40,168 nt of DNA. It comes from an uncultured Atopobiaceae bacterium. GTDB lineage: Bacteria > Actinomycetota > Coriobacteriia > Coriobacteriales > Atopobiaceae. How positions within the stretch are numbered: position 1 is the stretch's first letter; each line of letters begins with the position of its first letter. Below the pieces are notes generated by a model. That model was given only the letters and a program-made list of their open reading frames with translations, was not told where the DNA came from and searched no databases. The translations under genes and the position numbers were made by a program. The stretch covers positions 1-40,168 of the forward strand of contig CANQOF010000016.1 in the NCBI GenBank assembly GCA_947625405.1. Direction: 5' to 3'. Shown here in pieces: positions 1 through 40,168 of this stretch.

Positions 1-192
1 TAGTACGCTACGTGCCAAAAATCCCACGAATCTCGGGCACCCCAGAGCTCCTCGCGGTTTTGATAAACGCTGGTGCACCCGATCTTCGCGCGATTTTTCG
101 GTCTTACGTAGCGTTTAGTACGCTACGTGCCAAAAATCCCACGAATCTCGGGCACCCCAGAGCTCCTCGCGGTTTTGATAAACGCTGGTGCA
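1..192. repeat. Tandem direct repeat, 77-bp identical blocks at 115-bp period
   Basis: Bases 1-77 are repeated without a mismatch at 116-192. The segment between them (78-115) ends in the left arm of a dyad, ACGTAGCG-N7-CGCTACGT (about 107-129). The window opens on what looks like the right arm of the same dyad, so the array probably continues to the left of the window. A degenerate third start (CCCAGAGCGCCTCGCGGG) follows at about 194-211. No gene is supported here. The short open frame across it is a by-product of the repeat. Confidence 0.9.
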
Positions 193-277
193 TCCCAGAG
201 CGCCTCGCGGGTTTTGGGGTTTGAGGGCTTTGCCGCGGTAATATCTCCCTTATCAGGCTCGAGGGAGGCATCGGGAC

Positions 278-808
278 GTGTATTGCAGGAAGTGTGGTAA
301 GGAACTGCAGGAGGGCGCGCGGTTCTGCCCGTCGTGCGGCGCGGAGGTGGCGCCGGCGGCCCAGGGCAGCCAGCCCGCTGGTGGCGTCGCGCGCACGCCG
401 CTTCCCGCGGTGGGGGGCGCGAGATTTGCGAGCTTCGGGGTGATCGCCCTCATCGTCGGGGGCATCATCGCGGTGGTGGTCGCGTTCGTCATCTTCGCCT
501 CAGGAGGCGCGTCGCTAAGCGGGACCTACACGACGAGCGACGGCTCGTTCCTCGTCACGAAGATCGAGTTCTCTCCCGACGGCACCTTCCGCGCGTGGGA
601 TTACTACGAAGACTGGGACGAGGAACCCGACGAGCACGGGACGTATCACGGCTCCGGGGACTCCTACACGCTGGAGTTCGACAACCTCATCATGAAATGG
701 TGCACGCTGGAGGCACGGGTGACGAGCGATTCCTCCATGCTCATCGAGGTGATCCCGGGGACGGGAGGCTACGTCTGGACCGGCGCCACCGCGTACTTCT
801 ACAAGTAG
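278..808 (+). CDS. Zinc-ribbon single-pass membrane protein
   Basis: A 176-residue protein of unknown function. The GTG start at 278 follows a strong Shine-Dalgarno (GAGGGAGG, 261-268) and gives an immediate CxxC-N13-CxxC zinc ribbon (C3, C6, C17, C20). A Pro/Ala linker, one membrane helix (about 52-74) and an extracytoplasmic beta-rich domain (about 80-176, 'SGTYTTSDGSF') follow. The family norm for such proteins is a cytoplasmic ribbon with an exported C-terminal domain. The same architecture recurs at 30839, 33706 and 34796, so this is a distant member of a locally expanded family. No catalytic residues can be named. It stands alone between the repeat region and a convergent minus-strand operon. 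Confidence 0.85.
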   Translation: MYCRKCGKELQEGARFCPSCGAEVAPAAQGSQPAGGVARTPLPAVGGARFASFGVIALIVGGIIAVVVAFVIFASGGASLSGTYTTSDGSFLVTKIEFSPDGTFRAWDYYEDWDEEPDEHGTYHGSGDSYTLEFDNLIMKWCTLEARVTSDSSMLIEVIPGTGGYVWTGATAYFYK

Positions 809-879
809 GAGCACCGAGAGCGCGCGTCGCGCACACGACGCGAGGGGAGCGCTCGAACGTGATCCGGCGAGGGAATCGA

Positions 880-1803
880 CTACTCCTCGTAGCCGGGCTC
901 GAAGGCGGCGCAGAGGGCGTCAAGGAGCGTCATGGCGAGCATCTGCGCCTTCGTCGTCGTGAAGGAGCCATCGAAGTCGGCGGATGACGGGAGTTCCACG
1001 CGCACGAGCGGGGGCACGGAGCGCACGGCGTCGTAGGCCGTGCGGATGCGGCGCGGAAGATCCTCCGTGCGCTCCATCGACACGTTCGCAAAGCCCGAGC
1101 TCGGGTCGGGCGCCGCGCAGGAGAGCTCGAAGACGCACGTGGTGGTGGCCGGGGCGTCCTTGGGATCGTTCAAGAGGAGGAGCCCTGAGTTCTCGCTCGT
1201 GGCGCTCGCGAGGTTCCAGATGCGCCCGGCGACGTTGCGCGAGATCGGATCCGTCGCGCAGAGTGCGAGCACGGTTTCCTCGAGCACCGAGGCCGCGCGC
1301 GCGAAGCCGATGACGCCATAGGCGGGACTCTTCGCGCGCTTCTCGTCGGCCCACACGTGCTTCAAGTGCCAGATGGCCTCGAAGGTGTCTTGGAAGCACA
1401 TGCCATCGGGGTAGAGGCCTACGTTTTCTTGGAACTGCCGCACGGCCGCCTCGGTGTGCGCGTCGTAGGCGCCGCTCACCGTCCCGCAAGAAAAGCCGAG
1501 CGTGTTGAGCGCGTGCTGGAGGATTCGCACGTCGTTGCCGTGGAAGTTCGGGAGGCGAAGGTAGAGGGTGCGATCCCCGAGCTCGTAGCCCTCGGAGACG
1601 AGGGACACCCAGGTGGCGCTGTCCACCTCGGGCGCGCTCCCGAGGTCATGGCTCTCGCGAAAGCGCCGCACGGCGTCGCGCGTGGTCTCACCGAAGGTGG
1701 CCGCCGCGCGCTCGTCCTCGCCGATGAGATAGCCGAGGTGCGAGAGGCGATCCTGCACGTCTTCGACGGCGGCTCCGCTCATGCCATAGACGATCGGCTC
1801 CAT
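880..1803 (-). CDS. Peptidoglycan-binding protein with two PG_binding_1-like domains
   Basis: 307 residues. Two peptidoglycan-binding repeats are visible at about 5-65 and 82-142, each with the family pattern of a helix, a 'LxxLGY/F' turn and 'T..AVRxFQ'. The remainder (about 160-307) matches no family I recognise; it could be a degenerate hydrolase or an adaptor domain. No signal peptide is seen, which is odd for a wall binder. It may act inside the cell, leave by a non-Sec route, or have a different ligand. It is the last gene of the minus-strand run CHAP hydrolase-galE-polyprenyl synthase, starting 31 bp after the synthase stop, which supports an envelope role. Confidence 0.8.
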   Translation of the reverse strand: MEPIVYGMSGAAVEDVQDRLSHLGYLIGEDERAAATFGETTRDAVRRFRESHDLGSAPEVDSATWVSLVSEGYELGDRTLYLRLPNFHGNDVRILQHALNTLGFSCGTVSGAYDAHTEAAVRQFQENVGLYPDGMCFQDTFEAIWHLKHVWADEKRAKSPAYGVIGFARAASVLEETVLALCATDPISRNVAGRIWNLASATSENSGLLLLNDPKDAPATTTCVFELSCAAPDPSSGFANVSMERTEDLPRRIRTAYDAVRSVPPLVRVELPSSADFDGSFTTTKAQMLAMTLLDALCAAFEPGYEE

Positions 1804-1834
1804 CGCCTGCGCTCACCATCCCCTTCGCTTGAAA

Positions 1835-2911
1835 CTAGCGCGTCCGCTCCACCACGTAGTGTGGCAGAGAACGAAGCGCGAGCGCCGCGTCGCCTTCTTT
1901 GAGCTCGAGGCCTTCGAGCGCCCGTGCGGCATCCCGCGCGAGCTCCTCGGCCTTTGCGCGCGCCCGCTCGACGCCGCCACCCTCGCGAATGAGGTCGGCC
2001 GCGCGAAGGATCTGCGCGCGAGGGGCCTCCCGCGCGTCGAGAATGCGAATGAGCTCGCTTTTCAGCTCTTCGTTGAGGCCCTCGAGGGCGTAGGTCACCG
2101 CGAGCGTGCGCTTTCCCTCGGCGATGTCGCCCAAGGGCTCCTTGCCGAGCACCTCGGTGGAGCCCTCGAGGTCGAGGAGGTCGTCGGCGATCTGGAACGC
2201 GAGGCCGAGCGAGAGACCCGCCTCGCGAAGCGCCTCAACGAGATCGGCGTCCGCGCCCGCCACGAGCGCGCCCATCGCGAGCGGCGTGGCCACGGAGTAG
2301 TGCGCGGTCTTGAGCGTCGCCATCTCGAGGTAGTCCTCGGGCGAGAGGTCGAAGCGCGCGTCGCGCGCCCATCCCACGTCGAGCGCCTGGCCCTCCACCG
2401 TGCGCATCATCATCTCGGAGAGCTCGCCCACGAGCGCGAGCCGGAGCTCCGCGGAGAGGCCGCGCGAGCCAAGGATGTCGAGGTAGCTCTCCACGAGCGC
2501 GCCGTCGCCGATGGTGATGGCGAGCCCCTCTCCCTCGCGCACGTGCACGGCGCTCGCGCCCCGACGCGTGGCGGCGTGGTCGGCGATGTCGTCGTGGATG
2601 AGGGCGGCCGCCTGGAAATGCTCCACCGCCGCGGCGGCGCCGAGCGCGCACGTGGGGTCCCCGCCCGAGACCTCGCAGCCCAAGAGTACGAGGGCGGGGC
2701 GGGTGCGCTTGCCTCCGCGCGCGAGGAACTCCATGAGCGGGCGGTGGTAGTAGCCGGGAAGGTCGCGAGGGGCGCCGAGCGCGATGCCGCCGAGGAGCGC
2801 GGCGTCGATGGGATCGCGCCAACGCTCCACGTAGCTTGAGAAACGCGTGCCCGCGTCTTGAGCGGAGGCGCCGCCTTCCTCGCGCGCGCCCTGTGGATCC
2901 ATGCGGGGCAT
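1835..2911 (-). CDS. Polyprenyl (trans-isoprenyl) diphosphate synthase
   Basis: A 358-residue all-helical prenyltransferase that condenses isopentenyl diphosphate with allylic diphosphates for quinone or lipid-carrier precursors. Visible motifs are GGKRTRP (about 66-72), the first Asp-rich motif DDIAD (107-111) and the second Asp-rich motif DDLLD (243-247), which bind Mg-diphosphate. The residues four and five positions before the first Asp motif are alanines rather than aromatics. By the family's chain-length rule this favours a C20 or longer product, but that is inference. The start lies only a few bases after the galE stop, so the two are almost certainly cotranscribed. A second ATG three codons on is an alternative start. 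Confidence 0.93.
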   Translation of the reverse strand: MPRMDPQGAREEGGASAQDAGTRFSSYVERWRDPIDAALLGGIALGAPRDLPGYYHRPLMEFLARGGKRTRPALVLLGCEVSGGDPTCALGAAAAVEHFQAAALIHDDIADHAATRRGASAVHVREGEGLAITIGDGALVESYLDILGSRGLSAELRLALVGELSEMMMRTVEGQALDVGWARDARFDLSPEDYLEMATLKTAHYSVATPLAMGALVAGADADLVEALREAGLSLGLAFQIADDLLDLEGSTEVLGKEPLGDIAEGKRTLAVTYALEGLNEELKSELIRILDAREAPRAQILRAADLIREGGGVERARAKAEELARDAARALEGLELKEGDAALALRSLPHYVVERTR

Positions 2912-2917
2912 CTCGCC

Positions 2918-3973
2918 TTACGCCTCGTAGCCGTTCGGGTTTTGCGACTGGAAGCTCCACGAATCGCGGCACATGTCGTCGAGGTCGAGCTCGGCCCTCC
3001 AACCGAGCACCTCGGCGGCCTTGCTCGCGTCGGCCCAGTTCTTGGCGATGTCGCCCGCGCGGCGCGGGTCGATCACGAAGGGGATCTCCTTGCCCGAGGC
3101 GGCCGAGAACGCGTGGATCACCTCGAGCACCGAGGATCCCTTGCCCGTGCCGAGGTTGAAGATCTCCACGCCCTCGCGCCCGGCCATCCACTCGAGCGCC
3201 GCCACATGCCCCTTCGCGAGGTCGACGACGTGGATGTAGTCGCGGATGCCCGTGCCGTCGGGGGTGGGGTAGTCGTTGCCATAGACGTGCACCGCGTCGC
3301 GCCTGCCCACGGCCGTTTGCGCCACGTAGGGCACGAGGTTGTTCGGGATGCCCTTCGGGTCCTCGCCGATGAGGCCCGAGGGGTGCGCGCCGATGGGGTT
3401 GAAGTAGCGAAGCAGCACCACGTCCCAGCGCGAATCCGCCACCCAGAGGTCGGAGAGGATCTGCTCGATCATCCACTTCGTCCAGCCGTAGGGGTTGGTG
3501 GCGGGCTTCTTCGGCGAGGCCTCGGTGAGGGGCACCTCGTCGGGGTCGCCGTAGACGGTGGAGGAGCTCGAGAAGACGATCGCGCGCACGTCGTGCGCGT
3601 CCATCACGCGGCAAAGCGAGAGGGTGCCGCCGAGGTTGTTCGAGTAATAGGCGAGGGGCTTCTGCACGCTCTCGCCCACAGCCTTGAAGCCGGCGAAATG
3701 GATCACCGCCTCGGGCCGCGTCTCGTCGAAGACCTCGGAAAGCGCGGCCTCGTCGTAGATGTCCACTTGGAAGAAGCGCAGGCGCGAAGCGGCGTCGTCG
3801 CCCACGATCGCCGCGATGCGATCGAGCACCTTCGGGCTCGCGTTCGAGAGGTCGTCGACGCACGCCACCTCGAAGCCCGCCTCGAGGAGCTCCACCACGG
3901 TGTGGCTTCCGATGAAGCCGCAGCCACCGGTCACGAGCACGCGGGAGAGGGCGGGGGAGGTCTGATCGCTCAT
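2918..3973 (-). CDS. galE: UDP-glucose 4-epimerase
   Basis: A 351-residue extended short-chain dehydrogenase that interconverts UDP-glucose and UDP-galactose using tightly bound NAD. The N-terminal Rossmann motif TGGCGFIGSH (GxxGxxG), the conserved SSSSTVYGDP strand, and the catalytic Tyr-Lys pair in NPYGWTKWM are all present, and length is normal for the family. I chose the ATG at 3973 because GGAG lies about six bases upstream. An in-frame TTG ten codons earlier has poor spacing. It sits between a peptidoglycan hydrolase and a polyprenyl synthase, consistent with supplying sugars for wall or capsule glycans. Confidence 0.96.
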   Translation of the reverse strand: MSDQTSPALSRVLVTGGCGFIGSHTVVELLEAGFEVACVDDLSNASPKVLDRIAAIVGDDAASRLRFFQVDIYDEAALSEVFDETRPEAVIHFAGFKAVGESVQKPLAYYSNNLGGTLSLCRVMDAHDVRAIVFSSSSTVYGDPDEVPLTEASPKKPATNPYGWTKWMIEQILSDLWVADSRWDVVLLRYFNPIGAHPSGLIGEDPKGIPNNLVPYVAQTAVGRRDAVHVYGNDYPTPDGTGIRDYIHVVDLAKGHVAALEWMAGREGVEIFNLGTGKGSSVLEVIHAFSAASGKEIPFVIDPRRAGDIAKNWADASKAAEVLGWRAELDLDDMCRDSWSFQSQNPNGYEA

Positions 3974-4022
3974 GGCAGCTCCAAACGTCGGCAACGACCA
4001 CAACTCCCGAAGAGCTTAGCGC

Positions 4023-5216
4023 CTAGAGCCAGCCAAACCTCACCGGCACGGTGTCGTCGTAGTAGTTGATCCATTCGTCGAGGTCGATCGTGCGCACGTA
4101 GCCCACGTTGTCCATCACCGTGCCATTGCCGATGTAGATGCCCACGTGGCCGTAGATGGCGCCTGCCTGCGTGTGGGGGTGCGTGGAGACGGCCACGATC
4201 ATGCCGGGCTGGAGGTTGGCCTTGTTCGAGGTCGTGCACTGCGAGTACATGTCGTTCGCGTTGCCGCCGGGGTAGTAGCCGAGCGCGGCCTGGTAGACCT
4301 GCGAGACCCACATGGCGCAGAGGCCGTTTCCGGGGGAGGGCACCGTGGGGGCCGCGGCGACGATTGCCGCCCCCTTGCTCGTGACCGTGTTGGAGGCGCT
4401 GCCGCCGTAGTTGTAGTCGGGCTGGCCGGAGGTGCCGGTGGGCGCGGGGCTCTTCGCGGCCGCCGCGGCCTGCGCGCGACGCTGCGCCGCCTCCGCCTCG
4501 ATGGCCTCCGCGAGCTCCTGGTCGCGCTTCTCCATGAGCTCGCGCACCTCTTCGGAGAGGTTCGCGATGGTGGACTCGGCCTCTTCCTGCTTGGCCTGCA
4601 TCTCGTCCATGCGGCCCTGTTGCTCTTCCTTGAGCGCCTCGAGCTCGCTTTCCTGAGCCTTGAGCTCGAGGCGATCGTCCTCGAGGGCGCGCTTCGTGGC
4701 GCGGACGTCGTCGATGAGGGCGACGTTGCTCTCGGTGACCTTGTTCGCGTAGTAGATGTTGGAAGTGAGCTCCTCGAAGGAGGACGAACTCAGCACGAGC
4801 CCGAGCAGGTTGTCGTTTCCGGCTTTGTAGGTGGCGGCGACGCGCTCGGCGAGGTTCGCCTGCTTTTCCTTGAGCTCCGCCTGGCGCTCGTCGATCTGCT
4901 CCTCCACAGCGGCGATCTTGGCCTGCACGTCCTCGATCTCCTGGAGGGTCTGCGTCTGCTCCTTCGCGAGGGCCTCGTAGTCCTTCGCGATCTGGTCGAG
5001 CTGCTTCTGCACCTCGTCGAGCTGCGCCTCGGCGTCGGAAAGCTTCTGGAGCGTCTCCTTGGAGGCCGTGGCGCCATAGGCCTGGGCCACGGGCAAGGCG
5101 CACGCGCTCAGGCCCACCACGAGCGCGAGGGCAAGGGCGATGACGCGGCTCTTTCGGGAAGGCCGAGAGGGCTCGTGCGCACGCGCACGGTCCGCGCTCG
5201 GCAAAGGCGTCGACAT
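4023..5216 (-). CDS. PcsB-like secreted peptidoglycan hydrolase (coiled coil + CHAP)
   Basis: 397 residues. Start at the ATG at 5216 (GGAG seven bases upstream). A basic N-terminus and hydrophobic segment (about 23-45) form a signal sequence. It contains LSAC, a possible lipobox, so lipoprotein anchoring and signal peptidase I cleavage near AQAYG are both possible. A long coiled coil (about 52-245) carries the alternating 'LDEVQKQLDQI' heptads typical of PcsB/CwlO-type proteins that are gated by FtsEX. An Ala/Ser/Pro linker then leads to a CHAP amidase/endopeptidase domain with the nucleophile Cys in GNGLCAMWVSQ and the His in YGHVGIYIGNG. It heads the minus-strand envelope operon and is divergent from the riboswitch-controlled riboflavin operon. 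Confidence 0.9.
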   Translation of the reverse strand: MSTPLPSADRARAHEPSRPSRKSRVIALALALVVGLSACALPVAQAYGATASKETLQKLSDAEAQLDEVQKQLDQIAKDYEALAKEQTQTLQEIEDVQAKIAAVEEQIDERQAELKEKQANLAERVAATYKAGNDNLLGLVLSSSSFEELTSNIYYANKVTESNVALIDDVRATKRALEDDRLELKAQESELEALKEEQQGRMDEMQAKQEEAESTIANLSEEVRELMEKRDQELAEAIEAEAAQRRAQAAAAAKSPAPTGTSGQPDYNYGGSASNTVTSKGAAIVAAAPTVPSPGNGLCAMWVSQVYQAALGYYPGGNANDMYSQCTTSNKANLQPGMIVAVSTHPHTQAGAIYGHVGIYIGNGTVMDNVGYVRTIDLDEWINYYDDTVPVRFGWL

Positions 5217-5419
5217 GGGTGCTCCGTTCGATCTTCGATTGATGTCGAGCTCGCTTGCAACGGCAAGGCCGCATTCTAGCGCTTCGCACGCGCGCGGAGG
5301 AAGAACGCACAGGAAGGGCACGGAATTCCCCCCCCCAAAGGCATCCGTCGTGTGGCCACGCGGCGGGAAGGCGGCGATGCGAGGGATGCGGCGCGCGGGA
5401 CGTGCTAGAGTGCAGGTGC
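5217..5419. other. Divergent intergenic region
   Basis: The 203 bp before the riboswitch hold the promoters for two divergent operons. A C-tract lies near 5330-5336 and a TAGAGT hexamer at 5406-5411 could be the -10 element for the riboswitch transcript, but no convincing -35 is seen at 17 bp spacing. Nothing else is recognised. Confidence 0.4.
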
Positions 5420-5530
5420 TGTTTCAGGGATGGGTGCAATTCCCTACTGGCGGTAGAGCCCGCGAGCCGCGACGCGCGGTTGATCCGGTGGAACTCCGGA
5501 GCCAACGGTCAAAGTCCGGAGGGGAGAAAC
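5420..5530 (+). promoter_or_regulatory. FMN riboswitch (RFN element)
   Basis: The canonical RFN consensus blocks appear in order: AGGGATGGGTGCAATTCCC, TACTGGCGGTAGAGCCCGCG, a variable GC-rich helix, GATCCGGTGGAACTCCGG, then AGCCAACGGTCAAAGTCCGG and AGGGGAGAAA. The aptamer binds flavin mononucleotide. It ends directly against the ribU Shine-Dalgarno (GGAG, 5531-5534), and this arrangement favours control of translation initiation by sequestration. No T-run terminator is visible between the aptamer and the gene. It should repress the whole ribU-ecfAA'-ecfT operon when flavin is abundant. Confidence 0.96.
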
Positions 5531-5541
5531 GGAGTTTCGCC

Positions 5542-6126
5542 ATGGGTGAGTCGACCGTCCACGCCACGGGAAATCCACGCCACGCCACCGGAGCCGCCAC
5601 GGGCTCGTGGACGCCGAGGAACGTGGCGGTGTGCGCGCTCTTCACCGCCCTTGCGCTCGTGCTTTCCTTCGTGGAGCTGCCGATCTTCCCCGCGGCCCCC
5701 TATCTCAAGTACGACCCCTCGGGCGTCATCGGCCTCGTCGCGGGCCTCGCCTTCGGCCCCGGGATCGGCGCCGTGGTGGCGGTGCTCCCTTGGGTGGTGC
5801 ATCTTTTCGTGGAGCCGTTCGGCGCGATCATGGCGCTTTTCTGCTCCGTGGCGACGGTCGTGCCGGCGGCGCTCATCTACCGCGCGAAGCCGTTCAAAGG
5901 CGGGCTCGTGCTCGCCCTCGTGGTTTCCGGTGCGCTTGCGCTCGTGGCCGCGATCATCGGCAACCTCGTGATCACCCCGCTCTACTCCGGCATGCCCGTC
6001 GAGGGGGTCGTCGCGATCATCGTCCCCATCCTCATCCCCTTCAACCTGCTGAAGATCTGCATCAACGCCGTGCTCGCGGCGCTTGCGCTCCTGCCCGTGA
6101 GTGCCATCGTCGGCCGTTGGGACTAG
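5542..6126 (+). CDS. ribU: Riboflavin ECF transporter substrate-binding S component RibU
   Basis: 194 residues with about six membrane helices, the size and hydropathy expected of an ECF S component. The N-terminal 'NVAVCALFTALALVLSFVE' with its Ala-rich first helix is the surface S components use to dock on EcfT. 'YLKYDPSGVIGLVAGLAFGP' resembles the RibU substrate loop. The FMN riboswitch immediately upstream identifies the substrate as riboflavin or flavin precursor, much more firmly than sequence alone. Start at ATG 5542, seven bases after GGAG. The ATPase gene follows after 6 bp. Confidence 0.95.
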   Translation: MGESTVHATGNPRHATGAATGSWTPRNVAVCALFTALALVLSFVELPIFPAAPYLKYDPSGVIGLVAGLAFGPGIGAVVAVLPWVVHLFVEPFGAIMALFCSVATVVPAALIYRAKPFKGGLVLALVVSGALALVAAIIGNLVITPLYSGMPVEGVVAIIVPILIPFNLLKICINAVLAALALLPVSAIVGRWD

Positions 6127-6132
6127 CGGCGT

Positions 6133-7983
6133 ATGCCGGCTGAGGGCGGGCGGGTCCCGCTCGAGCGCGAGGTGGCTCCGCGTTTCGCGGATGACGAGAT
6201 CGCGCGCCTCGAGGACGTGGGCTATAGCTTCGACGGAGGACGGAGCTGGGCGCTTTCGCGCGTGACGCTCGCGCTCTCGGGGCGTGAGCGCGTGTGCGTG
6301 ATGGGCGCGAACGGCTCCGGGAAGTCCACGCTCGCGCTCCTGATCGCGGGGCTTCGCGCGCCCGACGAGGGATCCGTGCGGCTCATGGGGCGCGCGTGCT
6401 TTTCCGACGGACTTCCCGAGAGCGAGGCGTACGCGAGCGCGCGGCGCCAGACGGGGCTCGTCTTCCAGGATCCGCGCGACCAGATCGTGGCGGGCGTGGT
6501 GGCGGATGACGTGACCTTCGGGCCCGAGAACCTCGCGCTTCCCGCGGGGGAGATCTGCCTTCGCGTGGCGCGCGAGCTCGATCGCGTGGGTGGGCTCGAC
6601 CTCGCGTGGCGGGACACCTCGGAGCTCTCTGGCGGCCAGGCGCAGCGCGTGGCGATTGCGAGCGCGATGGCGATGGAGCCCGCGCTCATGGTCTTCGACG
6701 AGGCGGCGGCGTTCTTGGATGTGCGTGCGCGCTCGGCGCTCCGGCGCCTCGCGATGCGGCTTTGCCGCGTGTGCGCGCAGGTGTGGGTGAGCCACGACGT
6801 CGAAGACGCGGCGGATGCCACGCGCCTCATCGTGCTCGCCGAGGGCAAGGTGGCCTTCGACGGAGCCCCCTCGGAGCTGCTCGTGGATGCCGAGCGGCTC
6901 TGCGCGCTCGGCCTCGAGCCGCCGTTCTGGATGCGCCTCGCCGACGCGCTTCGCGAGAGGGGCTGGGACCTCCCGCCCGTCTCAAGCGAATCCGACCTCG
7001 CACGCGCCATCGCCGCCCAAGACAGTGGGGACGGACCTTTTGTCTTGCGCGCAACGCCCCTACCAGCGAAAACGTCGCAAGACAGTGGGGACGGACCTTT
7101 CGTCTTGGAAAAACCGCAGGTGGTGGGCTCGCCGCAAGACAAAAGAACCGTCCCCACTGTCTTGGAGGGGTTCGAGGCACGGGGCCTTGGGTTTTCCTAT
7201 GCGGAGGGCGAGGTGCTCCATGGCGTGGACCTCACCGTCCGCTCGGGCGAGCTCGTGGCCGTCGTGGGGGCCACGGGCTCGGGCAAGACGACCCTCGCGC
7301 GCCTGCTCGCGGGGCTCGTGGCGCCCAAGCGGGGCTCGCTCTCCTTCAAGGGCATCGACCTCGGCACGGCGAAGGGGAGGCGCGGCGCGAGCGGGCGCAT
7401 CGGCTTCGTGATGCAGCAGCCCGAGCGCCAGCTCTTCGCCGAGAGCGTGGCGAGGGACGTGGCCTTCGGGCCGGAGAATCTCGGACTTTCCGCGACGGAG
7501 GTGGAGGGGAGGGTCTCGCGGGCGCTTTCTCGCCTCGGCATTGCCCACCTCGCCGATCGCTCGCCCTTCGAGCTCTCGGGTGGCCAACAGCGCCTCGTGG
7601 CGCTCGCGGGCGTGGCCGCGCTCGAGCCCGAGGCGTGGGTGCTCGACGAGCCGCTCGCGGGCCTCGACGCCGAGGCGAGGGCGGCCGTCTCCGCGCTCAT
7701 CGACGAGCAGCGCGCGGGGGGGTGCGTGATGGTGCTCGTCACCCACGACATGGACCAGGCTGCGGGAGCAGACCGCATCCTCGCGCTCGAGCGGGGGCAG
7801 GTGGCGCTCGAGGGCACGCCCAAGGAGGTCTTCTCGCACGCGCGGGAGCTCGAGGAAATGGGCCTCGGCCTCCCGAAGCCGCTTCGCTTCGCGCACGCGC
7901 TTCGCGAGCTTGGCGCGCGCATCGGCGAGCCCCTCACCTTCGAGGCGCTCCTCGCCGAGCTCTGCGAGGGGAGGCGCCCATGA
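6133..7983 (+). CDS. ecfA: Fused double ECF-type ABC ATPase with a repeat-encoded linker
   Basis: 616 residues that carry both ATPase subunits of an energy-coupling-factor importer on one chain. First half (about 20-290): Walker A GANGSGKST, Q-loop QDPRDQ, signature LSGGQ, Walker B VFDEA, H-loop SHD. Second half (about 346-616): Walker A GATGSGKTT, QQPERQ, LSGGQ, VLDEP, THD. All catalytic residues are kept; the first Walker B has DEA instead of DEP. Residues 296-344 are translated from a 147-bp repeat element (7018-7164) and contain QDSGDGPFVL twice plus the inverted unit QDKRTVPTVL. ATG at 6133 has only a weak ribosome site, so coupling to ribU is likely. The stop overlaps the ecfT start as ATGA. 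Confidence 0.93.
   Translation: MPAEGGRVPLEREVAPRFADDEIARLEDVGYSFDGGRSWALSRVTLALSGRERVCVMGANGSGKSTLALLIAGLRAPDEGSVRLMGRACFSDGLPESEAYASARRQTGLVFQDPRDQIVAGVVADDVTFGPENLALPAGEICLRVARELDRVGGLDLAWRDTSELSGGQAQRVAIASAMAMEPALMVFDEAAAFLDVRARSALRRLAMRLCRVCAQVWVSHDVEDAADATRLIVLAEGKVAFDGAPSELLVDAERLCALGLEPPFWMRLADALRERGWDLPPVSSESDLARAIAAQDSGDGPFVLRATPLPAKTSQDSGDGPFVLEKPQVVGSPQDKRTVPTVLEGFEARGLGFSYAEGEVLHGVDLTVRSGELVAVVGATGSGKTTLARLLAGLVAPKRGSLSFKGIDLGTAKGRRGASGRIGFVMQQPERQLFAESVARDVAFGPENLGLSATEVEGRVSRALSRLGIAHLADRSPFELSGGQQRLVALAGVAALEPEAWVLDEPLAGLDAEARAAVSALIDEQRAGGCVMVLVTHDMDQAAGADRILALERGQVALEGTPKEVFSHARELEEMGLGLPKPLRFAHALRELGARIGEPLTFEALLAELCEGRRP
7018..7164 (+). repeat. 147-bp composite REP-like element, copy A (inside ecfA)
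   Basis: Three 30-bp units lie at 7018-7047, 7078-7107 and 7135-7164 (the last inverted). Each unit is bounded by CAAGAC and GTCTTG arms around a GTGGGGACGG core. The spacing is 60 then 57 bp. Exactly the same length, order, orientation and spacer sequence classes occur in the reverse-oriented element at 35550-35696. The length is 49 codons, and the reading frame through it has no stop, so the host gene stays open. It lies at the junction of the two ATPase halves. Confidence 0.95.
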
Positions 7984-8777
7984 GCGCTCGCACGCTTCCC
8001 GCGCCTCCCTCGCGCGCGCCGCTCGCCGCGCTCGATCCAAGGACGAAGATCCTCGGCGCCGTGGCGCTCATGGTCTTGAGCTTCTTCGTGGCAAGCCCCG
8101 CCCAGGCGATCCTTGCCGTGGGCCTTGTGTTCGCGCTCCTCGCGCTCGGGCGGCTACATGTGGGGCGCTTTGCGTTCTCCGTGCTCCCGATCGTCGTGCC
8201 GCTCGCGCTCGTGGCCGCCCTCAACCTCGTCTTCACGCGCACGGGCCCCGTCATCTGGAGCTGGGGCGTGCTTTCCGTGACGCAGGGGGGCCTCGCTACG
8301 GCGCTCACCTACGGCTTTCGCGTGACCCTCATCGTCTGCTTCGGCGCGATCCTCCTCTCCACGATGCCCGCGGGCGAGCTTGCGAGCGCGCTCTCGAGCC
8401 TCCTCTCGCCGCTTCGCCTCCTCGGCGCGCCGGTGGAGGAGTGGGCGTTCGTGCTCTCGCTCGCGCTTCGCTTCGTTCCCACCCTCGGGCAGGAGTTCCA
8501 GGCCGTGCGCGAGGCGCAGGCGTCACGCGGGGGCACGGTCGCGCGTGGTACGCCCGTCCAGAGGGTTCGCTCGCTTGCGGCGCTCGTCGTGCCCATCCTT
8601 GCCGCGGCGCTTCGCCACGCGGAGCGCCTCTCGCTCGCGCTTGATTCGCGTGCGTGGGAAAGCGGCGCGCCGCGCACCCGTTGGCGGCCCCTTCGCCTCA
8701 CGTTGGCCGACGCCTTCGCCTTCGCCGCGCTCGCGCTCTACGCGGTGCTGCTCGTGGCACTCGGCTCGCTACCATAG
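7980..8777 (+). CDS. ecfT: ECF transporter transmembrane coupling protein EcfT
   Basis: 265 residues with five or so membrane helices and the two Ala-Arg-Gly-type coupling helices of EcfT: EAQASRGGTV (about 178-187) and LALDSRAWES (about 219-228), whose Arg residues contact the ATPases. The N-terminal LDPRTKIL is also family-typical. The ATG at 7980 overlaps the ecfA stop (ATGA), which indicates translational coupling. It completes the ribU-ecfAA'-ecfT set, so this riboflavin importer has its own dedicated (group I-like) energizing module. EcfT could also serve other S components elsewhere in the genome. Confidence 0.93.
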   Translation: MSARTLPAPPSRAPLAALDPRTKILGAVALMVLSFFVASPAQAILAVGLVFALLALGRLHVGRFAFSVLPIVVPLALVAALNLVFTRTGPVIWSWGVLSVTQGGLATALTYGFRVTLIVCFGAILLSTMPAGELASALSSLLSPLRLLGAPVEEWAFVLSLALRFVPTLGQEFQAVREAQASRGGTVARGTPVQRVRSLAALVVPILAAALRHAERLSLALDSRAWESGAPRTRWRPLRLTLADAFAFAALALYAVLLVALGSLP

Positions 8778-8804
8778 GGCTAGACGTCGAAAGGGGAGTG
8801 CGCG

Positions 8805-10703
8805 GTGGACGAGACGATACGCTGGGGCATCATCGGTGTGGGGCACATTGCGCACCGCTTTGCGACCTCGCTTTCCCACGTAGAGGGCGCCGAGCTCGTG
8901 GCGTGCGCGGGTCGCACGACCGAGCACGTGACGGCCTTTGCCGAGGAGTTCGGCTGCGAGGCGAAGCCCACCCCCGAGGCGCTCTTGGCCGACTCAGCGA
9001 TCGACGTGGTCTACCTCGCCGTTCCCCACCTGCAGCATGCGCCGTGGGCGCTCGACGCCATCGACGCCGGAAAGGCGGTGCTCGCGGAGAAGCCGGCCTT
9101 CGTGTCGTGCGCCCAGGCCATCGCCGTCACCGACGCGGCGCAGCGCGCGGGCGTGCTCTTCGTGGAGGCCATGAAGCCGAGGTTCCAGCCGCTCTGGAAG
9201 AAGCTCCTCGAGCTCGTGGAATCGGGCTCCCTCGGCGCGCTCCGGTCCATCGACGCGCGGATCGCCATGACCTACCCCGAGAAACTCGAGGGCTACCTCG
9301 CCGAACCGGTGCAGGGGGGCGTCCTCCTCGATCTCGGCACGTATGCCGCGAGCTGGCTCGACGCCTTCACCACGGGAAACCCCGAGGACGTGGCGGCAAG
9401 CCACGTGTGGCGAGACGACGTGGACGTGGAGGACGTCGCGGATCTTCGCCTCGGCGAGGTCGCCTGCCATCTCGAGGCGGCCGCCACGCGCGACGAATCG
9501 GCCTGCACGCTCGCCTTTGAGCACGCGACCCTGCGCGCGTGGCCGCTTCACAGGCCCACAGACCTGCGGATCCAATGGGAGGATGGCCGCGAGGAGGCCC
9601 TCTCGGCGCCCTATGGGGGCGACGACTTCACGGGCGAGATCACCCACGTCTGCCGGCTCCTTCGCGAGGGCGCGACGGAGAGCCCGCTCATGCCGCATAC
9701 CGCGACCATTCGCTGCGCGCGGATCCTCGACGCGTGCGCCTCGGGGTTCGATCGCCTCGGCATCGCTATGGAGCTCGGCGAGATCTGCGGGCGCGACGCG
9801 ATCTTCTTGAACGAGCCGATGGCCGACCACACGAGCTTCGAGATCGGCGGCCCCGCGGACGTCTTCGTAGAGGCGCCTTCCATCACGAAGCTCTCCGCCG
9901 CGCTCAAGCTCCTGAGAGAGAAGGGCGTGCCCGCGTTTGTGCTTGGCAATGGCTCTGACCTACTGGTTTCCGACTGGGGGCTCCGCGCGTGCGTCGTCTC
10001 CACCGCGCGCTTGAAGACGATTCGCGTCGACGCGAGCTGGATTGCGCACTTCGGGGTCGCGCGCGTCTTCGCGGACTGCGGCGTGAGTCTGAAGGACCTC
10101 GCCGGCGCCACGGCCTACGCCGGCCTCAAGGGCATGGAATTCGCCTCGGGCATCCCCGGCACGGTGGGAGGCGCCATCTACATGAACGCCGGCGCCTACG
10201 ACGGTTGCATGGCGGAGGTGGTGGAGAGCGTGCTCGCGTGCCTCCCAAGCGGCGAGATGAAGGGCTTCAGCGCTCGCGAGCTCGATTTCGACTACCGCAC
10301 GAGCAGGGTGCGCGAGGACGGGCTCGCGGTGCTCTCGGCCACGTTTTTGCTGAGGCCCGAGGATCCGAAGGTGGTGCAGGCGCGCATCGACGAGCTCACC
10401 GAGCTTCGCGCCGCGAAGCAGCCCCTCGACGTGCCGAGCGCGGGATCCACGTTCAAGCGCCCCGAGGGCCACTACGCGGGCAAGCTCATCGCCGACGCTG
10501 GGCTCAAGGGCACGCGCATCGGCGGCGCGGAGGTGTCGACGAAGCACGCGGGCTTCATCGTGAACGCGGGCGGTGCCACGGCGAAGGACGTGAACGAGCT
10601 TATCGACCTCGTGATTCGCAAGGTCGAGGAGACATCGGGCGTGACGCTCGAACCCGAGGTCCAGCGCATCGGGCCGTATCTCGAGACTCCGCGCCTGGAT
10701 TAA
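8805..10703 (+). CDS. murB: Gfo/Idh/MocA oxidoreductase fused to UDP-N-acetylenolpyruvoylglucosamine reductase (MurB)
   Basis: 632 residues in one frame. Residues 1 to about 320 are a Gfo/Idh/MocA NAD(P)-dependent oxidoreductase: IGVGHIAHRF nucleotide loop, AEKP (the usual catalytic-lysine motif EKP), and the C-terminal sheet. Residues about 322-632 are a complete MurB: TSFEIGGPADV and GNGSDLLV FAD-binding segments, IPGTVGGAIYMNAGAYDG, YRTSR, the proton-donor Ser548 in SAGSTFKRP, and the terminal EPEVQRIG glutamate motif. MurB reduces UDP-GlcNAc-enolpyruvate to UDP-MurNAc in wall synthesis. GTG start at 8805 with AAGGGGAG upstream. An internal ATG at 9768 falls at the domain boundary but has no ribosome site, so separate MurB synthesis is less likely. 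No stop separates the domains. Confidence 0.9.
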   Translation: MDETIRWGIIGVGHIAHRFATSLSHVEGAELVACAGRTTEHVTAFAEEFGCEAKPTPEALLADSAIDVVYLAVPHLQHAPWALDAIDAGKAVLAEKPAFVSCAQAIAVTDAAQRAGVLFVEAMKPRFQPLWKKLLELVESGSLGALRSIDARIAMTYPEKLEGYLAEPVQGGVLLDLGTYAASWLDAFTTGNPEDVAASHVWRDDVDVEDVADLRLGEVACHLEAAATRDESACTLAFEHATLRAWPLHRPTDLRIQWEDGREEALSAPYGGDDFTGEITHVCRLLREGATESPLMPHTATIRCARILDACASGFDRLGIAMELGEICGRDAIFLNEPMADHTSFEIGGPADVFVEAPSITKLSAALKLLREKGVPAFVLGNGSDLLVSDWGLRACVVSTARLKTIRVDASWIAHFGVARVFADCGVSLKDLAGATAYAGLKGMEFASGIPGTVGGAIYMNAGAYDGCMAEVVESVLACLPSGEMKGFSARELDFDYRTSRVREDGLAVLSATFLLRPEDPKVVQARIDELTELRAAKQPLDVPSAGSTFKRPEGHYAGKLIADAGLKGTRIGGAEVSTKHAGFIVNAGGATAKDVNELIDLVIRKVEETSGVTLEPEVQRIGPYLETPRLD

Positions 10704-10736
10704 TCCCACCGCACGCGAGCCCATTCGGGCAAAAAA

Positions 10737-11717
10737 CTAGCCGAGCTCGCCCGACGCCTTGAGGTAGGCGTAGTCGGCTTGCTTGTAGGCGTCGATCGCC
10801 TTCACGAGACGCTCGAGGAGCGGCTCGTCCTCGCCGGCGCTGATCATCGCGCTCATCACATAGCGGTTCTCGCCATGGTCCACGATTCCCGCGTCCACGG
10901 TGCAGTTGAGGTCCTCGGTCTCGATCCATCCGCCCTTCGAGTAGCTCTTCTCGCTGAGCGCGGCGATCGGGGCGTTCACGGGGTTCGCGAAGATCGATTG
11001 CAGCCACTCGGCGTCCGGGGAGGAATCGAGCACCCAGTAGTTCTTGAGCCAGAGGTTCGCGAGCTGGGCCGGCGTGAGGTGGACGAAGGAGTTATGGGCG
11101 GTGAGCTCGCTCACGCCCATGTCCTCGAGCTGGCTTGAGAGCACGCTCGAGCCGTAGATGTTGCGAAGCCGCCAGTACGCCTCGTTGTCCGACCACCGGA
11201 TGGCCTCCTCCACGTCGTAGCGGCTTTCCGCGGGCACGCCCTCGGTGAAGGTCGTGAGCACGAAGGGCCCCTTGATGGAGCTCGCCGCGTAGAAGACCTC
11301 GTCGGCGTTCTTCGAGAAGAGCTCCCGGCCGTCCGCGGTGGCCACGTAGTAGCCCACGTCGTAGCCCTGCCCCTCGATGTCGGCGACGACGGAGTCGAGG
11401 GCGTTCTCGGCCTCCTTGCGCGGCACCTCGAGGCTCGCCATCTGATCTTTGTAGCCCGCTTCGATGGCGCTCGTCGTGAGCTCGGCGGCGTGGGCGACCT
11501 CGCGCTGCCATGCGCCCAAGGTCATGGCGCGTCCGCAGCTCGAGATGCCGAAGAAGGCGAGCACGACCAACGCGATGGCCACGAGAAGCGCGATGGCGAA
11601 GTAGGGCCAGGTGAGCGAGCTCCACCAGCTCGACGCCGCGCCCGCGTGCGCGGCCCCCCGCGCGCTCCGCGCGTGCCGAGCGTCCTGGCGATCCTTGCTG
11701 TGGCGTTGCGCGGCCAT
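10737..11717 (-). CDS. Membrane-anchored class A beta-lactamase-like serine hydrolase
   Basis: 326 residues. A basic cytoplasmic tail and one membrane helix (about 38-58) anchor an exported domain of the serine beta-lactamase/DD-peptidase fold. All three active-site motifs are present: S146-S-I-K149 (SxxK), S176-D-N178 (SDN) and K261-G-G263 (the KTG equivalent). The spacing suits a class A-like enzyme. No Ω-loop Glu motif can be named with confidence, so a transpeptidase/carboxypeptidase-type or ancestral non-lactamase role is as likely as drug hydrolysis. It starts 10 bp after the UPF0210 stop, with no clear ribosome site, which suggests translational coupling. Confidence 0.85.
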   Translation of the reverse strand: MAAQRHSKDRQDARHARSARGAAHAGAASSWWSSLTWPYFAIALLVAIALVVLAFFGISSCGRAMTLGAWQREVAHAAELTTSAIEAGYKDQMASLEVPRKEAENALDSVVADIEGQGYDVGYYVATADGRELFSKNADEVFYAASSIKGPFVLTTFTEGVPAESRYDVEEAIRWSDNEAYWRLRNIYGSSVLSSQLEDMGVSELTAHNSFVHLTPAQLANLWLKNYWVLDSSPDAEWLQSIFANPVNAPIAALSEKSYSKGGWIETEDLNCTVDAGIVDHGENRYVMSAMISAGEDEPLLERLVKAIDAYKQADYAYLKASGELG

Positions 11718-11727
11718 CGTGGGGGAG

Positions 11728-13092
11728 CTAGTTCCTGAGTGAGTTCAGCGGCGCCGGGAAGCGGCCGCCGCGCCGTGCGAAGACGGTGCCCGCGTGGGCG
11801 TTCAGCGCCATCACCGGCGCCTCGCCGAAGAGCCCGCCGAAGCGCACGACGTCGCCCTCGCGCTTGCCGATCGCGGGGATCACGCGCACGGCGGTGGTCT
11901 TGTTGTTGATGACGCCGATCGCCATCTCGTCGGCGATGAGGCCGGCGATCGCCTCGATCGAGGTGTCGCCCGGGACGGCCACCATGTCGAGCCCGACCGA
12001 GCACACGCTCGTCATGGCCTCGAGTTTCTCGAGCGTGAGGGCCCCGTCCTTCGCCGCGGCGATCATGCCCGCGTCCTCTGAGACGGGGATGAAGGCGCCG
12101 GAGAGCCCGCCCACGGAGCTCGACGCCATCACGCCGCCCTTCTTCACGGCGTCGTTCAGGAGGGCGAGTGCGCAGGTGGTGCCAGGGCCACCGCATTCGC
12201 CGACGCCCATGATCTCGAGCACGCGCGCCACGGAATCCCCGATCGCGGGGGTGGGGGCGAGTGAGAGGTCGACGATGCCCTTCGCGACGCCGAGGCGCCT
12301 CGCCGCCTCGCGGCTCACGAGCTCGCCCGCTCGCGTGATCTTGAAGGCCGTTTCCTTGATGCGCTCGGCCACCGCCATGAGGTCGGCGGACTTCGGGAGC
12401 TGCTCGAGCGAGGCGGCCATGACGCCGGGGCCCGAGACGCCCACGTTCACGACGCAATCCGCCTCGCCGGGGCCGTGGATGGCGCCTGCCATGAAGGGCG
12501 AATCCTCCACCATGTTGCAAAACACCACGAGCTTGGAGGCCCCGATGCTGTCCTCGCTCGCCGTGAGCTCGGCCGTTTCCCTGATGGTCTTCGCCATGGC
12601 GAGTACGGCGTCCATGTTGATGCCGGCGCGGCTCGTGGCCACGTTCACCGAGGAGCACACGCGACTCGTCTCGGCGAGCGCCTTCGGGATGGAGGCGATG
12701 AGGCGGCGATCCGCCTCGCCCATGCCCTTCGGCACGAGCGCGGAGAATCCCCCGAGGTAGTCGATGCCAACGGCCGCCGCCGCGTCGTCGAGGGCCTTCG
12801 CCACGGGGGAGAGGTCCTCGTCGGGGATCCCCGCCGCCACGAGCGCCACCGGCGTCACCGCCACGCGCTTGTTCACGATGGGGATGCCGTACTCGGATTC
12901 GATGGCGCTGGCCACCTCCACCAGGTGCTCGGCCGCCGTGCACACGCGGTCGTAGACGCGACGGCAGAGGCGAGCCATCGAGTGGGAGGCGCATTCCGCG
13001 AGCGACACGCCAAGCGTGATGGTGCGGATGTCGAGGTTTTGCTCGAAGACCATGTCGAGGACTTCGATGACCTCTTCCGGCTCGATGGCCAT
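11728..13092 (-). CDS. UPF0210/DUF711 (PFL-like) family protein
   Basis: 454 residues, the usual full length of the conserved UPF0210 family ('PFL family protein'). The C-terminal blocks [26 protein letters not shown] and AGHAGT-like [14 protein letters not shown] are recognisable. Its biochemical role is not established; the fold is related to pyruvate formate-lyase-like barrels, and no glycyl-radical motif of an active PFL is evident. In many bacteria an ACT-domain gene (UPF0237) sits directly upstream. Here that position holds a repeat array instead. The ATG at 13092 follows a strong GGGAGGGG site. It is probably cotranscribed with the downstream SxxK hydrolase. Confidence 0.9.
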
Positions 13093-13228
13093 GGCCCCTC
13101 CCTTCGCCGCGATGGCGCCCTACGCGGGGCTCCATGGTAGCAGCCCCTTCCTACGCCCCCGCGAACTCCACAAGCTGGAAGGGAGGGGAGCAGGGGATGG
13201 GGGTGGCTCTACGCACTCGTTCCCGCTT

Positions 13229-13454
13229 GCCGCAGGTGGCCTTGCGGTGTACAGCCACTGCCATAGGGATCCTTGCGGTGTATTTCGAGCCGCAGATGGC
13301 CTTGCGGTGTGCGGGGCCTCTGCCATAGCGATGCTTGCGGTGTGGGAAAACGCCGCGGACGCCCTTGCGGTGTGGGGAATCGCGCCGTTTTAAGGCGAAT
13401 AACTCCGCGGCGCGTACACCGCAAAGCCACCCGTGCCATGAGATACACCGCAAG
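13229..13454. repeat. Periodic CTTGCGGTGT array
   Basis: Five forward copies of CTTGCGGTGT start at 13241, 13272, 13301, 13334 and 13364, spaced 31, 29, 33 and 30 bp. Two copies in the opposite orientation start at 13416 (one mismatch) and 13445, 29 bp apart. A higher-order unit of about 60 bp is visible: GCCGCAGRTGGCCTTGCGG begins at 13229 and 13289, and a degenerate form at 13352. CTGCCATAG-containing halves lie between the copies. Between the forward and reverse arms lies CGCCGTTTTAAGGCG, a small dyad. Confidence 0.9.
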
Positions 13455-13469
13455 GGCACCCGTGGCGTG

Positions 13470-13566
13470 GCGTCGAACGGCATGATGGTGCGCCGTCCGA
13501 TCGTCGTGGGCGACGGTTTCGCGCTTTTCGGCTTCAACGAAAACGCCTGGGCGAGCGCCCTGCTCT
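13470..13566 (+). pseudogene. 3' fragment of an arsC/spx-like gene
   Basis: Reading the plus strand gives the peptide ASNGMMVRRPIVVGDGFALF and then GFNENAWASALL. This aligns with the C-terminus of the intact arsC-like protein encoded on the minus strand at 17348-17713 (…GFNEKDWESALL). DNA identity looks about 90% over the fragment. The intact gene's stop codon is changed and all N-terminal sequence, including the CxxC, is absent. The fragment is inverted relative to the intact gene and abuts the CTTGCGGTGT array. Confidence 0.88.
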
Positions 13567-13619
13567 CGCGGCACCTCCCCTCGTGGCGTGCGGCCTCGCG
13601 TAACGCGCGTGCGGGGAGC

Positions 13620-15272
13620 TCAGAACCACTTCTTGTGCTTGAAGAAGATGACCTCGCCGGTGACGACGGCGAACGAGATGGCGATCACGAGATAGTAGGA
13701 GCCCTCCCAATGGAGCTCGGGCATCACGTCGAAGTTCATGCCGAACCAGCCCGTGATGAGAGTGAGCGGCATGAAGATCGTCGTCACGACGGTGAGGATC
13801 GACATCACCTTGTTCTGGCGCACGTCGATCTTGCTCTGGAAGAGCCCGCGGAGCTGGAGGGCGAATTCGCGCAGCTCAAGCGTGTCGGCTGCCATATGGC
13901 GAGAGGAGTCGGCGAGCACGCCGAAGAGCGAGCGGTCGTCGGGGCCGAGGATGGCGGTGCGCGAGGTGGAAAGCGTCTGCGCCATGTCGGCATACTGGCG
14001 GTAGAAGTTGTAGAGCTCGCCGAGCACGCGGCGCTCTCGCGTGATGTAGAGGTCGAAGTCGTGGGGGATCTCCGTCACTTCCTCGCCCATGTGGTCCTCG
14101 AGGCGCTCGAGGCGCGCCTCCTCGTCGGAGAGGAACATGAGCCCGTCATCCACGAGGAACTCGAGGATCTCGAAGAGCGCGGTCCCGCCGCTGTCCTTGC
14201 GAAAGCTCTGATCCCTCACGTACTCGTTCACGAGCACCACGAACTCCGGATCGTCGGTGCCGAAGACGAGGCGCTCGGAATCAAGGTAGAAGTGCGCCTC
14301 CACGTCACGGCAGGCGCCGGGGAGGTGCGGCGCGAGAGCGCTCGGGGGAAAGCCCAGCGTGCCGGCCACGCAGGTTTGGAAGGCGTAGGCCCGGCAATGC
14401 CCCACGGGCACCTCCTCCGGGTCCCTGTCTCCATCGTCGGTGAGGTGCGCCGCGATGGGAGCGATGAGCGAGAACTCCGCCTCGGGCACCACGCTCACAT
14501 AGCAGAAGCTCGAGGCGACGTCGCCGCCATTCGCGTCGAAGGGCGGTTCGAAGAGCGCCATGAGGTCGGCGGTGCGCTCGCTCGCCCCATTCGCCACCTC
14601 GGATTTCATCGGTTCGAGCATGAGGCTCGAGTCAAGCCGAAACTCGCGGGGAAGCGTCGCGGCGCGGGCCTCGATCCCGGCGACCCACGCCTCCTCCGCC
14701 GCCTTCGCGTCCACCGCGTCCTCGTTCTTGATCCCCTTCCAGAAATCCCTCTGCGCGAGGTGGCGCGCGGAGAGGAAGTAGCAGAGGGCGGCGGCGGCCG
14801 AGCAGAGGGCGGAGATGAAGACGATGAGCTCGGGGCCGATGGCGAGCATGCTCAACGTGAGGACGATCGTCGAAAGGCCGATGAGCCCGATGCCGAGCGT
14901 CTCGCACGCGGCGCTCGCGCGGCGAAGGAGGTAGCTCCGCACGCCCTGCCAGCAGGCGATGCCCTGCACCACGGCCTGCGTGAGCAGCACGACCACCATC
15001 GCCACGCCGTAGGCGCGGTAGTTCGCGACGAGGTCGGCGTTCCTCGGGTTGAAGTAGACCTGGATCTCCTCGAGGGGGTCGGCCGTGGCGAGATCGCGCG
15101 CGGCGAGCCCCGTGGCCACCGCGTTGCCGTTTGCCACGAGATAGCCCGCTTGGAAGACGCCGTAGGCGGCGAGGAGGCCGAGGATGATCGCGAAGACGAG
15201 CAGCGGACGCGCCCTTCGCTCCGTGAGCGCGTCGAGGACCTTCGCGCGTGGAGCCTCACGCTCGCGAGCCAT
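13620..15272 (-). CDS. CorA-type divalent cation transporter with N-terminal four-helix membrane domain
   Basis: 550 residues. The C-terminal two-thirds (about 220-550) is a CorA protein: a long alpha/beta cytoplasmic domain, the stalk helix, and two terminal membrane helices with the pore signature GMNF in WFGMNFDV, ending in a Lys-rich tail. Ahead of it lies an extra domain of about 200 residues with four predicted membrane helices (about 23-47, 87-108, 124-145, 147-168) that ordinary CorA proteins (about 320 residues) lack. ATG at 15272 is chosen because GAGGG lies six bases upstream; an in-frame GTG four codons earlier is less well placed. It follows the lipase-like gene by 15 bp in an operon. 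Confidence 0.88.
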   Translation of the reverse strand: MAREREAPRAKVLDALTERRARPLLVFAIILGLLAAYGVFQAGYLVANGNAVATGLAARDLATADPLEEIQVYFNPRNADLVANYRAYGVAMVVVLLTQAVVQGIACWQGVRSYLLRRASAACETLGIGLIGLSTIVLTLSMLAIGPELIVFISALCSAAAALCYFLSARHLAQRDFWKGIKNEDAVDAKAAEEAWVAGIEARAATLPREFRLDSSLMLEPMKSEVANGASERTADLMALFEPPFDANGGDVASSFCYVSVVPEAEFSLIAPIAAHLTDDGDRDPEEVPVGHCRAYAFQTCVAGTLGFPPSALAPHLPGACRDVEAHFYLDSERLVFGTDDPEFVVLVNEYVRDQSFRKDSGGTALFEILEFLVDDGLMFLSDEEARLERLEDHMGEEVTEIPHDFDLYITRERRVLGELYNFYRQYADMAQTLSTSRTAILGPDDRSLFGVLADSSRHMAADTLELREFALQLRGLFQSKIDVRQNKVMSILTVVTTIFMPLTLITGWFGMNFDVMPELHWEGSYYLVIAISFAVVTGEVIFFKHKKWF

Positions 15273-15287
15273 GGCTGCCCTCACGGC

Positions 15288-16286
15288 TCACTTGGCGGCC
15301 ACGCGGGCGGCCTCTGCCTTCGCGCGGCGCCAGGCGATGAGGTCGAGGGATTGCACGACCGCCTCGAGGAGGTCGGGCGAGTTCTTGTAGACCGTGCCGT
15401 CGGGCATCGTGAGCTCGATGTCCTTTTCGTTGAGGTCGTAGGAGTCGTCGTGGTTCATCGCCACTCCCCGCTCGCCGCGCACGACGCACCAGTTCGTGGC
15501 CTCGGTGGAGGCGAGCGGCACGATGCCGTCGTTGTCGCCGTCGAAGAGGTGGATGAAGAGGCTTCGAGGGTTCATCCGCTGGGCCTTCGTCATGCGCGGC
15601 ACGAATGCGTAGCTGCGGTATTCGATGCCCGGGAGGTCCTCGTTCTCCTCGATGAGGGTCTCCGCCGCGTATGTGGTCGTCGAGTGGAGGAGCCCGAGGG
15701 CGTCGGGGTCGTCATCGCCCATCTTCCGGGCGTTGTTGTCGATGATGGGCGCCACGATCTTCGAGAGGATGGGCCCGAGGTACATGAGGGCGTTCGACAT
15801 GCGAAGGCCATGGTAGGGGGTGCCGAGCGTGACGATCGAGGCCGTGTGGTCGCCGAGGTCGCGCGTGTGCACGCAGTGGCGGATGTCGAGGCCGCCCTTG
15901 GAGTGCGCGATCATGTGGATCTTCTCCGCGCCCGTGCGCTCGAGCACCTCGTGGACGCTGTGGTAGAGCTGGAGCGAGTTGCGCTCGATGTCGCCCCACG
16001 CGTCCTGGCAGCCGAAGAAGACCTGCGAGCCACCCTGGCGCAGGCGCTCGGGGATGCGACCCCAGAGCGGCGAGCTGTCCACGGAATAGTCGCGCGCGTG
16101 CATGCCGTGCACGAGGAGCACCGGAAGGTGCGGCATCTCGGGGTCGATGCGCATGAGGTGCGTGAAGCCCTGGCTGTCGACGATGCGCACACACCCATCC
16201 GTGCCCTCTGAGCAGGAGGTTTCCTCCATGCCCAAAGGCGCGCCGTCGCGCTCCTCCATCGATTCTTTGTCATGCGTCTCGTCCAT
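15288..16286 (-). CDS. Lipase-like alpha/beta hydrolase
   Basis: 332 residues. The oxyanion-hole motif VLLVHGM (about 56-62) and the nucleophile elbow AHSKGGLD (G-x-S-x-G variant, AHSxGG as in bacterial true lipases) are clear. The acid is probably an Asp in FDGDNDGIVP, and the His probably that in MNHDDSYDL. There is no signal peptide, so it is probably an intracellular esterase, lipase or acyltransferase. The sequence between 'GTPYHGL' and the catalytic Asp carries a lid-like insert. It is the first gene of a two-gene operon with the CorA protein, a pairing I cannot explain functionally. Confidence 0.85.
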   Translation of the reverse strand: MDETHDKESMEERDGAPLGMEETSCSEGTDGCVRIVDSQGFTHLMRIDPEMPHLPVLLVHGMHARDYSVDSSPLWGRIPERLRQGGSQVFFGCQDAWGDIERNSLQLYHSVHEVLERTGAEKIHMIAHSKGGLDIRHCVHTRDLGDHTASIVTLGTPYHGLRMSNALMYLGPILSKIVAPIIDNNARKMGDDDPDALGLLHSTTTYAAETLIEENEDLPGIEYRSYAFVPRMTKAQRMNPRSLFIHLFDGDNDGIVPLASTEATNWCVVRGERGVAMNHDDSYDLNEKDIELTMPDGTVYKNSPDLLEAVVQSLDLIAWRRAKAEAARVAAK

Positions 16287-16385
16287 GCCCTCTCTATACC
16301 CGCAAATGCGAGGGCAAGGCCTCGTCGAGAGGGTGGATCGGGTACAAGGATGCTAAGGGCACGCGGCGGGAGAAGCGAGAGACGA

Positions 16386-17270
16386 GTGGCCACCAACACC
16401 GCCACAGACAAGTACGGCTACGTCGCGCACATGAACTGGCGCGCGTTCGTCGTGCCCTCGGGGATCGCCTGCCTCATCGCGAGCTTCTCCGCGGCGAGCT
16501 TCCTCATGCTCCTGCCGTCGATGGAAACCTCCGACGCGCAGGTGCTCGCCTCGGGGCTCGACAAGCTCGTGAGGGAGGAGAGCGATTCGGTTCTCGACTT
16601 GAACTTCGGCGACTCGCACATCCTCGCCTCGCTCGCCTTCGTGGCGTTCGTGGCGATCGGCCTCGTGATCCTCTCCTACGCGCGAAACGACCGCATCGCC
16701 TATATGGAGGCCTTTCCGCACATCAACCTCGCCTTCACGAGGGAAGAGGTCGCGCAATCCATCTCGGTGCGCAAGCGCTGCACGGCGATCGCGATCGTGA
16801 TCTACCTCCTCGCCGCGGGCGCGTTCACGCTCTTCAAACTCTTCGGCCTCTCGCACCTCGCCACGGGCTGCGCGTTTGCCCTCGGCGCGCTCGCCACGTG
16901 GGTGATCGTCCACGGCGGCATGCGGGCGAAGCGCGAGGACCTGTTCGCCTACAACTTCGAGGCCCTCAGGCACACGAGCTTCTACGAGCTCAACGCCGAG
17001 GCGAAGGCGAAGAATCGCGAGTGGATGCTCATGGCGAAGCGCCGCTCGATGCTCGCCCAGAGCGCGAACCGCGTGATCCTCACGGCGGGCGCCCTCGGCT
17101 CGCTCGCCCTCTATTCGCTGCCCTCGCTCGCGACGCCCTACTACTGGGTGTCCATCGCCGCGGCGTGCGGGATCGCGATGCTCAACACCCACGCCGCCAT
17201 GGAGAAGACGCGCCGCCTTTCCGTGATCGACGGCGACCTCTATCGCGTGGCGGATGCACCCGCGAAATAG
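16386..17270 (+). CDS. Multi-pass membrane protein of unknown function
   Basis: About 294 residues with six probable membrane helices: one pair near the N-terminus (about 22-42 and 79-97), a central pair (about 130-150 and 157-177) and a C-terminal pair (about 228-243 and 250-268). A charged cytoplasmic loop (about 178-225, rich in Lys/Arg and Glu) connects the last two pairs. No family motif is recognised. The GTG at 16386 preceded by GAGAG is preferred; an in-frame ATG at 16350 would add 12 basic residues. It is a single gene, divergent from the lipase-CorA pair. Confidence 0.7.
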   Translation: MATNTATDKYGYVAHMNWRAFVVPSGIACLIASFSAASFLMLLPSMETSDAQVLASGLDKLVREESDSVLDLNFGDSHILASLAFVAFVAIGLVILSYARNDRIAYMEAFPHINLAFTREEVAQSISVRKRCTAIAIVIYLLAAGAFTLFKLFGLSHLATGCAFALGALATWVIVHGGMRAKREDLFAYNFEALRHTSFYELNAEAKAKNREWMLMAKRRSMLAQSANRVILTAGALGSLALYSLPSLATPYYWVSIAAACGIAMLNTHAAMEKTRRLSVIDGDLYRVADAPAK

Positions 17271-17347
17271 CGGGTCGCAAGGCGCTTGCGTGAGGTAGTT
17301 GACGGCTTCGTCGCACGTTGCCGCACGATGCACGGCGGTGGCGCTTG

Positions 17348-17713
17348 TTAGAGCAGGGCGCTTTCCCAGTCCTTCTCGTTGAAGCCGAAGAGCGCGAAGC
17401 CGTCGCCCACCACGATCGGACGGCGCACCATCATGCCGTTCGACGCGAGGAGCGCGAAGGCATCGTCATCGCCCATGCCCGCGTCGAGCCGCTCCTTCAC
17501 GTTCTGCTTGCGGTAGAGCTGGCCCGAGGTGTTGAACATCTTGCGGATGGTGGCGCCGCTCTCCGCCTGCCACGCGCGGAGCTCGTCTTCGGTGGGGTTG
17601 TCCTCCTTGATGTTGCGCTCGGTGTAGGCCACATGGTGCCCATCCAGCCACTTGCGCGCCTTTGCGCAGGTGGAGCAGCCCTTAAAGCAAAGAAAGGTGA
17701 CCGTTTCGGGCAT
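17348..17713 (-). CDS. ArsC/Spx-family thioredoxin-fold protein
   Basis: 121 residues, the normal size for the ArsC/Spx/YffB family. The N-terminal FLCFKGCSTCAKARKWL carries the CxxC redox pair; the central 'TRKMFNTSG'-like segment TIRKMFNTSGQLYRK and the C-terminal MVRRPIVVGDG are family hallmarks (the Arg-Pro turn). Family members reduce arsenate by glutaredoxin or thioredoxin chemistry, or regulate RNA polymerase (Spx); the sequence does not decide between these. ATG at 17713 with GGGA upstream gives a start just before the first strand. A related 3' fragment lies at 13470-13566. Confidence 0.88.
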   Translation of the reverse strand: MPETVTFLCFKGCSTCAKARKWLDGHHVAYTERNIKEDNPTEDELRAWQAESGATIRKMFNTSGQLYRKQNVKERLDAGMGDDDAFALLASNGMMVRRPIVVGDGFALFGFNEKDWESALL

Positions 17714-17812
17714 GGGATTTCCCATCTCTTTCAGCGAATGGGCCTTCCAGTATGCACTCGCCGTCGAGCGAAAAGCTCCCCCTCCCTTTCTTCTCGCAAT
17801 CCCCTCATTTCT

Positions 17813-17925
17813 CAAGACAGTGGGGACGGACCTTTTGCCTTGCGCACAGCGCCCCTAGCAGCGAAAACGTAGAAGGACAGTGGGGACGGACCTTTTGTCT
17901 TGCGGATCCGTCCCCGCGGTCGTGC
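17813..17925. repeat. Decayed copy of the 147-bp REP-like element
   Basis: Units at 17813-17842 and 17873-17902 match the first two units of the intact element with the same 60-bp offset, and the spacer between them (GCGCCCCTAGCAGCGAAAAC) is conserved. The second inter-unit spacer is missing and the inverted third unit survives only as a truncated form (GATCCGTCCCCGCGGTCGTG, about 17906-17925). The frame that is open in the ecfA copy is interrupted here by TAG in AAAACGTAG. It lies between the arsC-like gene and the peptide precursor gene. Confidence 0.9.
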
Positions 17926-17933
17926 GTGCGTCC

Positions 17934-18326
17934 CTAGTCCTGGACGACCCCGCCGAACATGCATTGGACCACGCCCTTGCCCTCGGGGTTCTCCTGATGC
18001 CCGGCTTGACCGTAGATAAAGCAGCCGCAGCCCTTCACGGCGCCGATGATGACGCACATGCAACTGCCGCCGCCCGACACGGCCTCGAGCTCCACCTCGG
18101 AGAGCTCGCCCTCGGAGGCGCTGGCGTCACTCGCGAGGATGTCCTCCGTGCTGAGGTCGAGATCGTGCGCGACGGCGAAGGCGGCGACGGCCATGGCGAC
18201 GGCCTCGCGCGCCTCGGCCTCGGAGACGCCCGTCACATCCACCGAGTCCGTGACCTGTGCGAACTCCTCTTGAAGTGCGTCATCCGCGGAGACGGCTTCG
18301 TAGAACTTGGTGACTTTCGCATTCAT
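17934..18326 (-). CDS. Nif11-leader RiPP precursor peptide, Cys-rich core
   Basis: 130 residues. The first 84 or so form a Nif11-type leader: FYEAVSADDALQEEF (the family's 'xFlexvxxdpxLqexl' helix), then AVAHDLDLSTEDI and the leader end GELSEVELEAVSGG. Leader cleavage is expected after the Gly pair (85-86). The core (about 87-130) is Gly-rich and has five Cys (89, 91, 100, 102, 122) as two CxC pairs plus one, and only one Ser after the GG. This argues against a classical lanthipeptide. ATG at 18326 has AAGGG about nine bases upstream. No modifying enzyme, C39 peptidase or exporter lies next to it. The gene reads toward the arsC-like gene. Confidence 0.88.
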   Translation of the reverse strand: MNAKVTKFYEAVSADDALQEEFAQVTDSVDVTGVSEAEAREAVAMAVAAFAVAHDLDLSTEDILASDASASEGELSEVELEAVSGGGSCMCVIIGAVKGCGCFIYGQAGHQENPEGKGVVQCMFGGVVQD

Positions 18327-18541
18327 CGATTCATCCCTTCACGCGTGTGCCATCCGTTCGAGGGCACCTCCGTCCATTATTCCCGCCCGATCGCCCCCAC
18401 CACCCTCACAGCGGCGAGCACCCCCGAACCAGCCGCGAGATCGCGCTTTCGTGCTTTCCCACGCGTCTTTGGCGCTTGGTCACCAGCTTGAGGCAGTGGT
18501 TCTCGCGGGAAGTGCGAATCCGCCTCGTCCGTTTCGCGTCG

Positions 18542-18570
18542 TAATTGTCGTGGGAGCCGTGGCGTATGCT
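18542..18570 (+). promoter_or_regulatory. Putative promoter of the helicase gene (leaderless)
   Basis: TAATTG at 18542-18547 and TATGCT at 18565-18570 are 17 bp apart. The ATG at 18578 begins about seven bases after the -10 hexamer, at the expected transcription start, so the mRNA may be leaderless. The upstream block GTAATTGTYGTGGG is shared with the region before the gene at 30839, at the same distance from its -10-like hexamer. The -35 assignment is weak. Confidence 0.4.
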
Positions 18571-18577
18571 CATCGGT

Positions 18578-21175
18578 ATGGATGAATCACAGGAAAACTC
18601 GCAGGAAGAGCGCGACGCGTTCGCGTTTGGGTCGCTGGGGTACCGGCTGCCGTGGGCCGAGACCGGCGAGGGCGAGCTGCTCTCGGCCGATGAGGCGTTC
18701 GAGGCCTACCTCGAGTGGACGCTCGATCGCGGCTTCGAGCTCTGGCCCCACCAAGAGGACGCGCTCATGGACCTCGCGGCGGGTTCCTCGGTGATCCTCG
18801 GCACGCCCACGGGAAGCGGCAAGAGCCTCGTGGGCCTGGGGCTCGCCTTCCAGGCGATCGCCACCGGACGCACCTGCTGGTACACGGCCCCCATCAAGGC
18901 CCTCGTCTCGGAGAAGTTCTTCGACTTCACCGACGTCCTCGGCCGCGATAACGTGGGAATGCTCACGGGCGACGCCTCCATCAACCCCGGCGCGCCGGTC
19001 GTGTGTTGCACGGCCGAGGTGCTCGCGAACCTCGCGCTCCGCGAGGGCGAGGACTGCGGGGTCGACTGCGTGGTGATGGACGAGTTCCACTACTTCGGCG
19101 ACCCTGAGCGCGGCTGGGCCTGGCAGGTGCCCCTCATCGAGATGCCGCGCGCGCAGTTCCTGCTCATGAGCGCGACGCTCGGCGACGTGAGCGCGATCGC
19201 GGAGCGCCTCGCGGAGCGTGGCGGCCGCGAGGTGGATTGCGTCCTCGACGCGCCACGCCCGGTGCCGCTCGAGTACCACTACTCGCTCCAGCCACTGGAA
19301 AGCGCCGTGGAGCTCGCCCTCAAGCGAGGCGAGGGGCCGCTCTACATCGTGCACTTTTCGCAGGACGCGGCCCTCGCGAGCGCGCAGGCCCTCGCGAGCT
19401 ACGGCGTGGCGGGAAAGGAGCGCCGCGACGCCGTGCGCCACGCCATGAAGGGCACGCGCTTCACCACGCCCTTCGGAAAGACCCTCCAGCGCCTGCTCGC
19501 CGCGGGAGTGGGCGTGCACCACGCGGGGATGCTCCCGCGCTATCGCCTCCTCGTGGAGCGGCTCGCCCAGCAGGGCCTCCTCGAGGTCATCTGCGGCACC
19601 GACACGCTCGGCGTCGGCATCAACGTGCCCATCCACACGGTCCTCCTCACGGCGCTCGCGAAGTTCGACGGCACGCGCGTGCGCAGGCTCTCCGCGCGAG
19701 AGTTCCACCAGATCGCGGGGCGCGCTGGCAGGGCGGGCTTCGATACGGAAGGCGTGGTCATCGCACAGGCGCCCGAGCATGAGATCGAAAACGAACGCCA
19801 ACGCCAACGCGCCGCGGGAGATCCCAAGAAGGCGCGCAAGCTCAAGAGGAAGCAGCCCCCCAAGGGGTTCGTGGGCTGGAGCGAGAGGACCTTCGACGGT
19901 CTCGTGGAGAAGGCGCCGGAGACGCTACGCGCGCGCTTCGAGATCTCGCACGCCATGGTGCTCTCGCTCGTCGCGCGCGGGGGCGACGCGTGGGCCTCGA
20001 TCCTCGCGCTCGTCAATGGCGCGGAGATCCCCGACGAGGCCAAGGCGGAAAACATCGCTCGCGCGCGGGAGATCTTGAACACCCTCGTCGACACGCAAGT
20101 CGTGGTGGCGCGCTCGGGCGAGGCGGGCGAGGAGCGCTACGAGCTCACGATCGACTTGCCCGAGGATTTCGCCCTCGACCAGCCGCTTTCCCCTTTCTTC
20201 GTGGCCGCGCTCGACCTCCTCGAGCCGGAGAGCCCCGACTACGCGCTCGACGTGATCTCCCTCGCGGAGAGCGTCCTCGAGGACCCTCGCCAGATCCTTC
20301 GCGCGCAGGAGCGCAAAGCGCGGGACGCCGTGTGGGCGGAGCTTCGCGCCGAGGGCGTGGACGTGGAGGAGCGCAAGGAGCGCGTCGCCGAGGTGAGCTG
20401 GCCGAAGCCACTCGAAGAGCTCATCTCGAGCGCCTTCGAGGCCTACTGCGTGCGGGTGCCGTGGGCGCGCGACTACGCGCCGAGCCCGAAGAGCGTGCTC
20501 AGGGCCATGGTGGAGACCTCCGCGGGCTTCAAGGCCTACATCGGCGCGCTCGGCATCGCGCGAGCCGAGGGCATCCTCCTTCGCTACCTCTCCGACGCCT
20601 ACCACCTGCTCTCGCGCTCCATCCCCGAGGGCTATGTGGACGAGCGCCTCGCCGACGTGATCTCCTGGCTCGGCTACGTGGTGCACACGACCGACAGCTC
20701 GCTCGTGGACGCGTGGGAGGCCGCCGGCGGCGAGGAGGCGGCACCTCCCACCGCCGAGGACGCGGTCGTCTACGTCGATCGCCACGGCCTCGAGGTGCAG
20801 GTGCGAAACGCCCTCTTCGAGCACGTGCTCGCCGCCGCGCGCGAGGACGCGGAGGCGCTTGGCGCCATCGATGGCGAGTATCGGCTCGGCCAGGCGAGGT
20901 GGCGAGCGCTCCTCGACGCGTACTTCTCCGCGCACGAGGAGATCCGCACGGACGCCGACGCGCGCTCCACCGCGTATTTCTCGCTCGATGAAGCGCCCGA
21001 GCGCGAACGCCGCGAATGGCTCGCGCGCCAGATCCTCGCTGACGAGGCGGGCGACGGCGACTTCCAGATTTGGGCGACAATCGATCTCGATAAGACGCAG
21101 GAGGCGGGGGAGGTCATCTTCTCCTCGCTTGCCGCGGGTTTCATCGAAGACTTGCTCGAGGAGCAAGACGCATAG
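18578..21175 (+). CDS. SKI2-like DEAD/DEAH-box helicase (DUF3516 type)
   Basis: About 865 residues. Superfamily 2 motifs in order: Walker A TPTGSGKS, motif II DEFH, motif III SAT, and motif VI QIAGRAGRAG. The helicase core covers roughly the first 430 residues. A basic spacer (KKARKLKRKQPPKG) is followed by a long helical C-terminal region resembling the DUF3516 domain of actinobacterial Ski2/Mtr4-like proteins. Such proteins act on RNA or DNA duplexes in an ATP-dependent way; the substrate here is unknown. The start is ambiguous: ATG 18578 would fit a leaderless transcript, while ATG 18566 (four codons earlier) falls inside the -10-like hexamer. It is followed after 22 bp by a HAD phosphatase gene. 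Confidence 0.88.
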   Translation: MDESQENSQEERDAFAFGSLGYRLPWAETGEGELLSADEAFEAYLEWTLDRGFELWPHQEDALMDLAAGSSVILGTPTGSGKSLVGLGLAFQAIATGRTCWYTAPIKALVSEKFFDFTDVLGRDNVGMLTGDASINPGAPVVCCTAEVLANLALREGEDCGVDCVVMDEFHYFGDPERGWAWQVPLIEMPRAQFLLMSATLGDVSAIAERLAERGGREVDCVLDAPRPVPLEYHYSLQPLESAVELALKRGEGPLYIVHFSQDAALASAQALASYGVAGKERRDAVRHAMKGTRFTTPFGKTLQRLLAAGVGVHHAGMLPRYRLLVERLAQQGLLEVICGTDTLGVGINVPIHTVLLTALAKFDGTRVRRLSAREFHQIAGRAGRAGFDTEGVVIAQAPEHEIENERQRQRAAGDPKKARKLKRKQPPKGFVGWSERTFDGLVEKAPETLRARFEISHAMVLSLVARGGDAWASILALVNGAEIPDEAKAENIARAREILNTLVDTQVVVARSGEAGEERYELTIDLPEDFALDQPLSPFFVAALDLLEPESPDYALDVISLAESVLEDPRQILRAQERKARDAVWAELRAEGVDVEERKERVAEVSWPKPLEELISSAFEAYCVRVPWARDYAPSPKSVLRAMVETSAGFKAYIGALGIARAEGILLRYLSDAYHLLSRSIPEGYVDERLADVISWLGYVVHTTDSSLVDAWEAAGGEEAAPPTAEDAVVYVDRHGLEVQVRNALFEHVLAAAREDAEALGAIDGEYRLGQARWRALLDAYFSAHEEIRTDADARSTAYFSLDEAPERERREWLARQILADEAGDGDFQIWATIDLDKTQEAGEVIFSSLAAGFIEDLLEEQDA

Positions 21176-21197
21176 GCGCTTGGAGAAGGGAATGCGC

Positions 21198-22034
21198 ATG
21201 GGCAAGGTATGCTTCGTCGACGTGGATAACACCCTCACCGGCTCGGAGAACAAGATCCCCGCGAGCGCGCGCGAGGCCATTCGCGCGGCTCGGGCGCTCG
21301 GGCATCGCGTCTACCTCTGCACGGGGCGCTCGCGCGCCGAGATCTACTCCGAGATTTGGGAGATCGGCCTCGACGGCCTCATCGGCGCCAACGGCGGCTA
21401 CGTGGAGGATCACGAGAAGGAGATCTTCCACCAGTCGCTTTCCGCCGAGGTCGAGCGCGAGTGCGTCGACTGGCTCCATTCGCGAGGCCTTGAGTTCTAC
21501 CTCGAGGCCAACGACGGCCTCTTCGCGAGCGAGCACTTCGAGGAGCGCGGCGCCTCCGTCATCCGCGAGTACATGCGCCGCAAGGACAAGCCCGTGAACG
21601 AGCGCTACGGCATTCGCGAGGCCTTCCCCGAGATGATCTTCGGCGCCGGGCTCTACCGCGACGAGGTGAACAAGATCAGCTTCATCCTCGAGAGCTATCA
21701 GGACTATCTCGACGCGGTCGAGGCGTTTCCCCAGCTCAAGGTGGGCACGTGGGGCGGCTACGAGAACACGGCGCTCTTCGGCGACCTCGCGCTCGCGAAG
21801 ATCGACAAGGGGCTCTCGGTGCAAAAGCTCCTGAGCTACATCGGCGCCTCCCCCGAAGACACGATCGCCTTCGGAGACGCCATCGTGGATATCCCGATGT
21901 TTCAGGTCTGCGCCTTCTCCGTGGCCATGGGCAACGCCGATGACGAGACGAAGGCGGCCGCGGACTACGTGACGGGCGACGTGGACGAGGACGGCCTCGC
22001 GCAGGCCTTCGACTACTTGGGACTCACGAAGTAG
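21198..22034 (+). CDS. HAD-superfamily (Cof-type) phosphatase
   Basis: 278 residues. The motifs of a Cof/subfamily IIB HAD hydrolase are complete: the nucleophile pair in DVDNTLT, motif II TGRS, the Lys in IDKGLSVQKL, and the metal-binding FGDAIVDIPMF. Family members dephosphorylate small sugar or cofactor phosphates; the substrate cannot be deduced. The ATG at 21198 lies seven bases after GGAGAAGGG. An upstream in-frame ATG at 21192 is only one base from that site and is unlikely to be used. Cotranscription with the helicase is likely. Confidence 0.92.
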   Translation: MGKVCFVDVDNTLTGSENKIPASAREAIRAARALGHRVYLCTGRSRAEIYSEIWEIGLDGLIGANGGYVEDHEKEIFHQSLSAEVERECVDWLHSRGLEFYLEANDGLFASEHFEERGASVIREYMRRKDKPVNERYGIREAFPEMIFGAGLYRDEVNKISFILESYQDYLDAVEAFPQLKVGTWGGYENTALFGDLALAKIDKGLSVQKLLSYIGASPEDTIAFGDAIVDIPMFQVCAFSVAMGNADDETKAAADYVTGDVDEDGLAQAFDYLGLTK

Positions 22035-22190
22035 CACCTCGTTTGAGCCGCGTGCCTCGCGTGGCTTTGCAAGCGGGCCCCATCGGGCGGGGATAGCGGG
22101 ATTCCCGTTCGCCGTGTGCGCGTGCTGTGACGATCCCCGAGCTGGGTAGATACGCCACGGATACGCACCACCTCGCGAGAAGGGCTCGCT

Positions 22191-23018
22191 ATGACACGCA
22201 TCGGCTGCCACCTTTCCGACCACAACGGCTTCATGGGCATGGCCTACGAATCCTCGGGCCTCGGCGCGAACACGTTCCAATTCTTCACGCGCAATCCGCG
22301 CGGCGGGCGCGCGCGGACTTGGGATGAGGCGGACCTCGAGAAATTCGCCGCCTACCAGGCCGAACACGACATGAGCCCGATCGTGGCGTATGCGCCCTAC
22401 ACCGCCGACCCCGCCTCGAACGAGCTGCCGAAGGAGGACTTCGCGCGGCTCGTCTACGCCGAGGACCTCGCGCGCCTCGAGCAGCTTCCGGGCCAGCTCT
22501 ACGCCGCGCACCCCGGGAGCGCGATCAATGAGGATCGCGACGTGGCGATCGCGCACACCTGCGCCGCCCTGAACGAGGTGATCACGAAGGACCAAAGCAC
22601 GACGTTCCTCATCGTGAACCTCCCCGGCGCGGGAAGCGAGATCGGCGTCACCTTCGAGGAGATGGCGGCGCTGCTCGACGGCGTGAGGCTCGCGGACCAC
22701 GTGGGGCTCTGCCTCGACATCGTGGGGCTCTGGGGCGCCGGCTACGACGTCGTGGGCGATCTCGACGGCGTGCTCGCCGAGCTCGATCGGAAGGTGGGCC
22801 TCGAGCGCGTGAGGGCCGTGCACCTCGCCGACCCTCGCTACGAGCTCGGCACGCACCACACGCACCATCTGCCACTCGGCGAAGGGCGGATCGGCCTTCC
22901 CGGGCTCTCCGCGATCGCGAGGAAACTCCAGGACAAGGTCCTCATCCTCGAGACCCCGCACGACGACGTGGGCGCCTACGGCGAGGCCATGAAGGCCCTC
23001 AAGGCCGCCCTGGAGTAG
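22191..23018 (+). CDS. Endonuclease IV-like TIM-barrel protein lacking several metal ligands
   Basis: 275 residues, normal length for endonuclease IV (Nfo), which cuts DNA at abasic sites with three zinc ions. The fold is evident: GANTFQFFTRNPR, AAHPGSAIN, GLCLDIVGLWGAGYD, VHLADPR, ILETPHDD. Aligning its blocks to E. coli Nfo from memory, His109, Asp179, His216, His231 and Glu261 are kept (H107, D176, H211, H226, E254). His69, Glu145, His182 and Asp229 are replaced by Tyr67, Val142, Gly179 and Thr224. It is therefore unlikely to be a standard three-zinc AP endonuclease. It could bind fewer metals or act as a sugar isomerase-like enzyme. ATG 22191 follows GAGAAGGG. Confidence 0.85.
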   Translation: MTRIGCHLSDHNGFMGMAYESSGLGANTFQFFTRNPRGGRARTWDEADLEKFAAYQAEHDMSPIVAYAPYTADPASNELPKEDFARLVYAEDLARLEQLPGQLYAAHPGSAINEDRDVAIAHTCAALNEVITKDQSTTFLIVNLPGAGSEIGVTFEEMAALLDGVRLADHVGLCLDIVGLWGAGYDVVGDLDGVLAELDRKVGLERVRAVHLADPRYELGTHHTHHLPLGEGRIGLPGLSAIARKLQDKVLILETPHDDVGAYGEAMKALKAALE

Positions 23019-23023
23019 CTGGG

Positions 23024-23281
23024 CTAGTAATGCCCTTTTAGCTGGTAAATGTGAATGGCTTGGTTGTCGACAGAGTAGACGAGGCGATTCTTCTCGTCTA
23101 TTCGACGGCTCCACTTGCCCGCAAGTTCTCCGCGAAGGGCTTCAGGCTTGCCTATGCCCTCGTAGGGTGTCCTTTGAATGGACTTGATGAGTTCATAGAC
23201 CCGTTTGAGCTTTGCCTTATCCCTCGACTGCCATTCCTGAAGCTGGCTGAAGGAGTCCTCGGCAAACACGATGTCACGCAT
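23024..23281 (-). CDS. yoeB: YoeB/Txe-family ribosome-dependent mRNA interferase toxin
   Basis: 85 residues, the canonical length. Residues matching the YoeB active site are E47 (KPEAL), R66 (KNRLVYSV) and the C-terminal H84-Y85 (GHY), one position later than in E. coli. The RelE-fold strand SRRIDEKNRLVY is typical. The toxin cleaves mRNA in the ribosomal A site when freed from its antitoxin. Its start ATG at 23281 overlaps the antitoxin stop by eight bases (ATGCGTGA), a usual layout. Base composition is clearly lower in GC than neighbouring genes, which suggests acquisition. Confidence 0.94.
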   Translation of the reverse strand: MRDIVFAEDSFSQLQEWQSRDKAKLKRVYELIKSIQRTPYEGIGKPEALRGELAGKWSRRIDEKNRLVYSVDNQAIHIYQLKGHY

Positions 23282-23546
23282 CGAGGAGTTCCTCGAGTTG
23301 ATCCATCGTGATGACGACCGCGTGGCCCTCTTCTATCTGCTGCTCGGCCCGTTTAATGGCTCGCACATTTGGCTCGGAATAGAGGGGATCTGGTGACGCT
23401 TCGATGGCGAAGGGAATGCGCCGGTCCCTGAGCACCCTCTTGGTGTAGATCGAGTAGAACGTGGTGATGTTCATGCCCATCTGATCGAGCATCTCGTCGA
23501 GCGCGCGCTTCTCTTGATCCTCAATTCTGATGCTTACTGTCACCAT
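23274..23546 (-). CDS. RelB/DinJ-family antitoxin
   Basis: 90 residues from the ATG at 23546, which has GGGGTG eight bases upstream; an earlier in-frame ATG exists 11 codons before. The N-terminal VTVSIRIEDQEKRALDEML is the ribbon-helix-helix DNA-binding segment of RelB/DinJ antitoxins. The C-terminal EEGHAVVITMDQLEELLD resembles toxin-wrapping helices. RelB-type antitoxins more often pair with RelE or YafQ; pairing with a YoeB-type toxin is seen in many genomes. It should repress its own promoter together with the toxin. Confidence 0.92.
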   Translation of the reverse strand: MVTVSIRIEDQEKRALDEMLDQMGMNITTFYSIYTKRVLRDRRIPFAIEASPDPLYSEPNVRAIKRAEQQIEEGHAVVITMDQLEELLDA

Positions 23547-23568
23547 ATTGATGCACCCCATTGCATTC

Positions 23569-23599
23569 AAAGTATTCAAGAAACATATTGCAACAATAT
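23569..23599 (-). promoter_or_regulatory. Putative promoter/operator of the toxin-antitoxin operon
   Basis: On the minus strand TTGTTG (23596-23591) and TACTTT (23574-23569) are 16 bp apart. The inverted repeat ATATTG-CAA-CAATAT (23585-23599) covers the -35 element, where a ribbon-helix-helix repressor would block polymerase. The surrounding DNA is the most AT-rich in the window. Confidence 0.5.
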
Positions 23600-23672
23600 A
23601 CCCGCTATCTCATATGATCACTGCGACGTTCTACACTGGGCTTGTGTTCGGTCTCGTGATGGAAGGTGTGCT

Positions 23673-24200
23673 ATGGACTTCATGGAACTCGCTCGCGCTC
23701 GCTATTCCTGCCGCAAGTACGCGGAACGGCCCGTGGATGACGACGTGCTCACGAAGGTGCTCGAGGCGGGGCGCCTTGCGCCGACCGCGAAGAACAACCA
23801 GCCCCAGCGCGTGGTCGTCGTGCAATCCGAGGAGGCCCGCGCGCGCCTCAAGGAGGCCACCCCGATGGGCCGAAACGCCCCCGTCGTGCTCGCCGTGGGC
23901 TACGCCAAGAGCGAGGCGTCCGTCATCTCCATGGACACCTTCTACGACGGCGCCTACTGCGCGGGCACCCAAGACGCCTCCATCGTGGCCACGACGATGA
24001 TGTACGAGGCGGCTGAGCTCGGGCTCGGATCGCTCTGGATCCGCGGCTACGACACGGGGAAGGTGCGCGAGGCGCTCGACCTCTCCGACGACTTCGAGCT
24101 CGTGATGCTCCTCGCGCTCGGCTGGCCGGCCGAGGGCGACGCGCCCTCGCCGATGCACGAGAGCCGAAAGCCCCTCGACGACACGGTGATGTACGTCTAG
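23673..24200 (+). CDS. Nitroreductase-family FMN oxidoreductase
   Basis: 175 residues. The N-terminal ARYSCRKYAERPV (the S-R-Y FMN phosphate motif), the LAPTAKNNQPQRVVVV block and the C-terminal LGLGSLWIRGYD are standard for small nitroreductases, which form FMN-bound homodimers and reduce nitro groups, quinones or flavins with NAD(P)H. The physiological substrate is not evident. ATG 23673 has GGAAGG six bases upstream. It is a single gene, ending four bases past the stop of the convergent P-type ATPase gene (a tail-to-tail overlap). Confidence 0.92.
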   Translation: MDFMELARARYSCRKYAERPVDDDVLTKVLEAGRLAPTAKNNQPQRVVVVQSEEARARLKEATPMGRNAPVVLAVGYAKSEASVISMDTFYDGAYCAGTQDASIVATTMMYEAAELGLGSLWIRGYDTGKVREALDLSDDFELVMLLALGWPAEGDAPSPMHESRKPLDDTVMYV

Positions 24201-26578
24201 CCCTGCCGCGTGGCTTGTGCGGGCTTCGTCCAGCGCTTGAGCTTGAGTGAATTCAGCACGACGCCCACCGAGGAGATGGCCATGGCCGCCGCGGCTACCT
24301 CGGGCGGGACGTTCACGTGCGCCCACGCGAGCGCGCCCGCGGCGAGCGGGATGGCGATCACGTTGTAGACGAGCGCCCAGACGAGATTCTGCTTGATGTT
24401 GCGCATGGTGGCGCGCGAGAGGTCCACCGTGGCGGCCACGTCGGTGAGGTCGCTCGACATGATCACGACGTCCGCCGAGGCGATGGCCACCTGCGTGCCC
24501 GCCCCCACCGCAATGCCCACGTCGGCGACGGCAAGCGCGGGAGCGTCGTTCACCCCGTCGCCCACCATGGCCACTTTCACCGGATGTCCGTCGCCTTTGG
24601 GAAGCGGTGCGGGCTTCATGCTCATGCCCGCCATGTCCAAGCCGTCCATCGAGCCCATCGACATCCCGGGCATATCCATGTCGCCCATGCCGTCCATGGC
24701 ATCGTGCGTGCTCGTGCCCATGCCCGGCATCGAGCTCGAGGAGTCGTCTTTTGCCATGTCCGTCTTCCCCATGGGCATCTGCATATCCATCTGCAGGTCC
24801 ATGGGCTTTGAGCTCGAGGAATCGGCTGCCTTCGCATCCGCGGCCGGTTGCCCTGCGGGCGGCTTGCCCGCCCATTGGAGCTTCTTGATCTCGTCTTCCT
24901 TGCCGGCAGGAAGCACGCCCGCGACCACCTCGTCCACGCCCACCTCCGCCGCCACGGCGTCCGCGGTGGCCTTCGCGTCGCCCGTGATCATGACGGTCTT
25001 CATGCCGAGGCGCTTGAGCTCACCCACGGCCTCCTTGCTCGTGGGACGCACGGTGTCGGAAAACGCGAGGGCGCCGAGGAGCCTCCCCGCGCGCGCAAAG
25101 TAATCGACGGTCTTCGCGTCCTTGGCAAAGCCCGCCACCGCGCTCGAGAGCGGCGCCACGTCGATGCCGTGCGCGCTCATGAGGCGCTCGTTGCCCGCGA
25201 GGCACAACGCCGCGTCGCTCGCGTCCTTTCCGGAGAGCCCTCCGCCGGGCACGTTCGCAAGGTCATCCACCTCGAGGGGCTCCACCTCGTGCGCCGCGGT
25301 CTTGCCATAGGCCACCACGGCCTTCGCGAGGGGATGGTCGCTCTTCGCCTCGAGCCCGAGGGCGAGCGCGAGGAGCTCGTCCTTCGCCACGCCAGGCGCC
25401 TCGGCCACGCCCGAGACCTCGGCCACGCTCGTCGTGATCGTGCCGGTCTTGTCGAGCGCCACGACGCCGAGCGTCCCCGCGCCCTCGAGCGCGCTCCCGC
25501 TTTTGATGAGGATGCCCTGCTTCGCGCCCTGCCCCGTGGCCACCATGATGGCGGTGGGGGTGGCGAGGCCGAGCGCGCAGGGGCAGGTGATGATGAGGAC
25601 CGAGATGGCGCGCGTGAGCGCGAAGCTCAAGCCCGCGCCGAGGCAGAGCCACACGATGAGCGCGATGACGGCGACGGCGATCGCGCAGGGGATGAAGATC
25701 GCGCTCACGCGGTCGGCGAGCGCCTGTGCCGGCGCCGTGGACATCTGCGCCTGCTCCACGAGGTGGATGATGCCGGAGAGGGTCGTGTCCTTGCCCACTC
25801 TCGTGGCGCGCATGGTGAAGTAGCCGTCCTCCACCACGCTTCCCCCCGTCACCTCGGCGCCAACGCCCTCGGAAACGGGAAGCGATTCGCCGGTGATGGC
25901 GCTCTCGTTCACCTCGCCGGAGCCCGTGGCCACGACGCCATCGACCGGTACCGCCTCGCCGGCCTTCACCACGAGCGCGTCTCCCACCGCCACCTCGTCC
26001 GCGTCGACGACGATCTCCTTGCCGTCCACGAGCTTGGTCGCCTTCGCCGGGCGGAGCTTGTAGAGCTTCGAGAGCGCGCTCGTCGTGCGTCCGCGGGCCT
26101 TGGCCTCGAAGAGCTTTCCCACGCAGATGAGCGTGAGGATCATGCCGGCGCTCTCGAACGAGAGCTGGCCCACCCACGCCTCCACGCCCCTCGGCTCGGC
26201 ACCGGCGAGGGCGCTCCCCATCTCATAGAGGCACCACACGCCGAAGACGGTCGCCGAACCCGCGCCGAGCGCCACGAGGGCGTCCATGTTCGCGGGCGGG
26301 TGGATGAGCGAGCGAAGGCCGTTCTTGAAGATCGCGCGGTTCGCCACGAGGATGGGCAGGAGCAGCAGGAACTGCGTGAGCCCGAGGGCGATCGCGCCCC
26401 TCCAGGGCTGGAACGCTTCCGGCAGGGGCCAGCCGAACTGCGCCCCGAAGCCAAGGTAGCAGAGCGGCACCGCGAAGACGATCGAGAGGATGAGGCGTCG
26501 CTGGATGCCGGCGATTTCGCGCTTCGCGGCCACTTCGGGGTCCGCGCCCGGCCTGAACGACATCATCAGCATGTTCAC
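24197..26578 (-). CDS. Copper-type P1B ATPase with a large Met-rich insertion in the P-domain
   Basis: About 793 residues from a GTG at 26578 (GGAG nine bases upstream); ATG 26572 is the alternative. The P1B core is complete: actuator TGES, transport-site CPC in ITCPCALGLATPT, phosphorylation site DKTGT, the ATP-binding HP pair in KSDHPLAKA, and the hinge VGDGVNDAPAL. The CPC motif and helix layout indicate Cu(I) or Ag(I) export. There is no N-terminal CxxC metal-binding domain. Instead about 98 residues (W569 to P666; plus-strand 24581-24874) with 18 Met and runs of Ser/Asp separate 'DEIKKLQ' from 'VKVAMVGDG', where relatives have a few residues. That stretch may collect Cu(I). Confidence 0.92.
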   Translation of the reverse strand: MNMLMMSFRPGADPEVAAKREIAGIQRRLILSIVFAVPLCYLGFGAQFGWPLPEAFQPWRGAIALGLTQFLLLLPILVANRAIFKNGLRSLIHPPANMDALVALGAGSATVFGVWCLYEMGSALAGAEPRGVEAWVGQLSFESAGMILTLICVGKLFEAKARGRTTSALSKLYKLRPAKATKLVDGKEIVVDADEVAVGDALVVKAGEAVPVDGVVATGSGEVNESAITGESLPVSEGVGAEVTGGSVVEDGYFTMRATRVGKDTTLSGIIHLVEQAQMSTAPAQALADRVSAIFIPCAIAVAVIALIVWLCLGAGLSFALTRAISVLIITCPCALGLATPTAIMVATGQGAKQGILIKSGSALEGAGTLGVVALDKTGTITTSVAEVSGVAEAPGVAKDELLALALGLEAKSDHPLAKAVVAYGKTAAHEVEPLEVDDLANVPGGGLSGKDASDAALCLAGNERLMSAHGIDVAPLSSAVAGFAKDAKTVDYFARAGRLLGALAFSDTVRPTSKEAVGELKRLGMKTVMITGDAKATADAVAAEVGVDEVVAGVLPAGKEDEIKKLQWAGKPPAGQPAADAKAADSSSSKPMDLQMDMQMPMGKTDMAKDDSSSSMPGMGTSTHDAMDGMGDMDMPGMSMGSMDGLDMAGMSMKPAPLPKGDGHPVKVAMVGDGVNDAPALAVADVGIAVGAGTQVAIASADVVIMSSDLTDVAATVDLSRATMRNIKQNLVWALVYNVIAIPLAAGALAWAHVNVPPEVAAAAMAISSVGVVLNSLKLKRWTKPAQATRQG

Positions 26579-26722
26579 GACGCCACGCTCCCTCGCACGC
26601 CTCGCCTGGGTGTTTCGCGAGGTATGTACCCGCGCGATACGGTGCCTGTGCGTCGCGCGGAGAGGGGAGCGCGCGGAAGGCGTGTGTTTTTCGTCTGCGA
26701 GGGCCTCTCGGAAGCGAAACGA

Positions 26723-26728
26723 TATACT
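26723..26728 (+). promoter_or_regulatory. -10-like hexamer upstream of the membrane protein gene
   Basis: TATACT at 26723-26728 lies in the divergent gap between the copper ATPase and the gene at 26764, 36 bases before its start codon. No matching -35 is seen at 17 bp, so this could be an extended or activator-dependent promoter. Confidence 0.4.
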
Positions 26729-26763
26729 CGCCTCAAAGGGTCGATCCAATTGGTGGGAGCGTC

Positions 26764-27705
26764 GTGCCTACGGTCAAGAATTCGAAACTCGCGAACAAGC
26801 TCGGCATCGACGTCGATCAGGCGAGCGAGTGGTCGGTGGATATGAGCCAGTTCGGCTCCTACACCACCGATGAATTCGCCAAAGCCGACTGGGATGACGG
26901 CGCCTTCGAGGGCGAGGCGCGCGATGTGAGCATCCAGCGCCAGACCGACCGCGGCACCGATATCAAGCTCCTTGGTCTCGACTACCAGCGCGTGCAGGCG
27001 ATCCTTCGCGGCTTCCAGAAGCGATTCGACCCCAACGGCGAGAACGCGAAGCGCCGCGAGCTTCGTCAGGTCACCATTCGCAACTGGGTGATCATCACGA
27101 AGCTCGCCTCGAGCTGGACCATCCTCTTCACCCTCGTCAAGCTCTTCGTGGGCGCGCTCGATTCCTCGGGCTTCCTCCTCGTGAACGCCATCTTCTCCGT
27201 GACGATGGCGTGGTCGAAGAACTACATCGTCGACGGCTACGTGCGCGCCGAGCGCTTCAACCGCAACTTCTCCGTGAGGCACCAGGAGCTCTATCGATGC
27301 CAGATCGCGGGCGCGCTCTGCGTGATCGTGAGCTGCATCTACATGTGGTTCGGCGCGGGGATCCTGAACAAGGACTTCGGCGCGGGCGTGGAGTACTCCA
27401 CGCTCACCGGCCTCGGGATGACGGCCATCGCCATCGGCGAAATCTTCCTCGCGCTGAAGGGCGTCTTCAATTGCCAGACGGCGGGCCAGTACGTGCTTCG
27501 CTGCCTGAAGATGCTGAACGTGTGCACGTCCTTCGGCGCCGCCGCGCTCGCGAACATCGCCATCCTCTCGATCTTCATCAAAGGCGGCCAGGACCTCCGG
27601 GAAAACGGGATCATGGTGCTCGTGTGCGGGGCGATCTCCCTCGTCATCGGCCTTTTCCTGCTCTCCATCCAAGCAAAGCACGGCGATCGCGAGTGGGTGG
27701 ACTAG
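26764..27705 (+). CDS. Multi-pass membrane protein of unknown function
   Basis: 313 residues. A polar N-terminal cytoplasmic region (1 to about 108) rich in Asp/Glu and Arg is followed by six probable membrane helices (about 109-135, 138-160, 180-205, 215-240, 255-275 and 283-305). No family motif is recognised. A GTG start at 26764 has GGGAG four bases upstream. It diverges from the copper ATPase, but the 185-bp gap shows no shared operator, so no functional link to metal export is claimed. It resembles the unknown membrane protein at 16386 only in its general size and layout. Confidence 0.75.
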   Translation: MPTVKNSKLANKLGIDVDQASEWSVDMSQFGSYTTDEFAKADWDDGAFEGEARDVSIQRQTDRGTDIKLLGLDYQRVQAILRGFQKRFDPNGENAKRRELRQVTIRNWVIITKLASSWTILFTLVKLFVGALDSSGFLLVNAIFSVTMAWSKNYIVDGYVRAERFNRNFSVRHQELYRCQIAGALCVIVSCIYMWFGAGILNKDFGAGVEYSTLTGLGMTAIAIGEIFLALKGVFNCQTAGQYVLRCLKMLNVCTSFGAAALANIAILSIFIKGGQDLRENGIMVLVCGAISLVIGLFLLSIQAKHGDREWVD

Positions 27706-27843
27706 GCTCACGTCCGCGGCGCCCCCGCTCTTCCCCGCGTTTTCCCATGACTTCTCGGGTTTGCCGCGCGCTCGGCGGGGTAGAAGCGTTGCGGTACGTG
27801 GCGCATGGGCGCGCCACAGGCATCCCGAGAGGAAGGATCCGCA

Positions 27844-28203
27844 ATGCCCGAGTTTGCGAACCCCTATGGCATGGAAGTCCCGAGGAAACTCACCGATTCC
27901 GAGCTCGCGCAGGCCATTCGCGTCGATCTCGCGGGCGAGCTCGAGGCCATCTACCTCTATGAGGCGCACGTGCTCGCCACTGACGATCCGGTGGCGAAGA
28001 AGGTGCTCGCCGACATCGCCGACGAGGAGAAGGAGCATATGGGCGAGCTCCTCACGCTGCTCCAGTACCTCGAGCCGACGGAGGCGGATCACTATCGCGA
28101 GGGCTCGGGCGAGGTGAAGGAGATGCTCGAGGACATGGGCATCGATCCCACCGACACGCTCAAGAAGCTCTTCGGCACCAACGTCGAAGCCGGCGAGGAC
28201 TAG
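27844..28203 (+). CDS. Encapsulated-ferritin-like (EncFtn) ferroxidase candidate
   Basis: 119 residues forming two helices plus a tail, as in the half-ferritin EncFtn family, which assembles into ring decamers and oxidises Fe(II). The metal-site pattern is kept: E32 in AGELEAIYLY, E62 and H65 in DEEKEHMGE, and Y39. These are the same positions I recall for the Rhodospirillum rubrum protein (E32, E62, H65, Y39). EncFtn normally works inside an encapsulin shell, but no shell gene is adjacent and no typical cargo-loading tail is seen (it ends NVEAGED). ATG 27844 follows GAGAGGAAGG. A rubrerythrin-like or demethoxyubiquinone-type role is the alternative. Confidence 0.75.
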   Translation: MPEFANPYGMEVPRKLTDSELAQAIRVDLAGELEAIYLYEAHVLATDDPVAKKVLADIADEEKEHMGELLTLLQYLEPTEADHYREGSGEVKEMLEDMGIDPTDTLKKLFGTNVEAGED

Positions 28204-28223
28204 CCGCCTGAATTGATTTCACC

Positions 28224-28274
28224 GAAGGAGGCCGGTTGCGGTGCGCGCGTAGCGCGCGGCAACCGGCCTCCTTC
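28224..28274. terminator. Perfect 16-bp stem hairpin between convergent genes
   Basis: Arms GAAGGAGGCCGGTTGC (28224-28239) and GCAACCGGCCTCCTTC (28259-28274) pair perfectly. The loop itself contains GCGCGC-GTA-GCGCGC. No T-run follows on either strand, so intrinsic termination is uncertain; it may block RNA decay or stop polymerase by structure alone. Confidence 0.6.
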
Positions 28275-28292
28275 GCAGCTGAGCAAGAATCA

Positions 28293-28323
28293 CCCCTACC
28301 TCGCGCATCGCGCGAGGTAGGGG
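28293..28323. terminator. Second perfect hairpin, 13-bp stem
   Basis: Arms CCCCTACCTCGCG (28293-28305) and CGCGAGGTAGGGG (28311-28323) surround a five-base loop. It lies 18 bp after the first hairpin in the same convergent gap and likewise lacks a T-run. Either hairpin could serve the plus-strand EncFtn-like gene or the minus-strand flavodoxin gene. Confidence 0.6.
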
Positions 28324-28351
28324 CTCTTCGGGCAAATAACGTCGATACGCC

Positions 28352-28771
28352 TTAGGCGTTCGTGTCGGCGAGGACCTGGCCGGCGAAGGCGCGGGCCTCC
28401 TTGAGGTCCTCCTCGTTCGGGCGATCCTTGTGGATCATGCCGAAGGAGCCGTAGCAGCGGAAGGACGTGCTCGCCATGGGGATGCCGTGCTCCTCGGCGA
28501 GCTTCTCGATGCGGCCCACGGAGGAGGCGGGGCTTGCGGCGGTGCCGAAGCTCGCGATCTTGCCAATCTTCTTGGCGTTCTCGTCAAAGAACGCGTAGAT
28601 GCGCTTGTCCACGTCCATGCCGTAGAGGGAGGCGCCGAGGAAGAGCAGGTCGACGTCCTCCTCGAGGGGCTTCGAGACGTCCTCGGCGGGCACGCCCGCC
28701 ACTTCGGCGATGGCCTTGGCCACCTTCTCCGTGTTGCCCGACCTGGTGCAATAGCGCACGGCGATCTTCAT
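28352..28771 (-). CDS. Flavodoxin
   Basis: 139 residues from ATG 28771 (GGAGG five bases upstream). The N-terminal FMN phosphate loop TRSGNTEKVA is textbook, and LGASLYGMDVD supplies the aromatic stacking loop. Length and motifs fit a short-chain flavodoxin-like protein that carries single electrons in anaerobic metabolism. The C-terminal half (TSFRCYGSFGMIHKDRPNEED) resembles the flavodoxin-like proteins of gut anaerobes. Partner reductases are not in the window. It is a single gene, convergent with the EncFtn-like gene. Confidence 0.9.
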   Translation of the reverse strand: MKIAVRYCTRSGNTEKVAKAIAEVAGVPAEDVSKPLEEDVDLLFLGASLYGMDVDKRIYAFFDENAKKIGKIASFGTAASPASSVGRIEKLAEEHGIPMASTSFRCYGSFGMIHKDRPNEEDLKEARAFAGQVLADTNA

Positions 28772-28959
28772 GGATCCTCCTTCAAGCACAAAGGCGCCGA
28801 GGCATCACGGCGCTTCCATCTCATACCCGTTCATAGCTTAAACACTCAACCTCGCCCGTGCGTCGGAAATCGTCTCGCTCCTTTTGAAAAACTGGAGCGC
28901 TATGCTTTGCGTATCGCCTGATGCACGGGTCGGCGGCGCAGGACGGGGAGGTGCGCGGC

Positions 28960-30582
28960 TTGATCGCCAGAGACAGCCTCATGGACAAGTTCACTCGGGT
29001 TTCCGTGGCCATCGGCAACCAGGTGCACCTTCGCTCGCTCCGTGACGCTTTCTCCACGATCATCACGCTCTTCATCCTCGGCGGCGTGGCCGTGCTCTTC
29101 GACAACGTCATCTTCCCGGCCGTCATGCAGGGCGACATGCTCGTGGCGTGGCAGACCTGGGGAAACGCGGTGCTCCAGGGCACGCAGAACTTCGCGTCCG
29201 TGATGCTCGCCGCGATGCTCGGCTTCTGCCTCGCGCGCAACCTCCACTTCCAAAACGCCATCGGCGCGATCATGGTGTCCACCGCCTGCTTCATCGTGGT
29301 GATCCCCCAGACGATCGAGGTTTCGGGCTCGCTCCACGAGCTCGTGCTCGACGGCAAGTCCTACGACCTCGACAAGCCCCAGACCACCGACGACGGTCAA
29401 TTCCTCATCCTCCGCGCCGAGCAGGAAGCCGAGGAGGCGCAGGACGCGGACGCGAACGACGGCAGCGCGGAAGCCGGCGTTTCCCCCGCCGTGGCGCAGC
29501 TTCTGACCGATCGCCAGCTCACCTACGAGATCAACGACGCCGCCGAGGAGAGCGAGGAGGCGTACGAGGAGGAGAAGGCCCAGCTCATGGGCGACGCCGC
29601 CGTCTTCACCCAGGCCTTCACCGTGGATCAGTTCGGCTCGGGGGGCCTCTTCGTGGCCATCGTGATCGGGCTTGCGTCCTCGACGGTGTTCTTCAAGCTC
29701 TCGGGCTATAAGAAACTGCGCCTCTACCTCGGCGAAGGGGTGCCTCCCGCCGTGGCGAGCACCTTCAACGTGCTCATCCCCTCGTGCCTCACGATCCTGC
29801 TCTTCGCCGGTATCGCGGCCGTCCTCGCGGGAGCCTTCGACACGAACGTGCCCGAGATTATCGACATCGTGGTCCAGCGGCCGCTGAGCGTCTTCGTGGG
29901 CGAGAACATTTGGGGCGCCTCGCTCATCTTCAGCATCGGCATGTTTCTCTTCACGCTCGGCATCCACCAGACGACGGTGAACGGCGTGCTCCTCACCCCG
30001 ATCATGCAGGTGCTCCTGGACGAGAACACCGAGGCCTTCGCGCAGGGCCTGCCCTACGACATGGTGAACTACAACTACCTCAATTACGATACGCAGGCGG
30101 TTTTCGGCACGATTGGCGGCTCCGGCTGCACGCTCGGGCTCATCATCGCGACCTTCCTCTTCTCGCGCTCGCAGTCGGCGCGCGCGGTCTGCGGCCTCGG
30201 GCTCGGCCCCGGCATCTTCGAGATCAACGAGCCGATCATCTACGGCTATCCGATCGTCTACAACCTGCCGCTCATGGTGGCGTTCGTGCTCTGCTCCCTC
30301 ATCGGCTACGCGGGGAGCTACTTCATGACGGTCCTCGGGCTCATGCGCCCGTGCGTGATCACCATCGCGTGGACGACCCCGCCCTTAATCAACGCGTTCC
30401 TCGCCACCGCGGGGGATTTCCGGGCACCGGTGTGCCAGCTCGCGCTCATGATCATCATCACCGTCGTCTACACGGCCTTCATGAAGATCGCCGAGCGCAC
30501 GGGCACCGGCTTCAGTGACACGGACGTGCTCGGCGACGACTTCCTCGGCTCCGAGGAGGTCATGGAGGCAGCCGAGGGCTAA
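28960..30582 (+). CDS. PTS EIIC component, cellobiose/lactose family, with acidic insertion
   Basis: About 540 residues, longer than the usual 430-450. The membrane core matches the Lac/CelB-type EIIC: IGNQVHLRSLRDAF at the N-terminus and the substrate-site block LGPGIFEINEPIIYGYPIVY. These proteins move a beta-glucoside or similar sugar while EIIB phosphorylates it. No EIIA, EIIB or glycosidase gene adjoins. An acidic segment (29350-29610) interrupts the loop after the third helix. Start choice is uncertain: TTG 28960 has GGGGAGG nine bases upstream, ATG 28981 lacks a ribosome site, and ATG 28921 would need a leaderless transcript (TATGCT lies at 28901). Confidence 0.87.
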   Translation: MIARDSLMDKFTRVSVAIGNQVHLRSLRDAFSTIITLFILGGVAVLFDNVIFPAVMQGDMLVAWQTWGNAVLQGTQNFASVMLAAMLGFCLARNLHFQNAIGAIMVSTACFIVVIPQTIEVSGSLHELVLDGKSYDLDKPQTTDDGQFLILRAEQEAEEAQDADANDGSAEAGVSPAVAQLLTDRQLTYEINDAAEESEEAYEEEKAQLMGDAAVFTQAFTVDQFGSGGLFVAIVIGLASSTVFFKLSGYKKLRLYLGEGVPPAVASTFNVLIPSCLTILLFAGIAAVLAGAFDTNVPEIIDIVVQRPLSVFVGENIWGASLIFSIGMFLFTLGIHQTTVNGVLLTPIMQVLLDENTEAFAQGLPYDMVNYNYLNYDTQAVFGTIGGSGCTLGLIIATFLFSRSQSARAVCGLGLGPGIFEINEPIIYGYPIVYNLPLMVAFVLCSLIGYAGSYFMTVLGLMRPCVITIAWTTPPLINAFLATAGDFRAPVCQLALMIIITVVYTAFMKIAERTGTGFSDTDVLGDDFLGSEEVMEAAEG

Positions 30583-30771
30583 GCGCGCGTCGGGCTTCTC
30601 AACCCCTTCCTTGCATTCGTCCACTCGGACCTCATCGAGCGCTCTCGCGCGATCCCGCGCTACCTCTGAGGGAGCGCGCGATTCCCGGCGGCGCACCGCG
30701 TACGCCGATCCCAATCGCCCACGCGATGCGTCCTATGGGCCCGCATTGTGTTTCAACTCGCGACAACGGCG

Positions 30772-30800
30772 TAATTGTTGTGGGGAATGGCCGCTAGACT
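30772..30800 (+). promoter_or_regulatory. Putative promoter of the zinc-ribbon cluster
   Basis: TAATTG (30772-30777) and TAGACT (30795-30800) are 17 bp apart, about 38 bases before the start at 30839. The block GTAATTGTTGTGGGG repeats the one before the helicase gene with the same spacing. The remainder of the 256-bp gap (30583-30771) shows nothing recognisable. Confidence 0.4.
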
Positions 30801-30838
30801 GAAAGCCGCTGGAGAGGGCGCGACGAGGGGAGCGGCGC

Positions 30839-32479
30839 ATGTATTGTCCGAAATGCGGGACCGAAGTTGAGGACGGCGCGAAGTTTTGCCCGAAGTGCGG
30901 CAATCCCATGGCGCAAGAGCAGCCGGCGCCGGCGCCCGAGGCGGCTCCCGCGCCCAGTCAACCCCCCGCGCCCGCGGCGGGGGGGCGTCCGAATTTCGTG
31001 ATCCCGCTCGCGGGCGGCGCCGCCATCCTCGTGGTGTTCGCCGTGCTCGTGTGGATCTTCCTGCTCGCGCCCTACAAGATCGACGAGGGGACGTTCCCCG
31101 ACGCGGCCGTGCGCTCGGTGGTGGCGAGCCAGATGGATCTCGATCGCAACGGCGAGCTCTCGCGCGACGAGGCCAGCCAGGCCACGGAGTTCACGGTGGA
31201 CGGCGCCGCGAACCTCGACGGCATCCGCGTCTTCCCGAACCTCAAGACCGTCGTGGTGAAGGGCTCGTCGCTGAGCTCGGCGGATATTGGCGCCCTCGGC
31301 GCGCTCGAGACCTTCGAGGCGCCCGATTCCTCGCTCGCCACGCTCGATATCTCGAACAACCACAACCTCACGCGCCTCAGTGTGCCGGACGGCACGCAAG
31401 TGACTGGCACGGAGGCCACGCCCCTCAAGGAGATGTGGTACTCCGACGAGCTCACCGTGAGCTCGAAGAGCTCGAGCGATAGCGAGCTCGGCAAGGACTT
31501 CTCCTACAAGGTCACGCGCGCCTCCGACGGCTCGCTCGAGGAGATGGTCCAGAACTACTACAACGAGTACGGCTCGGTCTCGAGCACCTACGACACGGTC
31601 TTCGAATACGACGACGCGGGCCGCGTCGACACCTCCACCACGACCTCCACCTACTCCTCGTCCTCGTCCGATCCGTCCGTGACCACCTACACCTACGGCT
31701 ACAACGACGCAGGCGTCCTCACCACCATCACCCAGACGGGCAGCTCGGGGATGACCGAATCGCTCTCCTATGACGACGCCGGCAAGCTCACGGGCCTCAC
31801 CCGCACCTACTCGAGCTCCACGAGCGAGCCCTACACCACGTCGGTGGGCTACGACGACCAAGGTCGCGCGACTTCGATCTACTCCGAGAGCAGCGACTAC
31901 GGCACCTCGACCTTCGCCACCTGGAGCTACGACGAGAACGGCACCCTCACGGGCTACGCCACCTCCTACGGCGACTCCTATAACTTGAACGACCATGCCC
32001 TCACCTACGACGAGCAGGGCCACGTGACGGGTGTGAAGATCACGCCCGGCCAGCTCATCAACCCCGACTATTCGCAGTACGCCCCCTCGTCTGACGACTA
32101 CTCGATGGACGCGAGCTACACCTACGACGAGAACGGCGTGCTCACGGGTGGCTCGGGCGCGACGCATTACTCCTCGGGCGGGGATACCACCACGGCGACC
32201 TGCGAATACGACAACGCCGGGCGCCTCGTGAAGGTGAGCAAATCGCAGAAGAGCAACTACGGCGATTCCACCTACCTCTACGACACGGTCTACGAGCTCG
32301 TCTACCACCGCGCCTTCATCTCCAAGGACGATGAGACGGATAAGAACTACCTCTACTGCATGCCGTCCTACGACGAGTACCTCTTCACCTACGGCACGAA
32401 GAGCCCGGTGTCGGTGCGCGTGCCCGATCTCCCGCCCGACTTCTACACGGTCGAATACACCATGAGCTACACGATGTAG
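30839..32479 (+). CDS. Zinc-ribbon membrane protein with YD (RHS-like) repeats
   Basis: 546 residues. Zinc ribbon (C3, C6, C17, C20), Pro/Ala linker, one membrane helix (about 54-78), then an exported region. That region begins with an EF-hand-like loop (D100-x-D102-x-N104-G-x-x-S-x-x-E111), passes through an LRR-like segment (about 120-185, LDISNNHNLTRL), and continues with a long series of YD-type repeats (about 240-460) such as YDDAGRV, YNDAGVL, YDDAGKL, YDDQGRA, YDENGTL and YDNAGRL. YD repeats in RHS and teneurin proteins build a beta-cage and often bind carbohydrate. No toxin domain follows. ATG 30839 is preceded by GAGGGGAG. First of four consecutive zinc-ribbon genes. Confidence 0.88.
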   Translation: MYCPKCGTEVEDGAKFCPKCGNPMAQEQPAPAPEAAPAPSQPPAPAAGGRPNFVIPLAGGAAILVVFAVLVWIFLLAPYKIDEGTFPDAAVRSVVASQMDLDRNGELSRDEASQATEFTVDGAANLDGIRVFPNLKTVVVKGSSLSSADIGALGALETFEAPDSSLATLDISNNHNLTRLSVPDGTQVTGTEATPLKEMWYSDELTVSSKSSSDSELGKDFSYKVTRASDGSLEEMVQNYYNEYGSVSSTYDTVFEYDDAGRVDTSTTTSTYSSSSSDPSVTTYTYGYNDAGVLTTITQTGSSGMTESLSYDDAGKLTGLTRTYSSSTSEPYTTSVGYDDQGRATSIYSESSDYGTSTFATWSYDENGTLTGYATSYGDSYNLNDHALTYDEQGHVTGVKITPGQLINPDYSQYAPSSDDYSMDASYTYDENGVLTGGSGATHYSSGGDTTTATCEYDNAGRLVKVSKSQKSNYGDSTYLYDTVYELVYHRAFISKDDETDKNYLYCMPSYDEYLFTYGTKSPVSVRVPDLPPDFYTVEYTMSYTM

Positions 32480-32562
32480 CGGCCGCCGAGGGAGCGCGCG
32501 CTGCCGCGCCTCGCTCCCGAGAGTACGATGCAATCGAACACGACTTCGACAACGGAGGGACC

Positions 32563-33666
32563 ATGGGCTTCAAAGACGACTTCTCCTCGATGGTGAACCG
32601 TGGCACCGCGGCGGCGGGCAGGAAGGCGCGGCAGGTGAGCCTGAGCTCCAAGGCAAACGAGCTTCGTCGCCAGCGCCAGACCCTCGTGGCGCAGCTCGGC
32701 GCGAGCATCTACGAGGAGGTGCGCACGACGCCGTCGCTTCGCGAGGGTCGCGAGGAGCTCATCGCGCAGATCGAGGCCGTCGACGCGCAGCGTCGCGAGG
32801 TCGAGGAAGAGCAGAGGCGCATTCAGATGGAGAGCGAGGACGCGCAGACCCGCGCGATGACGTATCGCTGCGCCGTGTGCGGCGCGCCCATCCGCGCGAC
32901 GGACCAGTTCTGTAGCACCTGCGGCACCCCCGCCGAGCAGGCCATTCCGAAGGTCGCCACGCCTGCTGCCCCCGTGGCGGCTCCGGGCGCCCCCGCGTGC
33001 CCCAACTGCGGCGCGCCGATTTCCGAGGACGACGTCTTCTGCATGAACTGCGGCCAGAGGATCGAGGTCGCGGTGTCCGCGCCCGAGCCCGAGCCGGTCT
33101 ACGAGCCCGCTCCCGAGCCGGAGCCGGCGTACGAGCCGTTTGCCGAGGCAGAGGACGTGGCTGAGGACGTCGTGGTCACGCCGATCCTCACGCCCGAGGA
33201 CGCGCCCTCCAAAGAACCGCTCTCCGAGGTGGAGGACTGGCAGGAGGATGCCTTCGTCGCCACGTACGCCGAAGTGTCCGAGCCCGAGCCCGCCCCCGAA
33301 CCGGAGCCCGAGCCCGCGCCCGAGCCGGAGCCCGCGCCCGTCACCAACGAGCAGCTCGAGTCGGAGATGGAGGAGGTCATCGCCGAGGAGCTCCGGATCG
33401 AGGACACGGTCGAGGAGATCAAGGACGAAGTGGCCGCGCCTGCGCCCGAGCCCGAGGTGGAGACGGTCGTGGAAGTCGCGGGGAGCACGTGCCCGAACTG
33501 CGGCGCCCCCGTGGATCCGGGTGACATGTTCTGCATGAACTGCGGGCAGAGGCTCGAGGCCGCGCCCGCGGCGCCCGAGCCCGCGCCCCGCTTCTGCCCG
33601 AACTGCGGTGCTCCGGTGGATCCCGGCTCGAAGTTCTGCGGCAACTGCGGCGCGCCCGTCGCCTAG
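32563..33666 (+). CDS. Soluble protein with four zinc ribbons and acidic Pro-Glu linker
   Basis: 367 residues, no membrane helix. A helical/coiled-coil N-terminus (about 25-98) is followed by zinc ribbons at C103-C120 and C146-C163. A long Pro-Glu repeat linker with an acidic helical part (about 175-305) separates these from two more ribbons at C310-C327 and C345-C362. The paired-ribbon layout recalls scaffold or adaptor proteins; no enzyme motif is seen. ATG 32563 follows GGAGGGA. It lies between two zinc-ribbon membrane proteins in the same direction and probably the same transcript, which suggests it may connect with their cytoplasmic ribbons, but this is inference. Confidence 0.85.
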   Translation: MGFKDDFSSMVNRGTAAAGRKARQVSLSSKANELRRQRQTLVAQLGASIYEEVRTTPSLREGREELIAQIEAVDAQRREVEEEQRRIQMESEDAQTRAMTYRCAVCGAPIRATDQFCSTCGTPAEQAIPKVATPAAPVAAPGAPACPNCGAPISEDDVFCMNCGQRIEVAVSAPEPEPVYEPAPEPEPAYEPFAEAEDVAEDVVVTPILTPEDAPSKEPLSEVEDWQEDAFVATYAEVSEPEPAPEPEPEPAPEPEPAPVTNEQLESEMEEVIAEELRIEDTVEEIKDEVAAPAPEPEVETVVEVAGSTCPNCGAPVDPGDMFCMNCGQRLEAAPAAPEPAPRFCPNCGAPVDPGSKFCGNCGAPVA

Positions 33667-33705
33667 TGCGCGCAGGGGAGAGATGAGAGCCTGAGGGGGA
33701 TGGCG

Positions 33706-34734
33706 ATGGAGCCCGTCTTTTGCACGAACTGCGGCGCGGAAAACGATTCGAGCAAGAAGTTCTGCACGAACTGCGGCGCGCCGCTCGATAAGTCGTTCCT
33801 CGAGGAATCCGCTCCCGAGGAGGGTGCCTCGTCCTCCGGCGACTCCCGCTACGACGCCGCCGACGAGGTGGGCTCCGACGCGGGTTTCTTCGTGGACGAG
33901 GACGCGGGCGCGGATCAAACACGCTACATGCCCTCGAGCGCGCCGCAGCCTTCCGAGCAGCCCGACTACGCTCCCGGCTACGCGCCCGAATACGCGCCCC
34001 AGGGCCCCGAGAAGAAGCGCGCCGGCACGGGCAAGGTCGTCGCCATCACCTTGAGCATCATCGCCGCGGTGGCGGTCGTGGGCTTCGGCCTCTTCTACTT
34101 CCTGAACCCGCTCGGGCTCACGACGGGCATCTTCGAGAACTCCGCCGCCGCGCAGGCCCAGGCCGCCGCGGAGGCCGAGGAGAAGGCCGCCCAGGCCCAA
34201 GCCGACGCCGACGCGAAGCAGCAGGAGCTCGAGAAGGCCGAGGAGGAGGCCCAGAAGAAGCAGCAGGAGCTCGACGAGGCCAAGAAGGCCCAAGAAGAGG
34301 CAGAGCAGGCGCAGAAGGAGGCCGAGGAGGAGGCCGAGCGCGCCCAGTCCTCGAATAGCTCCAGCTCCTCGAGCGGCGTGTACGTGGGCTCAAACGGCAT
34401 CGAGTACACGCACCACCTGAAGAAGACCAACTCGACCGACTACGTCCTGCCCGATAGCGACACGAAGACGTACTCCTCCGCCGAGCTCGAGACGCTCAGC
34501 AACTGGGAGCTCTACGTCGCGCGCAACGAGATCTTCGCCCGCTACGGCCGCAAGTACTCCGAGGAATCCCTCAACGACTACCTCACCAGCACCGATTGGT
34601 ACACCCCGCTCTACTATGGCCCCGACTTCGACGAGGTGATGATCGAGGAGTACATGAACGAGCACGAATACAAGAACATCATGCAGATGCTCGACATCGA
34701 GCGCGATCGCGATTCCGAGTATCTCTCGTACTAG
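33706..34734 (+). CDS. Zinc-ribbon membrane protein with coiled coil and YARHG domain
   Basis: About 342 residues. Zinc ribbon (C6, C9, C20, C23), a low-complexity Tyr/Pro/Ala linker, one membrane helix (about 110-132), an Ala/Glu/Gln-rich coiled coil (about 144-214), a Ser run, then a C-terminal YARHG domain (about 248-326; signature LYVARNEIFARYGRKY). YARHG is a small extracellular domain found in peptidase- or kinase-linked surface proteins; its ligand is unknown. ATG 33706 is chosen because GAGGGGG lies six bases upstream, whereas ATG 33700 directly abuts it. Third gene of the cluster. Confidence 0.9.
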   Translation: MEPVFCTNCGAENDSSKKFCTNCGAPLDKSFLEESAPEEGASSSGDSRYDAADEVGSDAGFFVDEDAGADQTRYMPSSAPQPSEQPDYAPGYAPEYAPQGPEKKRAGTGKVVAITLSIIAAVAVVGFGLFYFLNPLGLTTGIFENSAAAQAQAAAEAEEKAAQAQADADAKQQELEKAEEEAQKKQQELDEAKKAQEEAEQAQKEAEEEAERAQSSNSSSSSSGVYVGSNGIEYTHHLKKTNSTDYVLPDSDTKTYSSAELETLSNWELYVARNEIFARYGRKYSEESLNDYLTSTDWYTPLYYGPDFDEVMIEEYMNEHEYKNIMQMLDIERDRDSEYLSY

Positions 34735-34795
34735 CACGAGAAACGAGCAAGTGAGCGCGTGCGGGGAAGCACGCGAGCAAACAGGGAGGAGAACC

Positions 34796-35458
34796 GTGTT
34801 CTGTCCAAATTGCGGGAACCAAGTCGCCGATGGCGCGAAGTTCTGCCCGAAGTGCGGTGCAACCATCGCCACGCCGGAGCAGCCGCAGCAGCCGCAGCAG
34901 CCACCCCAGCCGAATTACGGCGCGCCCCAGCAGCCCTATAACCAGGCGCCCATGCAGAGCTATCCGCCGCAGATGGTGGGCAATCCCCAGTACCAGACGA
35001 TGGGCGGCTGGCTGCTCTTCTTCGTGATCGTCATGCTCATCGGCGGCGTGACGTCCATCGTGAGCGGCATCGAGGTGTTCAGTCTCGCCGGCGCCCTCAG
35101 CTACATGCTGGGCATGATCGGCGAGGGCTGGATGACGGGGATCCTCTATGTCGTGAGCATCGGCGTGATCTTCTGCGCGATCTTCGTCTTCTACATCGTC
35201 TACCTCGTCTTCCAGCGCCAGTCGAGCTTCCTCAGGATGTACCAGCTCTACAGCTTCATCATCATCGCCATGAACGCGATCATCGCGATCATCTACTCAC
35301 AGGCAGGCCTCAATTCAGCGGAGCTTTGGAGCAACCTCGTCACCGCGGTGGTGGAGCTGCTCCTCATGACGCTCTACTACTCGAGGTCCGTGCGCGTGCG
35401 GACCTACATGGGCTCCGACGAGTACATGCGCCAGGCCTTCTTCTCCTTCGGCAACTAG
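34796..35458 (+). CDS. Zinc-ribbon membrane protein, DUF2569-like
   Basis: 220 residues from a GTG at 34796 (GGGAGGAG upstream). Zinc ribbon (C3, C6, C17, C20), a Gln/Pro-rich linker, then four membrane helices (about 71-92, 116-138, 150-169, 179-196). The first helix with MGGWLLFFVIVMLIGG matches the start of DUF2569 proteins. The C-terminus (SVRVRTYMGSDEYMRQAFF) is also DUF2569-like. Function unknown. It is the last gene of the cluster and is followed by an intrinsic terminator. Confidence 0.88.
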   Translation: MFCPNCGNQVADGAKFCPKCGATIATPEQPQQPQQPPQPNYGAPQQPYNQAPMQSYPPQMVGNPQYQTMGGWLLFFVIVMLIGGVTSIVSGIEVFSLAGALSYMLGMIGEGWMTGILYVVSIGVIFCAIFVFYIVYLVFQRQSSFLRMYQLYSFIIIAMNAIIAIIYSQAGLNSAELWSNLVTAVVELLLMTLYYSRSVRVRTYMGSDEYMRQAFFSFGN

Positions 35459-35484
35459 TTCGCCGCCGGCAAATAAATCATGCG

Positions 35485-35518
35485 AGCAGCTCAAGGCACG
35501 CGCCTTGAGCTGCTTTTT
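35485..35518 (+). terminator. Rho-independent terminator of the zinc-ribbon cluster
   Basis: Arms AGCAGCTCAAGGC (35485-35497) and GCCTTGAGCTGCT (35502-35514) pair perfectly around a four-base loop. The right arm leads into a run of five T (35514-35518). It lies 27 bp after the last stop codon. Confidence 0.93.
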
Positions 35519-35549
35519 CGCTCTCCGGATGAGCGACGTTTCGAGCGTC

Positions 35550-35696
35550 CAAGACACGAGGGACGGTTCTTTTGTCTTGCGGCAGGTCGTCTACCAGCGC
35601 ATTTTCCAAGACAAAAGATCCGTCCCCACTGTCTTGCGACGTTTGCCCAGCTAGAGACGCTGCGCGCAAGACAAAAGAACCGTCCCTATCGTCTTG
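35550..35696 (-). repeat. 147-bp composite REP-like element, copy B
   Basis: Units at 35550-35579, 35607-35636 and 35667-35696. Read on the minus strand these give two direct units and one inverted unit at offsets 0, 60 and 117, identical in total length and arrangement to the ecfA copy. The conserved spacers are also recognisable (GCAGCGTCTCTAGC and the GCGCTGGTAGACGACC type). The frame that is open in ecfA is open here as well (SQDSGDGSFVL…QDKRTVPRVL). It lies in the gap between the terminator and gltB and interrupts no gene. Confidence 0.95.
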
Positions 35697-35717
35697 CGCG
35701 GTTGCGTTGCCTGTAAG

Positions 35718-35785
35718 GCGTTGGAAACACGCGTGCCATCAATCGGTGCCCCTGAGGGGCTATGGTGCAGCGTTGGAAAAACGTG
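35718..35785 (+). promoter_or_regulatory. Duplicated motif upstream of gltB
   Basis: GCGTTGGAAACACGCGT (from 35718) and GCGTTGGAAAAACGTGT (from 35770) are direct repeats 52 bp apart, 31-98 bp before the gltB start. A small hairpin (GCCCC-TGA-GGGGC, 35748-35760) lies between them. They could be binding sites for a nitrogen-responsive regulator, but I cannot name it. Confidence 0.4.
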
Positions 35786-35815
35786 TCCATACGAGCGACC
35801 TCCGAGGTGAAACGT

Positions 35816-40000
<4,185 letters not shown>

Positions 40001-40168
40001 CAGCTGCGGGACAAGTGCGCTGAGCTGGGCGTGGGCAAGATCGCCACCGTCATGGGCCGGTACTACGCCATGGACCGGGACAAGCGGTGGGAGCGGGTCC
40101 AGAAGGCCTATGACGCCATCGTGAAGAACCAGGCCCCCTATGAGGCCGACCCCGTGGAGGCCGTCCAG
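40001..40168 (+). other. gpmI: Phosphoglycerate mutase (GpmI) fragment joined in frame to gltB
   Basis: The last 56 codons read [20 protein letters not shown], then [20 protein letters not shown] and a DPVEAVQ end. This is the conserved block of 2,3-bisphosphoglycerate-independent phosphoglycerate mutase that follows its 'SGK-FV' segment, and is unrelated to glutamate synthase. Arg codons are CGG five of five and Leu is CTG, whereas gltB and the rest of the window use CGC and CTC. The overlap zone TCGGGCAAGGGCTTCGTGGC (39981-40000) could belong to either gene. Confidence 0.92.

Follow-up and report, generated by a model that had tools for sequence, protein, structure and literature searches.

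A REP/REPIN-type palindromic element as the probable interdomain linker of a fused ECF ATPase in an uncultured Atopobiaceae bacterium

REP monomers, dimers and clusters have been described in frame inside the ORFs of known proteins, where they encode 20-30 residues or, at the upper end, 43-82 (Di Nocera et al. 2013, PMC3733652), and the same authors suggested that flexible linkers and loops may tolerate such REP insertions neutrally (PMC3733652). The classic case is that of the Rickettsia palindromic elements (RPEs), ~150 bp long, which functional genes carry as in-frame inserts (Ogata et al. 2000, as given in PMC10969869), and according to that account nearly half of the RPE copies are located in genes (PMC10969869). 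The GTAG tetranucleotide is a typical feature of REPs (PMC8266576). Here we describe a REP/REPIN-type element that occupies, in frame, the space between the two halves of a fused energy-coupling-factor (ECF) ATPase, a motor protein of vitamin transport. Our best explanation overall, to which we assign a probability of roughly 0.86, is that the EcfA gene was already fused when a REP/REPIN copy inserted into its linker, and that translation of the copy now yields a disordered tether. The window, i.e., the whole 40,168-nt stretch of DNA that was analysed, is contig CANQOF010000016.1 of an uncultured Atopobiaceae bacterium (genome G000), and the features of the EcfA locus are as follows.

5623-6126, + strand: likely ECF S component, start provisional (weak match to an NCBIfam folate-type S family, below the cut-off)
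6133-7983, + strand: EcfA, a 616-aa fused energy-coupling-factor ATPase whose two ABC ATPase domains are encoded by a single ORF
6133-7017, + strand: EcfA half 1, codons 1-295
7018-7164, + strand: REP/REPIN-type element, 147 bp, in frame, EcfA codons 296-344
7018-7047, + strand: palindromic unit 1, CAAGACA...TGTCTTG
7048-7077, + strand: spacer 1, 30 bp, with CTAC at 7060-7063 within CCCCTACC
7078-7107, + strand: palindromic unit 2
7108-7134, + strand: spacer 2, 27 bp, with GTGG at 7120-7123
7135-7164, - strand: palindromic unit 3, in the opposite orientation to the first two units
7165-7983, + strand: EcfA half 2 and the stop codon
7980-8777, + strand: ECF T component, EcfT/CbiQ-like (NCBIfam match below the cut-off)

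The ORF at 6133-7983 spans the element in frame: EcfA codon 296 begins at 7018, and the 147 nt correspond to 49 stop-free codons between the ATPase halves, as the first-pass annotation of this DNA had described. The insert consists of three imperfect 30-bp palindromes separated by spacers of 30 and 27 bp, and the encoded peptide reads QDSGDGPFVL-RATPLPAKTS-QDSGDGPFVL-EKPQVVGSP-QDKRTVPTVL, in agreement with the earlier observation of two QDSGDGPFVL repeats plus QDKRTVPTVL; an in-frame TTG codon is present at the end of the element. Judging from the reading frame, EcfA is probably translated through the element, and the predicted tryptic peptides of the linker are TVPTVLEGFEAR and another ending in ...AIAAQDSGDGPFVLR.

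Both EcfA halves are matched by NCBIfam ECF ATPase models, and the residues that are invariant across 19 fused homologues include the Walker A and signature motifs of both halves as well as their Walker B/H-loop residues, which bears out the initial view that the ATPase motifs on either side of the insert are intact. Both ECF ATPase domains are complete, with none of the catalytic motifs missing, and one ORF encodes them. Due to the T gene downstream and the probable S gene upstream, the locus appears to be an ECF transporter operon. It resembles known fused tandem-ATPase EcfA systems, which likewise have two ECF ATPase domains per chain with adjacent S and T components, and compared with them the origin of the linker is the sole unusual feature here. 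Elsewhere in the window, positions 8805-10703 hold a single 632-aa ORF with apparent oxidoreductase-like N-terminal and MurB-like C-terminal halves (named by eye).

Using AlphaFold2 with a 19-sequence alignment, we obtained a model with pLDDT mostly ~90 or above in both ATPase domains (pTM 0.85) and below 50 for residues 300-342, i.e., nearly the whole element. Since this low-pLDDT stretch lies between confidently modelled domains, the EcfA linker is predicted to be a disordered tether. Foldseek matches for the model are ECF and other tandem ABC ATPases. We would expect the effect of the element on transport to be near-neutral.

In the window's own genome, the 30-bp unit has 59 matches with up to three mismatches, compared with 0 for a reversed-pattern control, and the full-length 147-bp element occurs about 10 times. 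Across four genomes of the genus, we found 39 distinct full copies, 35 of exactly 147 bp and four of 148 bp; because this length recurs across copies, it is a property of the element and not of the EcfA site. The same four genomes contain ~92 element loci, six of which lie inside genes, at two sites (EcfA and a response regulator), and the remaining ~86 are intergenic as far as they could be scored, with a few at contig ends unscored, in a census built from fetched loci and a codon-usage model instead of full annotation. With up to two mismatches allowed, the unit pattern is absent from the 134 family genomes screened outside the genus (140 family genomes in total) and from 295 further genomes sampled from the phylum, and the element appears genus-specific within the genomes screened. 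The genus relatives with named records are all metagenome-assembled genomes (MAGs), and from isolate names of the form 'Lapin-...' we read the habitat of the related contigs as rabbit gut. Beyond EcfA, the window contains two further copies and a site of interest for mobility:

17266-17346, strand not assigned: place occupied by the transposase (RAYT) gene in G001 and G005; here ~80 bp without the gene
17813-17902, + strand: second window copy, made of two units and lying between genes; its orthologue in G001 and G005 is next to the RAYT gene
35550-35696, - strand: third window copy, full 147 bp, intergenic

Other repeats are also seen in the window. A different, intergenic family at 13212-13466 carries a CCTTGCGGTGTA-like motif several times in both orientations; 13470-13566 and 17350-17446 form a 97-bp inverted pair that is 92% alike, and part of the Spx/ArsC-like gene located at 17350 recurs at 13470, probably as a partial duplicate. 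The contig starts with a direct repeat of at least 80 bp (1-195), with a 115-bp period and 99% identity.

The element has the characteristics of REPs and REPINs, i.e., short palindromic units in many, mostly intergenic copies, with oppositely oriented paired units forming one large hairpin. The predicted structure of the 147 bases is a single long hairpin (DNA z -9.5; RNA -91.8 kcal/mol, z-score -11.3), and over 35 aligned copies standard pairs are kept in 89.9% of cells, compared with 40-50% when the partner columns are slid. GTAG is found in spacer 2 in 31 of the 35 full copies, GTGG being confined to the EcfA copy of the window; the conserved GTAG sits in the spacer and not directly beside the 30-bp palindromic unit. 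Two relatives, G001 and G005, have a gene for a 258-residue Y1 transposase (PF01797) with the element on both sides, whose best NCBIfam match, below the cut-off, is 'REP-associated tyrosine transposase' (RAYT). The two proteins are 92% identical to each other, and the next best relative within the family reaches 51%; each of the two genomes possesses a cognate RAYT flanked by repeats. A RAYT in the window's own genome (98.5% complete) was ruled out by negative Pfam PF01797 and direct protein searches: at the orthologous site the gene is missing, and one of the flanking element copies (17813-17902) is kept. From these sequence comparisons, mobility of the element is probably driven by the RAYT. 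The label 'mobile-type' in the first-pass annotation is therefore borne out by copy number, presence/absence polymorphism and the element-flanked RAYT in two relatives, although not by a RAYT in the same genome. The target-site duplication expected of a MITE of a DDE transposase is not visible at the flanks of the EcfA insert, the one site inspected.

Each of the six genomes of the genus has a fused EcfA gene, as do several other genera of the family. The element is present in three of the six (G000, G001 and G005), and ordinary linkers are found in G002, G003 and G004. Because fused genes lacking the element exist, the fusion is older than the insert, and the comparison supports entry of the element into the linker of an EcfA gene whose halves were already joined. 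Insertion into the linker of a fused gene was one of two readings offered at the outset, together with the suggestion to align the ecfA genes of close relatives, and this alignment indeed yields fused genes without the 49 residues. In G001, the element is 147 bp long and has the same place and frame as in G000; in G005 the insert has a greater length, the differences of 9, 9, 30 and 33 nt each being divisible by three. The element did not insert cleanly. Between the conserved flanks, G003 and G004 have ~25-30 residues, whereas G000 and G001 have almost nothing there besides the element, so that ~20-26 residues of the non-carrier linker are missing. Part of the old linker was thus lost, either with the insertion or after it.

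We prefer a single insertion in an ancestor, followed by homogenisation and loss, because the CCCCTACC haplotype in spacer 1 is confined to the three EcfA copies. Independent insertions into the same linker in different lineages, i.e., an insertion hot spot, would agree with the likeness of each EcfA copy's units to those of its own genome, the G000 and G001 units being closer to these than to each other, and with a presence pattern that requires two changes on the species tree, in which the four-species clade has support of 100/100 and the branching inside it is weak. However, we consider a hot spot unlikely: orientation, frame and boundaries are identical in G000 and G001, spacer sharing of the extent seen among the EcfA copies is attained by only 3.7% of random copy triples from the same three genomes, and the EcfA copies differ at 23-26 of 147 positions, a divergence comparable to that of orthologous intergenic copies (8-31 of 147).

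The second gene is a NarL/LuxR-type response regulator (Response_reg and GerE), in which in-frame units of the element are found in the REC-HTH linker in three species:

G001, L163:1-561: two units (66 bp)
G004, L202:1486-2040: two units (63 bp, 31+2+30)
G000 (the window's own genome), L203:1501-2034: one unit of 31 bp

The units always lie between the receiver and the DNA-binding domain with the frame preserved, and the response regulators of G005 and G002 contain no element units. Taken with EcfA, the surviving gene-borne copies therefore occupy two sites, both of them interdomain linkers.

All 36 other full copies are open in frame 0, the one that EcfA uses, an openness that exceeds a naive mutation model, which was itself poorly calibrated and failed for other frames too. 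A selected peptide frame in the element was rejected on a column shuffle (P = 0.21) and on intergenic differences that are flat over the three register positions, and for these reasons the open frame is treated as incidental. Codon-position bias does not support selection on the linker residues, the substitutions by codon position among the EcfA copies (7/6/13, 8/7/8 and 9/7/9) being inconsistent between species pairs. One could still imagine an element suited to life in genes, whose fixed 147 bp and permanently open frame would provide a ready-made interdomain linker that is rewritten in step with the intergenic repeats, and whose hairpin could also time ribosomes during folding. We regard this as quite unlikely; if true, part of a protein would evolve together with a mobile DNA family.

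The hairpin could alternatively stop or pause ribosomes, or half 2 could start separately, giving two chains or a regulated ratio of the halves. The predicted RNA fold (-91.8 kcal/mol, z-score -11.3) is equally strong for gene-borne and intergenic copies, and the in-frame TTG at the end of the element would offer a start; nevertheless, the frame survives the length changes in G005 and in the response regulator, and fused EcfA is ancestral, making this explanation very unlikely. It is extremely improbable that the element inserted between separate ecfA genes and fused them by removing the stop and start, the other reading of the first-pass annotation: the element does lie exactly between the two ATPase halves, but element-free fused genes in G002, G003, G004 and other genera of the family refute it. 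A repeat-mediated misjoin during assembly is scarcely credible, even though the carriers with names are MAGs and a single sample yielded both G001 and G005: the arrangement recurs on three separate contigs whose sequences have diverged on either side of it, and the ECF S and T genes are in place.

In our best explanation, the 49 EcfA residues derive from a full-length REP/REPIN-type palindromic mobile element, which would have entered the non-conserved linker in an ancestor of the carrier species and taken the place of part of the old linker. Three properties may explain why the insert was tolerated: a length divisible by three, a frame that was open by chance, and a site between independently folding domains. 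The element would now be translated as a disordered tether that keeps both ATPase subunits in one chain, its units may have drifted toward the variant of each genome (concerted evolution), and at least one lineage would have lost the EcfA copy or had it replaced.

The comparison before and after insertion makes a gene-borne repeat a dated event. Within a single genus, some fused genes contain the insert and others lack it, a second linker has zero, one or two units, and only part of the relatives possess the transposase. This allows tests of how mobile palindromes turn into protein sequence, of whether linker length and composition are important in a fused ECF ATPase, and of whether gene-borne copies continue to be homogenised with the intergenic population.

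Among described systems, REPINs and BIMEs with their RAYT (TnpA_REP; PMC3116915, PMC8266576) share with the present element the inverted short palindromes, the many intergenic copies and the repeat-flanked RAYT. The GTAG conserved in 31 of 35 copies lies in the spacer here and not directly 5' of the 30-bp palindromic unit (PMC3116915, PMC8266576). Further differences are that each element has three units and that the RAYT does not reach the cut-off of the NCBIfam model for the named family. With the RPEs, to the extent described in the sources cited above, the element appears to share in-frame presence inside protein-coding genes, seen here in two genes; their large in-gene share is not matched (6 of ~92 loci, at two sites), and two relatives have a RAYT along with the element. 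Intragenic REPs ('REP-decorated' proteins, PMC3733652) are likewise in-frame repeats inside genes. In contrast to them, the element belongs to another family and phylum, it constitutes the interdomain linker itself, and its documentation comprises orthologues that lack it, three carrier species, a second gene and a cognate RAYT (cf. PMC3733652). Repeat-bearing proteins are already published; the fused EcfA is a fresh example, for which the element family is new and the data for comparison are good.

What the first reader, a model, noticed from the sequence alone, without database searches (positions are those of the whole stretch)
17934..18326. Orphan Nif11-leader peptide precursor with a CxC-CxC-C core
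The leader fits the Nif11 class and ends in a double-Gly site. The core has five Cys, many Gly and almost no Ser/Thr, so lanthionine formation from Ser/Thr cannot explain it. Thioether links to alpha carbons (radical SAM), disulfides or metal binding are possible. No modification enzyme, peptidase or exporter is adjacent, so it would have to be matured in trans. Its only near neighbour in the same direction is a CxxC thioredoxin-fold protein, whose involvement is speculative.
Basis: partly seen in the sequence, partly recalled or inferred. Interest (0 to 1): 0.75.

Follow-up and report, generated by a model that had tools for sequence, protein, structure and literature searches.

The report
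Dispersed Nif11 peptides, radical-SAM matured in trans
The gene encodes one of about a dozen scattered copies of a five-cysteine secreted-peptide precursor in a gut actinobacterium; most copies share one promoter motif and they probably rely on radical-SAM enzymes and a single exporter encoded elsewhere in the genome, which would make the set a radical-SAM counterpart of the cyanobacterial prochlorosins.

Summary
The ORF at 17934-18326 (-) is real: 130 aa, an acidic helical Nif11-type leader, VSGG, then a 44-aa core with CxC, CxC and C and one Ser/Thr. It is an orphan only locally. Its genome (1.72 Mb, genus with rabbit-gut Atopobiaceae relatives) has 13 family matches on seven contigs: 11 intact CxC precursors, one divergent-core member, one fragment. 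Four further species carry it. Of 40 distinct CxC members, 35 keep exactly five Cys, and ortholog pairs are under purifying selection. One copy (contig C9) lies in an operon with two SPASM radical SAM enzymes. The genome has one C39-peptidase NHLM exporter and no YcaO or LanC. A 9-N12-9 direct repeat (GCRCGAAWG), usually 126 nt before the start codon, precedes most copies (window copy at -149), the C9 operon and a second Nif11/radical-SAM operon. Best reading: a dispersed RiPP precursor family, thioether-crosslinked in trans by the C9 enzymes (inferred), then cleaved and exported by the NHLM transporter (inferred); it works like prochlorosins but with radical SAM instead of LanM. New variant of a known kind.

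The parts
17934..18326 (-). CxC-family Nif11-type RiPP precursor gene (130 aa)
18069..18326 (-). leader, residues 1-86, ending in VSGG; predicted helices 3-13, 16-27, 36-53, 60-68, 77-84
   Evidence: AlphaFold2 model: mean pLDDT 70-92 per 10-residue block for residues 1-70, about 50 for 71-80 and under 45 beyond; TIGR03798 match over residues 8-86, below cut-off
17937..18068 (-). core, residues 87-130, Cys at 89, 91, 100, 102 and 122; predicted without stable fold
   Evidence: sequence; C89, C91, C102, C122 invariant and C100 nearly invariant in 16 homologues; pLDDT under 50
18446..18475 (-). promoter direct repeat GCGCCAAAG-N12-GCACGAAAG at -149, shared regulon element
18376..18380 (-). ATAAT, candidate -10 box, 54 nt upstream of ATG (39-43 nt in most paralogues)
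17810..17905 (-). two copies of a REP-like 27-30 bp repeat (CAAGAC-AAAAGGTCCGTCCCCACT-GTCTTG) downstream of the gene
   Evidence: matching repeats sit at the p4-helicase junction of the related genome G011 and upstream of the helicase in G013 and G014

Best explanation
The ORF is a RiPP precursor, one of at least 11 intact CxC-core precursors scattered over this genome. Its long helical leader carries a conserved FYExxSxDxxLQ motif. The proposed pathway is: (1) co-expression of most of the set from promoters bearing the 9-N12-9 direct repeat; (2) recognition of the leader in trans by the pair of SPASM radical SAM enzymes encoded on contig C9, which crosslink core Cys thiols to backbone or side-chain carbons (sactipeptide- or ranthipeptide-like thioethers); (3) removal of the leader after VSGG by the C39 domain of the single NHLM transporter on contig C1, and export of a hydrophobic, crosslinked peptide of about 44 residues that acts on other bacteria or as a signal. 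Shown by sequence: the family, Cys conservation, purifying selection on orthologues, the shared promoter element, the cis operon of one copy with two radical SAM genes, a single C39/NHLM exporter, and no YcaO or LanC. Inferred: that the C9 enzymes act on the other copies, the chemistry, export, and biological activity.
For: 13 family matches in the own genome and close homologues in four congeners. Conserved leader and core scaffold; 35 of 40 distinct CxC members have exactly five Cys. Purifying selection on orthologous pairs, pN well below pS in the leaders. The C9 copy lies in tight tandem with two SPASM radical SAM genes (gaps of 15 and 9 bp), repeated in another species. The closest solved relative of the first enzyme is SkfB, a sactisynthase (PMC6231123). 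Exporter TIGR03796 at 908 bits (cut-off 853) and TIGR03797 at 728 (cut-off 709), with a single C39 hit in the genome. No YcaO, no LanC. Direct repeat upstream of 30 of 43 family rows (26 at -120 to -130) against 0.07 expected in shuffles, also before the C9 operon and the C4 Nif11/radical-SAM operon; repeat columns about 1.5 bits, flanks and spacer about 0.4. Related radical SAM enzymes sit beside Cys-rich Nif11 peptides and ABC exporters in other coriobacterial genomes.
Against: No radical SAM family was found in every genome that carries CxC peptides: G013 (91% complete, many copies) lacks the C9 pair and G011 (88%) lacks the other two enzymes, although both are fragmented assemblies. The other two Nif11-associated radical SAM enzymes have their own cognate peptides. 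An RRE domain could not be confirmed. The promoter element in front of the exporter is weak in G000 and was not found in the retrieved G013 and G015 exporter stretches. The window copy was not found near the helicase in other species, so selection on it could not be measured.
Confidence: 0.55

Rival explanations
1. The CxC peptides other than the C9 copy are unmodified double-glycine peptides: leader cut and exported by the NHLM transporter, with the Cys forming disulfides outside the cell (class II bacteriocin-like). Only the C9 copy is radical SAM-modified.
For: Ten of eleven intact copies have no maturase in the same operon. Weak matches of a few members to class II bacteriocin leader models. 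A short hydrophobic Gly-rich core.
Against: The same CxC...GCxC...C scaffold is kept in the cis copy and in the distant copies, and the promoter element is shared.
Confidence: 0.25
2. The window peptide is matured in trans by another radical SAM enzyme of the genome (C4 or C7 locus), possibly with non-thioether chemistry.
For: The C4 operon shares the promoter element at -129 and its peptide's leader shares the FxEAxSxDxxL motif; a CxC copy lies near the C7 enzyme in G000 and in G013.
Against: Both enzymes have their own non-CxC Nif11 peptides next to them, and the C7 peptide has a different leader.
Confidence: 0.12
3. The window copy is a non-functional, recently inserted paralogue on its way to decay.
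For: Not found near the helicase in five related species. One paralogue on C7 is already a fragment lacking most of its leader. REP-like repeats beside the gene.
Against: Intact ORF, all five Cys, RBS, -10 box and direct repeat are kept.
Confidence: 0.08

Closest known systems
Prochlorosins / Nif11-derived lanthipeptides of Synechococcus and Prochlorococcus (PMC10783134, PMC2887384)
   Same: Nif11-type leader with a double-Gly site; many precursor genes scattered over one genome; few processing enzymes acting in trans.
   Different: Prochlorosins use a LanM-type synthetase and Ser/Thr; here there is no LanC and almost no Ser/Thr, and SPASM radical SAM enzymes replace it. Cores keep one Cys scaffold instead of being hypervariable.
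Sactipeptides (SkfB, PMC6231123; thuricin CD with two radical SAM enzymes, PMC12093266)
   Same: SPASM radical SAM maturases, a two-enzyme arrangement, Cys-rich hydrophobic core.
   Different: Long Nif11-type leader; dispersed multi-precursor set; acceptor residues unknown; no chemistry shown.
Nif11 peptide clusters of Eggerthella lenta and other Coriobacteriia (N11P beside TIGR03794/03796/03797; PMC2887384)
   Same: Same class of bacteria; Cys-rich Nif11 peptides with a related radical SAM enzyme and NHLM-like ABC genes (loci L142 and L146). L146 comes from a 3,632,260-bp single-contig genome, which by my recollection is the size of E. lenta DSM 2243.
   Different: There the peptides are clustered with the enzyme and ABC genes and have other Cys patterns; here the precursors are scattered and share a fixed CxC...GCxC...C scaffold.

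Membership tests
Nif11-type leader RiPP precursor (PF07862 / TIGR03798) | Profile match over the curated cut-off | tested here: not met
   This member: 17.6 against 23.8 and 21.4 against 32.3 bits. As a family: 16 of 16 members match TIGR03798 below E 0.01 (best 4e-9), and paralogues exceed the Pfam cut-off. It is called Nif11-type by homology to those paralogues, not by its own score.
Nif11-type leader RiPP precursor (PF07862 / TIGR03798) | Leader ends in a Gly-Gly cleavage motif followed by a short core | tested here: met
   VSGG at residues 83-86, G85 and G86 invariant in 16 homologues
NHLP/N11P export system | TIGR03796 (C39-ABC) and TIGR03797 ABC pair in the genome | tested here: met
   908 and 728 bits, both over cut-off, contig C1; TIGR03794 (HlyD-like) only partial, 43.6 bits against 156
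Lanthipeptide | LanM/LanC synthetase in the genome | tested here: not met
   no PF05147 hit; one Ser and no Thr in the core
Azole-containing RiPP (TOMM) | YcaO cyclodehydratase | tested here: not met
   no PF02624 hit
Sactipeptide / ranthipeptide | SPASM radical SAM maturase encoded with a member of the precursor family | tested here: met
   C9 operon: both enzymes carry Radical_SAM and SPASM domains, CxxxCxxC present
Sactipeptide / ranthipeptide | Cys-to-carbon thioether in the product | not testable with these tools
   needs mass spectrometry
Sactipeptide / ranthipeptide | RRE domain for leader recognition in the maturase | tested here: inconclusive
   conserved N-terminal domain of about 90 aa, but no significant profile match
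LytTR-controlled promoter | 9-bp direct repeats 12 bp apart | tested here: met
   geometry as tabulated in PMC6193735. The sequence differs from the repeats listed there, and the repeat lies further from the -10 box; no LytTR gene was searched for, so membership is not claimed

The most novel reading that the evidence does not exclude
A prochlorosin-like 'few enzymes, many scattered precursors' system in gut Actinobacteria that uses radical-SAM thioether chemistry, with most precursors under one promoter element and cores that are more conserved, even at synonymous sites, than their leaders.
Probability: 0.45. Interest if true: 0.8.

Novelty: new variant of a known kind. Interest (0 to 1): 0.62.

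Why it matters
If true, it extends the one-maturase, many-dispersed-substrates strategy from LanM lanthipeptides to radical SAM chemistry and to uncultured gut Actinobacteria. It would give a natural set of precursors for testing leader-guided promiscuity of SPASM enzymes, and a promoter signature for finding further members where gene-cluster-based mining may overlook them because no enzyme is adjacent.

Tried and rejected
The viral collection gave no relative of the family profile, and the plasmid collection none of the window peptide. An RRE in the radical SAM N-terminus could not be confirmed. Structural comparison of the precursor model gave no match above Z 2.9 among 18 chains, so it is uninformative. 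Co-occurrence of one radical SAM family with the CxC peptides does not single out one maturase, because G011 and G013 each lack a different enzyme. The exporter promoter as a member of the regulon was considered and not claimed, because the match is weak and was not found in the retrieved G013 and G015 stretches. Lanthionine and azoline chemistry were rejected for lack of enzymes. The first version of a leader-motif script printed nothing because of a wrong pattern and was redone. The promoter motif was found by search: motif discovery with widths 10 and 14, then pair spacings 20-23, and only then the scan at fixed 21-bp spacing, so its consensus was derived from some of the same sequences on which it was counted.

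Full report
What is in the sequence. The ORF at 17934-18326 (-) is a 130-codon gene with ATG start, RBS and normal codon-position GC (0.69/0.42/0.87) for this genome. Its translation has an acidic leader of 86 residues ending in VSGG and a 44-residue core with the Cys pattern CxC-x8-CxC-x19-C and one Ser/Thr. AlphaFold2 on three related sequences predicts a helical leader with moderate confidence (block means 70-92 for residues 1-70) and an unstructured core (mean pLDDT 59.5). The profile scores of this member to Nif11 models are below the curated cut-offs, while the family as a whole is clearly Nif11-type.

It is not an orphan. A search of 140 genomes of the family gave 13 matches in the window's own genome, on contigs C1, C6 (2), C7 (2, one a fragment), C8, C9, C13 (5) and C16 (the window), and close homologues in four congeneric species. 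Eleven of the own-genome copies have the CxC core; one C13 copy has a different core (ECDCPTTGNGI...). Two public relatives are rabbit-gut Atopobiaceae MAGs. A class-wide profile search over 396 genomes found one further strong CxC peptide in another family (G400, E 5e-47) and otherwise only leader-level similarity. Among 40 distinct CxC members, 35 have exactly five Cys, four have four (the third replaced by Ser or Ala) and one has seven (counts after removing one gene listed twice). In the 16-member alignment, C89, C91, C102 and C122 are invariant and C100 nearly so. In six orthologous CxC sets pN is well below pS in the leaders.

Enzymes. The C9 copy is followed after 15 bp by a 474-aa and then after 9 bp by a 466-aa radical SAM protein, both with SPASM domains, and the same order occurs in G011. 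The best solved relative of the first is SkfB. Two more Nif11-associated radical SAM genes lie on C7 and C4, each with its own non-CxC Nif11 peptide. The genome has one C39 peptidase, in an NHLM-type exporter on C1 next to a second ABC subunit, both above the curated cut-offs. YcaO and LanC are absent. No such gene was seen beside the window copy; the neighbour is an Spx/ArsC-family protein.

Regulon. Upstream sequences of most paralogues share ATAAT at about -42 and a direct repeat GCRCGAAWG-N12-GCRCGAAWG. Of 43 family rows with enough upstream sequence (one gene counted twice), 30 carry it with at most three mismatches, 26 of them at -120 to -130; shuffled sequences gave 0.07 on average, at most 1. 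Because paralogous upstream regions are related by descent and the consensus was derived from some of them, shuffles overstate significance; the better evidence is that the repeat columns carry about 1.5 bits while spacer and flanks carry about 0.4. The window copy has the repeat at -149. The same element precedes the C9 operon and the C4 Nif11/radical-SAM operon in several species. The 9-12-9 geometry equals that tabulated for LytTR regulators (PMC6193735), but the sequence differs and no regulator was searched for.

Interpretation. The best reading is a RiPP precursor matured in trans: prochlorosin-like in genome organisation (PMC10783134), radical-SAM in chemistry. The chemistry and the enzyme-substrate pairing are inferred. 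The strongest counter-evidence is that no one radical SAM family was found in every genome carrying the peptides, which incomplete assemblies could explain.

Mobility. No family member or Spx-like gene lies within 1.5 kb of the helicase in the other species. In G011 the gene upstream (window 16272-17270) lies next to the helicase with REP-like repeats between them; repeats matching those at window 17810-17905 are also upstream of the helicase in G013 and G014. The same repeats flank C13 copies. Recombination at these repeats may disperse the precursors (inference).

Noticed in passing
window 17810-17905, 7041-7165, 35613; L003:5040-5165, 8381-8505: REP-like 27-30 bp repeat CAAGAC-AAAAGGTCCGTCCCCACT-GTCTTG in small arrays of up to three copies (plus single copies), beside CxC genes on C13 and C16 but absent from the other five own-genome CxC loci and the C4 stretch examined.
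   Followed up: partly
C13, C7, C8, C9 orthologous pairs: Synonymous divergence is lower in cores than in leaders: 18 observed against 49 expected with amino acids controlled over seven CxC ortholog pairs; by Nei-Gojobori counts it is not seen in the divergent C13 peptide type. Leader recombination or a nucleotide-level constraint could explain it.
   Followed up: partly
window 13476-13565 (+): Fragment nearly identical to the C-terminus of the Spx-like protein at 17348-17815 (-), read from the two translations.
   Followed up: no
window 5416-5535 (+): FMN riboswitch.
   Followed up: no
L057:8459-11622: Several more short double-Gly peptides (for example ...EEELDKASGG with Pro-rich cores) beside two CxC copies.
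   Followed up: no
L141 (G400:C18): A strong CxC homologue in another coriobacterial family; no copy of the direct repeat upstream.
   Followed up: partly
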